Assembly (NCBI GenBank): GCA_022496205.1
Contig: WTXD01000020.1
Coordinates: forward strand, 310,001 to 374,000
DNA length: 64,000 nt
From: Gloeopeniophorella convolvens
Lineage: Eukaryota > Basidiomycota > Agaricomycetes > Russulales
Direction of reading: 5' to 3'
A program made the translations under genes and the position numbers. Below, in pieces: positions 1 to 64,000 of this stretch. Each line of letters starts with the position of its first letter. The first letter of the stretch is position 1. A model generated the notes under the pieces. It did not search any database. It saw nothing but the letters and a program-made list of their open reading frames with translations, and was not told the origin of the DNA.

Positions 1-897
1 GGCAGCGTAGCGGGGCTACTGGCTTATCGTGCCAGTCCGGATACCGATATTGGGCATCATGATGGGTGGCGCGGGGGCGGGGCGAGAGCAATCCGGGTGC
101 AAAGAACAGGCGGGGGGCGCGGAGGCGGTCGGGGGTGCCCGGGCGCGGGCAGCGTGCTCGCGCCCCGCGCGCACGTCCGTACGGCGCCTTAAGTACATGC
201 CCCGGAAGAGCGCGCGCGCGAAGCCCCCGGTGCTTCGCGGGGCGTCGCGCGGGGGCACGGGCACGGGCACGAGCACGGCGGCGGGGCTGCAGGTGGTCGT
301 GCGGCTGGGCCGCGATTGGGCGCATGGGCGGCGTTGGCATGCGGACGGCGGACGGCGACAGGATCGCGCGGCGGAGGGGCCGGGGGCCGCCGGCGAGTAT
401 GTCCATATGCGGCATCCGGGGGGGCAAAGCGCGGGCGGAGCTCGGGCGGAGAGAAGACAGGGAAGCGCCGGGGACGCGTGCTTCTGTTCCAGTCACGACG
501 TGCCCCCGACAGCTCTCGCGTGCTTGCGACGCGGATCGCAGCATCGCCCAGCATCGCCCTTACTTTTCTCCACCGGCTTCCACCGGCGTGGCTGGCCGCC
601 TCTGCCTTGAGCAGCCTTGAGCTTGCCCCCTGCCGTTTCGCTCTCGGGTGCTGTGTGTGCGACGATCGAGTCGGCCGGGGATGCAGAAGATATCTAGGAG
701 TTGTGATGATCGACGAGGGACGTTATCTGCTGGGTGCACATGGGCGGGCGTGGCGAGTGCCTGGGGAGGGGAGGGGTGCGAGGGGGTTCGGCAGAGTGAC
801 AGAAGGCTGGTACGCGTTTCGGTCGTGTGGAATTTTTGGATGCTTATCGCAGAGATCCAGGGTTCGATGTGGCCAATGTGCCGGGTCGCGTTCTTGT

Positions 898-1124
898 GCT
901 GCCATATGCGGACGGCCATATGCTTCTCTACCATATGCTTCGCAGGCTTCGCAGAGCTTCGCAGGAGTTGGCTGCTCTCTTCGCAGGCCCCCGCTCCTCG
1001 CCCGACAGATATAAGTCCATGCAATCACCCCTCCTTTCCCTCGCCCTCGTCCCCCGTTCAATCCCCCCGGGTGAGAGACTACTAGTTGCGCCTGCTTTCA
1101 CTAGCGACCTCCAACTAGTCAGCC
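898..1124 (+). promoter_or_regulatory. Putative promoter and 5' leader of the OPT gene
   Basis: Three CATATG boxes lie 14-15 bp apart (903-908, 917-922, 932-937), followed by repeated 'cttcgcag' words. A TATA-like GATATAAG sits at 1008-1015. A strongly pyrimidine-rich stretch follows at about 1027-1068, as is common at basidiomycete transcription starts, and the ATG is at 1125. The role is inferred from position only. The rest of 1-897 is GC-rich and holds open frames without recognisable protein features; I support no gene there. Confidence 0.4.
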
Positions 1125-3714
1125 ATGTCCTTCTCTGAAGACGAGAAGAGGTCCGTCGACCTCGAGAAGCACGACCCCCAGAGCCTCGGTGGGGGCGACG
1201 CCGTCCCCGTTGACGACTTTTCCGACCCCAACTACGACCCCACGGCCGCTGCGCTCGAGGATGAGTCGCCTTACCCTGAGGTCCGCTCCGCCGTCGCCAA
1301 CACGGACGACCCCTCCATGCCCGCCTCCACCTTCCGCGCATGGTTCATCGGTCTCATCTGGGCTATCCTTATTCCTGGTGTCAACCAGTTCTTTTTCTTC
1401 CGCTTCCCCTCCGTCAACATTACCCAGGTCAGTCCCCTACTTGGCGTGCTCATTTAATTATTTTCCATTGCTCACGTCGCCTCGCCTACCACCTAGATCG
1501 TGCCCCAGCTCTTGACCTTCCCCATCTGCAAGGCCTGGGCCCGCTATTTCCCTAATGTTACTCTCTTCGGTCTTTCCCTCAATCCCGGTCCCTTCACCAT
1601 CAAGGAGCATGTCATCATCACCATCATGGCCGGTGTTGGCGCCCAGTCTGCTTATGCCGTAAGCACTTTGTTCATCTTATCTCCCCTCCGCGTTTCGCCG
1701 ATCTCACCCCACCCCTAGACCGACATTGTCGCTGTCCAGCGTGTGTTCTACAACCAGACCACCAACTTTGGATGTCAGTGCTTCGCGTGCCATGTGCTCT
1801 TCCCACCCATTCACTAATCCATTCCCACACAGACCAGTGGCTCTTGGTCATGTCCACCCAGCTCATTGGCTTCTCCATCGGTGGTATTTGCAAGCGCTTC
1901 CTCGTATCGCCCCCGTCTATGATCTGGCCTGCCAACCTTGTCACCGCCGCTCTCTTCAACACGCTGCACGCGCAGGAGACCTCTGGTACCCAGGCCCGTG
2001 GCGGTATCTCTCGCGAGCGCTTCTTCTCGTACGTGTTCTTCGGCTACATCCTCTACAGTAAGCCTCCCTTTCGTATCATTTTTGCTCCCATTGGCTCAAC
2101 CGTCGATCAGACTTCTTCCCGTCGTACATCTTCACCGCGCTCTCTTCCTTCTCATGGGTCTGTTGGATCGCACCGAACAATCGCAAGGTCAACCAGTTGT
2201 TCGGCACCAGCCATGGCCTCGCCATGGGTCTCTTGACCTTCGACTGGGGCCAGATCGCGTATAATGGCTCTCCCCTCCCCGTTCCATGGTGGGCTGCCGC
2301 CAACATCGGAATGGCCGTCGTCTTCTTCTACTGGTTCATCTGCCCGATCCTGTACTACTCCAACGTCTGGTTCACGAGCTACCTCCCCATGGTCTCGTCC
2401 AACTCGTTCGACAACCGGGGCAAGTCGTACAACGTCACGCGTATTATCAACGCCGACGCGTCCTTCAACGACGAAGCATACAAGGCGTACAGCCCACTCT
2501 TCCTGTCTGCGTCATTCGCCATCTCCTATGGTCTCTCGTTCGCGTCGATCACCGCTACGCTCACCCACACCTTCCTGTACTACCGCAAGCAGATCTGGAC
2601 CCAGGCGCGCCGGTCGCTCTCTGAGCAGCCTGATATCCACGCTCGTCTCATGTCCGTCTACAAGGAGGTTCCCGACTGGTGGTACCTTGGCATTTTCCTC
2701 ACCATGTTCGTATTCGGTGTCGTAGCCATTGAGGTCTGGAACACGCAGTTCCCCGTCTGGGCCTTTGTCCTCGCCCTCATCGTCTGTAAGTTTTCTGATT
2801 GCATTTGCGGATTTACCTCGTGATTGACCGGCCTGTCATTCCCAGCGTTCGTGTACACCGTTCCCATCGGTGTCATCCAGGCCATCACGAACCAGCAGGT
2901 CGGCCTGAACGTTATCACCGAGCTGATCATCGGCTATGCGCTTCCAGGCCGCCCGATCGCGATGATGATGTTCAAGACCTGGGGCTACATCACCATGGCT
3001 CAGGCGCTGCAGTTCACGTCGGACTTCAAGCTCGGCCATTACATGAAGATCCCCCATCGCCCGATGTTCTTCTGCCAGGTCGTCGCGACCATGGTTGCCG
3101 GTACCGTGCAGCTCGCCGTTCAGGCGTGGATGTTCACCAACATCGAGGACTTGTGCTCGGCCGACCAAAAGGACAACTTCATTTGCCCATCGACGACAGT
3201 GTTCGGCACCGCCTCGATTATCTGGGGTGTCATTGGCCCGGCGCGTCTGTTCTCGCACGGCCACATGTTCTACGGCCTCCTCTTCTTCTTCCTCGTCGGC
3301 TTCCTCGCGCCGCTCACCCAGTGGGCCCTGCACAAGAAGTTCAAGCTCGGGATCCTCAAGTACCTCAACTTCCCGCTCATCTTCACCGGTACAGGCAACA
3401 TGCCGCCCGCGACGCCGCTCAACTACGTCCCGTGGGTGATCATCTGCTTCCTGTTCAACTACGTCATCCGCCGGCGCCACTTTGGCTGGTGGTCCAAGTA
3501 CAACTACGTGCTGTCTGCGGGCCTGGACGCGGGCTACGCCGTGGGCTTGATCATCATCTTCTTCACGCTGCAGTACCCGAAGAACGGCACGATTGGCGAG
3601 AACAGCATCCTGACGTGGTGGGGCAACACCGTGTACGCCAACACAATGGACGCGGCGGCCGCGCCGCTCAAGGTGGCTCCCCCCGGCCAGACGTTCGGTC
3701 CCGCGACGTGGTAA
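1125..3714 (+). CDS. Oligopeptide transporter, OPT family (six exons)
   Basis: A proton-coupled oligopeptide/metal-chelate transporter by family, expected in the plasma or another cell membrane. My exons are 1125-1427, 1497-1658, 1719-1773, 1833-2057, 2111-2785 and 2846-3714. All junctions are GT..AG and keep frame, giving about 762 residues, a usual OPT length. An acidic cytosolic N-terminus of about 85 residues precedes many hydrophobic segments. The family motif NPGPFTIKEH is encoded near 1580-1615. A second conserved block, PGRPIAMMMFK, starts near 2945, and KIPHRPMF near 3047 matches the KIPPR-type signature. The C-terminal half is one long exon ending in a short hydrophilic tail. No frame damage is seen. 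It converges on the sugar kinase gene on the other strand. Substrate (peptide, glutathione or siderophore) cannot be told from sequence. Confidence 0.95.
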
Positions 3715-5762
3715 TGCGCTGGCGCGCTTACCCCCCTACGTCTCATCATCCCATCCCTCCTCCTCATTCTCCCAGCTGCAGTAGGGTGCGCGCCGCCGCG
3801 GCGCGTGTGTTATGTTCAATGATGTTGTTGTACGGTAGACTAATGGTATTTCATGACCCCTCTCCATCTGTGTGCCGCACACCCTTGTCTGTTGTGAGTT
3901 GGCGCGATGATGACGCCTCGACTGCGTAAGAGCTCCCCCGGATGCCGTACGCACGCATGCACAAGTGGGCCCGGTGGCGCGGGGTCGTCTGACGCGCACC
4001 CGTGTGCAGCGCGGAGCACATGTTCGCCGCTCCTGCCGGAGCGAGCCAAGTATACATACAGACCACTCGATGGCGCGCGTGTGGCGTGCTTTGCAGCCGG
4101 GTGCCCGGCGTGCGCAAAGGCAGACTAGGATGGAAATAAGTGGGAGTAGCTCGGGGCCGCGATCGGTGGCGCGTGCCAGTCGACTCGAGCTTGACAGCAA
4201 CTTGACAGCTCCTCGCGCGTCGACGCATCACCCACGTGCGCACGCGATACGACGCGGGGCGGGGCGTCCCTGCGGCGCATCATGTGTGTGGAAGTATCAT
4301 AAAGTTGGTGGTATCGTGTTGCATCAATCAATCGCAGCAGACTCAATCGTGATGCCCACGAGCGGTGCCCAAACGGGGGCCGACCGACGGAACGAACCGG
4401 CAGTCGTTCATCCATCTGCGAAGATTTCATGTTCAAGTATGCCGTGAAAGTGCCACACATCGTTTATATTTACTCGATTATGTATGTCAACTTCGGGGTG
4501 CTCCTCGTGCCGGAGCGCCCGCGCACGGTGGACCATGTGCACCGCGGTACGGCGCAGTGTCGGTTTTTTTTGTCGCGTAGGACCGGTGCGCGTATACATG
4601 CATCGCGCGACATATACATGTGGTCCGGGGTACAGCGCTACACGCCTAGACTGCCAAGTCGACAGGCTGATCGCCGTACGCGTATACGTACCGTGATGCG
4701 TGATGGCCCCGGGCAGCCCCCCGGGTCGCTCCGGGTCGTCGCGCTGTGAGTCCGATTTGATTGCGATTGCAGTTACAGTTTGAATGGGCACCCCCGGCGA
4801 ACATGGCAGCCCCGGCACACACGCCCACGCCCGCGCATACACGTACTACTTGTTCTCATCCAACTTTCGCGCGCAACTGAGCTGATACGTCCGTGGTGAT
4901 TGCAGGGACGCACGGCATCACATCACGCCGCCAGCCTGAGCCCGCGCGTCACCGACCGTGAGTGCGAGTTCGTGTCGATGCAGCGCGTATATGTAAGTTA
5001 CCTCGATACGCGCGGGAAGTGCGGACTCAGCCGCGCGCGGCGATTGGCCTGCGCTGTGATCATACAGCGACGCGCACAAACTGTGCTGCACTGAATAGCA
5101 GAAGGCGAAGATGCAGCGATGCATCATATGGTGATTGTTATGATAGATACCGCGCACGCGGGTCTCCCACTCTGCCGCCACGCACCGATGCACCTTCTGT
5201 GTTCTGAGCACTCACTTGCATACATACAGTACGCATCGCGTGCCCGCGCCCATGGGAAGCCGCGCTGACGTTCCAGCTGCCGCTGCTGTTCTGCATCCCG
5301 CGCGGCTGAGTAAGTACGCTCTCATGCGTCCATGTGGCATCCGCACAGGGCTGCAGCAGGCTCGCACGCGTCAGCGCTACGGCAGTACGTACGAGTACCT
5401 GTCGCGACGGGCGTCCCGTTGCGCGTTACGCGTTTTGGCGCACGCGACCGTAGCACGCGACCCGCACCCGCGGGGCACGAGCGCCGAGCCAGAGTGCACT
5501 GTCTCCGAAAAAAAAAGCCAGGGTTTCGTCGCACACGGGCTTTCTGTGGGTGCGCGAAGCACGCGTGCCAGCGCGAGGGACAGGAGAGAAAGAACTCGGG
5601 TATAGGATTCGGCGCGAGGTACGTGTGTGGTATTTTACCGCGGGCAGGTGGAGAAGCCAGTGTGGCGCTGGGGTCATGCGGGTCGTGTCGTGTCGTTGTC
5701 GTCGCGCGCGATGTTGCGCGCGCGGGGGTATCTATCGTCATCATCGCACGCCGAGTGCGCCG
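3715..5762. other. Intergenic space between convergent genes
   Basis: About 2 kb between the 3' ends of the OPT gene and the sugar kinase. It has many short alternating tracts (cgtatac, gcgcgt) and stop codons in all frames. It presumably includes both 3' UTRs. I see no gene, RNA or mobile element here. Confidence 0.5.
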
Positions 5763-7405
5763 TTACTCCGCGAACCAGCCCGCCCGCGCCATCTCCTCCG
5801 CGAGCCCGTCCCACCCGCGCCGGCGCGCCTTGCGCCCCGCAAGCTCCGTCGCGAACCTAAAGCCCCGCCTACCATCAGCCTCGCGCGCGATGCATACAGC
5901 GCGCGTGCGCACGCACCGCAAGCATTCGTCGAGGCGCCACCGCCCGCTCGCCTCGCCGCCGCCGCTGCTGCCGCCCGAGGGCGCGTCCGCGGCGCCCGCG
6001 AGTCCCGGCGCGTACGGCGCGCCAGGCAGCAGCCGCCTGGACAGCGCATAGATCATGCCCGCGACAAACGCGTCGTGCGCACCCGCGTCGTCGCGGCGTG
6101 CCTGGGCCTGCGCATGCGCGTGCGCACGTGAGCCGCTGCTCGACGCGCCCGCGATCTCCGTCCCGTCCGAGTCGTCGCCCGAGTCGTCCCCGCGATCGCG
6201 GTCGCGGTCGCGCGCGGCGAGCGCGGCGAGCTGCGCGGCGGAGAACGCGCTGCTGCCGTGGCTGCTGTCGTGCCCCGCCGCCCAGAAGCCGCTGCCCGTG
6301 CGCACGCTCTGCGCCTCCTCCGGCTCGGCGCCGTGCCCCGCCGCCGCTACCGCCGCCGCTGACGGGGAAGCGGCCGAGGCGGAGGACGGCGGCGCGGACG
6401 GGCCGGTCCAGCCAGAGGACTGGAAGTACTCGCGCGTCGGGACGGAGAGCGCGGCGGCGCCGTCGGCGCCCCAGTACGCGACGAGCAGCGCGTGCGGCGG
6501 CGCGAGGCGCGTCAGCGCGAGCAGGAACGCGCGCGGCGCGCTCGCGTACGCGGGCGCCTGCGCCTGCGCGTAGTGCCGGTTGAGGAAGAGCACGTCCGCG
6601 TGCGGGATGAGCTGCGGGGCGCGGTCGTGAGCTGGGCGGCGCGGTCGGCAGCGGGGGGCGCACCGCTTCGATGCCCTGCTTCGCGCGGCGGCCGACATCG
6701 ACGCTGAACACGCACTGCGCGCGCCAGCGCCGCTCGCGCGCGAGGCCGTCGAGGCCCTGCAGGTTGTGCAGCGTCGTCTTGACGGAGCGGCCCTCGAAGT
6801 GCAGCCACTCGAATGGCGTGCCAGGAGGCGGGGGCGGCGGCGAGAGCGGCGGCGACGCGAGCGGCGCGTCGGGTGCTGGGTAGTGCTCCGGCACGAGCAG
6901 CGGGCCGAGCAGCGTGACGAACTCCTCGTGCGAGATGTCCGGGAGCGGGTTGTGGTTGATGACCGCCTGGCTGTCCGTGTCGCCTGGGAGCAGGGACGCG
7001 TGAGCTCGCGGGCGGGGGCGGGGCGCCCTGGCGTGCGCACTCACCTGCGTGCAGGACCCACGCGGCGGGCACGCCCGCGCCGTCCCAGACCTTGCAGAAG
7101 CGCGTGCTGACGCCGTCCGCGTCGAGCTCGCGCGCGAGGGCCTGCGCGTCGGGGGCGCCGCCGAGGCTGGCGACGAGCCAGCACTTGTCGGCGCGGAGCT
7201 GGGCGAGGACGGCGAGGACGGTGGGGGCGCTGCCGCCGCGGGCGCGGGAGTAGGCGTGCGCGCGGACGGTCTGGGCGGGGGCGGGGTGGGAGGGGAGGGC
7301 GAGGGCGTGCGTGAGGAAGAGGGTGCCGGCGGCGACGACGCGGAGGGGGCGGGTCGGTGGTAGGGCGGGGGCGGTCTGGGCGGGGCGGAGGCGGGGCATG
7401 GCCAT
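5763..7405 (-). CDS. PfkB-family sugar kinase, ketohexokinase-like (three exons)
   Basis: Predicted to phosphorylate a ketose with ATP, by resemblance to ketohexokinase. Exons read right to left: 7405-7045, 6983-6664 and 6611-5763. The introns are 61 and 52 bp with GTGAGT and GTGCGC donors, giving about 509 residues. The start ATG at 7405 lies just before the first beta strand (RVVAAGTLFLTHALAL). Exon 2 carries AVINHNPLPDISHEEF and FEWLHFEGRS, matching the ketohexokinase lid and sugar-binding region. Exon 3 carries LIPHADVLFLN and the anion-hole/catalytic loop DAGAHDAF at about residue 405, where the family usually has GAGD; the catalytic Asp is kept. A low-complexity Ser/Ala/Asp-rich insertion of about 100 residues precedes that loop. 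It diverges from the F-box gene at 7766. Confidence 0.8.
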
Positions 7406-7765
7406 GCGGGGCAGGCTGTCGAGGCAGCCCGGAGTCGGACGCGACGGTCGAGCGGAACAACGAGCGGAACAACTTGGCGAGCGACACGCCGCGGCCCGGT
7501 CCCAGCTTTCTTCTCTACCCGTCATGATCAACGTTCAACCTCACTGTCTTCATTCGCCTTCTACGGCGTGTCGCATCGGCCACTCTGTCCCCTCATCGAT
7601 GGAGACTCTCGCTCGGCGGTATCTGCAATTTACGTATGTATCGATCAATCCTGCTTTGCGCCTTTACCTCGTTGATTTGCCACGAGGCGCAAGGCGAGGT
7701 AATCCCCGGGTCTGGTGTTCTGCCTTGAGCCCCACGACGGAAACCACACCGTCTTGTGAAGTATC
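7406..7765. promoter_or_regulatory. Shared upstream region of the sugar kinase and F-box gene
   Basis: 360 bp between divergent start codons. It is less GC-rich than the kinase exons. No clear TATA box was found on either side. Confidence 0.3.
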
Positions 7766-9469
7766 ATGGGATCGAGGTGCGTGGTCTCTTGCGCAACAGA
7801 ACTTGACACTCATTGGACTATATGTCTTAGGATATGTCGCGTCAGGATTCTGGAAGAGGAGATGGCTGCCTACAATGCACTGTCGCAATCCATTGCGACA
7901 CACCGAAAACCTCTCTCTGTCGTCTCCACGCTCGGATCCGATATCCTTCTCTCGATATTCGAAGCGTACAGGGACGAAAGTTCATTCGAGCAACAAGTTG
8001 ATCACTACGCGAACTGCGTTGGGCCTGACGCAGACCCGCGGCCTTCCGCCAAAAACCCCCTTGGATGGATCGTGTGCTCACAGGTCTGTCAATATTGGAG
8101 AAGACTTGCACTGGAGGCACCTTCTTTGTGGAAGGAGATATACGTCGGACTCGGTCCTGGGTGGATGAAGATCTCCTTGGATCGTGCTCAATCCGTCCCA
8201 GGAATCCACATATACGGCAATATGCACGAGCAATACGATGCCATCATGCTCGCGGCCCCTGAGTTCTTCGACTTCTCCCGTTTATCTATGTTGTCTATCG
8301 TCGCTCCTTACACTGTGCTCGCGAGACTGACTAGTCATCTTCACCGCGCCAAGCCTGCCCTCCAGAGGATCGCTATCAACGTCGAACGACTCATCGATCG
8401 TGGTCTCGAGATTCGATTACTAGATCTTCGTCAACTTATTTCTGCAGTTTCGCCTACGGTCCAGCAGATCTCGCTCACACACGCTACCCTCAGATGGATC
8501 CCTCTTCCTTTCACTGCATACTCTCTCACGCACCTCGAAGTCACCCCTGGAGGTAAAGGTTACTACGATGATCCTCACCCGCTTCGCAGCGTCAGGAGCG
8601 CCGTCAGATTTTTACGGAGAACCCCCGCGCTAGAAGTCCTCAAACTAGGTGCCGCATTCTCCCAAGTTCTTGACGACGTACCCGACACCGATGACGGGAT
8701 TGTGGAGCTCCCCAACCTACAGCTTATCGCCGTTATTGCCTCCCCAGCCCAGTGCCACTATCTCATCAGTCATGTCAAATTTCCCCCGCCCCGTCAGTGC
8801 TACTTCTATGTGGTTGGATCGTTCGATATTTTGCTCGATGGTGCACAGATAAATCATCTGGTTCGAACGGTTTTCAGGCTCCCGAATCGCGGATTCCAGG
8901 ACCCAGAAATCACCGGGAGTCTCCAATTGTCGCCGTTACCCGCTTCGTCTGGCTTCACAGAGCTGATGTTCTCTTCCACCCACCTCAGTTGTCCTCCGAA
9001 CGAACCCTCCGATCCAGTCACCTCTGACGTAAATGCGGATCTCCGCTTGTCTTTTGATGACTCTGCTCCCGTGATGGAAGCCGCCGCACGCGTGTTGTGC
9101 GACGTGCTACCGCCATCATCCGTGCACGCACTCCTAGTCGATCGCGCTTCTGAAGAGGTGTGGCGGACCTTTGCGCAGCACTTCTCGCACGTCACAATCA
9201 TCTCCACGGGGGACCACAACATCATCAGCGGCGGCTTGCCGCAGCCGTGTTTCCCCGAGCTGACGTCGCTCAAGCTGAAGGACGTTTATAGTCAGCAAGA
9301 AGTCGACGACCCGGCGATACAGGTGCTACTGGGCGAGCTGCGTAGGCGCAAATTAGCAGGCCGACCCCTCCAACACCTCTTACTCTCTCAGTATCGCGGG
9401 GCTCCAGCTTGGGAGGGCGCGGCGCGCGAGTTGGTCGAGCTGATGGGGTACTGCATGGAAGACGAATGA
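7766..9469 (+). CDS. F-box-like protein, paralogue 1
   Basis: Likely a substrate adaptor for an SCF ubiquitin ligase. ATG at 7766 opens a frame of 567 codons. A 54 bp in-frame intron at 7777-7830 (GTGCGT..TTAG) is probable, giving 549 residues, because the tandem paralogue keeps the same donor. The F-box-like segment has STLGSDILLSIFEAYRDE, then GWIVCSQVCQYWRRLAL and APSLW, the usual basidiomycete pattern. About 400 residues of LRR-like beta/alpha sequence follow. The protein ends in a complete C-terminus after FPELTSLKL. About half of the residues match the downstream paralogue. The target is unknown. Confidence 0.75.
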   Translation: MGSRCVVSCATELDTHWTICLRICRVRILEEEMAAYNALSQSIATHRKPLSVVSTLGSDILLSIFEAYRDESSFEQQVDHYANCVGPDADPRPSAKNPLGWIVCSQVCQYWRRLALEAPSLWKEIYVGLGPGWMKISLDRAQSVPGIHIYGNMHEQYDAIMLAAPEFFDFSRLSMLSIVAPYTVLARLTSHLHRAKPALQRIAINVERLIDRGLEIRLLDLRQLISAVSPTVQQISLTHATLRWIPLPFTAYSLTHLEVTPGGKGYYDDPHPLRSVRSAVRFLRRTPALEVLKLGAAFSQVLDDVPDTDDGIVELPNLQLIAVIASPAQCHYLISHVKFPPPRQCYFYVVGSFDILLDGAQINHLVRTVFRLPNRGFQDPEITGSLQLSPLPASSGFTELMFSSTHLSCPPNEPSDPVTSDVNADLRLSFDDSAPVMEAAARVLCDVLPPSSVHALLVDRASEEVWRTFAQHFSHVTIISTGDHNIISGGLPQPCFPELTSLKLKDVYSQQEVDDPAIQVLLGELRRRKLAGRPLQHLLLSQYRGAPAWEGAARELVELMGYCMEDE

Positions 9470-9855
9470 ATTCCTTCTCCCCTCCTGCTTCCGTACAGTA
9501 TGCGTTGTCGTTGCAGACCAAGGTGTGCAGCTACAGTAGCGCATACACTCACGTTCGCAGGAAGTCGGTCGTGTGGTTTCATGTAGATCTTGATGTTCAG
9601 CTCCTGCGTCATGTTCCTGTCTGTATTGAAGTTGTATCCGCCTCCATCGCCGTGTCCGCGAATCCTTGCCAGTAGGCAGAGAAACGCGCCCGACATTTCC
9701 AGACGCGTAAAATTGGGGTGTATCATGTGGCCGACACATACGCGCGTAGTCACCCCGGGAATAGCCGAACCCCCACTCACATCCGGCGGCTTATACGGCG
9801 CTTCCAACACCCTGCTCTTGGATATATGGACACCTGACGAAGGCTGCTGCGCCAT
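9380..9855 (-). CDS. Possible small antisense gene, unknown product
   Basis: ATG at 9855 opens a 101-codon exon (9855-9553). It ends exactly at a canonical GTGAGT donor and joins in phase to 9484-9380 through a 68 bp intron ending GCAG, giving about 134 residues. I recognise no family. The exon has balanced composition with Gly- and Asn-rich patches (GDGGGYNFNTD). Its last exon overlaps the 3' end of F-box paralogue 1 by 90 bp on the opposite strand. The splice geometry is the main support. It could be a chance reading frame. Confidence 0.3.
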
Positions 9856-9941
9856 TGCTTCGCCGCGACGCAATCTATCTTCAGTGTACCCTTACTCGAC
9901 CCTTGAAGCCTCAAGCTCCGGGGATCTCCTCTTCTGAATCC

Positions 9942-11615
9942 ATGGAGAGGTGCGTGGCCTCTTGCGCAATGGTACGATGCACTCACGGTAAGGGAAGCAG
10001 CGCTACGTCGTACTGGAAGGAATGCCTTCGGCTGCGCCGCGAGACTCTCGACAGTGTCATCGGTGCGCAGCCGCAAGGAGCGCTGCCACGACCGACCCGC
10101 GAAACCAGTGCTCGGATTCTTGACGAGGAAATACTTGCCATCAACGCGATATTGCCACCCATCGTCGCATACCGGAATTCCTTCGCCGTTACCTCGACGC
10201 TCGGACCTGACGTCCTCCTCCTTATATTTGAAGCATACAGAGACGAGACCTCAGACGAGCAGCAGACAGACTATCACGCGGGCTACAGTGACGGCGAGCC
10301 GCAACCTATCGTCCGTTCTCGAAGGTCTTCTACCAACACACCCCTAGGGTGGATTGCGTGCTCGCAGGTGTGTCAACATTGGAGAAGAGTTGCGCTAAAC
10401 ACGCCTTCGCTGTGGAAGGACGTATCCCTCCACCTCGGCCCCATGTGGATGAAGACCTCGCTGGACCGTGCCCGATCGACCCCCGGGATTAATGTGTTTG
10501 GCCGCATGGGCGAGCGATACGGCGAGCTCATGAAGACGACCCCTGACTTCCTCAGTTTCTCCCAACTGTCAATGATATCCGTCTATGTCCCTCGCGCGGT
10601 GCTCGCACGTTTTCTCAAGATCCTACTACGTAGCAAGGCCGCCCTCCAGAAGATCGTGCTCAGTGAGCCCCCCAGTGAAGACCAGTTTTCCATCCTCGTT
10701 CTCCCGCTTTCCCTTGCCTCACCCGGGATCCAGCGGATCTCACTTCAAAACATCCTCCTGGGATGGGGCACCTTTCCATTCACAGCCCACTCACTCACGC
10801 GCATCGACCTCCTTCTAGACAGCTATCCAAATGACTTCCAACCGCGGTTTAGTGCTAGGAGCGCCGTCAGATTCTTACGAAACACACCTGCGCTGGAGGT
10901 CCTCAGACTGTGTAATGCATATCCCAGTCTCCGCGCCTCCGACGACATACTTGAAGGCTCCGATGAGATCGCGGAACTTCCCCATCTACAAGGGCTCGAT
11001 CTCACTCTTGACGCCCTCAGCTGCCACTATCTCATCAGGCACGCCGACTTTCCACCACCCCGTCGGATAAGACTATATCTCTCTAAGGCTGACTTTGTAG
11101 TCAATCAAACACAGATGACTTACATCGTTCAAAGTGCTCTCCGACACCCCTACCCCGGATCCCAGGCTTCCGGGGACGGTGGGACTCTCTGGTGGTCGCA
11201 GGGCCTTTATGGGAACCGGTTGCGGCTGGTTATACATTCCACCCACCTAGTTCGTGATCTTGCCGAAGACCTTTCCGACTCAGAGATTCACGACTCTGAT
11301 GTGGATATCGCCCTGTGCTTTCCTGCCTTCCCTGCTTCGCGCGTGGAGCTTGCACGTGCGGTGTGCAATGCGCTGCCGCCGTCATTCGTGGAAACACTCA
11401 TAGTCACATTTACATCCATGGGAGTGTGGCGGGTCTTTGCCCAGTGCCTCCCGCACGTCAGAAACATCTCTACGACAGATGGCTCCATCATCAACGCCGA
11501 CTCGCCGCAGCCGTGGTTCCCCGAGCTGACGTCGCTCTGGCTGACCAGCAACATCTTCGCCGATGTCCATCAGCAAAAGACCGAAAACAATATATGCACT
11601 TATATCCTCATATAA
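9942..11615 (+). CDS. F-box-like protein, paralogue 2, C-terminally altered
   Basis: Tandem copy of the gene at 7766. ATG at 9942 starts 'atggagagGTGCGT', the same bases that hold the probable first donor in paralogue 1, so a first intron is likely, although the frame also reads through (557 residues). The F-box part has TSTLGPDVLLLIFEAYRDE and GWIACSQVCQHWRRVAL..PSLW. Similarity to paralogue 1 continues to FPELTSLWL, then stops. About 55 C-terminal residues are replaced by a short unrelated tail ending in ICTYILI, and the following DNA turns AT-rich. This looks like a breakpoint near 11,560. It may be a pseudogene or a working truncated adaptor. Confidence 0.65.
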   Translation: MERCVASCAMVRCTHGKGSSATSYWKECLRLRRETLDSVIGAQPQGALPRPTRETSARILDEEILAINAILPPIVAYRNSFAVTSTLGPDVLLLIFEAYRDETSDEQQTDYHAGYSDGEPQPIVRSRRSSTNTPLGWIACSQVCQHWRRVALNTPSLWKDVSLHLGPMWMKTSLDRARSTPGINVFGRMGERYGELMKTTPDFLSFSQLSMISVYVPRAVLARFLKILLRSKAALQKIVLSEPPSEDQFSILVLPLSLASPGIQRISLQNILLGWGTFPFTAHSLTRIDLLLDSYPNDFQPRFSARSAVRFLRNTPALEVLRLCNAYPSLRASDDILEGSDEIAELPHLQGLDLTLDALSCHYLIRHADFPPPRRIRLYLSKADFVVNQTQMTYIVQSALRHPYPGSQASGDGGTLWWSQGLYGNRLRLVIHSTHLVRDLAEDLSDSEIHDSDVDIALCFPAFPASRVELARAVCNALPPSFVETLIVTFTSMGVWRVFAQCLPHVRNISTTDGSIINADSPQPWFPELTSLWLTSNIFADVHQQKTENNICTYILI

Positions 11616-12064
11616 GAGGCAAATTCCCTGAAATACGAAAATGGTTCGTCGTAATCACGACGATTCGAGAATGGCTTATAAGGGTAGCCTCGTTTTGGCC
11701 ATCCGACGATAAGTATGATGGCAGCTAGGATGGGACTTCTCGTTCTCATGGCAGCAAGGATGAACCTTATCATTCTCATGGCAGCGATGGTACAGGCTAT
11801 AGCCAATGTTGGCTCTTATATGCCCTTTTCCTTTTACCAGAGCCATGTACTGATTATCACTCATTTTCATCACCCACAGTTTATCGACCATATTGGTCAC
11901 TTCAGGCTCAGGGACCAAAACAATATAGTTATTCGCGTAGTACACCTATCATGTATCCTAGGGTACTAGAGTATTCATTGTAAATGGAGACGTTCGGTTT
12001 CTATGGTTCAATTACCTAGATTCTTGCATTAGTAAGGAATGCACTGAGACATTTTGCAACTCAC
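11616..12064. other. AT-rich gene-free stretch after F-box paralogue 2
   Basis: Markedly lower GC than the neighbours. It holds a 30 bp tandem repeat (separate entry). A donor-like GTGAGT on the minus strand at 12064-12059 suggests that an exon from 12065 upward splices into this stretch, but I find no convincing continuation. Confidence 0.35.
11718..11790. repeat. 30 bp imperfect tandem repeat, 2.4 copies
   Basis: Units at 11718-11747 and 11748-11777 begin atggcagc..gga and end ..ttctc. A third unit breaks off after about 13 bp. Confidence 0.7.
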
Positions 12065-12675
12065 TTGCGTGCCACAGCCCGCTTGCGAGTCTTCGGAGGC
12101 GCACTGGGTCCGGGTCCTAGGTTGACAATAGCGGGGGTAGACGAAGCGTACTGTTTATAGGCTTCAGCGAGATTCACGATCCTGCAGCGGATCAACTTGG
12201 CATTTGGGATGAGGTTCTCCTTGTCCGAATTGTCCGAGCTGTCCGGAATGCTGCGACGATGTTTCTCCTTGCGCTTACCTTTGTCTTGAGTCTCCAGCTG
12301 TGCTTTAGACTGAGTGTTCCCCATCACAGCAAGCTTCTTGGTGGTAGGGGAACCCACTGTTATATACCGGATCAGTTCAGGTGCACTGGAGTTGACAGAA
12401 CAAAAACCCACTGTGAGACTCGGGTTCACTGGCTGTCTCCTCATTATCAGAAGTGTCACGGCCTGAGCCGGCGCGAGTGGAGCTGGCGAGGGCTGAGACG
12501 AGCGAGGTTCGGTAAGTCGGTCTCGATGTGAGCCGGTCCTCGAAGGCGCACGTGAATGTGCACGAGATCCTGGATAAGACGTAATGTCTGAAGCTTGGAG
12601 GCAATCGGCCTCCGGTATGTCGAGTTCAAAGCTGAAGACCTCGCGATACTTGGGCGAACAAGTCCCTCACGCGGA
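12065..12675 (-). pseudogene. Exon remnants of an unknown gene next to the copia LTR
   Basis: Unrecognised. On the minus strand 12356-12065 encodes a Lys/Ser-rich basic segment (NTQSKAQLETQDKGKRKEK) ending at a canonical GTGAGT donor. A possible 55 bp intron (12411-12357) joins it to an acidic stretch DTSDNEETASEPESH. Further up, another frame reads CSPKYREVFSFELDIPEADC before a Ser/Arg/Pro-rich tract. The frames do not join cleanly and the region stops at the LTR boundary 12675/12676, so I read it as a broken gene. Function unknown. Confidence 0.3.
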
Positions 12676-13160
12676 TGTTGAAGCGCAGCAGAGGGTGGAG
12701 TGACAACTGAAGGACACAAAGTGATGCTCAGTCAGAGAAGGTCAAAAGACTTATACATTAGTGCAATACCTGAAGGACACAAAGTGACGCTATAAGGTAA
12801 AGTAAGCATAAGGTAGAAGTGAAAGGAGTGGTAGTGTACTTGCCTCAGTCAGAGAAGGTCAAAAGACTGAGGCTACAAAGGCAAAGAAAGAGGTCCTTAT
12901 ATACAGTAAGGAGCGACAGATAGCATGTGATAAACACTGCTTAGAAAGCCTAGGAGACCCACATGAAACGGAGTAAGAGTGGGTACCGGAGTACAAGGTG
13001 GGTTATGGAATGCCCTAGAATAGTCCAGAACATGGAAACGAATGTGGGGCTGAGCACAGCCTTAAGTCTAGAACATTATGTACATAAGATAAGATAGTCC
13101 TTGATCATTAGGTCCATATCTAATCTAATCAGAGCCGCCAGGACACTGTCCATCTCAACA
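12676..13160 (-). repeat. 3' LTR of the copia element (485 bp)
   Basis: Begins TGTTGAAG and ends CTCAACA on the plus strand, a perfect 6 bp inverted end. It includes TATATAAGG on the minus strand near 12903-12895 and partly duplicated words (gaaggtcaaaagact at about 12735 and 12853). The outer parts match the other LTR at roughly 95% by eye. Confidence 0.92.
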
Positions 13161-13169
13161 TCCCCCCGT
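13161..13169 (-). promoter_or_regulatory. Polypurine tract of the copia element
   Basis: On the minus strand ACGGGGGGA lies directly before the 3' LTR start, the position used to prime plus-strand DNA. Confidence 0.7.
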
Positions 13170-13183
13170 GATCAAGACATCCA

Positions 13184-14983
13184 TCATCCTACTAAACCCA
13201 TTTGCCCAGAGAGCAGGGAGTGGCGCGATTTGGCAAGTGACTTTGTTAAGCCATCTGCTACCATGTCCTCTGTCTTGGTGCGAACCAGATCTACGACGTT
13301 GTTTTGAACGTACTCGCGGATCTTGTGGTGCTTTAGCTGGATATGTTTGGATCTCCTGCCAGTAACTGGATTGCTGGCGAGGTCAACTGAACCTTTGTTG
13401 TCGCCATGCAACAGGATTGGATCTTCAACATTGTATCCTAGCTCAGAGTAAAAGCTCTGATACCACGCGGCTTGGTTGCCAGCGTCGGTTAAGGCCATGT
13501 ACTCGGCTTCAGTGGTGCTGAGGGCGATGGTCTTTTGCTTGCGCGAGGACCAAGATATTACGCCTTCTGCTAGAAGGAATACGTAGCCAGAGGTGGAACG
13601 ATAGTCGTCTGGGTTGTCTCCCCAGCTTGAGTCGGAGTAACCATAAAGTCCGACCCCATTGGCCCCATCATAGCGGATGCGATAGTTAATAGTCCCCTTG
13701 AGGTATTTGAGGACATATTTTGCAAGGCTTAGATGTTTTGGTGAGGGATTTGCTGCGTACTGGGCAAGGCGTCCCACAGCAAAGGAAATGTCCGGTCTAG
13801 TGCCAAGGTTTGCATAGAGCAAACTTCCGATGAGAGATTGATAGTACTGTCTCTCTTCAGCAGATGCCTCCTTATCTGACTTGACAAGGTGCACTTCGGC
13901 GCCGGCAGGAAGGGGGGTGAGGTTAGGATCGGCACCATCCAGCTTGAATTGCTTCAGCTTGTGGAGGATATATCCAGACTGGTCAATCTCTAGGCGGCGT
14001 AAGGGTCGATCGCGAGTGATGCGAACCCTGAGGTAGGACTGGATTTCTCCAAGATCCGTCATCTCATAGCGCGCACTAAGAGCAGCCTTGATGCGAGTAA
14101 CCTCAGATAGGGAGTTCCCCATCAAAGTGATGTCGTCAACGTATAGAATAATGATGACTTTTATATCCCCCCCACGTTGAAGATACACATAGATCCCAGC
14201 ATCTGAGACCGTGTGCGTGAAGCCGAGTTCCTCAAGAACTCCATGGAATTGCAAGTTCCATGCGCGTGAAGCTTGTTTGAGACCGTAGATTGCCTTTTTA
14301 AGGCGGCAGACCTTGTTCTCCTGGCCTGGTACTGCGAAACCTTGTGGTTGCTCCATATAGATTTCTTCATCCAGGTTGCCATGAAGGAACGCCGACTTGA
14401 CGTCCATCTGGTGGATTTCCCAATCCTCTAGCGCAGCTAACGCTAGCAAGAGTCGTAGTGACTCAAATCTGGCAACTGGAGAGAAGGTTTCGTCGTAGTC
14501 TATCCCAGGGACTTGTGTAAAGCCCTTTGCCACCAACCGAGCTCGAAAGCGTCCATCTGCTTTGAGCTTGAAAACCCATTTGGATTTTACAGCTTTGCGA
14601 CCTGCAGGGAGATCCATTAACTCCCATGTGCCGTTCTTGGCAAGAGCGTCCATTTCATATTGGCACGCTTCAGTCCATTCCTCCGCGTTTTCAGACCGCA
14701 TTGCCTCTTTATAAGTGGCAGGATCTTCACCAATTGCAGCTGCAAGTAGCTCTGCAATTCCCAGACGTCCAGACCGGAATTCAGCATTATCTCCAGAGTA
14801 GTACTTGGGGTTAGGACGATGCGGGCGCGCAGTGCGCCGCACAGGCCGAGCCTCATCCATTTCCCTAAGTAGCCGGCTACGCTGCTCGGCATTCCCCCGC
14901 ATTTGCTCAGGAGTTGGGCGGGGTGGATCTACTACTGGTGGCTGAATTATAGGTTCCAGTCTCTCCATATGTGGAGATACCAC
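13184..14983 (-). pseudogene. Copia reverse transcriptase and RNase H region
   Basis: The longest unbroken frame of the element, about 599 codons. The RT region reads VKSKWVFKLKADGRFRARLV, then the active site LYVDD at about codon 280. RNase H follows with TTEAEYMAL, HGDNKGSVDL and KHIQLKHHKIRE, and stops normally at 13184. These domains look intact. The upstream integrase lies in another frame: they separate in an A-rich run near 15,085-15,105, so a full polyprotein cannot be made. It has no ATG of its own. Confidence 0.9.
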
Positions 14984-16116
14984 GGCTGGCCGGTGAACTG
15001 GCCGTGTGGTGCGTCTTTGAGGGGTCTGAGGGACCGGTGTTTGTCTGAATAGAGGTGGAGGAGTGACAGGTCGCTGTACAATGAAGGGGTTTTCTTCTGT
15101 TTTTCTTCCTTTGCAGGCGGATTAGGCAGCGCAGGAGAGGGAACAGGAGGTGGTGGAGGCGGTGGATTCGCCGGTGGGATAGCAAGTTGTACCGTTGGCA
15201 CTGGTAAGACAACTGGGGCTGGTTGGAGAACAGTAGAGGACGGCTCAGGCCTCTGCTTAGATGGGAATGTGCTCTCATCAAAGGTCACATCACGGGACAC
15301 TTCGATAGAGTGAGTACGTCCATTCCATAGTCGGTAGCCCTTAGAACCCAACTCGTACCCAACAAACGTGGTCTCAATCGCCTTAGCGTCGAGTTTCCTA
15401 CGCTTGTCACTAGGCACATGTTTATATGCCAAGCATCCGAAGACGCGAAAGTAAGAGACATCAGGAGTGTGACCAGCACTCCAGCGCTCAATGGGTGTGC
15501 GCCACTCAAGCATTCTAGTAGGGGTACGGTTATAGACGTGCACAGCAGCGCCTACCGCTAATTCCCAGAAGCCGAAAGACAGTCCAGCATGATGTAGCAT
15601 GGACAGTGCCTTATCCATAATGGTGCGGTTAAACCGCTTGGCTTTACCATTCTGCTGAGGCGACCCTGGCATTGTGGTGTGATGCTCAATTCCCTTCTCC
15701 GTGAGGATCTCCTTGACAGTGCCCGACAGGTACTCGCCACCTCGGTCTGAATGCAGAGCCTTTAGCGGTTGGGCGGTTTGTGTTTCCGCCCATGCTAGGA
15801 ACTTCCTGAAGGCTGCAGCAAACTGATCCTTGGTTTTAAGGTAAAAGACGACTGCATGACGCGAGTAGTCGTCTATGAAAGTGGCTGTGTACCGGGCACC
15901 TTGGATGGAGTCCTTCTGCATAGGCCCCGCAAGATCACTGTGAACAATCTCTAGAATGCGAGAGGCCTTTTTGGAGGAGTGAGGGAAGGGAAGTCGTGTG
16001 CTCTTGCCAAATTCACAAGCCGGACAAGGAGCAGAGGGCACGACTGAGCTATCAAGTGCAAGACCCTTGACAGAGTCTGCATGGCGCTTTAGGGTTTCAT
16101 ATGATACATGACCCAT
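14947..16116 (-). pseudogene. Copia integrase region, catalytic Glu replaced
   Basis: The zinc-binding part has GHVSYETLKRH and CPACEFGKSTRLPF. The catalytic core has HSDLAGPM and LHSDRGGEYLS with both Asp residues. The third acidic residue, normally the Glu in NGxAER.NRT, is Lys here (NGKAKRFNRT; codon AAG on the minus strand at 15639-15637). A Pro-rich linker follows, and the frame is lost near 15,095. The join to the protease frame near 16,110 is also broken. Integration activity is not expected. Confidence 0.88.
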
Positions 16117-16916
16117 GGCTGATGCCAGAGGTCCAAAGTGAGGGCAGTGGACCCAACATGTGCATTGAGGGACTGTACTGAGGCGTCTAACCAGTAAAGG
16201 TTGCCTTCTAAGTAGCCCGTTGCAACATGACTCTGGTTGACAGAGATTTTAAAGGAGCGTTCCTCAAACGTGACAGTGGCCCCTTTCTGTGCTAGAGCAC
16301 GCGTAGATATAAAGTGTGTCTTGACATTTGGAATATGCAGCACATTATTGAGGGTTATCACGGAGTTCTGCCCTGTTTTGAAGACGACGGTGCCAACACC
16401 ACATTGCTCGACTGTAGAGTTGTCTCCCAGGCTTATACTGCCTTTGGTGAGGGAGTAGTCTGTGAAGTCGGAGCGGTAGGGAGTGATATGGTGTGTTGCG
16501 CCAGAGTCCATCATCCAGCGGGATCGCACAGAGGCATAAAGGGAAACGCGCAGTTCATTGTCCACCTCCTGAATAGTGGCGGTGGTAGGTACTAGTACAT
16601 GCGCATTGGCGGACTTGTTACTGTCCGCCACCTTGTTGCCCTTGGCATCCACCTTTCCATCCTCAATGTCCTTCTTCAGCTTGCGGCAATCAGGGCGGAT
16701 GTGACCTTTTTTCTTGCAGTAGTGGCAAGTCACATCCTTTTTCTTGGGTTTGTCACCCTTGCCCTTGATGGGCGCCCTGGCCGCGTTGAGAGAGCCATTG
16801 GACTGACGGCGCGTTTCCTCATTGAGGATTGTTTGCGCGATGTTGTCGTGCTCCAGCTTTGAGGGTAAGCTGGCAGCGAGGATGGTGGAGGCCACCGTGT
16901 CGTATGACGCCGGCAT
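16089..16916 (-). pseudogene. Copia gag C-terminus (zinc knuckle) and protease
   Basis: A CCHC knuckle, CHYCKKKGHIRPDC, near the middle of the frame marks the nucleocapsid. After a spacer comes the aspartic protease active site WMMDSGATHHITP. The frame ends near 16,089, just after the integrase frame begins in a different phase. On the gag side the frame is lost near 16,960. The protease motif itself is intact. Confidence 0.88.
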
Positions 16917-17474
16917 GGCCTGGAGGAGGATGAGGCAGAACTGGAGGTCAAGACCCCCATGCCCGCAGAGGTGAGGTTGTTCCTCAGCGCGTTCAGCTCA
17001 TTGAGCTGAGGTGTCATTGGCTTGGAGTCGTCCAGCCGCGCTTGGGTCAAGCTGACCCAGTTGTTGAAGGCCGTAGTGGCCCCAACGCCCGCATAGGTTT
17101 CCCTAAGCTTGCCCCACTTGTGAGCCACTGTAGGGTAAGTGGCGTCGCTCTCAATGGAGCTCCAGATGGTGTAGGCCATGTGGGACATAAAGTATCCCTT
17201 CATGACGCCTTGGGCCGTGTCCCAGTCTTCTTGGGTGGCATGGGACGGCATTTCTTTGAGCTCCAAGAGCCCACCAAGTTGGCCATCATGAGGAGGCCTT
17301 TGAACGAGGTAGACCACTCGTTCCAGTTGGAGCCCTCAAATTTGTTGCCTGGATTAGGGTGAGCTTCATGTCCTTGAGGTTAAGTTTCAAGGACGAGGTG
17401 GAGGCAGGAAGGGATGCAGTTGGTGGCGGCGACTGCGCAGGGAGAAAAGCAGATGGAGAGGGAGGTGTCGACAT
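16917..17474 (-). pseudogene. Copia gag N-terminus, frameshifted
   Basis: The likely start ATG is at 17474, followed by a Ser/Pro-rich stretch and LNLKDMKLTL. The capsid-like sequence continues in other frames: FEGSNWNEWSTSFKGLLMM, then LELKEMPSHATQEDWDTAQG. This implies small indels near 17,355 and 17,275, with a third near 16,960. The UBN2/gag-like pattern is typical of copia capsids. Confidence 0.75.
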
Positions 17475-18348
17475 GTTGTCAAAGTGCGATGGTAAGGTCT
17501 GTTGCCGAGGAGCAGTCAGCAACAGTGCTGGTACAGAGAAGATGTAGATGCCTCCTGCGCATGTGAACTTGTACCACTGATCATAATGACCAGTCCTCAG
17601 AGCCCATGATGTGCGACTTTGTAATGTACTTTGTAAGGTAATCCACTGTAGAGATGAGCCACCCGGCACGACCATAGAGACGGCATTGAAATAGCCCATC
17701 TATGCGCTTTGGGGAGTCTCTACTTAAGGCCTAGATGATTGGGCCAGTGGATAAGGGGTCCAATTTGTTCTACATGCATGGCGCTCTGTTTCCCAATGGT
17801 CAAAGGACCTGGTACTGACGCTGGTTCATGCAGAGGTGAACTGTGAGGCTCATCCCTATGTACTACTGTATAGTAGGGTAGCGCAGTTGTAACAGGCGCA
17901 AGGTCTAGGGTGGTGTTCCCCGCCTTGTTATACACCAAAACCGCTCCCACTTAAGGGCAGATGGCCAACCGTTCACTAGCCAAAAAGCATCACAAGGGGC
18001 TTCCCCCCTGCTTGCCTAAGGGGCCATAAGGGCCGCTCTTCTGGCTCCACACACAGCGGCTGACTACTGCACGCTGGTGGGTTTCCCCAGGAACATGTAC
18101 AGTAGTGTATAGTAAAAGTACTGTAGTGCGCACTGTGGGGTGAGGAAGCTCACTGTGGTTCTGCGTCGCCACGCTCCGTCCCACAGCTTGCAGGAAGTCT
18201 GGTTAAGACCCAAGTGCTATGCACAATCCCATGGCCTAGCCAGGAAAGGAGGAAGGATAGAATGGAACAGAGGCTCGCCTTGTTGGGAGTAAAGATGCGG
18301 TGTCTTGTCAAGGGAGCTTGTGTAGATCTTCAGTGCAAGGTATTTAGG
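17475..18348 (-). other. Untranslated leader of the copia element
   Basis: No coding signal. It contains short self-complementary words built on 'tactgtatagta' near 17,865 and 18,105. It lies between the primer binding site and the gag start. Confidence 0.6.
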
Positions 18349-18362
18349 CAGGGCCCATAACC
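18349..18362 (-). promoter_or_regulatory. Primer binding site, half-tRNA initiator Met type
   Basis: Directly after the 5' LTR the minus strand reads GGTTATGGGCCCTG. This is complementary to the anticodon-loop region (GGGCCCATAACC) of eukaryotic initiator tRNA-Met, the internal-fragment primer known from Drosophila copia. Confidence 0.8.
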
Positions 18363-18648
18363 TGTTGAAGCGCAGCAAAGGGTGGAGTGACAACTGAAGG
18401 ACACAAGGTGACGCTCAGTCAGAGAAGGTCAAAAGACTAGGAGACCCACATGAAACGGAGAATAGGTGGGTACCGGAGTACAGAGTGGGTCATGGAATGC
18501 CCTAGAAGAGTCCAGAAACATGGAAACGAATGTGGGGCTGAGCACAGCCTTAAGTCTAGAACATTATGTACACAAGATAAGATAGTCCTTGATCATTAGG
18601 TCCATATCTAATCTAATCAGAGCCGCCAGGACACTGTCCGTCTCAACA
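18363..18648 (-). repeat. 5' LTR of the copia element, 199 bp shorter than the 3' LTR
   Basis: Same ends as the left LTR. The segment between 'gtcaaaagact' and 'aggagaccc' is missing. In the other LTR that segment holds the only clear TATA box. Confidence 0.9.
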
Positions 18649-19075
18649 TCGCCTTGGTCCTCACTGCGGTAGTTCCATTCTATCAAGCGTCTGCACCACT
18701 CTGACCCATTTTGTAGACCCACTGCTGCCTTGATGAGTGGGCTACTGGCGTCAAGAGCTCCGTCACCTTTGCTGCAAGTGACTATAAGCCGATCTACGTT
18801 CGGTACATGGATACGCTTGCCGGCTTCGAAGCCCACACCCAGCACAAGTCGCTCTCTGTCAAGTTGCGTCAACGTCTGCACGACAATGGCAGGTAAGTGC
18901 CCTGGCATGCTATACCGACTACATGGGTGAATTGACTGAAATGTCCAAGTGCCACGCAGGCGCACTTCCTCTCATCAGTCACAGAGTGATGCTCGACTTG
19001 CCCACGGCTGCCTTTGATGCCGCGCTGGAGGAGGAGGACTCCAACTCTGCCACCGAGTCTGAGAGTGACGAGTAG
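18649..19075 (+). pseudogene. DUF6532-like C-terminal fragment
   Basis: Directly after the LTR the plus strand encodes ALVLTA. A 48 bp GT..AG intron then leads to THCCLDEWATG, DYKPIYVRYMDTLAGFEAH and KLRQRLHDNG, then a second intron and an acidic tail ending ATESESDE at the stop (19073-19075). The pattern (an Ala/Leu helix, 'DEW.TG', a 'Y...Y..H...L' helix, an acidic end) resembles the basidiomycete DUF6532 family as I remember it. The N-terminal part is absent: it would lie across the element, but the left flank does not show it. The gene is therefore broken, either by the insertion or by rearrangement. Confidence 0.4.
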
Positions 19076-19815
19076 ATGCACGCCTACAGCTGCTTCGAGC
19101 CTTACCATACCCTGTATACATTGTGATCTGTGCCTTTCTAATCATCTTACTCCACGCCTCTCTTGCAGCTTCTTACTATACGCATTGCTCCTTTTTTTCA
19201 TCCATCAACGTCCTTTCATTCACTCTGCTGTCTCTGATACTCCTGCGTCGCTCATTGATTTCTCTCGCTCTCGCTCTTGCTCTACATTCGTTTGGACTCT
19301 CACATAAAAAGCATCAAGTAGATTACATTCATTAGGTAGTTCCGGCCATTGTTGCCAAAATGGACAGTTGACCGTATTGTTTCTCTGCCGTGAGCGCTGA
19401 CTGCGCTTGTGTACCAAAAAGACCATACTCGTTCCTATGGTATGATGCTGACCTAGCAGATCTCCCAGGAGATCCAGGAGATCCTGACAAACCCCATTGT
19501 ATCCGCATGAGGTCGACCAAAGCGAGATCTGGTTTACAGGGATCGAAGATCAGATCCCAAAGCACGATAACAGCCAGCGAAGGTCATGCTCGGTAAGTCA
19601 TAGTCTTCTTATGGACAGCCGACCAGATGTAATAGCCGGTGGGATGGCGCGTCATGAGCCAATGGAAAGGCAGCTTGGAGAAATCGGAGTTGTCCCTAAA
19701 GCAGCCGTGGGCCAATAGGAAGATGCATGCCAAATGAGTTTGGGGGTATTTGGGCATCCCGGTGGTGACTGTGAGCCAATAGGGGACGCGTGCAAGATGT
19801 CGGTTAGGTGATGTC
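19076..19815. other. Gene-free stretch
   Basis: AT-richer intergenic DNA with pyrimidine-rich runs near 19,140-19,300. No gene or repeat recognised. Confidence 0.4.
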
Positions 19816-20085
19816 TATGGAGCTACGTAGGCCACGTAGCTGGTGTAGTAAGCCTGCTACATAGGCTATGTAGCAGCAGTAGTAAGCCTGCTATATAGCC
19901 TATGTAGCAGTGGTAGTAATTTACTACAGACGCTATATAGTGCATGGTGTGATGCCGCTACAGGAGCTATATAGCACTATATAGCTCAAGCTTGGATTAC
20001 AGGTACTACAGAGCCCTACATAACAGGGGGTCTACGACAGTGCTACACAGGCTACATGGACTACATAGTGCTATATAGCACCCTC
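19816..20085. repeat. Cluster of short perfect palindromes built on CTATATAG/CTACATAG
   Basis: Inverted repeats are packed into 270 bp: GCTACATAGGCTATGTAGC (19856-19874), GTAGTAATTTACTAC (19913-19927), a 22 bp repeat with 10 bp arms on AGCTATATAG (19965-19986) and GTGCTATATAGCAC (20068-20081), plus many single CTACATAG and CTATATAG words. All could form hairpins. Confidence 0.85.
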
Positions 20086-20199
20086 GTTTTTTCCTGATGT
20101 TTATCCCACGAAGCAACGAGGACGTCGCTCTAAAAGGGGGGTAATTTCTCATCTTTTCGTCAGACTCCCCGGTCTACAACAACTCGAGCACTTCTTACC

Positions 20200-21517
20200 A
20201 TGTCTTTCACCTTCAACAACACCGACTACGACGCCCTGTCCACCGCTTCCCGTACTCCCTCTCCCCCGTACATTCCCCAGTCCCCCGACTACGTCGTATC
20301 TACGACCATCGACCCCATCATCCTTATGCAAGCCCCCACCACGTTCGACTCTCCTCCTCTCCGGGCGGAACACCCGCATCCGAGGCCCCACTTCCCATCC
20401 CCCCTCCGGCCACGGACCCCAGCACCTGGCACGCCTACATCGCCTCCTTTGATGACGCCGCTGAGGTTCACGAGGCAACGGTTCCGACTGAAGAAGAAAC
20501 CCAGGCCTACAATGAGGCCCACCTTGTCCCACCATCTCCCCCTACCCCAGACGCGGAGCGCGAACGCCGAGAGTCGGTCGAACAAGAGATACTCTGCGAG
20601 GACGACGCTATGGAGAAACTCATTCAACGCGCTGCCACAATCACCATCGGAGCAATGTCGCTCCATCTCCCCGACCACCCTTCCCAGTCGAACTCCGCTC
20701 CCTTATCGTCCAGTACGCGCTGGACCAGCTCAAGGAGGTAGAAGACTGGTTGAATCTCCCGCAAGAACGCGTCCAGTACCTCCTTGACGAAGCAGACCGG
20801 ATGGACGACGCGGTAATCAACCGGTACCTCACTAGGGCGATCGCGGAGTTCCAGCACGACCCCCGACTCAGGGGGTTCACCAAGAACGAGGGGGAGCACG
20901 TGAGAGAGTTCACCGTCACCGGACCCTACGGGGACATAGTGCACCCCCGCTATTATAAACTTATCGATTGTGCTGAGCTGTACTACCTCGCACTTGCCAC
21001 CGCCACATCCTACGAGGTGTGCGTTCCATGCCTCGCGGAACCCCACCCTGGTCCCCAGACCGCCTTACGCGCCGACTTCTACACGGACCTCGTAGCGTCC
21101 GAACCCCACATGATGAGTCGCATCCGACAGCTCGCTGACCCTGGTGTCGTGGGAGACATCTCCCGTCTCCAGACCTTCCATCGCCAAATCCGGGCGATTG
21201 ACAACGAGGTCAACGCGTTACAACAACGGCGCTATCGCCTCGCCCGCGACGTCGACCCGGTGGTGGTCCGACTCGAAAACGCGGCCCTCGTCCACCGCGC
21301 ACATCTCGACAACGTGTACACTACCACTGGACATCGACGTCTCAATCGCACCCGAGCCCGCGCGAGCTCCAGTTCCAGCTCTGGATCAATTAGGTCAAAC
21401 CACTCGGCGGCACCCAGCAACGAGCGAGCGACACCTCGTCGTCGACAAGACCCTTATCCGATGAGGGACAGCACGGCCGTCGTCACGCACGGACTCCCTC
21501 CTCACCTCGACCTCTGA
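20200..21517 (+). pseudogene. Orphan ORF with two frameshifts, next to a polypurine tract and LTR
   Basis: The ATG at 20200 opens a Ser/Thr/Pro-rich start (MSFTFNNTDYDALSTASRTP). The sensible reading changes frame near 20,360, continuing as HAYIASFDDAAEVHEA. It changes again near 20,685, after which a helical, acidic segment (EDWLNLPQERVQYLLDEADR) and a 'QIRAIDNEVNALQQRRYR' coiled-coil-like stretch run to the stop at 21515. The end is basic and Ser-rich. I recognise no domain. It lies immediately before a polypurine tract and LTR, where the last ORF of an LTR element would be. It may be gag-like or an accessory ORF. Confidence 0.5.
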
Positions 21518-21535
21518 AAGCTGGGCTTTCATCCT

Positions 21536-21548
21536 AAAGCGGGGGTAA
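21536..21548 (+). promoter_or_regulatory. Polypurine tract-like sequence
   Basis: AAAGCGGGGGTAA directly precedes TGTTACGG. A similar word, TAAAAGGGGGGTAAT, occurs at 20131-20145 before the orphan ORF. Confidence 0.5.
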
Positions 21549-22068
21549 TGTTACGGCTCTACGTACTGCCCTACTATTTTTCTTACTCTTTCCTTTTCGT
21601 ACGGTACGCGCCTCGTTCTCGCGCTGCGCCGCTCGTCTCGTCTCCTCGTTCTCTTGCGCCGCATCGCCTCTCTGACTCCTCGCGCCTCGTTTACGACTAC
21701 CAGGATCCCTGTCTTCGTCTTATGCAAACCCTTCTGTACGATATAGCTGTGCCACGTCGAGTATTTAAGGACTAGCTCATTCACTCTGTAACTACAAGCT
21801 TGTCCTCCTGTATTCTCCAGTACAGTAGCTACAGCGCGAATACCGAGTCCCTTCTCTCCTCTATCCTCAGTCCGAGCGACCCGATTGGTCGCCCATCGTC
21901 ACCACGTCCCAGCCTATCGACGAGGATCCACGCGGATCCACGAGCTTGACTCCAACAGAACCCTTCGTCGCAGCGAGTCCCGACTGGGAGCCCCGACGCG
22001 AACCCGAACCGTCCGTGCCCAGCGACGACGATTCAACGCCCGAACCCGAGTCGCGCACGAACGTTACA
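21549..22068 (+). repeat. LTR of a second retroelement (520 bp)
   Basis: Starts TGTTACG and ends CGTTACA (an imperfect inverted end), with TATTTAAGG near 21,758 as a promoter candidate. It abuts a polypurine tract on the left, so it is a 3' LTR of an element lying to the left. No matching 5' LTR or pol was found. Its right end falls inside the receptor gene at 22069. Confidence 0.65.
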
Positions 22069-23730
22069 AGTGGATTCGGGATCGTTGACCCAATCAATGA
22101 TGTACTCGAGGAACGCTCCTCGTGTCCCTGGAAGGCACCGCTTGCTGCGTTTGTAGCTTGAGCCCGACCCGTAAGCAATTTCCATTATCTTTGCGTCCAG
22201 GCTTGTGCGGGAGACGTTGATTAATTGCAGAGACACTGGATAATCCGACAACGGTACGCACCGACAACGGCGATCTCATTTGAAAGCTGCTCCATTTGAC
22301 TGGAGATTTTACCAATCTGCCCCGAGACCTCTTTGACCTTATCCTGAACCTGACCCACGGTGACTGCTGCCGTGGCTGCCATGAGGTCCATAAGCTGCCT
22401 CTTGAGGCGAGCAAGAGCAGCACAATACTCCTCGATCGTCTTGTTGGCCTTGTTGCCGTTGACGTCGTGGTCGAACAAACGTTCATCTAGGGAGGGCAAC
22501 TCGGCGTAAGCACAACGATTGAGACATCGCGATGAATTTGAGACATACGGAACTTGGTGTTCCTCGCGTATGATTGGACAAAATCGCCGCAGTCACAGCA
22601 ATGCCCGACCATCGCCTCCAGGACCTTGACCTGCCTAGGGTCCACCTCGTTGTTGTTGCCTTCCCAGGTATTCGCTACTTCCACAATGTCGAAGGCATCA
22701 AGTATAGCCTGTAGGAGCGATGTGATGTTGCGATCACGCTCAATCTGGCCTTGAATCTCCTGAATAGCGACGCAAGTGAGACTGCATCCTCATGCCCCAG
22801 TAAAACGGCGTGCGCACCCTTGGGATGAAAGAGAGGATGCTCCAAGCCATCTTCGCGTACGGATGAACCTGGTACAAGATGTGGGTTCACAGGCGCACCG
22901 CGGATGGGAAAGAGACATACCTCCGCGATCTTCCCAGTGATGTCCACTACCCATGCCATCCTGTTCACCACAGCTCCCCATGTGCTATACAAGTCGCTCG
23001 CATGATCTGCGATGTTTGGAGAATCGTTCAAGGTATCCATAGTTGTGGCTGTCGGCTCTGAGAGAGACTGCATATTCTCAACTGCATCTTTGGCACCGCC
23101 TATGCGACGTCGGGCGTCTGCAAGCCAAGGCGACCTGGAGAGGCTAGCGGCTGGAGGTGGAGTGGCCGTGGTGCTCTCGGAAAGAACTGTGTCGGCGCTG
23201 TCTGGAGCGGAAGCGGCGACTGGTGCAGAGACAGTGGCTTGGGTTGTCACGGTCACGGCTGATATGCGGAGGGTCATTTGTTGTGCCAAGTTTTCCGAGA
23301 GATGCTCGCTAGGCGTTATATCAAAGTCTACGCCGAAATGACCGGCCTTCAGATGATGGAAAGCAAAGAGCCAGTCTGTCAAAGCTTACCACAGGGAAAC
23401 GTCTGACTCAGAGAATCAGACGACAGCTCAAGAGTTCCCAGGTGAACATTCTCGCGAGATCCCCGTCTCTTAAAAATGCGCAAAACGAGGCGCGAAGACG
23501 AGCTGATGGTGCTGCGAGAGGTCATTTGCAAAGCGGTAGTACGAGACAATGACGAACGCACAACTCGCCGAGCGTCTCTCCCCATGATACGAATCCGCGC
23601 TTGCTCTTGATGGCTGCAGTCTCTCGCTCAGGATTCACCCCGTCAGTTGCAGTGATGACGAATCTCCATCTCCTGCCGAATATCCGATTCGCCCTGCCGA
23701 CGAATGGAGAACGCCCAGTATATATCTTGT
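22069..23730 (-). pseudogene. C2-NACHT receptor (NLR-like), 5' half only
   Basis: A STAND/NLR-like receptor truncated at the LTR. The minus strand gives a C2-like start (RRWRFVITATDGV), then a 50 bp intron at 23561-23512 and SSSRLVLRIFKRRGS. A Ser/Thr/Ala-rich linker follows, then HASDLYSTWGAVVNRMAWVV, VHPYAKMAWSILSFIPK, the helical FDIVEVANTWEG and CDCGDFVQSYARNTKF, a coiled segment, and IMEIAYGSGSSYKRSKRCLP before GTRGAFLEYIIDWVNDPEST. Here, just before the expected Walker A loop, the homology stops at 22069. Exons match the complete gene at 58,358-61,258 in order and splice positions and carry no stop codons, so the break is probably fairly recent. No NACHT core or WD40 part is found to the left. 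The start codon region near 23,730 is unclear. Confidence 0.75.
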
Positions 23731-25349
23731 CTTGGTATTTCAGACCATGCCCACGTAGGCCTGCAAGAAGACACGAAGTTGAGTCTCCGATGGCTGTTCA
23801 GGATAATTGGAGCTCAGATACTCACCGCGAAGCGTCACCCGCAGAGGTACGTCATCACGTGACTGCGTTGTATCTGCCGCTGATGGCTGATCGATATCGT
23901 GACGGGCACTGTTTGGTGAGATGGTTTAAACTCGGACATTGCGGCAGGTATACACCTCCAACTTACGACTCTGGGTTCACCAAGGATGGCTGGGCAGCGC
24001 TGGTGATCACCGAGGATGGTGAATCGGTGAGTCCCAGTGTATGTCGAGGTTGAATCCTACTCACGAATGCACTGTTTGTTCGACGCTCGACATTTTACGG
24101 TGCTGCGAGCGTAGATCATATAAAGGATGTAGGTCTTCTGGTGGTGAGGGGAAAGGGGGCTGGGAGTTGCGCCCTGCAGGTATATGTGATAGAGAACACG
24201 CGGTGACTAGCGGGCTGTTTGGCTGTGGTTGGTCGAAAAATCGAACACGAGCGCGAGTCGATGAATGATTGATCAATCCCTTGCAGCTCGCCACGCCACA
24301 ATCAACAGGTATCAACGTGACCGCGGCGCCAGCAGCTCTCGTACCTCACCATCCCGCCAGATTCTGCCGCCCTTCCAGGTCCAGCGGCAGATCCCGCTCT
24401 CTTCCCCCCGGCCTCCCCACCGCGATCCACCGGCCTGGCTTTCTCCCGCAGGCGCTCTGAACGCGAACGTTTGAACTCCCATGCAGCGCTCCTTCTTTCC
24501 CCCCTCCTTCTTTCCCCCATCCTTCTGCCATTCCCGGCCGTTCCATGCACCCCGCTCACCCCGCCACCCCCAGCGTCGCCCTCGCCCTCGCCCTCGCCCT
24601 CGCCGCCGCCGCATTCGCTCCCCGCAGGGCATACCGATGACCCCGCTCGGACAAGGGCCCCTTCGCCCCCGGTCCGCTCGCTGGGCCCTCCTTCCCACCC
24701 TTCCAGCAGCGCAGCCGCCGCCAGCACGGCATGAGCCCTGGGAGCTCGCCCAAGGCCCAGCTCGGCGCCGCCAGCAAGAACTACTGTCCGCCGTCACCGG
24801 CAGCCGTCACCGCAGCCAATCAGACCAACCAGGTCCACAAGGTCTCTAAAAAGTACAACGTCAGCTTTCCAAAGGAGACCATCCGCGACACGGAGGGTGC
24901 GCCTCCGACGCGCGCCGCGTTTGCGCAGAACTCGTAAGTTTAGCAAGTTGGGCTCATTCATAGCCAAGTACGCGAATTGAAGGCCATGTCCGCCCTTCAC
25001 CCCGCAGCCTCATCTCGGGGTAGACCCTCTCCAGTCATACCAAACTCCCCTCAGCGGCTTTGAAGCAGGAAGGCGGTAGACCTTATGTGGAATGTGCGTA
25101 TACTGTGGTTAATCGCGCTTTTCCTTACATGTCTCAGAACTACCTCAGTTCACTCACATTTCCAATCTGCCTTCTGAGATGTCGCGCCCGCTGTTGCACC
25201 CCCTCTCATTTCGATCCTCGTCACAGACAATTCCACTTTCATCGACACGGGCCGATCGCGCGCAGGAGGCATGCGGCGCAGCAAATGAAAGTCAATTTTG
25301 TCTCTTCGGGTTCTTGTGGAAAACACCCACTCTCCTTTCTTCGACGCAT
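23731..25349. other. Gene-poor stretch between the NLR and helicase remnants
   Basis: Contains a (TCGCCC)n run (separate entry). A Lys/Ser-containing frame at 24,731-24,937 (KVSKKYNVSFPKETIRD) has no recognisable relatives. No supported gene. Confidence 0.35.
24576..24604. repeat. (TCGCCC)n microsatellite
   Basis: About five 6 bp units; they encode Ser-Pro repeats in one frame. Confidence 0.85.
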
Positions 25350-26436
25350 GCCCCGACAAGTCGGACAAGCAGAAGCGCAAGCGCAAGCCCAGGCGGCGTG
25401 AAGGCAAGGAGGCGTGGCGGGTGCGGGAAGAGACGGGGCCTGCTAGTGCGTTGCGTTGTGTTGCGTTGCGTGCGGCGGCGCTGGGTGCTGATTGATGCTT
25501 TAGTGTGGTAGATGAAGGGGGACGTAGGGCCTGAGGCGGCCGTCAAGAAGGCCAAGAGGGAAAAGAAAGTCACCGTTGCTGAGGAGATCGAGTCTGCGTC
25601 GAAGGATGCTGCGCTAGAGGAGCCCAGCGACAACGAACCAGGTGTGCACAATCCCTCCTTCCTCATGCGGTGGCTCTGAGCTCTAACGATCCAGCAGCTC
25701 TCGAAGTAGAATTCGAGAAGGAGAAATGGCGCAAGGATAAGAAGATTTTTAAAAAAGCAATCGTCGCCGAGTCTGCCTCTCTCGGCGTTGATCTGTCAGG
25801 TGGCTCTGCTCCCTCATTGAACGCATATCCATCTGACCGCCTAGGCACCAGTCCACAAACCCTGGTAATTAAGGGGAAAAGCGCAAGCCCGATGACGATG
25901 CCGCCGCCTTGCCCAGAAAGCCCCGCATACTATCCACGCCCACACCCGCATACGTCTCCCCTGCCGACACCGAGGCATCCTTTGAGACGTCCTCCATCTC
26001 CGTGCACCTTCCACCCTCCGCGCCGCCGCACCTCCCGCTGCCCGCCTTCGACGCGCTGGCGGTGCCCGTCGCGTCATCCGGCGCGTTCCCGGGCTTCAGC
26101 GGGCCGACACCTGTGCAGCCGTGCGCGTGGCCACCCGCGCTCACGGGGCGTGACATCATCGGCATCGCGGAGACGGGCAGCGGCAATGCGCTCGTGTTCG
26201 GCATCCCCGCGCTCACGGCGCCGTCGGCAGAGGCACGCAGGGGCGTGGTGTGCCGCGCGGCACTCGTCGTCGGCGCGCCAGGGTGTGTGCTGAACCTCGT
26301 GCGCGACGGCGTGCTCGTGCTCGGCGGCGTCGAGTACGTCGTGCTGGACGTGGCGGACCGGGTGCTTGACAAGGGCTTCGAGGGCGACATCCGCGCGATG
26401 ATCGGGTACACGCTGCTGGGCGCTCTATCAACATGA
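25350..26436 (+). pseudogene. Degenerate DBP3-like DEAD-box RNA helicase
   Basis: A copy of the ribosome-biogenesis helicase type. Lys-rich N-terminal pieces (DKSDKQKRKRKPRRREGKE; AVKKAKREKKVTVAEEIE) and EFEKEKWRKDKKIFKKAIVA are separated by short GT..AG introns. The core starts with PTPVQPCAWPPALTGRDIIG, close to the Q motif. Motif I reads AETGSGNA instead of GKT. The motif Ia/PTREL region of about 70-100 residues is missing. The TPGR motif is APGC, and the DEAD box is DVAD within VEYVVLDVADRVLDKGFE. The frame ends shortly after, without motif III or the C-terminal helicase lobe. ATP binding and hydrolysis cannot be expected. Because introns are kept, this is a DNA-level duplicate, not a retrocopy. 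Confidence 0.82.
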
Positions 26437-27175
26437 CCTGGAGGATAGACGGGGTTGGCGGAGGCACCTAGCATTGCTCTGTTGGAATCGCGATCGTCGG
26501 ACAGCGATAAGATAAGGATATTGGACATAGATTGGTTATAGCATACACTCCTCTGTTCCTTACCGTTTTTGACACACACAAGTGCAGACAAGCAGGTTCA
26601 TCAATTCTCGCTCGCGTGTACTTGACGGGTGACGCCATCCTGTCTCGGGTTCAAGTAAAGTCTCACATGCTCATGCTGCCTGGACTCGAAAAGAATCTTC
26701 AATTTGGCCGCGTCCGGCGCGAAACGGCGGGGAGAAGTGGACAGCGCGCTCGCCGGGAGGGAAGATTCGACTTTGTGAACGCATCTGCAGAGCGTCCGAC
26801 GCCGACAAGTCCGCACCGACCCCACGTTTTCCCTGAGACGGGGCACGCAAAAACAGGTTTTGAGCCGACAGCTCTGGCCAAAGCTTGCTCAATCTGCTGG
26901 CGATGCAGAGTGCAGTGGGGTCTTTTCGTTGTCATCCTGGCGTCCGCATAATTTTGGGTTCGAGCATACATTGTAGGATGGTAGCGAGCAACTGACTTGT
27001 ACGGATCTGCGAGTATGTTTCTACAGCAGAACCGACTCGGGCGAAGATTCGTCTCTCGTGGATTAAAAACAAGGAGCAGATGACGCGTCAAGTATCGAAC
27101 AAACGTCCAATCTAACCCGAAGATCCACTACCCTTTGACCGGGTCATCAAAACCAGGGCACAGTCGCCGTAAGGA
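26437..27175. other. Gene-free stretch
   Basis: No supported gene. Presumably the 3' UTR of the minus-strand F-box gene and spacer. Confidence 0.4.
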
Positions 27176-29104
27176 TCACCATGCATCATCGGAGTCAGAA
27201 TCAGAGTCAGAGTCAGAGTCGGAACTTGAGAAGTCTCCGTTTGGATACCCAGAATTGAAGGACCCATTACAGTGAAAGTCAGGGACGAGGTCCTTCAGCT
27301 TGTCGGCATCGTCGGCATGAATCCTGCTGCCCGGGCGGATTTCAAGTTTACAAATCTTTGCATCGCCGTTCTTCCGAAGCATGATCAAGTTGCGGGTTAA
27401 GCCTAGGAACGAAACTGCGCCAGGGCGGCTTGTAAAATTGAGTGCGTCCAAGGAAAGGGAAGCAAGTCGGGGGAAGAGCAATGGCTCGAAAACTGTTTCG
27501 CCTTGGTCTTGAGACACTGTGCTTGACCCATCCCATGCTTCATTGTTTTTGGCACGAACGATGGCATCGTCGACACAGTTCGTGGGTAGTGCAGACTGGG
27601 GGAGCGTCATTGCACACAAGAGCGACTCTACCCTCCGCCCGCTAAGGTTCAGCGACAAGATTTCAACACAGGGCCGAAAGAGCTGAATCCAATCCGTCAC
27701 AGTCAGACGATTGAAGGTGGAGTTGAAGACGGTCAAGTAAGTGAGCTTCGACATTTTAAATGTCGAGCGCAGCTCCCGGATGACGTCGATCAATCCTCCG
27801 TGCACCCCAAGCTCATAGCGGAACTCGAGACAGAGGTGCGCCTTGTCTGGCGAAGAGGGATGAAGTCGACTTGGTGACGTTGATTCAGCCATTGATGCTT
27901 CGACCGTAGCTGCCAGCATTGTGGAAGGACACAAATTGAGTTTGAGGCTCCGAAACTCAGTAAGGTCGGCCCTGTGGAATCGAGAAACGGCTGTGGAAGC
28001 GATCGCAGGCCACAATGCGACCTCGGTGCGATCACTGGTGGAGATAGACAAGGAGAGATCCATAAGAGAAGGTGTTTCCAGCGACCTGAGCAGGTGCGCG
28101 ATGCAGGTGCTTGACCCGCTGAGGTCCAACTGATAGAGGCGCGGGAGATTGACAACGCCCGCCCGCTGAGCGGGCCGTGCATTAGGTGGCGAGGACCAGC
28201 AATCTTGTAGGCTAAGGGCCTCCAGAGAATGGCCATTCTCGCTCAAAACATCGATGAGCTGATCAAGGCTCCCCGATGTCTGAGAGTAAGCTGATTTCGA
28301 TGTCGCGGCAACGTGGAGGTGGGTCAGGCTGCATTGAGGGAAATTAAGCCATGGAATGGCGAAATTTTTAAGACGGAGCTTCCGCAACTTTGGTGCCTGT
28401 CCGTCGAACACCTTGAAACCAGTGGGTGGATTGGCCGGCTCTTGATCGAACTCAGAGACAACGGGAGATCGCGGAGTCGAGCTCAAGTCAAGTTCCTCTA
28501 GAGCCGGGGCTTTGGAGCGGAGCACTATTTGCACTAGGGGATCCTGGTCTCCCTTGCTGAGGAGCGATAATGTTTGGACGCGGGGGAGATACTCGGAAAG
28601 TGTATCGAGTATCTCGGGAGTGAGTGCAGAGGGAAAGATGATGTTGATGGGTAATCGTTTCGACCGGGAAAGCATCGCAGAGAGATACTCCAGGTTATGT
28701 CCAGGGTTTATAATCCTGCTCCACAATGCCGCGTCGTCCAATGCAACTTGACGCCATTGCTGGCATACAAATGACACAACCATCCACCCTCGCCACCGCC
28801 CTAACGGGGCAAAATTCATCACGTAGTCGTCCCGGAGAAAGCGAAAGATACGAGAGAGAAGCTCGGGAGGAATAAGGGAGATGGGTGAGAGCGCATTGAC
28901 CCAAGAATACACCAAACGAAGGTGTGTCTTGAGGTCCTCCGCCTTCTCTAGAAAGGCGATGCGTGCCTTGATGCGAGTTGGAAGTCCGAAACGAAGGCGC
29001 GCAGCGGCGCGAAGCGAAGTCGAGTGAAAGAGAGCGAATGAAGAGAGCAGAAGGAGGAGGGGCAACGCGAAGTGTAGAAACGCTGATATTCGTAGCCGGT
29101 ACAT
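27176..29104 (-). CDS. F-box/LRR protein with hydrophobic N-terminus and Ser-Asp tail
   Basis: Single open frame of 642 residues from ATG at 29104. The F-box has LSPISLIPPELLSRIFRFL then FVCQQWRQVALDDAALWSRI. About 450 residues of leucine-rich, irregular repeat sequence follow (for example LPRLYQLDLSGSS, FPRLASLSLDAL). The C-terminus is an acidic (Ser-Asp)n run. The first 30 residues are unusual: a strongly hydrophobic stretch (FALPLLLLLSSFALF) that would act as a signal anchor if the start is right. A short upstream exon at about 29614-29586 (MDLVPLAQK before GTAAGC) might provide another start. Likely an SCF substrate adaptor; target unknown. Confidence 0.78.
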   Translation of the reverse strand: MYRLRISAFLHFALPLLLLLSSFALFHSTSLRAAARLRFGLPTRIKARIAFLEKAEDLKTHLRLVYSWVNALSPISLIPPELLSRIFRFLRDDYVMNFAPLGRWRGWMVVSFVCQQWRQVALDDAALWSRIINPGHNLEYLSAMLSRSKRLPINIIFPSALTPEILDTLSEYLPRVQTLSLLSKGDQDPLVQIVLRSKAPALEELDLSSTPRSPVVSEFDQEPANPPTGFKVFDGQAPKLRKLRLKNFAIPWLNFPQCSLTHLHVAATSKSAYSQTSGSLDQLIDVLSENGHSLEALSLQDCWSSPPNARPAQRAGVVNLPRLYQLDLSGSSTCIAHLLRSLETPSLMDLSLSISTSDRTEVALWPAIASTAVSRFHRADLTEFRSLKLNLCPSTMLAATVEASMAESTSPSRLHPSSPDKAHLCLEFRYELGVHGGLIDVIRELRSTFKMSKLTYLTVFNSTFNRLTVTDWIQLFRPCVEILSLNLSGRRVESLLCAMTLPQSALPTNCVDDAIVRAKNNEAWDGSSTVSQDQGETVFEPLLFPRLASLSLDALNFTSRPGAVSFLGLTRNLIMLRKNGDAKICKLEIRPGSRIHADDADKLKDLVPDFHCNGSFNSGYPNGDFSSSDSDSDSDSDSDDAW

Positions 29105-29742
29105 ACTACAATTTATACTACAAGCTGATAGGAGTATTGTACAGTATTTACATGGGAGCAATCACAGGCAGTTTCGGGAGCTGGAGCTCGAACGGCCGGA
29201 CACAACAGAAACGTACATAAAGTGACGACGCGCCCGTCATTTCTTCGTCAACAGTTGCGTAGTTTTGCTGCGCATCGTCATACAGTGGAGGCGGATGCTG
29301 GGATTGATTTTTGCATGCGAGAGCTAGGAAGAATAAGGTCAAACGAGACGGAACTGGGAGTAGCGGAGGCAGGGAGAGAGGATCCGGGAAAGCGGCCCGG
29401 CCCGGAAGACTGAACGGAGCGCGACTTGTAACTCCAACATGCCTCGGCTCGTGCGATGGGTGCTCGAATGGACGATGGTGTCGTTCGAAGATACGCCAAA
29501 GAAGCCTGAGTATTGCTAAAAAAAGCGAGTTCGATAGGTGCAGCCTCTGATTAAGCTCTGCACAGTGCGCGGATAGAGAAACGAGCTTACTTCTGAGCTA
29601 AAGGAACGAGATCCATGTTAATGAAACACCCCCTAGTAGATTTTGCGGAAACGTGGCGGCACAGTGTAGGCAGACTGTGGACCTGAGGAGACTGGTTGAT
29701 GCGTTCAAGCCAGCGTATAGTATGGGCTGGACGGTGTCTCAG
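29105..29742. other. Upstream region of the F-box gene
   Basis: Contains a minus-strand ATG at 29614 followed by nine codons and a GTAAGC donor, perhaps a first exon or a uORF. No other supported feature. Confidence 0.3.
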
Positions 29743-30011
29743 GCTGTTGATATATATAAGACTGAGGCTTATGACACCCGTTTCCCAGGTTACTCCGCCC
29801 CTGTGCCACAATCCAACCGACAGGTGGTGTTTTACTCGACTGGAAATCTCACCAGCAAACCGACACACGGCAGCCCGTGTGTAAAAAAAGCCGAGACCTG
29901 ATTGAGACTCGACAGAAACGTGACAGCGAGAGTACACGATTGGGGTAGCGCATCTCCCAACCGGAGACACGGCGAATCGCTGCAGAGCGAGGCGGAGGTT
30001 GTGGCAGACAG
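29743..30011. repeat. Segmental duplication copy A, part 1
   Basis: Diverged direct repeat of about 33,093-33,378. Shared words include 'gtttcccaggtt', 'gaaacgtgac' and 'gctgcagagcg', in the same order and spacing. It lies upstream of the F-box gene at 29104. Confidence 0.65.
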
Positions 30012-30043
30012 GGGCCTTAGGTGGTAGCAGCCTCTTCCGAATA

Positions 30044-30739
30044 CTATGCTTAACCGGGATATGCACACGACCGGGATATGCACATTTCGGAAAGATCGGC
30101 CTCGCGCACAACAATGACTACATATAATCTCTTCACTCTTTTATATAATGAATATGTTGATATATTCTACATTATTGTCAAGTTTGGAGTTGATTGAGCG
30201 ACTGGATGGTGCTGCAGAAAATCGTGATTCCGGGACACCGATGTGCACGGCCATCAATCCTCCAGGAACAGAAGAACCAATAGCTTACATGCCACGAAAC
30301 TTGGTATACATAACACACTGATACATATATACTATATTTGCGCTTTTTTTATCATTTACATGGGCAGAATACTATGTGCGAGAGGCTTTCCTCCGGAGGG
30401 GCTCTGAGCGTGACAGAGCAGATTTAAGCTCCGCCGCCGGAGCGCGTGAACGACGCGTTGCGCGAATGTGCATCAGTGGGTTCTGGTCCATGATAAGATT
30501 GGATCTATGATCCCGGCAAGCGTGACAATCCGTGACAAGCGCACCTCTTGCGGGCACTTTTGCCTCGACTTCGGCTTCGTCCTGGCACACTCAGATCGCA
30601 ACAAAAAAAATTCAGACTCTGTAGGTACATAGAAAACATATCATAGAAAACATATACGAAATTTCAAGGGATTCCATGAGGGATAAACTCAAGAGGACGG
30701 GGATATGCACATTTGTGTGCATATCCCGGTTAAGCATAG
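30044..30739. mobile_element. MITE-like element, 696 bp, with TA target duplication
   Basis: Perfect 25 bp terminal inverted repeats (30044-30068 and 30715-30739; outer end CTATGCTTAACCGGGATATG), flanked by TA at 30042-30043 and 30740-30741. Next to each end is a further copy of GGGATATGCACA, and on the right this makes a perfect 12 bp hairpin with a 4-base loop (30700-30727). It has no coding potential and is AT-rich inside. It interrupts a duplicated segment whose other copy lacks it. TA duplication and size suggest a Tc1/mariner-pogo type non-autonomous element. Confidence 0.85.
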
Positions 30740-30747
30740 TATCACCT

Positions 30748-30990
30748 GGCATGTCCGGCCCATCCGATGTCGGCACTTGCCGATCGCGAGCTTCCGTTGC
30801 TTCCTCCACCACCACCCGTTCAACATCCGGTTCTGGGTCTTCTCTTGTACTCGAGTACCACTTAACCATACTGCGAGCACGTTACGGTCCGGTCCACAAT
30901 ATCTTCGGCCCCTCAAAACGAGTTGACCTAGAAAGACTGTCGTCACGGCGGCGTGGTAGCCAATCGAATAACGGTTTCAGACATAACCAA
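30748..30990. repeat. Segmental duplication copy A, part 2
   Basis: Diverged direct repeat of about 33,424-33,680: the shared order is 'catccga..gtcggc.cttgccga', 'cgttcaa.atc', 'accat.ctgcgagc' and 'ccac.atatcttc'. Confidence 0.6.
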
Positions 30991-31511
30991 GGATTGGCGA
31001 CGTGCAACAGATTCGACAGCGAATGGAGTGCTTTCCCATTACGCTCAAGGGTGATATACGCAGTCCTAGAAAGAAACACGAGACTCCACCTTGTTGCGGT
31101 GATTGAGTGAGGAGCCCTGGGATGAGATAACGACGTGGGTGCTGTCATCAATGGCGAGCGTTGGCCGTGAGCCCCCGGTCCCTTTGGATTGGCGGTAGAA
31201 GGAGGCTCATGCTATCATGTACATCGCACTATGGTCATGGCGTGCACCAGCATTGACAAGCGTCGGTACAAGTCGGCGCAAGCAAGATCTACCGTCCCTG
31301 TACCAGAGTTCACCACGGACAATAGCGCTCCGCGTCCCTTGCCCTTCCCGTCCGCCGCCCCAGCGATCTCGAAGCATTTTTGGGCCCTATAATTATAATG
31401 CCAACTGGTAGAAGGTACAAAGTTAGATGCACTGGATAAATACGCGATGAAGCAAGCGCCAAGACCCTACGATCAAAGTGGAAACACTGGATCAAGACAA
31501 CCCACTCGTAT
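30991..31511. other. Gene-free stretch
   Basis: Spacer beyond the duplicated segment, running into the 3' side of the next F-box gene. No gene recognised. Confidence 0.35.
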
Positions 31512-33055
31512 TTACAACCCAATCAGCGAGTCCGTTGCTTTCTGCATCCGGACCGGGTGCGGCAACGGGTACACGGTGCGCACCCAGAGCGAATGCCCGC
31601 GGTCGCAACGTTCCTCGTGCGTCCGAAACAAGACTTCGCCGCGCGAGATGACCACCCCGGGTGCGGTTTCCACCTCTTCGTCCGACGAAGCATCCGCCTC
31701 GGTCCCGACCAACTCCAAGGCATGAGATACGGCCGGGCGGCCATCGTGCATATACTCTGCGAGCTCCGCGAGCAGGGCGTCCACCGCCCCACGATCCACA
31801 GCGACCACTTCCTGAACGCCATGTGCTACGTCGAATAACGTCATCCAAGTACCCGCTGGAATTGTACGGGTGGAATAGATTTCTGCGTAACGGAGCCCCT
31901 GGAACGATAATGATGATGTAAGGGTCTCCATTGCATCCATGAAAACCGTCTTGTTCTTGAGGTCTAGGGCAGGAAACACCAAAACGATCTTGAAGACAGA
32001 CGGTGTTAACGGAGGCACTTGGCATTGTTCCTGCTGCCTGAACTCGAGAAGGAAACTCGGTATGCCCGCATTTAACATGAACCGGCGCAGGGGACCGAAC
32101 TCGGAGGCTCGCTGGGAGAGGAGTTTCAGCTGTGCGCGCAGAGATCGCTTGGGCCAAGTCGTGATATCCACGTGGGCAGAAGACGGAAACTGGAGGAGGG
32201 ACACAAGGTGCATACAATCGCCATATCCGTAGTCGGACAAACTCAAAGTCTCTAGAGAGGATAGCAGCACTGGAGAGTCTAAGGACCCAGAGTCCGGCGC
32301 CCTGGTCAACCGTATAGCTAGGAGCTCGAGGCGCTTCAGTCGAGGAGCGCTGCGCAGTACCTCGAGCACCTCTTCTGCGGTGGGAGGTCCAAAATCTACG
32401 CCGGGTAAAATGCCGAGACTAAGGTCAACGAGATTAGGGAGATTGGGATTCGCCCAGGACAAGACGACGACACCTCCCAGACGCAGTTCTCGGAGACACG
32501 GCTGATTGAGAGCGAATGAAGTACCGTTCACTGCTTCTAATGGGTCGCGACCATCCGCCACGACGGATTCTAGGGATGGCGCTGGTTCGGAGAACATGTC
32601 GAGGATATATGAAGACGGTGTACATGTGCCGGAGCCTGCTTGCAGATGAAGTGATCGAACGCGTGAGACGTGTTTGGGCTCGAGGAAGGCGAGCAACTGG
32701 TGGAGCTGCCTCCAGTCGACAGGGATCACGCAACACGTGTCGCGTGCTATGAGATCGATAGGAGTGCCGTTGGACCGGACGAGCATTTCGCTGAGAACGG
32801 TGATGGGAACGCCGAAATCGAAACGCCACCATAGAGCAGCGTAACCAAGAGCAACCTATCTGACGGTCAACATATATAGGGGATTACTCTCGCAGGCTTG
32901 CTCACCTGCCGCCAGCGATGACAGACGTGCGTAACCGTAATCCAGCCTAGATGAAGGATGATTCCGAGCATACGCGGTCCGGGATCGAGTTGTGTAAGGA
33001 TGAGAAAAATCTGGGAGAGGGTCTCTGGAGGCAGCCTTTCTACCTTGCTGGACAT
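31512..33055 (-). CDS. F-box protein (two exons)
   Basis: Exon 1, 33055-32906, encodes 50 residues: MSSKVERLPPETLSQIFLIL (F-box) then GWITVTHVCHRWRQ. A 50 bp intron with GTGAGC donor and ATAG acceptor follows. Exon 2, 32855-31512, continues VALGYAALWW and an LRR-like body (LRELRLGGVVVL, LPNLVDLSLGIL, LETLSLSDYG). About 497 residues in total. The WR|VAL junction position is a usual intron site in this family. A TATA-like run lies 48 nt upstream (33111-33103). Likely an SCF adaptor; target unknown. No damage seen. Confidence 0.85.
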
Positions 33056-33092
33056 CTTCGAATCGCGGATTCTATAGGTCAAACAGGGTCTA

Positions 33093-33680
33093 AAGCTCGA
33101 GCTATATATATGGGACCGAGGTTTATGACACACCGTTTCCCAGGTTTCCTCGCCCCTGAGTAGCATTCTAATCGCCGAGTGGCCTTATCCGTCCGTTTTC
33201 ACCAGCACATCGACGCGTAGGTGGGCGTGCAAAGAAGCCGAGAACTGATCATGGTACGACGGAAACGTGACGGAGAGAGCGTGCGGGTGGTTGGAGTAGT
33301 GCATCTTCCAGTAAAAGAAGCTGCACGTAGAGCCGCAAACTGCTGCAGAGCGGAGCGGAAGGCCACGGTGGCAGAGTGGCCAGATGGCAGCTTCACTCAG
33401 GCTCACTCAGGCTCACGCGCACGCCCGGCTCATCCGAGCATGTCGGCGCTTGCCGAACCCCGTCGCTTCCTGGCCAGTCAGAGCTGCTGAGTCTTGCACC
33501 GAACCACAACGTTGCCCCCGCAGCCACTAGTACTCGTTCAATATCTGAGCTTTCTTATACATATACCTCTAACCATGCTGCGAGCGTGTCAGAGTCCTAT
33601 CCACGATATCTTCCAGCCCTTCCCAACGAAGTGACCGCAAGAAACTTATACGCCGCTGGCCACCAGACGGTCATCGCGTA
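33093..33680. repeat. Segmental duplication copy B (promoter side of the F-box gene)
   Basis: Continuous copy of the segment split into two parts at 29,743-30,990. It includes the TATATATA run at 33103-33111 that lies just upstream of the F-box start. The MITE is absent here. Confidence 0.6.
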
Positions 33681-33690
33681 ATAGCTCGTA

Positions 33691-35700
33691 CAAGACTATT
33701 CGACACTCATACCTGCACGCCGAACATGGCAGACGTGCTTCAGGCTAAGCCCGTCTTCTTGGACTCTCCGTTTCCGCTCTACGAGGTAGAACTCCCGTAT
33801 CGAAGTTCGATTATGACCCCGGAGTGGGTCTGCGTGCCTGCCACATAGGGCTTGTTGATCACGGGAAAGGGATTCAGCGCGTGAGTTCATTCTCTTAGTA
33901 TCGCACACGTCACCTAGTAAACGTCCTTCAGCGACAATGCCAATTAAGCCAACTTCATGTGAGAGCGCTATCAACGGGAGGCTCCCCTGAAGTGGCACCT
34001 CCCCTAAGGGTCCACTCATCCGCCCGCGAGGACCTTCAGTTCAACACTCGAAGATCTACTTGGATACCTACGCATACCACTACTCGTTCTGTAGAACGCG
34101 ACTCTCTCCAGAGTTGCGGTTTTTGATGTTGTGTGTTGCAGACCGCCCAGACGTCTCCCGGTGCTATGGAAAGGCGTACCTTCAGGTTCCTTGACGAGAA
34201 ACGTGCAATAACGCAACACTGTCACTATTCTACTACATGTTCTGCCCGAATATGTCTGTTAAATTTCACCGCGACTTGGGAGTCGACACTGCCGCCATAC
34301 CCAAAAACCCCAACAAACTGTGCGTCCTCTTCCATATCAAGAGCAGCTTCTTGATCTTCAGATATCCGGTCTCCGCGGTAACTCCACTACGCATGGCCAT
34401 GCACATACATATGGGGGCACTACTCCCGTACATATATCCAAGCATGCAACGCAACGGCTTCCTGGGCAGAGTGGAGCCCAAACGTCGTGCGCTTCCATCA
34501 TCTCCCAACTGAGATGCATATGTGTCGCCGCACTGCCTGTTCTCCACAGTGTGTTGTGGTTCCAGAGATCGGCTAGCGCGACGGGAAGCATTTCGTAGCG
34601 ACCTTGGACCGCCACCCTTGACGTGACCTGCGCGCCACCTCGGGGCACGACACCAAGTTTGGTGTATGAGGTACCGGGGCCGGACTACCCGTACAACAGG
34701 GTTGTTCCCTTTGGACTCGTGCTGTGTGAGGACGCGTTGAACGTGAGCGTAGTGGGTCTCTAGATGATAAACGGTATCATCTGAACCAGGCTTATGGTAG
34801 AACATGACGGCTGCTAGTAGGATGCGCCGCGAAGGACTGCCTTGGTTATCTAGCCAACTACCACTAACCACCCCATAGCGAGAATACGTTCGCAGTAACA
34901 CCCGGATGACGGTTTTCATGGGGTTACAATGGTTCACCGGACGAGCCGGCGAGAAGCAGGTCTTGTTGGGTGACATCTCCTTTCGAACGCTCGGAGGCAC
35001 GTATCCCGCTGAGCATAGACCGTCTCAATTCTGCCTGGAGTATCAATCCGCCGCCGTAGATCCAAGCGGCACGACCGAAGAACGCATTCCGAGGAACACG
35101 GACGGCGTGCGGAGACAGCACAGCCAGTACCGGAGAACGACGCAAGCAAGTTCCGAGCGAAGGAGCTCGCGCACGAGTCAGGACTTGCGGGAATGTGATG
35201 GCCGCAACAGTCCAACAGGCATATAAGAAGGCATGCTGCTTCTCACCTTAGCCCAAAGGCCATAAACCGTGAGGCAATATTCGCCGTTGATGGAGAGAAC
35301 ATGCATGGCCGTGTCAGTAGAAGATCAGCGCACACCAAGTTAAGGCGGGTACGGCGCACTTACCGAGGATCAAAGACAGACATAAACACAAGCAAAAGTC
35401 AAGCTTCCCACAGGCCGGGAAAAAGTCCTGCCAAAGCAGACCCATGTCGGCAGATATACTAAGCGGAGTTGCAGGTGGTGCATTGGATACTGAGGCGCTG
35501 ATTGGGCGGATGGTGTGGATTACGGTCGCGCGAGCAGCAAATCGCACTCATGGAATGAGCTGACCATATGCATGCGGCCATTGGGTCCGACACGGACCAG
35601 TCAGTGATCGTGGAGGGTGTCGTCAGCAGCAAACTTCCTGGTCTCCTACGGGCAGAAGGACAAAGACGCCATCATACATTCATGGCGCGCGGCGTGAGCC
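33691..35700. other. Gene-free stretch
   Basis: Some hydrophobic minus-strand frames (35,547-35,314 ending at a GTAAGT donor; 35,145-34,924) could be worn exons of a membrane protein, but I cannot join them or name a family. No supported gene. Confidence 0.3.
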
Positions 35701-37587
35701 AACCGCGGACAGGCGCCAGAACGAGGCATGCGAAAAATTAGCGAAGCGGCCAATGAGCATCGCGGTGCGCGCTCCGCACTACGGTCACAACCCTGCACTC
35801 GACTGGCAGCACCACACCCCGACGCTCCCATCTTCAGCGGCGCGCGTCCAATCGAGACTCGCTGCTCAGTGGATTTGGAGCAAGTCGACGCCCTGCCAGC
35901 AGCGCACCACGTACCTTGCAGCCTCGCTTCCTTCCATTCGCAGCAGCTCCAACGGGTCTCGGGGCTTTTAGGCTGGGCTCGACCTCGAACTCTGGGGCTC
36001 CAACGCCCTCCACCGCCATGCGCATCTGGCGCCCGCGTTCAGGCCCGCACGAGCCTCGCTGCAGGAGAAGCGATCAGAGCCTTGCCATGGGCATCTTGCG
36101 AAGCTCCCCAGCCTCCTCCATGAATATTGCCGTACAAGCAGCCCGATCCGCGCTTCTCGCAGGCGCTCCCCAGACGCCATGGCCAGGAGCGGAACGAAGA
36201 AGGCGCAGAAGCTGATGAGATTAGGCAGTCGCCCGGCCATGTGGGCTGCCCAGCGCGGCACTGCACCGTAGTACCGCACCCTCGGGCGCGTGCCGGCGCA
36301 CGGCCGCGCCCTCGTTCTCGCGCCGCTCGACTTGGCTGCGCGCGCCGTCCGAGGAGAGGAACACCAGTCGCCCTTCTCGGCGACGCTGCTGCTTCCGCTT
36401 CCATCCCATGCTTAGCGCGTCGCGGCCCCCGTCGCCATCCCCGTCGCTGTCGCCCGTCGCCCGTCTCCGTGCTGACAGTTGCCCCGCGCGGGAGCTCGCG
36501 TCTGCTCCGAGCCCACGACGTGATTGCAACAGGCGCGCCCGAGTACAGCAGGACCAAGGGCTCGCGCGCGCGCACGCTCGCTCGCTCCGGACAGCCTACG
36601 GAGGGTATTCTGGGGCACGCATGCGGCTTCGCGAACGCGCGCAGGCTCCGCCCGGGCGCCCGCCAGGGCACCACCCATTGTGACTCGGGCCCCGCGCAGC
36701 TGCGTCGTCTCGCGCGCGCGCGCGCGAGCAGCAGCGCTCCGCGCTACTGCCCGCGGGCCTCCCAGGCTGTCATCGCGGGCTCTCGCGTGACGCACGGGTT
36801 GCGTCAGCGCGCCCGCCGGGCGCAGACGCGCCTACGTACACGCAGCACCCACTCGCCAGTGCGCGGCGCAGGGGTGCGCTGCCTCCCCCCCACCCCTCCC
36901 CCTGCACCCCGCTCCAGGCCCGGGCGCGCGGGGCGCATTCGAGGCCCCCGCTCCCCCGCGAAGCCGAAGCAGCGAGCCAGTTTGACGTGGCGCGCGGCGC
37001 GACGCGAAGGCAGGCGCACGAGTACTTGTGCACAGGGCGGCGCACGGTGTTCATTTCCGGCGCGCCGGTGCGCCTGGCCCCCTGGTCTGCGTGCTTCTTT
37101 TCATGCGCTGCGCTTCGCTAGGCTTCGTCGTGCTGCTGCTGCTTCGTGCGCATCGATCATGATCAGGGTGCGCGCGTGGGCGGGGGCGAGGGCGCGGGTC
37201 CCGGTGGGACGTCACTGAGCTGCGTGCGCGCCGTCATCGATATTCATCTCGCACTTGTGACGGTGTCCACACGTAAGAGCGGCGAGCTGCGTCGTCGCGG
37301 ACATGAGCCCCCTGCGCCGCGCGTGTCTAATTGCCTCGATTGCCTCGATTGCAGATGAGCTGCGTGGCTAAATTGGCCGGAGTTCCCGTCGATGGCTCGC
37401 AGTGGTGCGCGGCGCGCTGGGGCGATCTCACTCGTTCGCTCGCCCGGGAAGCGCTGATCATCGATCCCACATACAGCACGCAGCACTTACGCCGGTTCTG
37501 CGATTCAATGGCACACGACACGAGCCTAATACACCGCGCCGGGCGCTATGACCATCCTGCGCCGTGCCTTGCCTCGCCGGCATCTTT

Positions 37588-37622
37588 CTTCATCATCATC
37601 ATTATCATCATCATCATTATCT
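37588..37622. repeat. (ATC/ATT)n microsatellite
   Basis: Imperfect run of tcatcatcatcattatcatc type units. Confidence 0.8.
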
Positions 37623-38970
37623 GCACCATCGTCTATGATCTGCATCTATCGATCCCGCACGCCGCTGCTACCCGCTGCCTGGCCTTCGTGACGTTCTGCG
37701 GCATTCCATGCACGTCAACGGCGCCCTGGAAATCCTGGCTTTTGCGCGCGTGCCATCCTTGGCGTCCGTCTGCTGAGCCCATCGATGCTGCGCGCTGGGG
37801 TGCTCATGCAGATCGCGGTCGGACGCACGCTTCGCGTTTCTCTCCTGCTACGGCTGCACTAACTGCCAGTGTGGGCCCCGGCGAGTTCCAAGGTGTAGCG
37901 TGTGGCTCGCCATGATCGGCGCGGCCGACTTCGGTGTGGGGGTGTGGCTGAGTGTGTTGTGTGTGTGGGGGTGCGTGGTCGCTTCTCGATCGGTGCGCCC
38001 GCGTCGCAGTCCTGTGTGACGCATTGCATGATGGCCCGCGACGCCCAAATCCGCGCGCCCCGAGCTGCAACGCATTCACCACGACACGCGAGCCGGCCAC
38101 CCCCTGGCATGTCCATTCACCGCATCACACGCATCGATCCTCCTTGTGAGCAGACGGGGCTGTGGACGCCTGGCCTATTCACAAGCGCGCACGCGACAGA
38201 CCCCTGCTGAGCGCGGGGCCCCAGCACAAGACCGGCCGCTGAAACGCTGATTGGCCGGACGATGGCGCACAAAAGGAAACATGTGCGGCGGCCCCGCCGC
38301 CTCGCCCTCCCGACGGAGGCAATTCGAATTCGACCGCAAAAATGCTAAATCCACCCCACCCCAGCTGCAAATTGCCAATCGAAATTCCCAGGCGCGGACG
38401 CATGATCTCCATCGGGCGGGGAGGGGCTCTGCTGGCGGGCGTGCTTCGCGAGGGCCGGGGTGACGATTTTTGGGGGGCTGTCATCGGTATTGAAGTAGAC
38501 TCTTTGGCGAGTCACGCGCGTGCAGACAGGGGAGATCTAGAGAGGGAGGTGAAACGTCGATGGGAGGGGTTAGAGGCGAGCAGGGCGCAGGCTCGGGTGC
38601 CAGCAGCTCGAGGTGAATCTGCAGCTGCTAGCGCTCCTGGTGCTGTATGCGTATAGGAGGGTCGAGCGCTGCCACTGCGATAGACACCTCGGACACAGAG
38701 CGCCACACCATGCTGGCATGTCGACACCACTCATTCAATGGCTCCTCGACATCCTCCCATCGCCCCAGGAGCCTCGCACTCACACACCCGCCCCGCCCTG
38801 CGCTTCCAACTCCAGCACAGTCTGAGCCTAAACGTAAACCCCTAAGCTAAGCGGTGATGCGCACCTATCACATCACAGCAGCAGCCCGCCGCCGCCCGAT
38901 CCGCCTAGTTCAATCTGCGTCCGGCGGGCGCGCGAAAATCTGCCCCTGCCCCGATCCTCGCGTGGCGTGG

Positions 38971-38995
38971 CATCATCATCATCATCATCATCATC
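38971..38995. repeat. (CAT)n microsatellite
   Basis: Perfect run of about eight CAT units. Confidence 0.9.
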
Positions 38996-40340
38996 AGCCC
39001 TGCGCGCGGGCAACCGTTAACCAGCGTTGATGCAGACGCGAGCGAGCTGCGGCCGCGCCGCAGGCGGGCAGGCTCGCGAGACGAGACAGACCCGATGACG
39101 ACAAGTCACAGTGGTCGTGTGCGCACGCACCTGAGTTGTTAAGTCTCGTTCCCAGACGTTCACAGAGCGGGACCACCATGGATTTCTCAGGAACGAGTTG
39201 CAGACGTGAGCGGAGCGATCGGCTCTGCAACGGCTGGAACCGAGACCACTGAGTTGTAAGTCGGGGCAGCAGGCCGCGGGCAGGTATAGGCGCCGCCCGC
39301 GCGGGTTTGGGCTGGGTTGAGCTGGGCTGGGCGCATCGACGCCACCGACGTATAATATAAGTTCCTATACCCAAGCACCTACGCGAGCGCCCCAGTTCCT
39401 GGACAAACGGGCGAGACTCGCACTTGCGGCGTGAGTATCACTGCAACGCGATGCCGATGGCACAAAGGATGTCGATGTCGGCGCGTCGACGGCGACTGCG
39501 CCGCGTTCGCACGTCCATGTGTACGACTTGGTACTAGAGTGCATATGCGTGCGCGTGCGCGGTGTCATATACGAGTCGCGCGCGTGGTGCATCTACACGG
39601 CGACAACTAGCAGATGGTCGGTGTCCGAGGTGTCGATCCGCATACCATACATAACTGTAGCTCGGGTCTGCGGGCGACCGTGAGGCAGATGATGTGCGCG
39701 CGCCGATCCGACGGAATGGATGGGGTGTTAACAACCCCACGCGGTACCGATCAGCTCGATTCGTCCGCGCGCACTTCGAAAGCTGGGCCATGCGTGATCG
39801 TAAGCGTGAGCGTGCGCGCGCTCAAGTGTCTGTGCGGCCAATCGCAGCGCGTGGATTATCCGCGTGCCGATCGCGCCAGATCTGTCGTCGTCGTCTCTTC
39901 CAAACTTGGGCCAACGCAAGGCTGGCAACAACGAACAAGGGCAGACAAGTATCACACGAGGGCAGGTGGAAAGAAAAACTAGGGCGGCGTAGCCGTCTAG
40001 AGAGCAGCATACGATTACGGGCCGGGCGCATAACATAGGGATAAACAGTATAGCACAGCGTGGGAGGGTGTAGTGGATGAGGGCAGGGGGGAAGGCGGGA
40101 GAGGGCGGTATAGCGCGGCGGAGGTATAGCACAGCAGGTAGGAGGTATATACAGCAGGACAAAGGGACACGAACAGCAGCAGGCGGGTAACATTATAAAT
40201 AGGTAAGCAGGATGATAGGTATGCGTGGGTGAGTGTGAGTGTGTCGCAGTGCTAGGGGACCATGGATGAACAACAACAGGTGCAGACGCGAGACCAGAGA
40301 GAGAGAAACAAGGACAGAAACACAGCTCAGCACAGAGAGA

Positions 40341-41367
40341 TCAGAACGTAGAGAACTCGAGCGGCCGCTCAGGCGCGCTCGGCATGTGCGGGCGTGGGGG
40401 ACGGTATTGAAAGTCTGCACAGAAGTGGAATTAGCAACGCGTTCGAGTGCGCAGCGGGTGTGGGATCGCGGTACTTACCACCGTCCCGGATCACGGGGTT
40501 GAGTCGTGCGCGGCGCGCGGCCTCCTCCTCCTGCTCGAGCGCAATCTCGTATGGCGCCTTGCGGCCAGGGACGCGCTTCATCGCGTCGGGGATGGGCGAT
40601 GGCTTGGGCATCCAGCGGCCGCCACCGGTCGCCTTGCAGATGTCGGAACGGATGCGCAGCGGGTAGCTGCGGAGATCGTCCGGGAGCGACGGGTCGGGAG
40701 GCGGAGGCGCGGGTGGGAGAGTCTGCGCGCGGCGCGGGGCTCGCGAGCGCGGAAGAGTGGAGGCAGGTGCGGGAGCCGCGGGAAGCGGGGGTGAGCGCGG
40801 CATGGGGGTGCCATGAATCTGGTCGTAGCACCCATCGCAAACGCGCGCAGGCAGAACGAGCGAGCTCGGCGACGCGTACGAGGCGATGGTTGTGCCGCGC
40901 GGCGGATAGAAGAAGGGGAGTGTGGTAGTATCGAGGAGGGGCGTCTTGCGCGCGGAACAGGCGGCGCAGAATATGCCACCGCATTTCCTGCAGTGCTGTG
41001 CGCGGAAGCGAGGGTTAGCTGCGGGGGTTAAGCGGAAGGGCGGACGGGCACGCACATGACGTCGTTCCATGATGGAGAAGGGTTTGCGGCAGACAAAGAT
41101 GTCGCAGTAGGACGCGTCAGCGTCCTGCTTCCAGAGACTGCGCGGCAACAGCACAGCTAGATGCTCGTTCGGAGCCGGGGTCTGGGTGGAGAGGGAGGCG
41201 AGTGACGAGCATGAGGATGAGGACGAGCCGGCGTCGGTAAGGGACGGAAGCGATGCGGAGGAAGCGGGGGAGCGGGGGAGGGAGGCGGAGGATGCGAGGG
41301 ACTCGCGCGAGCGGAGGGCCGCGTCGAGGGAGCCGAGGAGCGAAGGGGAGGGAGCGTTTGCTGGCAT
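40341..41367 (-). CDS. FYVE zinc-finger protein (three exons)
   Basis: Probably a phosphatidylinositol-3-phosphate binding protein on endosomal membranes. Exons read right to left: 41367-41056, 40995-40479 and 40414-40341, in phase, giving about 300 residues. The introns are 60 bp (GTGCGT..ACAG) and 64 bp (GTAAGT..GCAG). The N-terminal 70 residues are Ser-rich. The finger starts at WKQDADASYCDIFVCRKPF. Splicing brings together MERRH and HCRKCGGIFCAAC to restore the diagnostic RRHHCR motif. VCDGCYDQIHG closes the eight-Cys/His set. A Pro-rich segment and a basic helix (YEIALEQEEEAARRARLNP) follow. The C-terminus resembles other small fungal FYVE proteins. It has no close gene neighbour. Confidence 0.88.
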
Positions 41368-44300
41368 TGGAGGGAGCGGAAACGCGGGGGTGGATGAGCG
41401 GATCCCGGGCGAGTCTCTTATTTATTCCATCGCCGTCCGGCCATGCCCCCGCGCCACGCTCTCGGGACACAAGATCCCATCCACGATGGGCGCCCAGATC
41501 GGATCTGAGCCACCCGCCTGTCCACGTAAACCCGCGCTCGGCCTTTTCCTGGCAGAACTCTTCTCTCCAGATGCGTAATCGCCTCTATATCCAGCAACTG
41601 CAACGCCCTCCTCATCGATCCTCGCTGGGCAGCCCGTTCCCGTCCCACACTCCCTGGCGCTCCCTCACACTCTCCCCTTTGCTCCCCCTCGCCCCTACTT
41701 GCCCTCCTACCCGGAAATCCTGTACTTACCAGCTGCAAGCTTTGATGAATAAGCAGTACGAGTGGCACAGTCGTAGCCTGACAACCGACCAGCCCAGCCC
41801 ATCATGGCGACAGCCTATTTTCCGTGATTAGTGCGCGTGCTTCCTCCCTGCATGCATGCATGGATCTCCTCTGCCACACCCTATTTCCAGCCGACGTGCC
41901 TGCCACCGCGATCCGCCGCACCGAGGCACGCGCCCCGCTCTCACCGCCTCTTCAATCCAGTGCCTACTTGCTTGCCTGTCTGCCTCCTTCCCGCCCTGCA
42001 TCGCCCGCGCCCCGCCCCCGCGCCCTTCCACCGTGCTTCTCCACCCATCGCGCGCAGATCCCCTCTGAATCCCCGCGCGCCAAACCGAGTAAAGTTCGCG
42101 ATGCCCGCCGCCGATTGGCTGCCCCGCGCCCGATGCCGGCACCAGCGGCGCACGGGCCCGCAGCCGCCCCCATCGCGAGCCTGACATCCCCGCGCAGCTG
42201 CGGGTGGGTGAGTTGACACGCGGCGCGCCACATCGCGTCACCCGCCCTGGCTGCTCCCATGCTAAGCTGCATGGCGCAACCGCGCTGCAGCTGTCTGTAC
42301 GTACGGACGGACGCGACGGCCGTTGCTGCGTTCGCGAGCGTGCTGGCGTGGCATCCAGCTTTGCGCCCCGCGGGCTGCGCTCCGCGCTCGCCGGGGCACC
42401 CCCGCACACGCGAGCGGAAATGAACGCCTGGAAGGTGGTGCTAACTCTACTCAACATACTTGACTACGCGCCGTCCTCATCCCCGCACTGCGCCGGGGTG
42501 ACAATTCGCGCACCCCGTTCTGGCACTCGCGCGCCGCGCTACCTGCTGACACGTCGATACGCGCGCGAGGGTTTGCCGCGTCCGCAAATTTCGCCTGGTT
42601 CTCGAGAGCCTAATCCGCACGATGCACGGTGCATGGCTCGGTGGTGCTCGCCGGGGACCTGACGGCGCCTCCCGCGGACGGCAGGAACTGCTCGCGCGTG
42701 CGGCGCGGCTAGCTAGCCGAGCCGCCGTCAGAAACGTCTACGGTGTATGTATGCAGTACTAAATTCTGGGAGACTTGAGCTGCCGTGCTGTACGTAAGAT
42801 TGGGTCGCGATGACAGGCAGGGCTGCTGGGGCGTTAAACTTGCTAATTTACTGGCTTCATTTGAGGAGGATTGGATTGGTTGGATCGCCGCGGATGTCGG
42901 GGAGCTGCCAGCCAACCAGTCAGGGGGTCCGAACGTAATAAGCAATGCTAACGAGCATGGAGTGATGTTCGCTGCGCCTGTAAGCTGCACGGGTCCAAGA
43001 ACCAATGGAATCCAGACCGCCCGCATTACCCCGCCCTCGTAGCATGCAGCTCGCAACCTGCGCCGACCCTGGCCTTCGATGTTCAATGTTCAACTTTCGA
43101 CCTTGGCCATCATCATCACCATCACACGAAGCCCACCTTGCCCGGCGCACGCGCAGTGACCCTGCCTGCCAATCCGATCGCCGACTGATGATGCCCCCAT
43201 CACCAACTCCCTCGCCTCGCCATTCGACGCGCGCACCGAGCTGCACTGCCCATCGCGGCGCCCCCTGTGCATCCCGAACACTCACGCGACCGCGCCCGCG
43301 ACAAAATCCGAACCCTCCCTCCTTTTTTTTCCCGCTTTCCTGCTTATTTTCCGATATGCGGCTGCTGGGATCTGACACGAGTTCTCGTCGTTGCGGCGCG
43401 TTTGATCCCCGGCCGCCCTGGGCAGCCTAGGATCTTGTTATGATAGGCTATGATCATGATCCGTCGAGCGAGCAGTGTGGGGGAGGAGCACCACACGCGG
43501 CGCGGACGCTCGCATCCACATCACCGCACTGGCTGGCAGAATCCAGTTGTCCGCGGGCCAATGATGGGATTCCCCAGCAGCAGTATATGGCGGCGCTAGC
43601 ACTTCGCTGCCAATTGGCGGACGCGGGCGCCAATCGCGGGGATAAACACCATTTCTTGTTGCAGCCCGTCAGCTGTTCACGTGGCAGACAAATCGACCAG
43701 CGGCACAACTGGCAGCGACAACCAGCAGCTGGCGCAGAAGCACCGTCCGCTCGCATTGGCTCGTGCGCCCCCAGCCAACCACGCGCACGCACTCGCGCTC
43801 GCGCCGATGACCGCGTCGCCGTCCCGGTACACGAAACAACTTACCGCACCCAATTATCCCGTGCAAAAGCGCACCGCACAAAAGCAGATGCCGGCACGCG
43901 CCGATTCGCCACGCGCGCCCGCCGCTCCCACGCAGCCAGCGCAATTGTATGCAACGTGGCACGCACCCAGGTCTCAAGCGACGCTCAGGGGGAAGACGCG
44001 TCCATACGGACCTACTGCAGATTTACGGTGTCGTCCTCGAGGCGAGGCGAGGCTGCCTCATATGGGACCCCCCTTTGTGCCCGCGCATTTTACGTTTTGT
44101 GTCGTCGGTACTCGGACCGGCGGTGCAATCAGATCGCAGACATCTTGGCAGACACTGGGCTCTACACACCCGTCGGGACCCTCGACGAGAGTCGAGGCAC
44201 CTTTCGGACGGCGTTGTGTGCGTAGGTAAAATTCAATTGAGCTGAGTTGAAATTTTACTTTTGCTTTTGCGTCCGAGGGGACAAAAGTTTTGTGTTGGGT

Positions 44301-47300
44301 CGTGTGTGGGTGGGATTGTCAGCTGGAAGAACCGTCAGCGCGAAGAAAACGGTGCGCTGTGTTTCGTGGTTTGTGGTTTGTGTTTTGCCGCACTGCCCCG
44401 CCGATACGGGATCACTATCACCAGGCTCTGAGCGCGGCGGAAATTAAGCGCGAGGCGCGAACAAGCAGAAGCCTATCACCGCGGTGTCGTACGACCTCGC
44501 GCGGCGCAGAAGTGGCTCGCTGTGTCGATCGTCCGGCGTGCCTCAGGCTCGCTGGGACGCTCTCGCGATCGCGTGCGGCGCGGCGTCCAGATGCACACCC
44601 GCCATGCCTCGCGCGCGCCCTCGCCGAAATCATGGCAGCGTCGAGCCTGCAGCGACTGCCCGTGCAACTTGACCGACAGGAGCGCGGTCATGTCATACAT
44701 ATCATGTGGCCCCCACCCACCGCGCGCGATTGGCCGGCAGCGCAGATATCACGATGACGGACTAATAATTCGTTATTGTCATTTGCATATTGAATAATTG
44801 CGAAGCCCCCGAGCCGACGTCAACGCGAAACGCAACGGGCACCCTGCAGCGCACCCGCGAAAAGACAACGCGGGCCCAGGCTCGCGGTACGTCATGCTAG
44901 CGCCCCCCGCGCGCGTGACTCGGATTTGCGCTCGCGCGCGCGGATGACGTCCCGAGCGAGCGAGCGAGCTGTGCGCCGGGGCGTCCCACGCAGCGCGCAT
45001 TGATGTGTCGCGCGACTCGCGCGCGCCAGAACCCGCCCGCGCGTGCAGTAAACAGCAGGCGCGTGACCGCGCACAGCGGCGAGGTTCTCGAATAGGGGCG
45101 CGCGGCCCCGCGGCGTGGCGGTGGGGTGCGGGTGCGCACGGCATGCCCGGACGCGTGATGCGCCTGGCCCGACTGCCGCCGCTGGTGCCAGTGGGTCCCC
45201 GCGCGCGCGACGGCGAAGAGAAACAGCGCGCCGGTCTGGGAGTCGAGAACGCCAAGCGCGCCCCCCGGGGCGCGCGCGCGCGTTCTCGAATCGTGGGGCG
45301 AGGCGCGCACGCGGTGATGTCAGGGGTGCGTGGGTGGCTTGCGCGCGGGCCAATGGGCAGCGCGCGGGGCAGTCGTGTGCGGGGAGGGCGTGGACAGCCT
45401 CGCTGCGGCGAGTGGATGTGGCGCGGCCGATGTTCGAGAAGGTCCGGGGGCTGGGACTGTGGTGGTCCGCCGGCGCACGGCCGCCACCAATGCGATCGGT
45501 GGCTCGCACTGGAGGCGCTGGTGGCGATCGGGCACGGGCTCAGCTGCTCGCGCGAGAGTGTTCGAGAAGGCGGGCATGCTGCAGGTCGCGGAAGGAGGTG
45601 AGAAGTTACTGCGGGCGATAGGAATAATGTTCAATCGCGCGGCCGGAGGCGTGCTGACAGGGCGTGATATCGGCGCTCGGGAAACTGGGAATTGGCCCAC
45701 GCCACAACGTCCAAGCCTGAGGCCTGGGGCGCTCTCATGCGAGCAGAAATTCCAGGCTCGCGCGCCTGCCGGAGATGGCCAGCGACGGCCAGTGCGAGTC
45801 GGACGCAGACGGCGTCCGCCAGCGCACGGGCCCACCGGCGTACTCCGACGAACAAACAAGATCCGCGCGTTTCAGCGCTGTGCATGTGCGGGGGCTGGAA
45901 TGTGGGATGATACGTGTCGGCCACTTTGCGATTGGAGGGCTGGGAAGCCTACGATCGACAAACAGGTAAGAGGGAACGGTGCACGGGGGCGGCATCACTG
46001 CAGGTCTCAAGAGTTCGGACGAACGACGCGCCTTTGAGCAAAAACAACCCAATCCAGTGCCACAGATGTGTGCCTGCGGGGCAGGAGCGGGGCCCCGCGC
46101 CAAGTCGACACGCGCGAGTGGGTTCTCCACGACGTTGCGGACGTAGTGAGTAAGCACGCCGCTCCATAATTATCGTGTGCCGGTATCGATAAATACTGGT
46201 TTCTGTGGAAAGCGCGATGCGAGCGAAGCAGGTGGCAGTCAAGATCAAACCTGCTCCAGGATCGTCTTGCTGGATATTTTCAACCCCGCACGCTATGTAT
46301 ATCCGCCCGCAGGTGCGTCCGAGTCCTTCGTTGACGTGTCGCAGCCAGTTGCAGGGCGCCGCCACGGCCCACGCGTCCGAAACGGGTCCCATCGTTCCCG
46401 CCATTTACCCAAGATTATTGTCGTCGCGCCTTCTGACCGTGCTCGCTCGGCGAAACCGTGGAGATATCGGATATATCCGCGCGCAGCGAGGCGCGAGGTT
46501 GGCGACTGCTGGCGGCGGCTTCCCGCCAGGGCGCAGCAGCGCGCGTGCATCCAAATTGCGACCGCGATCCGGATGCAGTCGGTACACATCTTCTCAACGC
46601 TATCCCTTGTGAGGGTGTTCGTATCTCTGTCTCGCGGACGCGGCGCCACACATCAGTAACCAGATCGCTTGGGTAAATTCAAATGTCCCCTGACCTTGTT
46701 CGGATGCCTCGCTCGGGGGTTTTGCACGCAACTCTAATTATGGGACCCACCAGCGAGAGCGTCCTGGTCCGCGCGCGATCGATGGCCCTCGCACGGCCTC
46801 ACCTGCTCATGCGCGTGTCTCGTGCCCACGAGATCTAACAGCGCCAGCAGGATAGGCACCGACGCACGCCGAGCCTGCGATGCTCCACCCGCGTACGCAT
46901 CCCATCCCGCCTGCGGATTGTCCAGGGTATTTCTCGCGCGGATTTTTCGTTCACGCGCCGCTACACAGGTTGCTCGCTTAGCGCTTAGCAGCTGCGCGCG
47001 ATAGTTTCGGCGAAACCTAGAGGGAAGTCGTCGCGAGCGGGTCAAGGTTAAGGTCGTTGTCGGCCAGCCCGCTGCCGCGCAGTGCGATAGCGGCCGGTAG
47101 CAGGGCGCGCAGGCGCATTGGTCAACTTTAAAGGTAGATGCCGGCGCCCTCCACGCGGCTCGCACCGAAGCCACGCCCACGTTGGTTCGAAGGGACGGCG
47201 CTGCCTGTGCTGCCGAGCTCGGCACCTAGCCACTGCAACGTCGCCCATTTTCCTGTGTCCAAGCAACCGCCACACACCCACCCAGCCGCACAGCATCTAT

Positions 47301-50300
47301 GGCAAAGTTGCGAGCCTCGGACGCGGCCCCGCCGGGACAGAGCCACCCCATCTCGCCCAGTCTGTCGTATACCCGCTGGTCCGAGGAGAACACCGAAATG
47401 CAGGCACAACGAATCTTCCAGGTTCTCACCATCTGTCTCGCATCGCAACTCTTATGGGCTGCACGCTTCGACTGAACGTTATCCCCCATTTGGCGCCGCT
47501 GTTGAGTGCTCCCGTAAGTACACCTTAGATGAACTTCTCGACAAGCCGTTCTGAGCAGCGCATGATTATGGCCCGCTTCTATCATACAGGACGGCTAGCA
47601 ACCGCACCCGCGCTGCCTCGGGGCACCGATAACGCCCCTGCAAGCCCCTGCCGCTCGCTAGACGTAGCCCCAAAGCGCCCCGGCCAAGCCAGTCCGCGAC
47701 AGCCAGGCCGAGATCCATACACCACTGCGTCCGCAACTCAGCGGGCGCGGGCGCACCGGCTTCCTGTGGCCCTGGGGGAAACGCCAGCTCCACTTTCATG
47801 ACGGTGAGAAAAGCCGTGCGATGTGCTTTTGCATGGCAGCTGCTAACAGGGTAGAGCTGGCCTGAAAAGGCGGGCGTTATGAGTTCATGTAAGTGTTCAG
47901 TGAAACACTTGCCGACTTGGGCTTTAGGTTTAAGCAATCTCCATACGCGCTTCCCCCGGCGGCAATACTGATGGACGCACACGCTCCAGAGGAAGATCAT
48001 AAGTATACGGGGCTGCGGCCTCACAGTGGATGCAGAGCAACAATGCGTGCGTCCCGGCCTGCCGTCATTAACTGGATTAGATACGGTGCCGGTGTTGGAT
48101 CCCCCGGGGTCTGCTGCACCGTTCATGCTCGTGAAAGTGGCACGCACATACATCATAGACTCGTGCAAATCTATGCAGTCGAGCAAATGCTTCGCTGGCG
48201 CGCCCGGATAACGCCCGCATGGAACCGCTGAACAAGCTTTCAATGCTCCTTAGGGACGACGATTCCTCCTGTGAGCAAGGTTCGATCCTGTTTCACCAGC
48301 CACCGACTAGTGGATCGTCCCTCCGCTGCCACCCCTTTAGGCTAGCCCTCTTCCGAATCAGGCACACACCGTATATAGGATCGCAGTGCGGCGTGCCATC
48401 CAGTGAGTGCTTTGCCTGTATTCGCGTTCTGCGCTGAAACACCATCACCCACTGCCCAGAGGGATCCTCGGCTCTGATAGCCAGCTGGAGTAGCGCGCTG
48501 TCGTATAGATAAGGTGGGCGCGTGTTTTTACACTTTTGTGGTTCTCTGTGTTGGCATGCCGTAGAAACGTGGCTTAATGGACATCAGGACGTGAGCGTAC
48601 GAAACCCTCAGGTAAGCACATCCTGATCCCAAGATGTCCCTTTCCGCGCTCAACTGCACACGAAGGATCCCGACACGGGACTCTGATATGGCTAGTCGCT
48701 TGATTCTAACTCTTTGATATCCATAGTTGAATCATCCGGTATAACCGTGGTGAGTTGCCTTTGTGTATTCATTCCGAGCAGTGGCGCCGCCGCGGTGTTT
48801 TTCGGGCTTGACACTCCAGGCAACATGATGCGGCTTGTGCGATAAGCGGTAATCGGTAATCCGTTCCACAATTATTCTTCAAGTGTCCTAGCACTCGATG
48901 CGAGCCAGTACCAGCCAATGATGCCGTCTTCTAACATGATCGTGATGTCACTCAACCCACGGCAACATCGCGTGTTGATACAATCATCGTCGCTACAGTG
49001 GCAGTCTCCCCTTGTCTCAGTAAGTAGCAGCACCACGTTGCGTGCGGAGTTCTATCAGCCTCCGCGCTCAATGAACTCATCCGGTCATAGGCCACCGGCG
49101 CTGCTATTCCGACCATACTGTACCAACTCTACTAGTTGACTCGACCCTTTGCTCCCCGTTTGGCCTCCTGTGTTACCACTCTACGCGGCAGCATCAGGCA
49201 CTGCTCCGCGACCCACCGGCCCACCATCAATGAATGGAGGATCCTCGCGTGTAGGCTTGCAACGTGCTGGGGGGCATATGCAGCTCGCTTGCGCTCCGCG
49301 TAGTCGGAGGGGCCAGGTCGCCCGCCACCCCATCTGGGATCCTCAGGTTGGGTGCTGCGCAACGTGCCGCGCCACCCTGGGAACCCACTCGCCAGGCTGC
49401 ACAGCCCGTGCGGCGTGGCTCCAGAGCTAGCCTACTCCTGCACTTTCTTCACGCGCGCATGTCGCAACTATCTGTGCAACGCCTCTCAGTCGCCATTTGA
49501 CGTCCCGGCCTGCGTGGATCGAGGCTTTGGCTCGCACGCTCCGCGCACGCGACGGGCTAGAAGTGCCTGCGAGCACGCGGCGCATGCCGGCATCTGCCGA
49601 ATCCGGCCACTCAGTCTCGCAAGCTCCGCGGAGCCGACTCGTGCTTTCCCTCCGCTTTCCGCTCGTCAACCTTTCCTCTTGATCTTGTTCGGGCTTGCTG
49701 ACAGCCATGGGACCCACAGCGAAGGACGATGTCGCGGACTATCTAGGATTGGCAGCTTGGTGACGTGCTGTTAGGACCATGGTCGCTTACTGGTGCTCTC
49801 TGCTCGCAGCGTTGCTCTTATCGCGCCTTGCGTAGTCCCACTACGATCCATTCATCCCCACAGGTACAGGTGGGATATCCAGGAGAGAATCCGCTTGCTG
49901 TACCCGCAGCATCCCATCACTACGCCCAACCATCAGCATCAGATCCTGATTCGCTGCTATCATGCGATGCACCCGCACGAACCAGCAAACCTTGTCCACC
50001 CGCCTCGTAACGGCCACTTAGTCTCCTGAGATCCGTGCACGCCGCCTCTCCGGGCCTGTCCTTCCCGATACATGAGTGCATGGCCTGTCCGTCGACGTAG
50101 ACGGCCACAGGGTTTGATCTCATCGCACCCGGGCCTGATGCTGTAACGGACGTATCATCGCTGTGACTCCGCGCTGTCCTCATCCCGCCAGGCGCTCGCG
50201 CGCCGCTGCCTGTGGGCGGATGCCGCTCCCCACGAGCGGGCGCTCGCTGCGGCGCGGAGCCCCGGCGCCGCGCGGGGACATCAGGCGGTGGCGCACAAAC

Positions 50301-50400
50301 GTGGCCGCGCCAGACGCCGCAATATGCGCACATCCGGTCCTCAAGAGAAGGTCTTCTCGCGCTTGCGCCTCACCGAGCAGTCCTTTGCGGGCTGAGGCCG
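41368..50400. other. Large GC-rich gene-poor stretch
   Basis: About 9 kb without a supported gene. Open frames on both strands are Arg/Ala/Pro-rich and overlap one another. CCAAT/ATTGG words are frequent, especially at 42-46 kb. No LTR, tRNA, rRNA or inverted-repeat element was recognised. Intron-rich or non-coding genes could be missed here. Confidence 0.4.
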
Positions 50401-52484
50401 TGCGCGGCGCTCATCACGGGGAGCCCGGCGGCGTCTTGCAGGACGCTGGTTCAGCGCAAGGGCAAGCCCCCATGTAGGCTAGGTGATTGGACCCTGAGCG
50501 GATGCGCGTTTCAGTGCCAATGTGAGCCATGCAGGGAAGGATGGGGCAAGCTTCAGTCGTTCTTATCAGTTTCGGGGACTCCTGTGGTGCGCTTGGTGTA
50601 TGGAGTCTTGCCTTCGCGATTCTAGTCCTTCGTTCCGCTCGGGCCACCAATCGCAAGTTCATCGCCGTCGCCAATCTTTTGCGCGTCTCGAGAGATGTTC
50701 GTCTCACTTCTTTCCTCCTAGCTCAAGAAAATCCTATTATTACCTCTGATGCACTCCATAGGCGTTTCTCTCTATCCTAGTGTCCGTCCTGACGCTGGTG
50801 ATGTGTTCCTATTGGTTCCCGTTCGCTCATTTATCACTAAGATCCTTTCCACTCTCGATCTGGGTGAAATTTCCCGGAGCACCTTTGTGGCCGCGTCCTC
50901 CTGCAGGCCTTTGAATAACATGGCCTACGAATTGTGGGGTCGTTTGTAGTTTCCTTTGTCTCACGTTATCTACTATTCAATCAAACAGCTTCTGGCAGGG
51001 ATGGGGCACGGTGGCCGTTCCTGAGGACGAAAAGCGGGGTTTCGGACAATGGGTCTGGACGCCATGTCATTCCCTCCTCAGGTTGTACCTAATGCCTCAG
51101 AGGGCCGCGAGCTAGCATGTGGCGGCGAGGTGCGTGACAGCCAACGCGGACCCACGCTTACGACACCATTACATTTAAGCTCAGTCCCGTGGCCTCAGAA
51201 TCCAGAGTGGTCGTCACAAGAAGGGCGCAACCCGGACCGGGCCTGCGACTGCTGCGAGGTCATACGTCGTCACTGTGCGCCAAACATGTTCGAGGCTTGT
51301 GCCCCTTAGCGTGCCCAGCGTGCGTGCTGATCTCGCTCAGTGCACGCGACCTCGCGCAGCACCCTCAAAACGTCACCGGATGGAATGACGACAGCAGGAA
51401 ATACCTTCAGCCCAAGAAGTAGTACCGTCGGGAACTCTGGGCGATCGGATCCACTGTACTGGATCGTCTGAGGCTGGGCGTAGCTCGTTCATACGCTACC
51501 GCAGAACTCGGCCAGGCACGCAGGCGAAGTCGACATTAGGTGGAGTCGAGGATGGGCGCAATGGGGTGCAACGTCACGGTGGGCACGACGCGTCCTGCCA
51601 GCGTCTGTCTCTGTGAAAATCATGCACCACGCACCACGTCGCCTGACGCAACGGGACGAGCAATGCGGAAACCGGGCACCAGCTCGCTGAATACGAAGGT
51701 TGCATACTCCCTAACGTCCCCGATCCTGTCTCATTCCGTATGCGGAGAGGTACGCTTCTGCAGCCTCAGCTCCCGGGAGCTGTTCTGTTTCTAGAATGCG
51801 CAATAGAAGGAGGATCCGGGGTCGGTGAGAGTATTTCGGGCGGCAGAATGTGAACGTGTAGAGTGGCTCTGCGCGTTTCGTCAATGCAGCAAAGAGTGTG
51901 TCACATTCAAGCCGCGAAGTGTGCGATTCCCTTTGTGTGACAGGATAAGCACCCCTCGTTGGGCAGTAAGGCACTTCGCTCGGAAGATAGAAGAGGGGAC
52001 TGTGTCGCAACAAAAACGGGGGTGTTTCGGTTCAACAACGAGGAGACGAAGAGTGAATAGGACCCGCAAAGCCACGTGCCTCAAAGCGTCGCTCAGTTCA
52101 CAGGAGAAGACACCCGGCTGCCGAAGCTGACATGAATGAGGAAGTAGTCATTATGATCATCGTTGAGCCGGCCCAATCTAAGCAATTGTCTTCTGTCGGT
52201 TGAGCAGATAGCGGTTCCGCAGTAGCGTACCTCCGGCTCGGGCACGAGGTGCGTGCTGGCTCTGTGCTCTCCAGAGACCTTGACCGCGTTGGGATTAAGT
52301 GGGATGATGCAATGTATAACGGCTCCAGTAAGACTCGTAAAGTATGGTACCAGAAAGTCACGTGAACATCTCTGTATAGGCTGAGCGGCACGCTTGTGCG
52401 CGTGGTCTCGGGATGTCTATCAATCGCTAAGGGCATCAGGAATCGTACTTGGACCATTCAAGTAATTGGAAAGCGGTAGCTCAC
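50401..52484. other. Gene-poor stretch
   Basis: More balanced base composition. A plus-strand frame near 50,749-50,949 (TKILSTLDLGEISRSTF) is the most protein-like piece, but it has no recognisable family or intact start. No supported gene. Confidence 0.35.
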
Positions 52485-54040
52485 CTACAAAAATTCCTTC
52501 GTCAGAATAGCTAGAACAATCTTCTGCACCCTTTCTGTCCACTCGTCGTCTTTGTGCAGCAGGTGGATTTCCTGCAGTGCCACCCCCATACTTCTTCGCT
52601 GCTCCAAGCACCGCACCAGGAGCTCTCCACGGGGCTTTTGTGGTGCAACCACCTCTCCTAGTTTCACCAAAAAAAGCTTGATGGAGTGAAGGTTGGGGAG
52701 ATGGATGGGTTGCTCATCACTCGACAGGGCATCGATGAGTCCGTCGACGGCGCCGCAATTGGTGGCGCAGACATGCCGTACTCGTCTCGCGTTCAAAAGA
52801 AGCGCTCTCCAGCATCTGGCAGGCCACGGAAGGTGGGCGACTATCTCTACGCAGACCAAGCCGTCGAGGTGCAAGACAGAATTGAGGTGGCGCACTATTC
52901 AGGAATGGAGGTACTCGACCCTAACATCGTGCTCGTGAACTGGTAGGCCGTACTCGAGATGAAGCTGTGAAGGACTATAACGCTCCACCTCCAAGTCATC
53001 TGATGTACGAAAATCAAGCGCGACGTTTGGGGACCCGGTCGCCAGGACTTTGAGTCTTCGTAGCGGACCGAACGTATCTTCATAGTGGGAGAGAAGGGAC
53101 GCATGCCTGGCAGGTCCTTGCCAAATTTGGTCTCGACTCAGAACCTCGGCGCGCGCTGAGGCGGGTAAATGTAGGAGAGATGCGAACGACAGGAGATCGA
53201 ACGTTTGCCAACTGGACAACGCCATCTCCTCCAACTGTGGAAGCCGAACAACACCGTCCCTCATCATCTCGGTAGATGATCCTGCGTGTAGAACGTTTCG
53301 CAGGGCTAGGCGTCGCAGTCCGGGCATGCGCCTGAGGATCGCAAAGACGTCGTTCGGGAAGGGAGTCTTGTGGATGCGGCATGTGGAGACGATCGAAGCT
53401 AACGTCGAGTTCGTGCAGATCCTGAAGAACGGGAGATAGCCATGAGGATAGGAAAACGTTGCGTAGGTGCAACCTTTTGAGACTCGGGAGAGACTCGGCG
53501 TAATTGATTGCGATGGGGTGCCCGGAGGTATACTGCAGAGCCAGGGATTCGAGCACTGGGGTGCACTCGGACAGGCGTCCGACAAGCGAGTCGACAAAAG
53601 GCTTAACCATCTCGCTCAGATCCAAGGAGAGGCCCGCCAGCCGAGTCGAAAACGTTGGACCGGTGAGCTCTTGGGCGACATCCAGGTAGTTCGGCACAGG
53701 GTACAGTCCCGAGGCGCTAGTCACCCTTAAAGTGACGTGTAGCGGAGCTTTGCTTGATCGACTGAACATCTCGAAACACTACCTCCGCAACATCGTCATG
53801 AAGTCCGGGAAACTCCACAGGCACGATGTTCCAAGTGCGATCTGCCGTTCTGTCAGATACATCGAGCACGCGCTACCAATGGTTTCTCACCTTCCGCCAT
53901 TCGTGACAAACGTGGCTGGTACCTATCCATCCCAACTTCGATGGTCCATCTTTGAGGTGAGGTTGATCGTAGTAGACGCACGTCAAGAACACCTTGGACA
54001 ACAATTCCGGAGGGAGGATTGAGATCGGACAGGCGGCGTT
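52485..54040 (-). pseudogene. F-box protein pseudogene
   Basis: Exon 1 near 54,035-53,888 encodes SILPPELLSKVFLTC and GWIGTSHVCHEWRK, ending at a GTGAGA donor. Exon 2 continues IALGTSCLWSFPDF, but an in-frame TAG follows within MLRR*CFEMFSRSSKAPLHV. LRR-like sequence goes on (LSDASL-type repeats, VLESLALQYTSG, LPSLKRLHLRNV). The frame shifts near 53,370 into a second readable frame (RRMPGLRRLALRNV, LPQLEEMALSSW). A TGA at about 52,898 interrupts that frame, which otherwise continues to 52,485. It has the same layout as the F-box gene at 31,512-33,055. With two stops and a frameshift it is probably dead. Confidence 0.72.
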
Positions 54041-55258
54041 GCGACGTCGCTTCACCAAAACAGTGACGAAACACGTCAAGCTCTTTATCGATGTGACTGG
54101 GATCAAACGGTATAGGTCGGGATCGGGGTTCACAGCGTTCGCTGTCTTGCAGAAGCCCCCTGGTCTGCGCCACGGAGAGCCGGGGATCGACGGCTATGAG
54201 ACGCACGATAAATTGTGGAGAGCATAACCATGAATTAAATAAACTCACCCGACATGTGCGAGGCGTCTGGTAGGATGACTCTAGCTACACGAAGAGTCTG
54301 TATCACAGGGTGTTTTGACGGAGCTATATATACATGCCGCGCTGCCTGGGCGCACCCACGACCACCACGCGTACATGGTGCATACCCAGGCTTGAATTGG
54401 AGACCGATAACGAAACATGCGTCGTGCAGCGTGCATCATGAGCTAAGTAGTCTGACGCGTGGACCTTGCATATCGTGATAGGACTCGCTTGCAGGCAGAG
54501 TATTTGATCCACGATTGGAACTGAATATAAATCACAGACTCGGAAGTATTTTTAGGTATTCCGAGCAGAGCGGACGACCAGGCGACTGCGGAAGGAGGTG
54601 ATCGGTTGAGGCACTTAACAACGGCAGTGAGGGGCGCTGTTCAGAATTTTAGTCAGTAAAATTCAATTCGTATGCCGGGCAGTGATTGTGCGCACCAAGA
54701 GGACATGCCCTCGTATATCCGAGGACGTATCTCAGACGGGGAACCGTGGTTCAGCTGACCATGTGGGCAATTATCTCAAAGCCAATCGCTAGATCACGAA
54801 CGTGAGGTCCGTGACGCTTTTTGGCGATACCTTATGTCTTGTTATGAGAACGAATTAGGCGCGAATGCCACTGCGTAAGGACTCACTAGATACGCATCCA
54901 GCGCGTCTCCACACAAAATGGAACCCGTATTCGGCCCCGTCGGAACGCTTCGCGGGGTAGAGGTATCCCCTATACGAGCTATACGAGCTCATGGGACGGT
55001 GTTAATACACTGCGGGGCTGCTCCTCGTCGGCGTGACGAACTCGTAATGGGTTGTACTCGAATATTTTTGCCAAGACTTGCCCATCACGAAGAGTAAGTC
55101 GAGGGAAGATGACACGTATTCTTGGGGTGGAAAGCGCGACAAAAGGAACTTATGTCATGAGGCTTGAATACCGATGTAAAGATGCAACGCGCGGACTCTG
55201 ACAAAAGCTGCACGGGACCGTCCAGGCGCGTACTAAGTACAGTTGCGGCATCCCATAC
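54041..55258. other. Gene-free stretch
   Basis: No supported gene, RNA or repeat. Composition is balanced and stops are frequent. Confidence 0.4.
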
Positions 55259-55706
55259 TCAACTTGGACGCGACCTGTCGTAAGATGAGATGTTGTCATG
55301 GAGAGGCGGTCGGACGAAACGTACCGCGTCAAGGAGCATAGCGCCGCTTATCCAGTCCCACACAGCGTCACGGATTTCGTTGGGAGAACATGCGCCCGTG
55401 CCGAAGTAGGACCCCCAGATGTCCCACCACTCTCTGGACCTCCGTCCCCGACAATTGAGCCCAGGGCAGGCAAGTAACCTGTCGAGGAATCTCGCCGTTT
55501 CGGGGACATATCCGCTGAAGAGAGATTTGGGCTGAAAACCACCAGGACGATTATACAAGAGGCTGGGAGAGCAATGTATTCAGATTCGGGGGAATCGAGA
55601 AGGTCGGACGGTGAACTCACGGATTAAATCCCATCCCCGATGACAGCAAGTCTTGCGAAACATCCGCGCGGATCCACCCCGGGTTGTTATCGAGCGTCAA
55701 TACCAT
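55259..55706 (-). CDS. Small protein of unknown function (two exons)
   Basis: ATG at 55706 (MVLTLDNNPGWIRADVSQDL) runs to a GTGAGT donor at 55620. A 58 bp intron joins in phase to 55562-55259, giving 129 residues. The second exon is Trp-rich and well balanced (EWWDIWGSYFGTG, RDAVWDWISGAMLLD), unlike chance frames nearby. I do not recognise a family. More exons may lie upstream: a frame near 55,850-55,710 reads SYDESPRRFFAHQLAKHHLL but ends in a stop. It may be a fragment of a larger gene. Confidence 0.35.
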
Positions 55707-56490
55707 CTGTTGACTTGCTGTCCTGAGAAAAGGAGGTGATGTTTGGCAAGTTGATGCGCAAAGAAGCGCCTGGGGCTCTCGTCGTACGACAGGGTGGTTC
55801 CACCCGACACGGGAGTGAGGGACACGAAGAATTGGTGGATGGGGATTGTTTCACTCTCCGTAGAGCCATCATTGGTACAGATTTGTAGAAAAGAGAGGCG
55901 TTCCTAGGTTGTGGGCGTCGTCTCCGGATTCGCACAGGCTAGCTGGCGGATCCGACAGTAGGATAAAGACATTGAAGACACGTTAGCCTGCGGCACGTCT
56001 GCAAAATTCAAAACATGTATAAAAATGCAAAATGGATGCGTACGCACTGGCATGCGAGTATGTTGCAGTACTCAGTGTTCGGTGGGATCTGTTTGAATGG
56101 CTCGCGCAAGAGGGAGGGACAAGGCCGAATTAGAAGGTGCGTGAGTCAGAAGTGGTTCTGCGATAATCGGTCCCAATGATGGCGATGGTACGTTGCGCGG
56201 AAACACAGAAAGGTGTGGCAGGAATAATGATTCAAACGATGGCTCAGGTTGCTGCAGCGACGGTGGAGAGCAAGGGGACATCCGAGCCACCACTGGCCGC
56301 CCAAGGCCGCGCCGGCACCGGCTCGGCGGCGGGCGGCGGCCGAGTTCCATTGACCGCAAAACTTGGGTCGAACTACGATGGAAACTAGTATAAGTTTGCC
56401 TCTACTACCCCATACTTCGCCGCCTTTTTGCGACGACATCAAGCTTTATGCGAGTAGAGTACGTTGCGTGTGCCCACGCAGACCCGAAGC
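55707..56490. other. Gene-free stretch
   Basis: Possible upstream exon of the unknown gene near 55,850-55,710. Otherwise nothing recognised. Confidence 0.3.
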
Positions 56491-57672
56491 TCATGCCTCC
56501 ATGACCGCCCCCGCCACAGCCGCGCGGTCCAGCTCGCGCAGCCGCGCCTGCCCGCCCGCACGCGCATGAGCCTGCCGCCGCGCCGCAGCACGCACGCACG
56601 CACGCACCCCGAGCGCGAAGAGGTGCGAGTCGTGCGCCCCGGGCACGAGCGCGCGCACCGCCATGGCGAGGTTGTATACGTAGTCCTGCCCCCGCCATCA
56701 ACCCCGCGCGCGCGCGCCCAGGCTCACGACGCACCTTGTTGCGCCCCGATGGCCTCACAGCGGCCCATATCGTGCGCGCGAGCGCGTCGAGCGGCTTCGC
56801 GCTGATTGCGCCCGGCCAGCGTCAGTGCTGCACGTATGTATATGCGAGAGGAGTACGCGCAACGCAACTGAAGGATGGGCCGTCGCTGCGTCCGATGTAG
56901 CACTCGGCGCGCGGGACCACGACGCGCTCCGTGTCGTTCGGTGTGTGCGCGTAGACATCGACGCGCTCGGGGGCGTAGCCGTCCTGCGCACGCGGTGGGC
57001 GTTGGTATTGAGTATGCAATACCGCGTGGGGGCGGGCGCTGCGCACCCTTTCGCGGTAGTCTGTCACCGTTGCTGCCGCCAGCTAGAAGGACGTACAGAA
57101 GGGGGCGCGGCGCACTGAGCTCGTTGCGCACCACGCGCGTGTGCGCCGGGTCGATCGTGAATGCCACGCCTGTCTCCACTGCTGAGCAGCACCACCCACA
57201 GCAACCGGCGCGCGAACGCACCCCAGACGGCGTCCTCTTGCGGAAACGCGTCGGCCGCCGAGATCGTGGTCCAGTCCTACTGGTGCACAAGCGTCACGAC
57301 GCGCCCGGGGTGCTGCCACACCGCCCATCGCGCCACATCGCGTCGCATCGTGGAAGGGAGGAGGGCAGGCCCGGGCGCACCTCCGGCGTGCCGCGATGGT
57401 CGTGCGATTTTTGCGCGAAGCGGCGCACGTAGCCCTTGAGGAAACCCGGGGCTGCGCACGCTCGGAAGTCAGCACGACGATGCGGATGGGGAGGGTGTGG
57501 GGCGCACTTTTGTGGATGATCTGCGGCGGAGGCTTGGTGCGCGGGCTCAGCTCGGTGCGAGGTGGGGCGACGAGACGGGACGCACGCGGAGGATGAGGGA
57601 GCCGTAGCCAAAGACGATGTACGGTGTTGGGGTGGGTGTGGCGTCGTCAGACAGCGGCGTGGCGGCGGTCAT
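56491..57672 (-). pseudogene. ChaC-type gamma-glutamylcyclotransferase gene with nonsense and frameshift
   Basis: The family degrades glutathione to 5-oxoproline and Cys-Gly in the cytosol. ATG at 57672 leads to the hallmark YIVFGYGSLILR. A short intron joins PPPQIIHK; after another intron comes PGFLKGYVRRFAQKSHDHRG, then HPGRVVTLVHQ. The next codon is TAG where the family has an acidic residue, followed directly by DWTTISAADAFPQEDAVWG, including the Glu region near the active site. GVAFTIDPAH, DYRE, DGYAPERVDVYAHTP, VVVPRAECYIGRSDGPSF, LDALARTIWAAVRPSGRNK and YVYNLAMAVRAL continue to the stop at 56491. The join between DYRE and DGY is one base out of phase. Seven or so short introns are implied. 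Probably inactive unless the TAG and the missing base are sequencing errors. Confidence 0.8.
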
Positions 57673-58357
57673 GGCATCTTGGTGCGGGTCCGATCTAGTG
57701 CAATCCTACCTGAGTCTACTCGTGAGGAGATGTAGAGTGCAGTACAAGGTCAATTGTACTTGTACGCTCGCGTTGACGCGGAGGCCTGCGGAATCATTTC
57801 TCTCGACAATCGATGCCAGTGGCCATGACCTTCAACTTTGCAATTGCCTTCACCGTCATCAACAGCCACGCGCCACGGGCGCCAACCCCCTTTGGCAAGC
57901 AACAATCACCTCAATTCGCTCAGCTGCACTTTGGCGCTTCACAGAATCTCCGAAACAAGCTATGCTCTCTCACACACCCTGCAAAGGCGGTCTGTCAGCT
58001 GTCTATCGCCGCTGTCAACATATTGTAGCGCCTATATCCCAGCATCATCGTCCAGACCGTTACCTCCCTCGACTACTACCTTTGCTTCTCGGGTCTCGAA
58101 TCTGCAACCACGTCAACCACCCTTGCATCGTCTACATTTCTTCATGGCGAGCGATCAACTTGCGTTGACACCGTAAGCGGGACTCGTAGCCTGTCGCGGT
58201 GCTGTTACTCATCGATCGCGTGTCACACGCCTCTTCTCATCAGCCCAGGACAACCCGCATCCCAAAACCTAGGATCATCGCACGATCCGCTTGAAAGTCT
58301 ACACCGACGTTCTCACCTTCGATTGAAAAGTGAATACCCTACCTTGCTCCCCCGCGT
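57673..58357. promoter_or_regulatory. Shared upstream region of the ChaC gene and the NLR gene
   Basis: 685 bp between divergent starts. No clear TATA box. Several pyrimidine-rich stretches lie near 58,060-58,130 before the NLR start. Confidence 0.25.
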
Positions 58358-61258
58358 ATGAGAATACTGAGCGCATCTACCCACCTAGTCATTCATGCTG
58401 CCGGTCTTCATACCGTTACCGGGCTCCCTGGAAGTTTTGCAAAGCATCGGCACTTCTATGTGATTGCAACGGACGGGGTCACCACCAGGACGACCAAAGC
58501 TATACGGAGGGAAAAGCAGTTGACGAGGTGGGATGAAACATTCGACAGTTTGTACGCCGTTTCTCTCACCGTTACTTTCGGCCTCGAGCTGGTCGTCGTC
58601 CCGGACCTGATACTTTTCTTCAGCACAGTGGATCCGTCTTCGCGGCTCACGCTGCGACTGTTCGTAAAACGAGATCTTCACAGCGATGCGCTCGTAGGAG
58701 TACTCGATCTCTCCTATCCTGAGCTTATTCATGATTCCAATCCGCGCGGTACGTGATGTGATCGTCACATATTCCATGCGTCCCCAGTCGCTGACCGTTC
58801 TAACCGTAGACCTACACGTCATTCCCATTCATCTCTCTACCAAACAGTCGCAGCAGATTACCCTCCGCCTGGAGATCACGATCGATCACGCTGAGCGCCC
58901 TTCCGAGGTAGCCATCGCTTCCAGCGCCTCTATGCCGCCCTCCATCTCCGGAAAGGTGGACGATGGTCCGACCCGCAGTCCTTCGTCTACCCCATCCGCA
59001 GCCGAGACCATTCCTGGGGTGCCTTCCATTGCAGAGATGCTCGACCAAGTTAACTTGCCCGCCATTGGTAAAGCGGCTGGAAGGCTCGCTGCGCCCTCGG
59101 CGCCAGTTTCCAGCATGGCGAATGTCGCGGAGCAGGCATCGGGTGCGCTATATCAAGCTGGGAGCGTATACGACACGTGGAGCGTCGTCCTCACAAGGAT
59201 GAAATGGGTTGTTGACTGTACGGAGAAAATTGCTGAAGTTTGTGTCTCTCTTCGATCCTGCGCGTGTCGTCTTACGACTGTACCCTAGATTCATCCATAC
59301 GCCAAGACCGCATGGGGCGTCCTCTCTTTGATCCCCAATGTGCGTCGTCTTGGCTTTGCGATCCAGGGGACCATCTCGGGTTCTCATGAACTCGCTGTCA
59401 CAGACGATCTTCGCTCAAGTCGAGCGTGACGAAAATGTGAAAGCGTTGGTGCTCGCAATGCACGATGCTTTGGATCTTGCGCGTGACGCGAGCACGTTTG
59501 AGAGAAGCATTAGGGACTCGGCCCAGAGAGACATCCTGAAGGCCATGTTGGTTCATTCCCGCGCCTGTGGCGAGTTCGTCCAGACGTACGCAAAAGATAC
59601 AGAATTCTGTACGTTTCAGACGAAGGGTGCGATCTTTGTGAGTTTGATCTGATGCGAACTCGTAATTCCTAGGGAAGCGGTTACGGAAGAATACGGGACG
59701 TGGGGTTGATTCTCGCGTTGAGAGCTACTGCTCCAAGCTCGTGGCATTGCGCGATGGATTCTTGAGGCATGCCACGGTCACCATTGAGAAAACGATCTTC
59801 CAGGTCTTGGACGAGGTCGTCGACGGGAGTATGTCGCCAACGTGCCCGCAGGGTTCATGTAGAGCTGACAATGCTCGCGTAGACATGTCTGCAAAGATCG
59901 AGCAGATCCCATATCCATCAGGGGCATCCTTTCTCAGCGACAAGGGGTGCCTTGCCGGCACCCGAACCGCATTCTTGAACTACATCACCAGCTGGGTGGA
60001 AGGTCCCGACTCGGAGTCAACGCGCGCGCTCATGCTGTTTGGGCAAGCCGGGACGGGCAAGTCGTCCATCGCGCATGAAGTCGCACACCGCTTTCGCGAA
60101 ATACAACTCCTCGCGTCATCCTTCATGTTCTTGCGTGGCGAACAATCCAAACAGGAACCTCATCTCCTTTTCACCGGCCTCGTGCGCGACCTGTCCGATC
60201 GTTATCCTGCATTCCGTTCGTCTCTAGGGAAGGCCATTCAGTATGACACCTCTATTCGGCAAGGCACGAAAGACCTCTCCATGATTTTCAAGACCCTGCT
60301 GTTACAGCCCCTCAAAGACACGAACCTTGTCAGTCCCGTTTTTGTTGTCATTGACGCCCTAGATGAAGCATCGGGCGTGACTGGCCGAAATGGGGTGCAT
60401 ACATTCCTCGCGGACCATATCCACAATCTCCCCCCAAACTTCCGCATCCTCATCACATCGAGACCGGAGCACAACATCAAGCGCGCCTTCGACGAAGCCG
60501 AGTCGATCAGCGCCATCTGGATGAATAATCCAGAGCTGTCTTCTGCCTCCGAGGAGGACATTCACGCCTATCTCAAACACAACCTGCCTGCTGATATCTA
60601 TCACGAGCACGGCGAGAGACTTGCAAGGAAGACGGAGGGCCTGTTTCAGTGGGCTGCAGCGGCTTGTCGGTACATTCAAGAACCACCTGGTGGGCTTACG
60701 GAAGAAGACCTCGCGCAGCGCCTCTTAGAACCGTCCCCAGGTCATCATCCTCTGGATGCATTATACTCCACGATTCTCACATCATATTTCGACCTCAACG
60801 ACCCTCGCGTTCGGCGAAGATACCAATCAGTTATGGGACAACTATTCTCCCTGTTCGAACCGTTATCCAGCCTTTCGCTAACCGATCTGCGGCGTTATTC
60901 CCATCCCAACGACGCTGATAGTGATGATTCTGTCTCCGCCACTGTTCGCAACCTCGGCTCACTTCTAAGCAACGTCGCCCCTGCTGACTCTGGCCGTCCC
61001 ATATCCCCACTTCATACATCTTTCCGTGACTTTCTCACTTCGAAGGATAGGGCGGGGGAGTTTTGGATAGATGTCGCTGCGTCTCATCGCCAGATGGCGT
61101 ACTGCTGCCTCGGCCTCCTGATTGACAAAGTCCACTTCAACATATGCAAGCTTGTGTCGTCATATCAAAAGAACTTGGACGTTCCTGACATCCATTCCCT
61201 CGTATCCCGCTACATCTTCCCCTCCCTATCCTACGCCAGTCGCTTCTTGTTGGAATAA
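58358..61258 (+). CDS. C2-NACHT receptor (NLR-like), prematurely ended before its WD40 part
   Basis: STAND-type immune/self-recognition receptor by architecture. Exons: 58358-58551, 58624-58748, 58810-59237, 59289-59339, 59404-59608 and 59673-61258; 862 residues to the stop. Residues 1-105 are C2-like (HRHFYVIATDGV, SSRLTLRLFVKRDLHSDAL). Then come a Ser/Pro linker, a helical region (IHPYAKTAWGVLSLIPN, CGEFVQTYAKDTEF) and NACHT: Walker A GQAGTGKSS near residue 458, Walker B VFVVIDALDEA near 556, and ILITSRPEHN. The winged-helix-like end LSYASRF stops at TTGGAATAA, inside an inserted LTR. The original reading resumes after the insertion with WHDHLQHVPF, leading into WD40 repeats. As it stands, the gene makes a receptor without sensor repeats, unless the insertion is spliced out. 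Confidence 0.87.
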
Positions 61259-61751
61259 ATCTCGTATGTCCTTATTCATTTACTATACGCTTCATATTCT
61301 ATGCGCGCGCGTGCGGACAAACGCGCGCGAGTCCTTTTACCTTCGTACTTTCTGTGCCGGTGGCCCGGGCCGGGCCCCGGCGACTCGTTTCGCGCTAAGT
61401 CGTGCGCGTTGTCTATGCCCGCAAGGGCTTGCACATTTGCTTCCGGGTGGCTTGAATTTTGGTACTGTACAGCAGTGGCTGAGCCTGTTGATAACCGACT
61501 GTTCGAGCACCAGCCACCTCAGTTCTCGCCTTACCAGCGCGCGAGTATACTGAGGTGAGCATACTTTAGTTAGTTTGATTGCCAAACCTGTACTTAACTG
61601 CCTCAGCGGCGCTTCCGTTTCGTACAGGTGAATAAACATATAGTTCTCGCCTTACCAGCGCGCGAGTATACTGAGCGGCGCTTCCGTTTCGTACAGAATC
61701 GCTTCGCGCGCTTTCGAGAACCACCCGATACCCGGGCTATTTATTTCTACA
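61248..61751. mobile_element. Solo-LTR-like insertion (504 bp) with 5 bp target duplication
   Basis: Starts TGTTGGAATAAAT and ends ATTTATTTCTACA, an imperfect 13 bp inverted end with TG..CA. CTTCT is duplicated at 61243-61247 and 61752-61756. The host reading frame is exactly restored if the insert and one CTTCT are ignored. Inside, a 33 bp word (61522-61554, 61643-61675) and a 22 bp word (61606-61627, 61675-61696) are each present twice. It has no coding capacity. Confidence 0.9.
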
Positions 61752-64000
61752 CTTCTGGCATGACCACTTGCAACACGTGCCGTTTCATCCCGATTTGGTG
61801 GAGAAACTCCAGACACTCTTACTAACCAAGTTCCCATTTTGGCTCGAGTCTCTCAGCCTCCTTGGCTGCATCGACCTTGCTCTGCACGCATTGTCGACCT
61901 TGAAAGGATGGCTAGTACCCAACGAACAGATTGTAAGTGCCTAGATGCTCGCGTTTCTTTTACCTCGCGCCAGTTCTCACAAGGAGCGCCTCTGACAGAA
62001 CCCCGTTGCGGAAGTACGCACACTTTCGGCATTCGTCGATGACGCCACTGCGTTCGTGCGCTACTTCGCCATGCCCATGTCCCAGAGCGCCCCACACATC
62101 TACCTGTCCGCCCTTCCATTCTCCCCAGTATCATCACTTGTGCTCAAGCATTATGATCGCGAAATGTTCCCGAACACGATAGAGCTGAAACGGGGAAGAC
62201 TAGCTCATTGGCCAGCGCAGGAGACAGTCATCGGCGTGGGAGCAATCTGCCTTTCCGTCACGTTCTCGCCGGATGGCACACGTGTTGCTTCTGGCTTGGT
62301 GGACGGTACGATCCATATATTCAGTTCTTCAACCGGCCAGGAGATCCGAGGGCCGTTCACCGGGCATGAGGACTGGGTCAGATCTATCGTGTTCTCCCCA
62401 GATGGTCGACAACTCGTCTCCGGGTCAGATGATCGTACGATCCGAGTGTGGGACACTGCGACAGGGGAGGCAGTTTCAGAGCCATTCGCGGGACACACGA
62501 GTTGGGTCAACACCGTCGCACTTTCACCGGATGGCCAATACGTCGCATCGGGCTCAAATGACCAAACAATCCGCGTTTGGGTCATCTTCACAGGGGAGAT
62601 GGTTACGCAGCCATTCGAAGGTCACACAGGCTCTGTCAATTCTGTCGCGTTCTCTCCGGACGGTCTCAACATTGTCTCAGGCTCCACTGACGAGACCATC
62701 CTCGTCTGGAGTTTAGCAACAGGAAAGCAGGTCGTAGGGCCCCTCAAGGGGCACACCGACACTGTCAGCTCTGTCGCGTTCTCCCCAGATGGGCAGTATA
62801 TCGTCTCTGGCTCCGAGGACCACGCGATTCACATCTGGGATGCTACCACAGGGGGCTCGGTTGCAGTGCTCCTCGAGGGGCATACCGGCATCATCAATTC
62901 TATTGTTGTCTCTCAGAGATATATTATCTCATGTTCAAGTGATTCAACAATACGCGTCTGGAATGCCATGACTAGATTGCCGGCTGGGGAGCCACTCACT
63001 GGCCACGGAAGTTCCATCAGGTCCATTGCACTCTCATCGGATGGTCGACACATCGTATCAGGCTCAGAAGACAAGACAGTGCGGATCTGGGACATTTTCG
63101 CTGCGCAGCTAGCCGATCCCGTAATGCAAAGACCTATGGAGCGGGACCTCAGCATCTCACTTCCGCAGGATAGTCGGCACGCCACCTCGGGGTTAGAGGG
63201 CTACGTGGTCGACGCTATGGGCGCCGCTAAGGCAGAGACGAGCTCTGGACCACTCGGAGGACACATGGACTGGGTTTGGTCAGTCACATTCTCACCGGAT
63301 GGCAGGCTTGTTGCTTCGGGCTCAGCGGATCGCACGATCCGTATATGGGATGCCGCAACGGGTCAGGCAGTGGGAGAGCCACTCACGGGACATACAGGCG
63401 AGATCAGCTCTGTCGCTTTCTCACCGGATAGCCGACGCGTTGCCTCTGGCTCGGACGATCTGACGATCCGCGTGTGGGACGTCACGTCAAGCCAGATAAT
63501 CGTCGGACCACTCGAGGGACATCAAAACCTGATCATGTCTGTCGCGTTCTCCCCCGATGGCCAGCGGATCGCCTCAGGCTCCTTTGACAAGACTATCCGC
63601 ATCTGGGATGCCGCAACGGGAAAGACGGTGGGAAGGCCATTCACGGGTCACACAGATGCGATCCGGTCCATCGCGTTCTCGCCGAATGGTCAATATATCA
63701 CCTCGGGCTCGTACGATCATACGGTCCGACTGTGGGATGCAACAACAGGTCAGGCAATTGCAGGACCATTCACGGGACATACCCGTCGGATCTACTCTGT
63801 CACATTCTCTCCCGATGGCCGATACATTGCCTCGACCTCGCCCGATCGCTCTATCCGCGTCTGGGATACCGCGACAGGGCAACCAGCCGTGAATCCTTTC
63901 AAGCAAGTTGACCGTACTCCCCGTTCTGTTTCATTCTCGCCAGACGGTCGCCATATCGTCTGGGGTTCGGCAGATGGTGCAATTCAAATCTTGGACGCCA
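61752..64000 (+). CDS. WD40 sensor part of the NLR-like receptor, cut off at the window edge
   Basis: Downstream part of the gene starting at 58358, separated by the LTR insertion. Exon 61752-61932 (WHDHLQHVPF, FPFWLESLSLLG) splices at GTAAGT to 61999 onward (RYFAMPMSQSAPHIYLSALP, RLAHWPAQETVI). From 62257 at least 13 WD40 repeats follow, most about 43 residues with GH..[VI].S[VI].FSPDG..[IV].SGS.D.TIR[IV]WD.ATG. They are presumed to form a beta-propeller that recognises the ligand. Repeat 6 is shortened, and a degenerate linker lies at 63,100-63,245. The frame is open to the last base. No ATG of its own is placed to start this part, so whether it is expressed alone is unknown. Confidence 0.88.

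Follow-up and report, generated by a model that had tools for sequence, protein, structure and literature searches.

A young Ty1/copia solo LTR interrupts an NLR gene upstream of its WD40 half in Gloeopeniophorella convolvens

In screens in Podospora anserina, het-d and het-e were inactivated far more often through loss of WD repeats than in any other way, according to the section of PMC1805685 that treats them, and excerpts of PMC12881547 describe some inactive het-e alleles as typically having few WD40 repeats. Non-reactive het-d alleles, as presented in the relevant passages of PMC12222747, have either fewer or more repeats, which speaks against a simple rule. For NWDp3, the part of PMC1805685 on that gene describes a transposable-element relic upstream and an apparent separation from the HET part through a 60-kb inversion. 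Among basidiomycetes, a C2 domain stands at the N terminus of NLR candidates in a few species, and agaricomycete NLR repertoires are large, at 72 hits per species, according to the portions of Dyrka et al. 2014 (PMC4986451) on these groups; the words "transposon" and "transposable" and the stem "pseudogen" do not occur in the text of that paper. In the literature searched, to which subscription papers contributed little, we found no description of a solo LTR in a fungal NLR.

Here we describe such an insertion in Gloeopeniophorella convolvens, a wood-inhabiting member of the Russulales, where the interrupted gene is one of dozens of related receptor loci. Positions are those of the window, the 64,000-nucleotide stretch of DNA analyzed, which lies on a contig that we call C113.

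The interrupted gene

The C2-NACHT half of the gene, as now readable (58144..61258, plus strand), runs from an ATG at 58144 through several short introns to a stop codon supplied by the LTR. It corresponds to the deposited protein BC834DRAFT_239814 (P0001, 872 aa), whose C terminus, ...YASRFLLE, lies at that stop. A NACHT-type nucleotide-binding domain is present (PF24883 NPHP3_N, E 1.3e-23; PF05729 NACHT, E 3.8e-09; both above the cut-off), and the Pfam NACHT match ends at residue 649 of the 872-aa product. The N-terminal effector or signaling domain of a fungal NLR is also present, as a predicted C2 domain: the N-terminal fold of the remnant matched C2 structures in Foldseek at E values of about 1e-6 to 6e-5 (50 rows shown). 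Pfam C2 on the exon searched fell below significance (E 0.23) and was not listed for P0001 at 0.01. In the paralogue P0004, Pfam C2 is significant (E 1.2e-05), and the N terminus of that protein aligns with that of P0001 (E 8e-20).

The modeled 872-aa remnant keeps its C2-like domain, the nucleotide-binding core and the helices that follow, the last of them at low confidence. Among its best Foldseek rows were plant NLR resistosomes, CED-4, Apaf-1 and a chain of a maltose-system regulator. Whole-chain TM-scores were low, the highest by query length being 0.29, and no solved structure was related to the remnant by sequence at E 0.001. We counted the retained C2 fold and nucleotide-binding core, with which the remnant could still be active, against loss of function.

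On the other side of the insertion lies an orphaned linker exon (61757..61932, plus strand), which begins HDHLQHVPFHPDLVEKLQ..., is kept in the paralogues and has no in-frame ATG. A 66-bp intron (61933..61998, plus strand; GTAAGT...CAG) separates it from the WD40 half (61999..64000, plus strand), which is open up to the window end and reaches its own stop 425 bases farther on. A Pfam profile search found 13 WD40 stretches downstream of the LTR, the first propeller match shown falling at residue 80 of the WD40 exon (~62236); the in-frame ATGs of this half, at 62071, 62077 and 62164, all precede the first repeat. On C113 the deposited model traverses the C2-NACHT exons without interruption, and no stop breaks the frame of the linker exon (61759-61932) or of the WD40 exon that starts at 61999, in keeping with a preliminary description of the locus that called the exons otherwise clean. 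That both halves are still open was likewise counted against loss of function.

Between the halves sits a 504-bp Ty1/copia solo LTR with TG..CA ends, TGTTGGAATAAAT...ATTTATTTCTACA (61248..61751, plus strand), flanked by target-site duplications of CTTCT on the left (61243..61247, plus strand) and right (61752..61756, plus strand); two fixed 5-mers would match by chance about once in 900. Other genomic copies of the repeat begin and end at the same points as this LTR, and no internal region adjoins it: in two contigs, the duplication and the NLR exon lie on either side. In the host frame, the last base before the LTR (61247) occupies codon position 1, and the first base after the right-hand duplication (61757) occupies codon position 2. 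The reading frame enters the LTR, adds LLE and ends at an in-frame TAA (61256..61258, plus strand). The preliminary description had proposed a solo LTR of this length between CTTCT repeats, a frame-preserving site and a TAA after three codons, and it was right on each count. Its placement of the insertion "exactly between NACHT and WD40" was too strong, as the cut falls inside a conserved linker, ~220 codons past the Pfam NACHT match and ~140 codons before the WD40 matches. Because the stop comes three codons into the LTR, an unspliced message would yield at best an 872-aa C2-NACHT protein without the WD40 sensor. The WD40 repeats are thus cut off from the reading unit of the NACHT domain by the LTR TAA, and we therefore file the gene as a broken copy, not a working NLR.

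Repeat family, empty sites and age of the insertion

At least 13 loci in the genome, a lower bound, carry most of this LTR: nine solo copies, three full-length copies and one near a contig end. The full-length copies, on C257, C69 and C401, are resolved in the same assembly, and a domain scan of the C257 copy gave RVT_2 (E 7.4e-62) and Retrotran_gag_2 (E 1.9e-14). The duplicated 5-mers differ from locus to locus, with eleven perfect duplications that have no sequence in common. Given these proportions and the differing 5-mers, solo LTRs are routine here, with no fixed target sequence seen. The window LTR is identical to the solo copy on C370 (0/504 differences) and differs from each LTR of the C257 copy at 2 positions. 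Its identity to another solo copy makes it young, as had been supposed. The preliminary description also held that clean exons might imply selection on the pieces, an argument we do not retain: with so young an insertion, both halves should be clean whether or not selection acts on them.

The paralogues preserve the empty site. All 28 paralogue loci examined are without the insertion, with 1-6 nt between the matched flanks (exactly 3 nt, or one codon, in 26/28), and in every one of them a WD40 match follows the junction within 1.5 kb. The NACHT and WD40 parts are halves of one NLR, which had been the earlier reading. Among deposited G. convolvens proteins of 0.55-1.75 times the query length, two more are NACHT-only, P0003 and P0004 (825 aa); the P0003 paralogue ends at a TAG about 15 codons beyond the same junction. 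These two proteins could hint that NACHT-only forms are tolerated.

The same LTR, CTTCT duplication and NLR flanks recur on a further contig of the assembly, C258. Compared with C113 over 9.1 kb, it shows 8 mismatches and 44 gap positions by BLAST; MAFFT gave 19 mismatches and 43 gap positions. The exons of C258 bear single-base indels, and the contig was probably built from few uncorrected long reads. We considered two gene copies sharing the insertion, with an 88% identical C258 protein running into the LTR, and rejected this reading, since the DNA is >99% identical and differs mainly by 1-nt indels. C258 is therefore read as the same locus, not as a duplicate of long standing, although the gene might have been duplicated very recently.

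Proximity of the repeat family to NLR genes was also assessed. With the window copy included, 4/13 LTR loci have a NACHT locus no more than 15 kb away (binomial P 0.002), and 3/13 have one no more than 5 kb away (P 0.003). As the window copy had been picked for being in an NLR, we repeated the count without it, obtaining 3/12 within 15 kb (P 0.014) and 2/12 within 5 kb (P 0.028). For relatives of a different repeat, the 3.17-kb element of C258, 1/35 loci lay within 5 or 15 kb. These 35 loci were merged from 112 of 114 match rows, two C258 rows being dropped; the 76 NACHT loci were selected by hand from 110 matches by discarding the C258 duplicate along with second pieces and pieces of N-terminal exons; and the counts took no account of contig ends. 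We consider the signal weak and do not claim that the copia family targets NLRs.

Fate of the interrupted receptor

Collectively, these data make it highly probable that a copia element which inserted recently, and of which a solo LTR is left, turned one member of a large NLR family into a loss-of-function allele. Most likely, the gene is a broken copy of the ordinary sort and does not represent a new kind of receptor. A Ty1/copia element would recently have entered the linker exon of one C2-NACHT-WD40 family member, duplicating CTTCT; recombination between its LTRs would then have deleted the interior, and the single 504-bp LTR left behind would end translation three codons in. The resulting loss-of-function allele would be one receptor lost in the birth-and-death turnover of an expanded family. 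Of the three fates offered in the preliminary description (inactive, constitutively active, or acting with a separately made WD40 protein), our analysis ranks inactivity as the most likely.

This account presupposes that the insert is real, and collapse of a full-length element or a chimeric joint into one LTR during assembly seems very unlikely. The LTR is multicopy, identical LTRs can collapse, and C258, which belongs to the same assembly, seems to have been poorly polished; however, on each of two contigs the LTR is bracketed by the CTTCT duplication and by NLR gene sequence at either end, the differences between these contigs are mostly gaps, and the full-length relatives are resolved. The concern that the insert might be an artefact is thus largely answered by C258. 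It is also improbable in a high degree that a cryptic intron takes the LTR out of transcripts and yields a near-normal receptor with a changed linker. When donors from 61160-61500 are paired with acceptors from 61560-61860, twelve GT-AG combinations would bypass the LTR stop in frame, including 61249-61718 and 61239-61696, and the acceptor of the latter, TTTCGTACAG, looks good by eye. Yet none of the twelve restores the native protein, and the cryptic donors (GTTCCT, GTATCC, GTCGCT and GTTGGA) look poorer than the gene's own (GTACGT twice, GTGCGT, GTATGT, GTAAGT and, as the deposited protein implies, GTTTGT). Such an intron would remove 437-668 bp, versus 66 bp for the next intron, and the deposited gene model uses none over the LTR.

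Weak hints favor a working truncated receptor, in which the C2-NACHT protein, its WD40 propeller gone, would be active alone, whether constitutively, as a helper or as a dominant-negative partner of paralogues. The propeller removed from the 872-aa protein may be autoinhibitory or sensing, the model keeps the C2-like and nucleotide-binding domains with their helices, and the Foldseek rows include NLR resistosomes, CED-4 and Apaf-1. Apaf-1 without its WD40 repeats is active without cytochrome c. The deposited NACHT-only P0003 and P0004 are a further point in favor. We nevertheless consider such activity unlikely: Podospora het-d and het-e alleles are inactive after WD-repeat loss, as far as the excerpted accounts go; a strongly autoactive death inducer should not last in a living strain; the last helix is modeled at low confidence; and the insertion is too young to show retention. 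Least likely of all would be a two-piece system created by the LTR, in which a NACHT-only signaling protein would act with a separate WD40 protein, expressed from the LTR and translated from an in-frame ATG (62071 or 62164, for example), or with WD40 repeats from paralogues. NACHT-only forms would then recur in the NLR family, the P0003 paralogue being a second. No separate WD40 protein of G. convolvens was found among the 90 and 38 deposited proteins listed in length-limited searches (for the 90, the scored candidates were the 7999 sharing most words), an absence that is only suggestive.

As a loss-of-function allele, the locus would be a clean, young and well-bounded case of a receptor lost to a transposon in the clustered NLR genes of a basidiomycete. 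Its paralogous empty sites and datable insertion would make it useful for studies of the rate at which fungal NLR alleles disappear, and of whether alleles of this kind are tolerated or favored. It would gain greater importance only if the truncated product were functional.

Comparison with described systems

The inactive het-d (d3) and het-e (e4) alleles resemble this gene in that a natural change or loss of the WD40 sensor leaves a non-reactive allele (relevant sections of PMC12222747, PMC12881547 and PMC1805685). In those excerpts, repeats are lost, gained, changed or carry internal stops, whereas in G. convolvens an insertion cuts off the whole WD40 half. The NWD/HNWD genes of Podospora anserina, with pseudogenes NWDp1-3 (PMC1805685, passages on this family), are likewise a NACHT-WD40 family with broken members. 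The damage described there for the NWDp genes is RIP and inversion, and the effector is HET, whereas here a copia solo LTR parts C2-NACHT from WD40. The V1 type of het-v, in the portion of PMC9262711 describing it, likewise shows allorecognition genes lost where transposable elements sit, including elements of the Copia-Ty1 type; there a cluster of elements replaces five genes in what is a functional incompatibility type, whereas here a single LTR lies in one exon. With Ty1/copia solo LTRs in general, the insertion shares its TG..CA ends, 5-bp duplication, lack of an interior, and full-length and solo siblings. No difference from these was seen, and the window copy merely happens to sit in an NLR exon.

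The insertion and the frame it interrupts

The NACHT part of the interrupted gene has its best protein match in BC834DRAFT_239814 of the Russulales basidiomycete Gloeopeniophorella convolvens, whose assembly comprises 36.7 Mb in 404 contigs (the window is C113:310001-374000). Within this gene, a 504-bp TG..CA insert at 61248-61751 has CTTCT immediately on either side. Into the insert the frame runs ...YASRF-LLE-stop; the deposited 872-aa protein has exactly these last residues, which bears out the preliminary description of the insert, its flanks and its stop. The same description had the host coding frame preserved, and it indeed picks up again past the second CTTCT, in a linker exon (61757-61932). 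A 66-bp intron separates this exon from a WD40 exon whose first in-frame ATG is at 62071 and which is open as far as the window end, with its stop codon 425 bases beyond.

A second contig, C258 (12,236 bp), matches window 55253-64000 plus 336 bases past its end at 99.4-99.7% identity; over about 9.1 kb, BLAST counts 8 mismatches and 44 gap positions, and MAFFT 19 and 43, respectively. It carries the same LTR and the same duplication. At window 56631, C258 has an extra 3,169 bp (C258:1381-4549) missing from C113, an element with inverted ends (CATCACCAAAACCCGAA...) that is flanked, by our reading, by TC; its relatives are many and mostly partial, with about 35 other genome loci matching parts of it. 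C258 is either the haplotype of the other nucleus or poorly polished leftover reads, and it might conceivably be a very recent duplication. Whichever its origin, the shared LTR and duplication argue against the one-contig artefact that had been considered, as evidence from the same assembly and so not independent.

A young insertion and its relatives

A genome search returned at least 54 matches to the LTR. We counted 13 loci, by our own selection, in which most of the LTR is present at ~78% identity or more, leaving out C258 (the same locus on a second contig) and shorter or more diverged matches. Perfect 5-bp duplications flank seven solo copies: CTTCT in the window, ATTTC on C370, TGCGC on C70, ATAAG on C101, ATTAG on C2, ACAGA on C27 and AAAGT on C342. 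Full-length copies are flanked by AGTCT (C257), GAACG (C69) and CGCGC (C401). Two further solo copies are interrupted or older, on C371 (CGGAC on both sides, but with about 0.9 kb of sequence within the copy) and C369 (duplication matching at 4/5 bases). The C92 copy adjoins element interior and has a contig end some 0.9 kb away. From the Retrotran_gag_2 and RVT_2 encoded by its C257 copy, the family is of the copia type, and the 61248-61751 insert is a copia solo LTR.

The window LTR is identical to the C370 solo copy, with 2 differences from each C257 LTR and at most 24 substitutions from the remaining compared copies (C369 and C371 were outside this comparison). With 0/504 differences, the split from the C370 copy dates to at most about 3.0 to 0.3 million years ago (95%), taking assumed rates between 1e-9 and 1e-8 per site per year rather than rates measured in this species. 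A recent insertion had been proposed, and the identity to the C370 copy upholds it. Selection on the pieces, suggested earlier from the clean exons, is not implied, because the insertion is too young for them to have decayed.

Other features were seen alongside. The identical C370 LTR (C370:81938-82441) lies 5' to an ORF that matches UstYa (PF11807, E 3.5e-09). Two copies of a 222-bp direct repeat (94%; window 12945-13165 and 18432-18653, 5.5 kb apart) are possibly the LTRs of another element. Past the window end, a long minus-strand ORF with an rve integrase core (L039:694-2499, or 694 to 2499 bases beyond), starting about 270 bp beyond the NLR's own stop, is probably another retroelement.

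Empty sites and position in the linker

We compared the 28 best-scoring paralogue matches (loci L011-L038), which with the window and C258 made 30 loci. The flanks are adjacent in 28/28 paralogues, with 1-6 nt separating the matched ends, and these are therefore relatives without the insert and without an intron at the junction. Exactly one codon, W, lies between the flanks in 26 of the 28, as in RFW-DDHLQH. The exceptions are L035, where a single nucleotide (1 nt) hints at a frame problem, and L038, with 6 nt following a match one residue shorter. In the window and C258 the gap is 512 nt (3 + 504 + 5). Two paired match tables were concordant on the paralogue junctions, and every one of the 28 has a WD40 match no more than 1.5 kb downstream.

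The insertion had been placed exactly between NACHT and WD40, a description that needs correcting: the Pfam NACHT match already ends at residue 649 of the 872-aa product. The predicted model of this product (mean pLDDT 68, pTM 0.51) consists of a C2-like sandwich, a low-confidence helical region, a nucleotide-binding core and then helices; it stops where the last of these (851-871, low confidence) ends. Foldseek related the N-terminus to many C2 domains. For the core it gave a maltose-system regulator, plant resistosomes, CED-4 and Apaf-1, all at low whole-chain TM-scores. The insertion thus falls within the conserved linker between core and propeller.

Fate of the interrupted receptor

Solo LTRs routinely arise by LTR-LTR recombination, and the element interior would have been lost in this way; the interrupted gene is probably no longer a sensor receptor. 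The 872-aa remnant could still have some activity, as it retains the modelled nucleotide-binding core. Splicing could also avoid the LTR stop, through any of 12 in-frame GT-AG pairs, but none of the 12 has a donor resembling the gene's usual GTRNGT. Other NACHT-only proteins are also deposited. The paralogue L037 (C378:84106-88740), deposited as the 909-aa BC834DRAFT_1045384, has an in-frame TAG 15 codons beyond the same junction (about L037 3135-3185), past which its linker frame, judged by eye, goes on; a third deposited protein (P0004) likewise ends without WD40.

The event is real, recent and well-defined, but ordinary in kind, a transposon having disrupted one of the many members of an NLR family. 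By our reading of the genome matches, about 14 of 76 NACHT loci are fragments only, though introns or contig ends could account for some of these. On each of contigs C371 and C395, six NACHT matches fall in a stretch of about 70 kb; Sordariales clusters, defined by intervening-gene criteria, are reported to comprise two to five NLRs (PMC12258605). Podospora anserina likewise has broken family members, NWDp1-3. There, some inactive het-e alleles are reported typically to have few WD40 repeats (PMC12881547), and inactivity is described for many natural alleles, whose repeats are either fewer or more numerous than those of active ones (PMC12222747).
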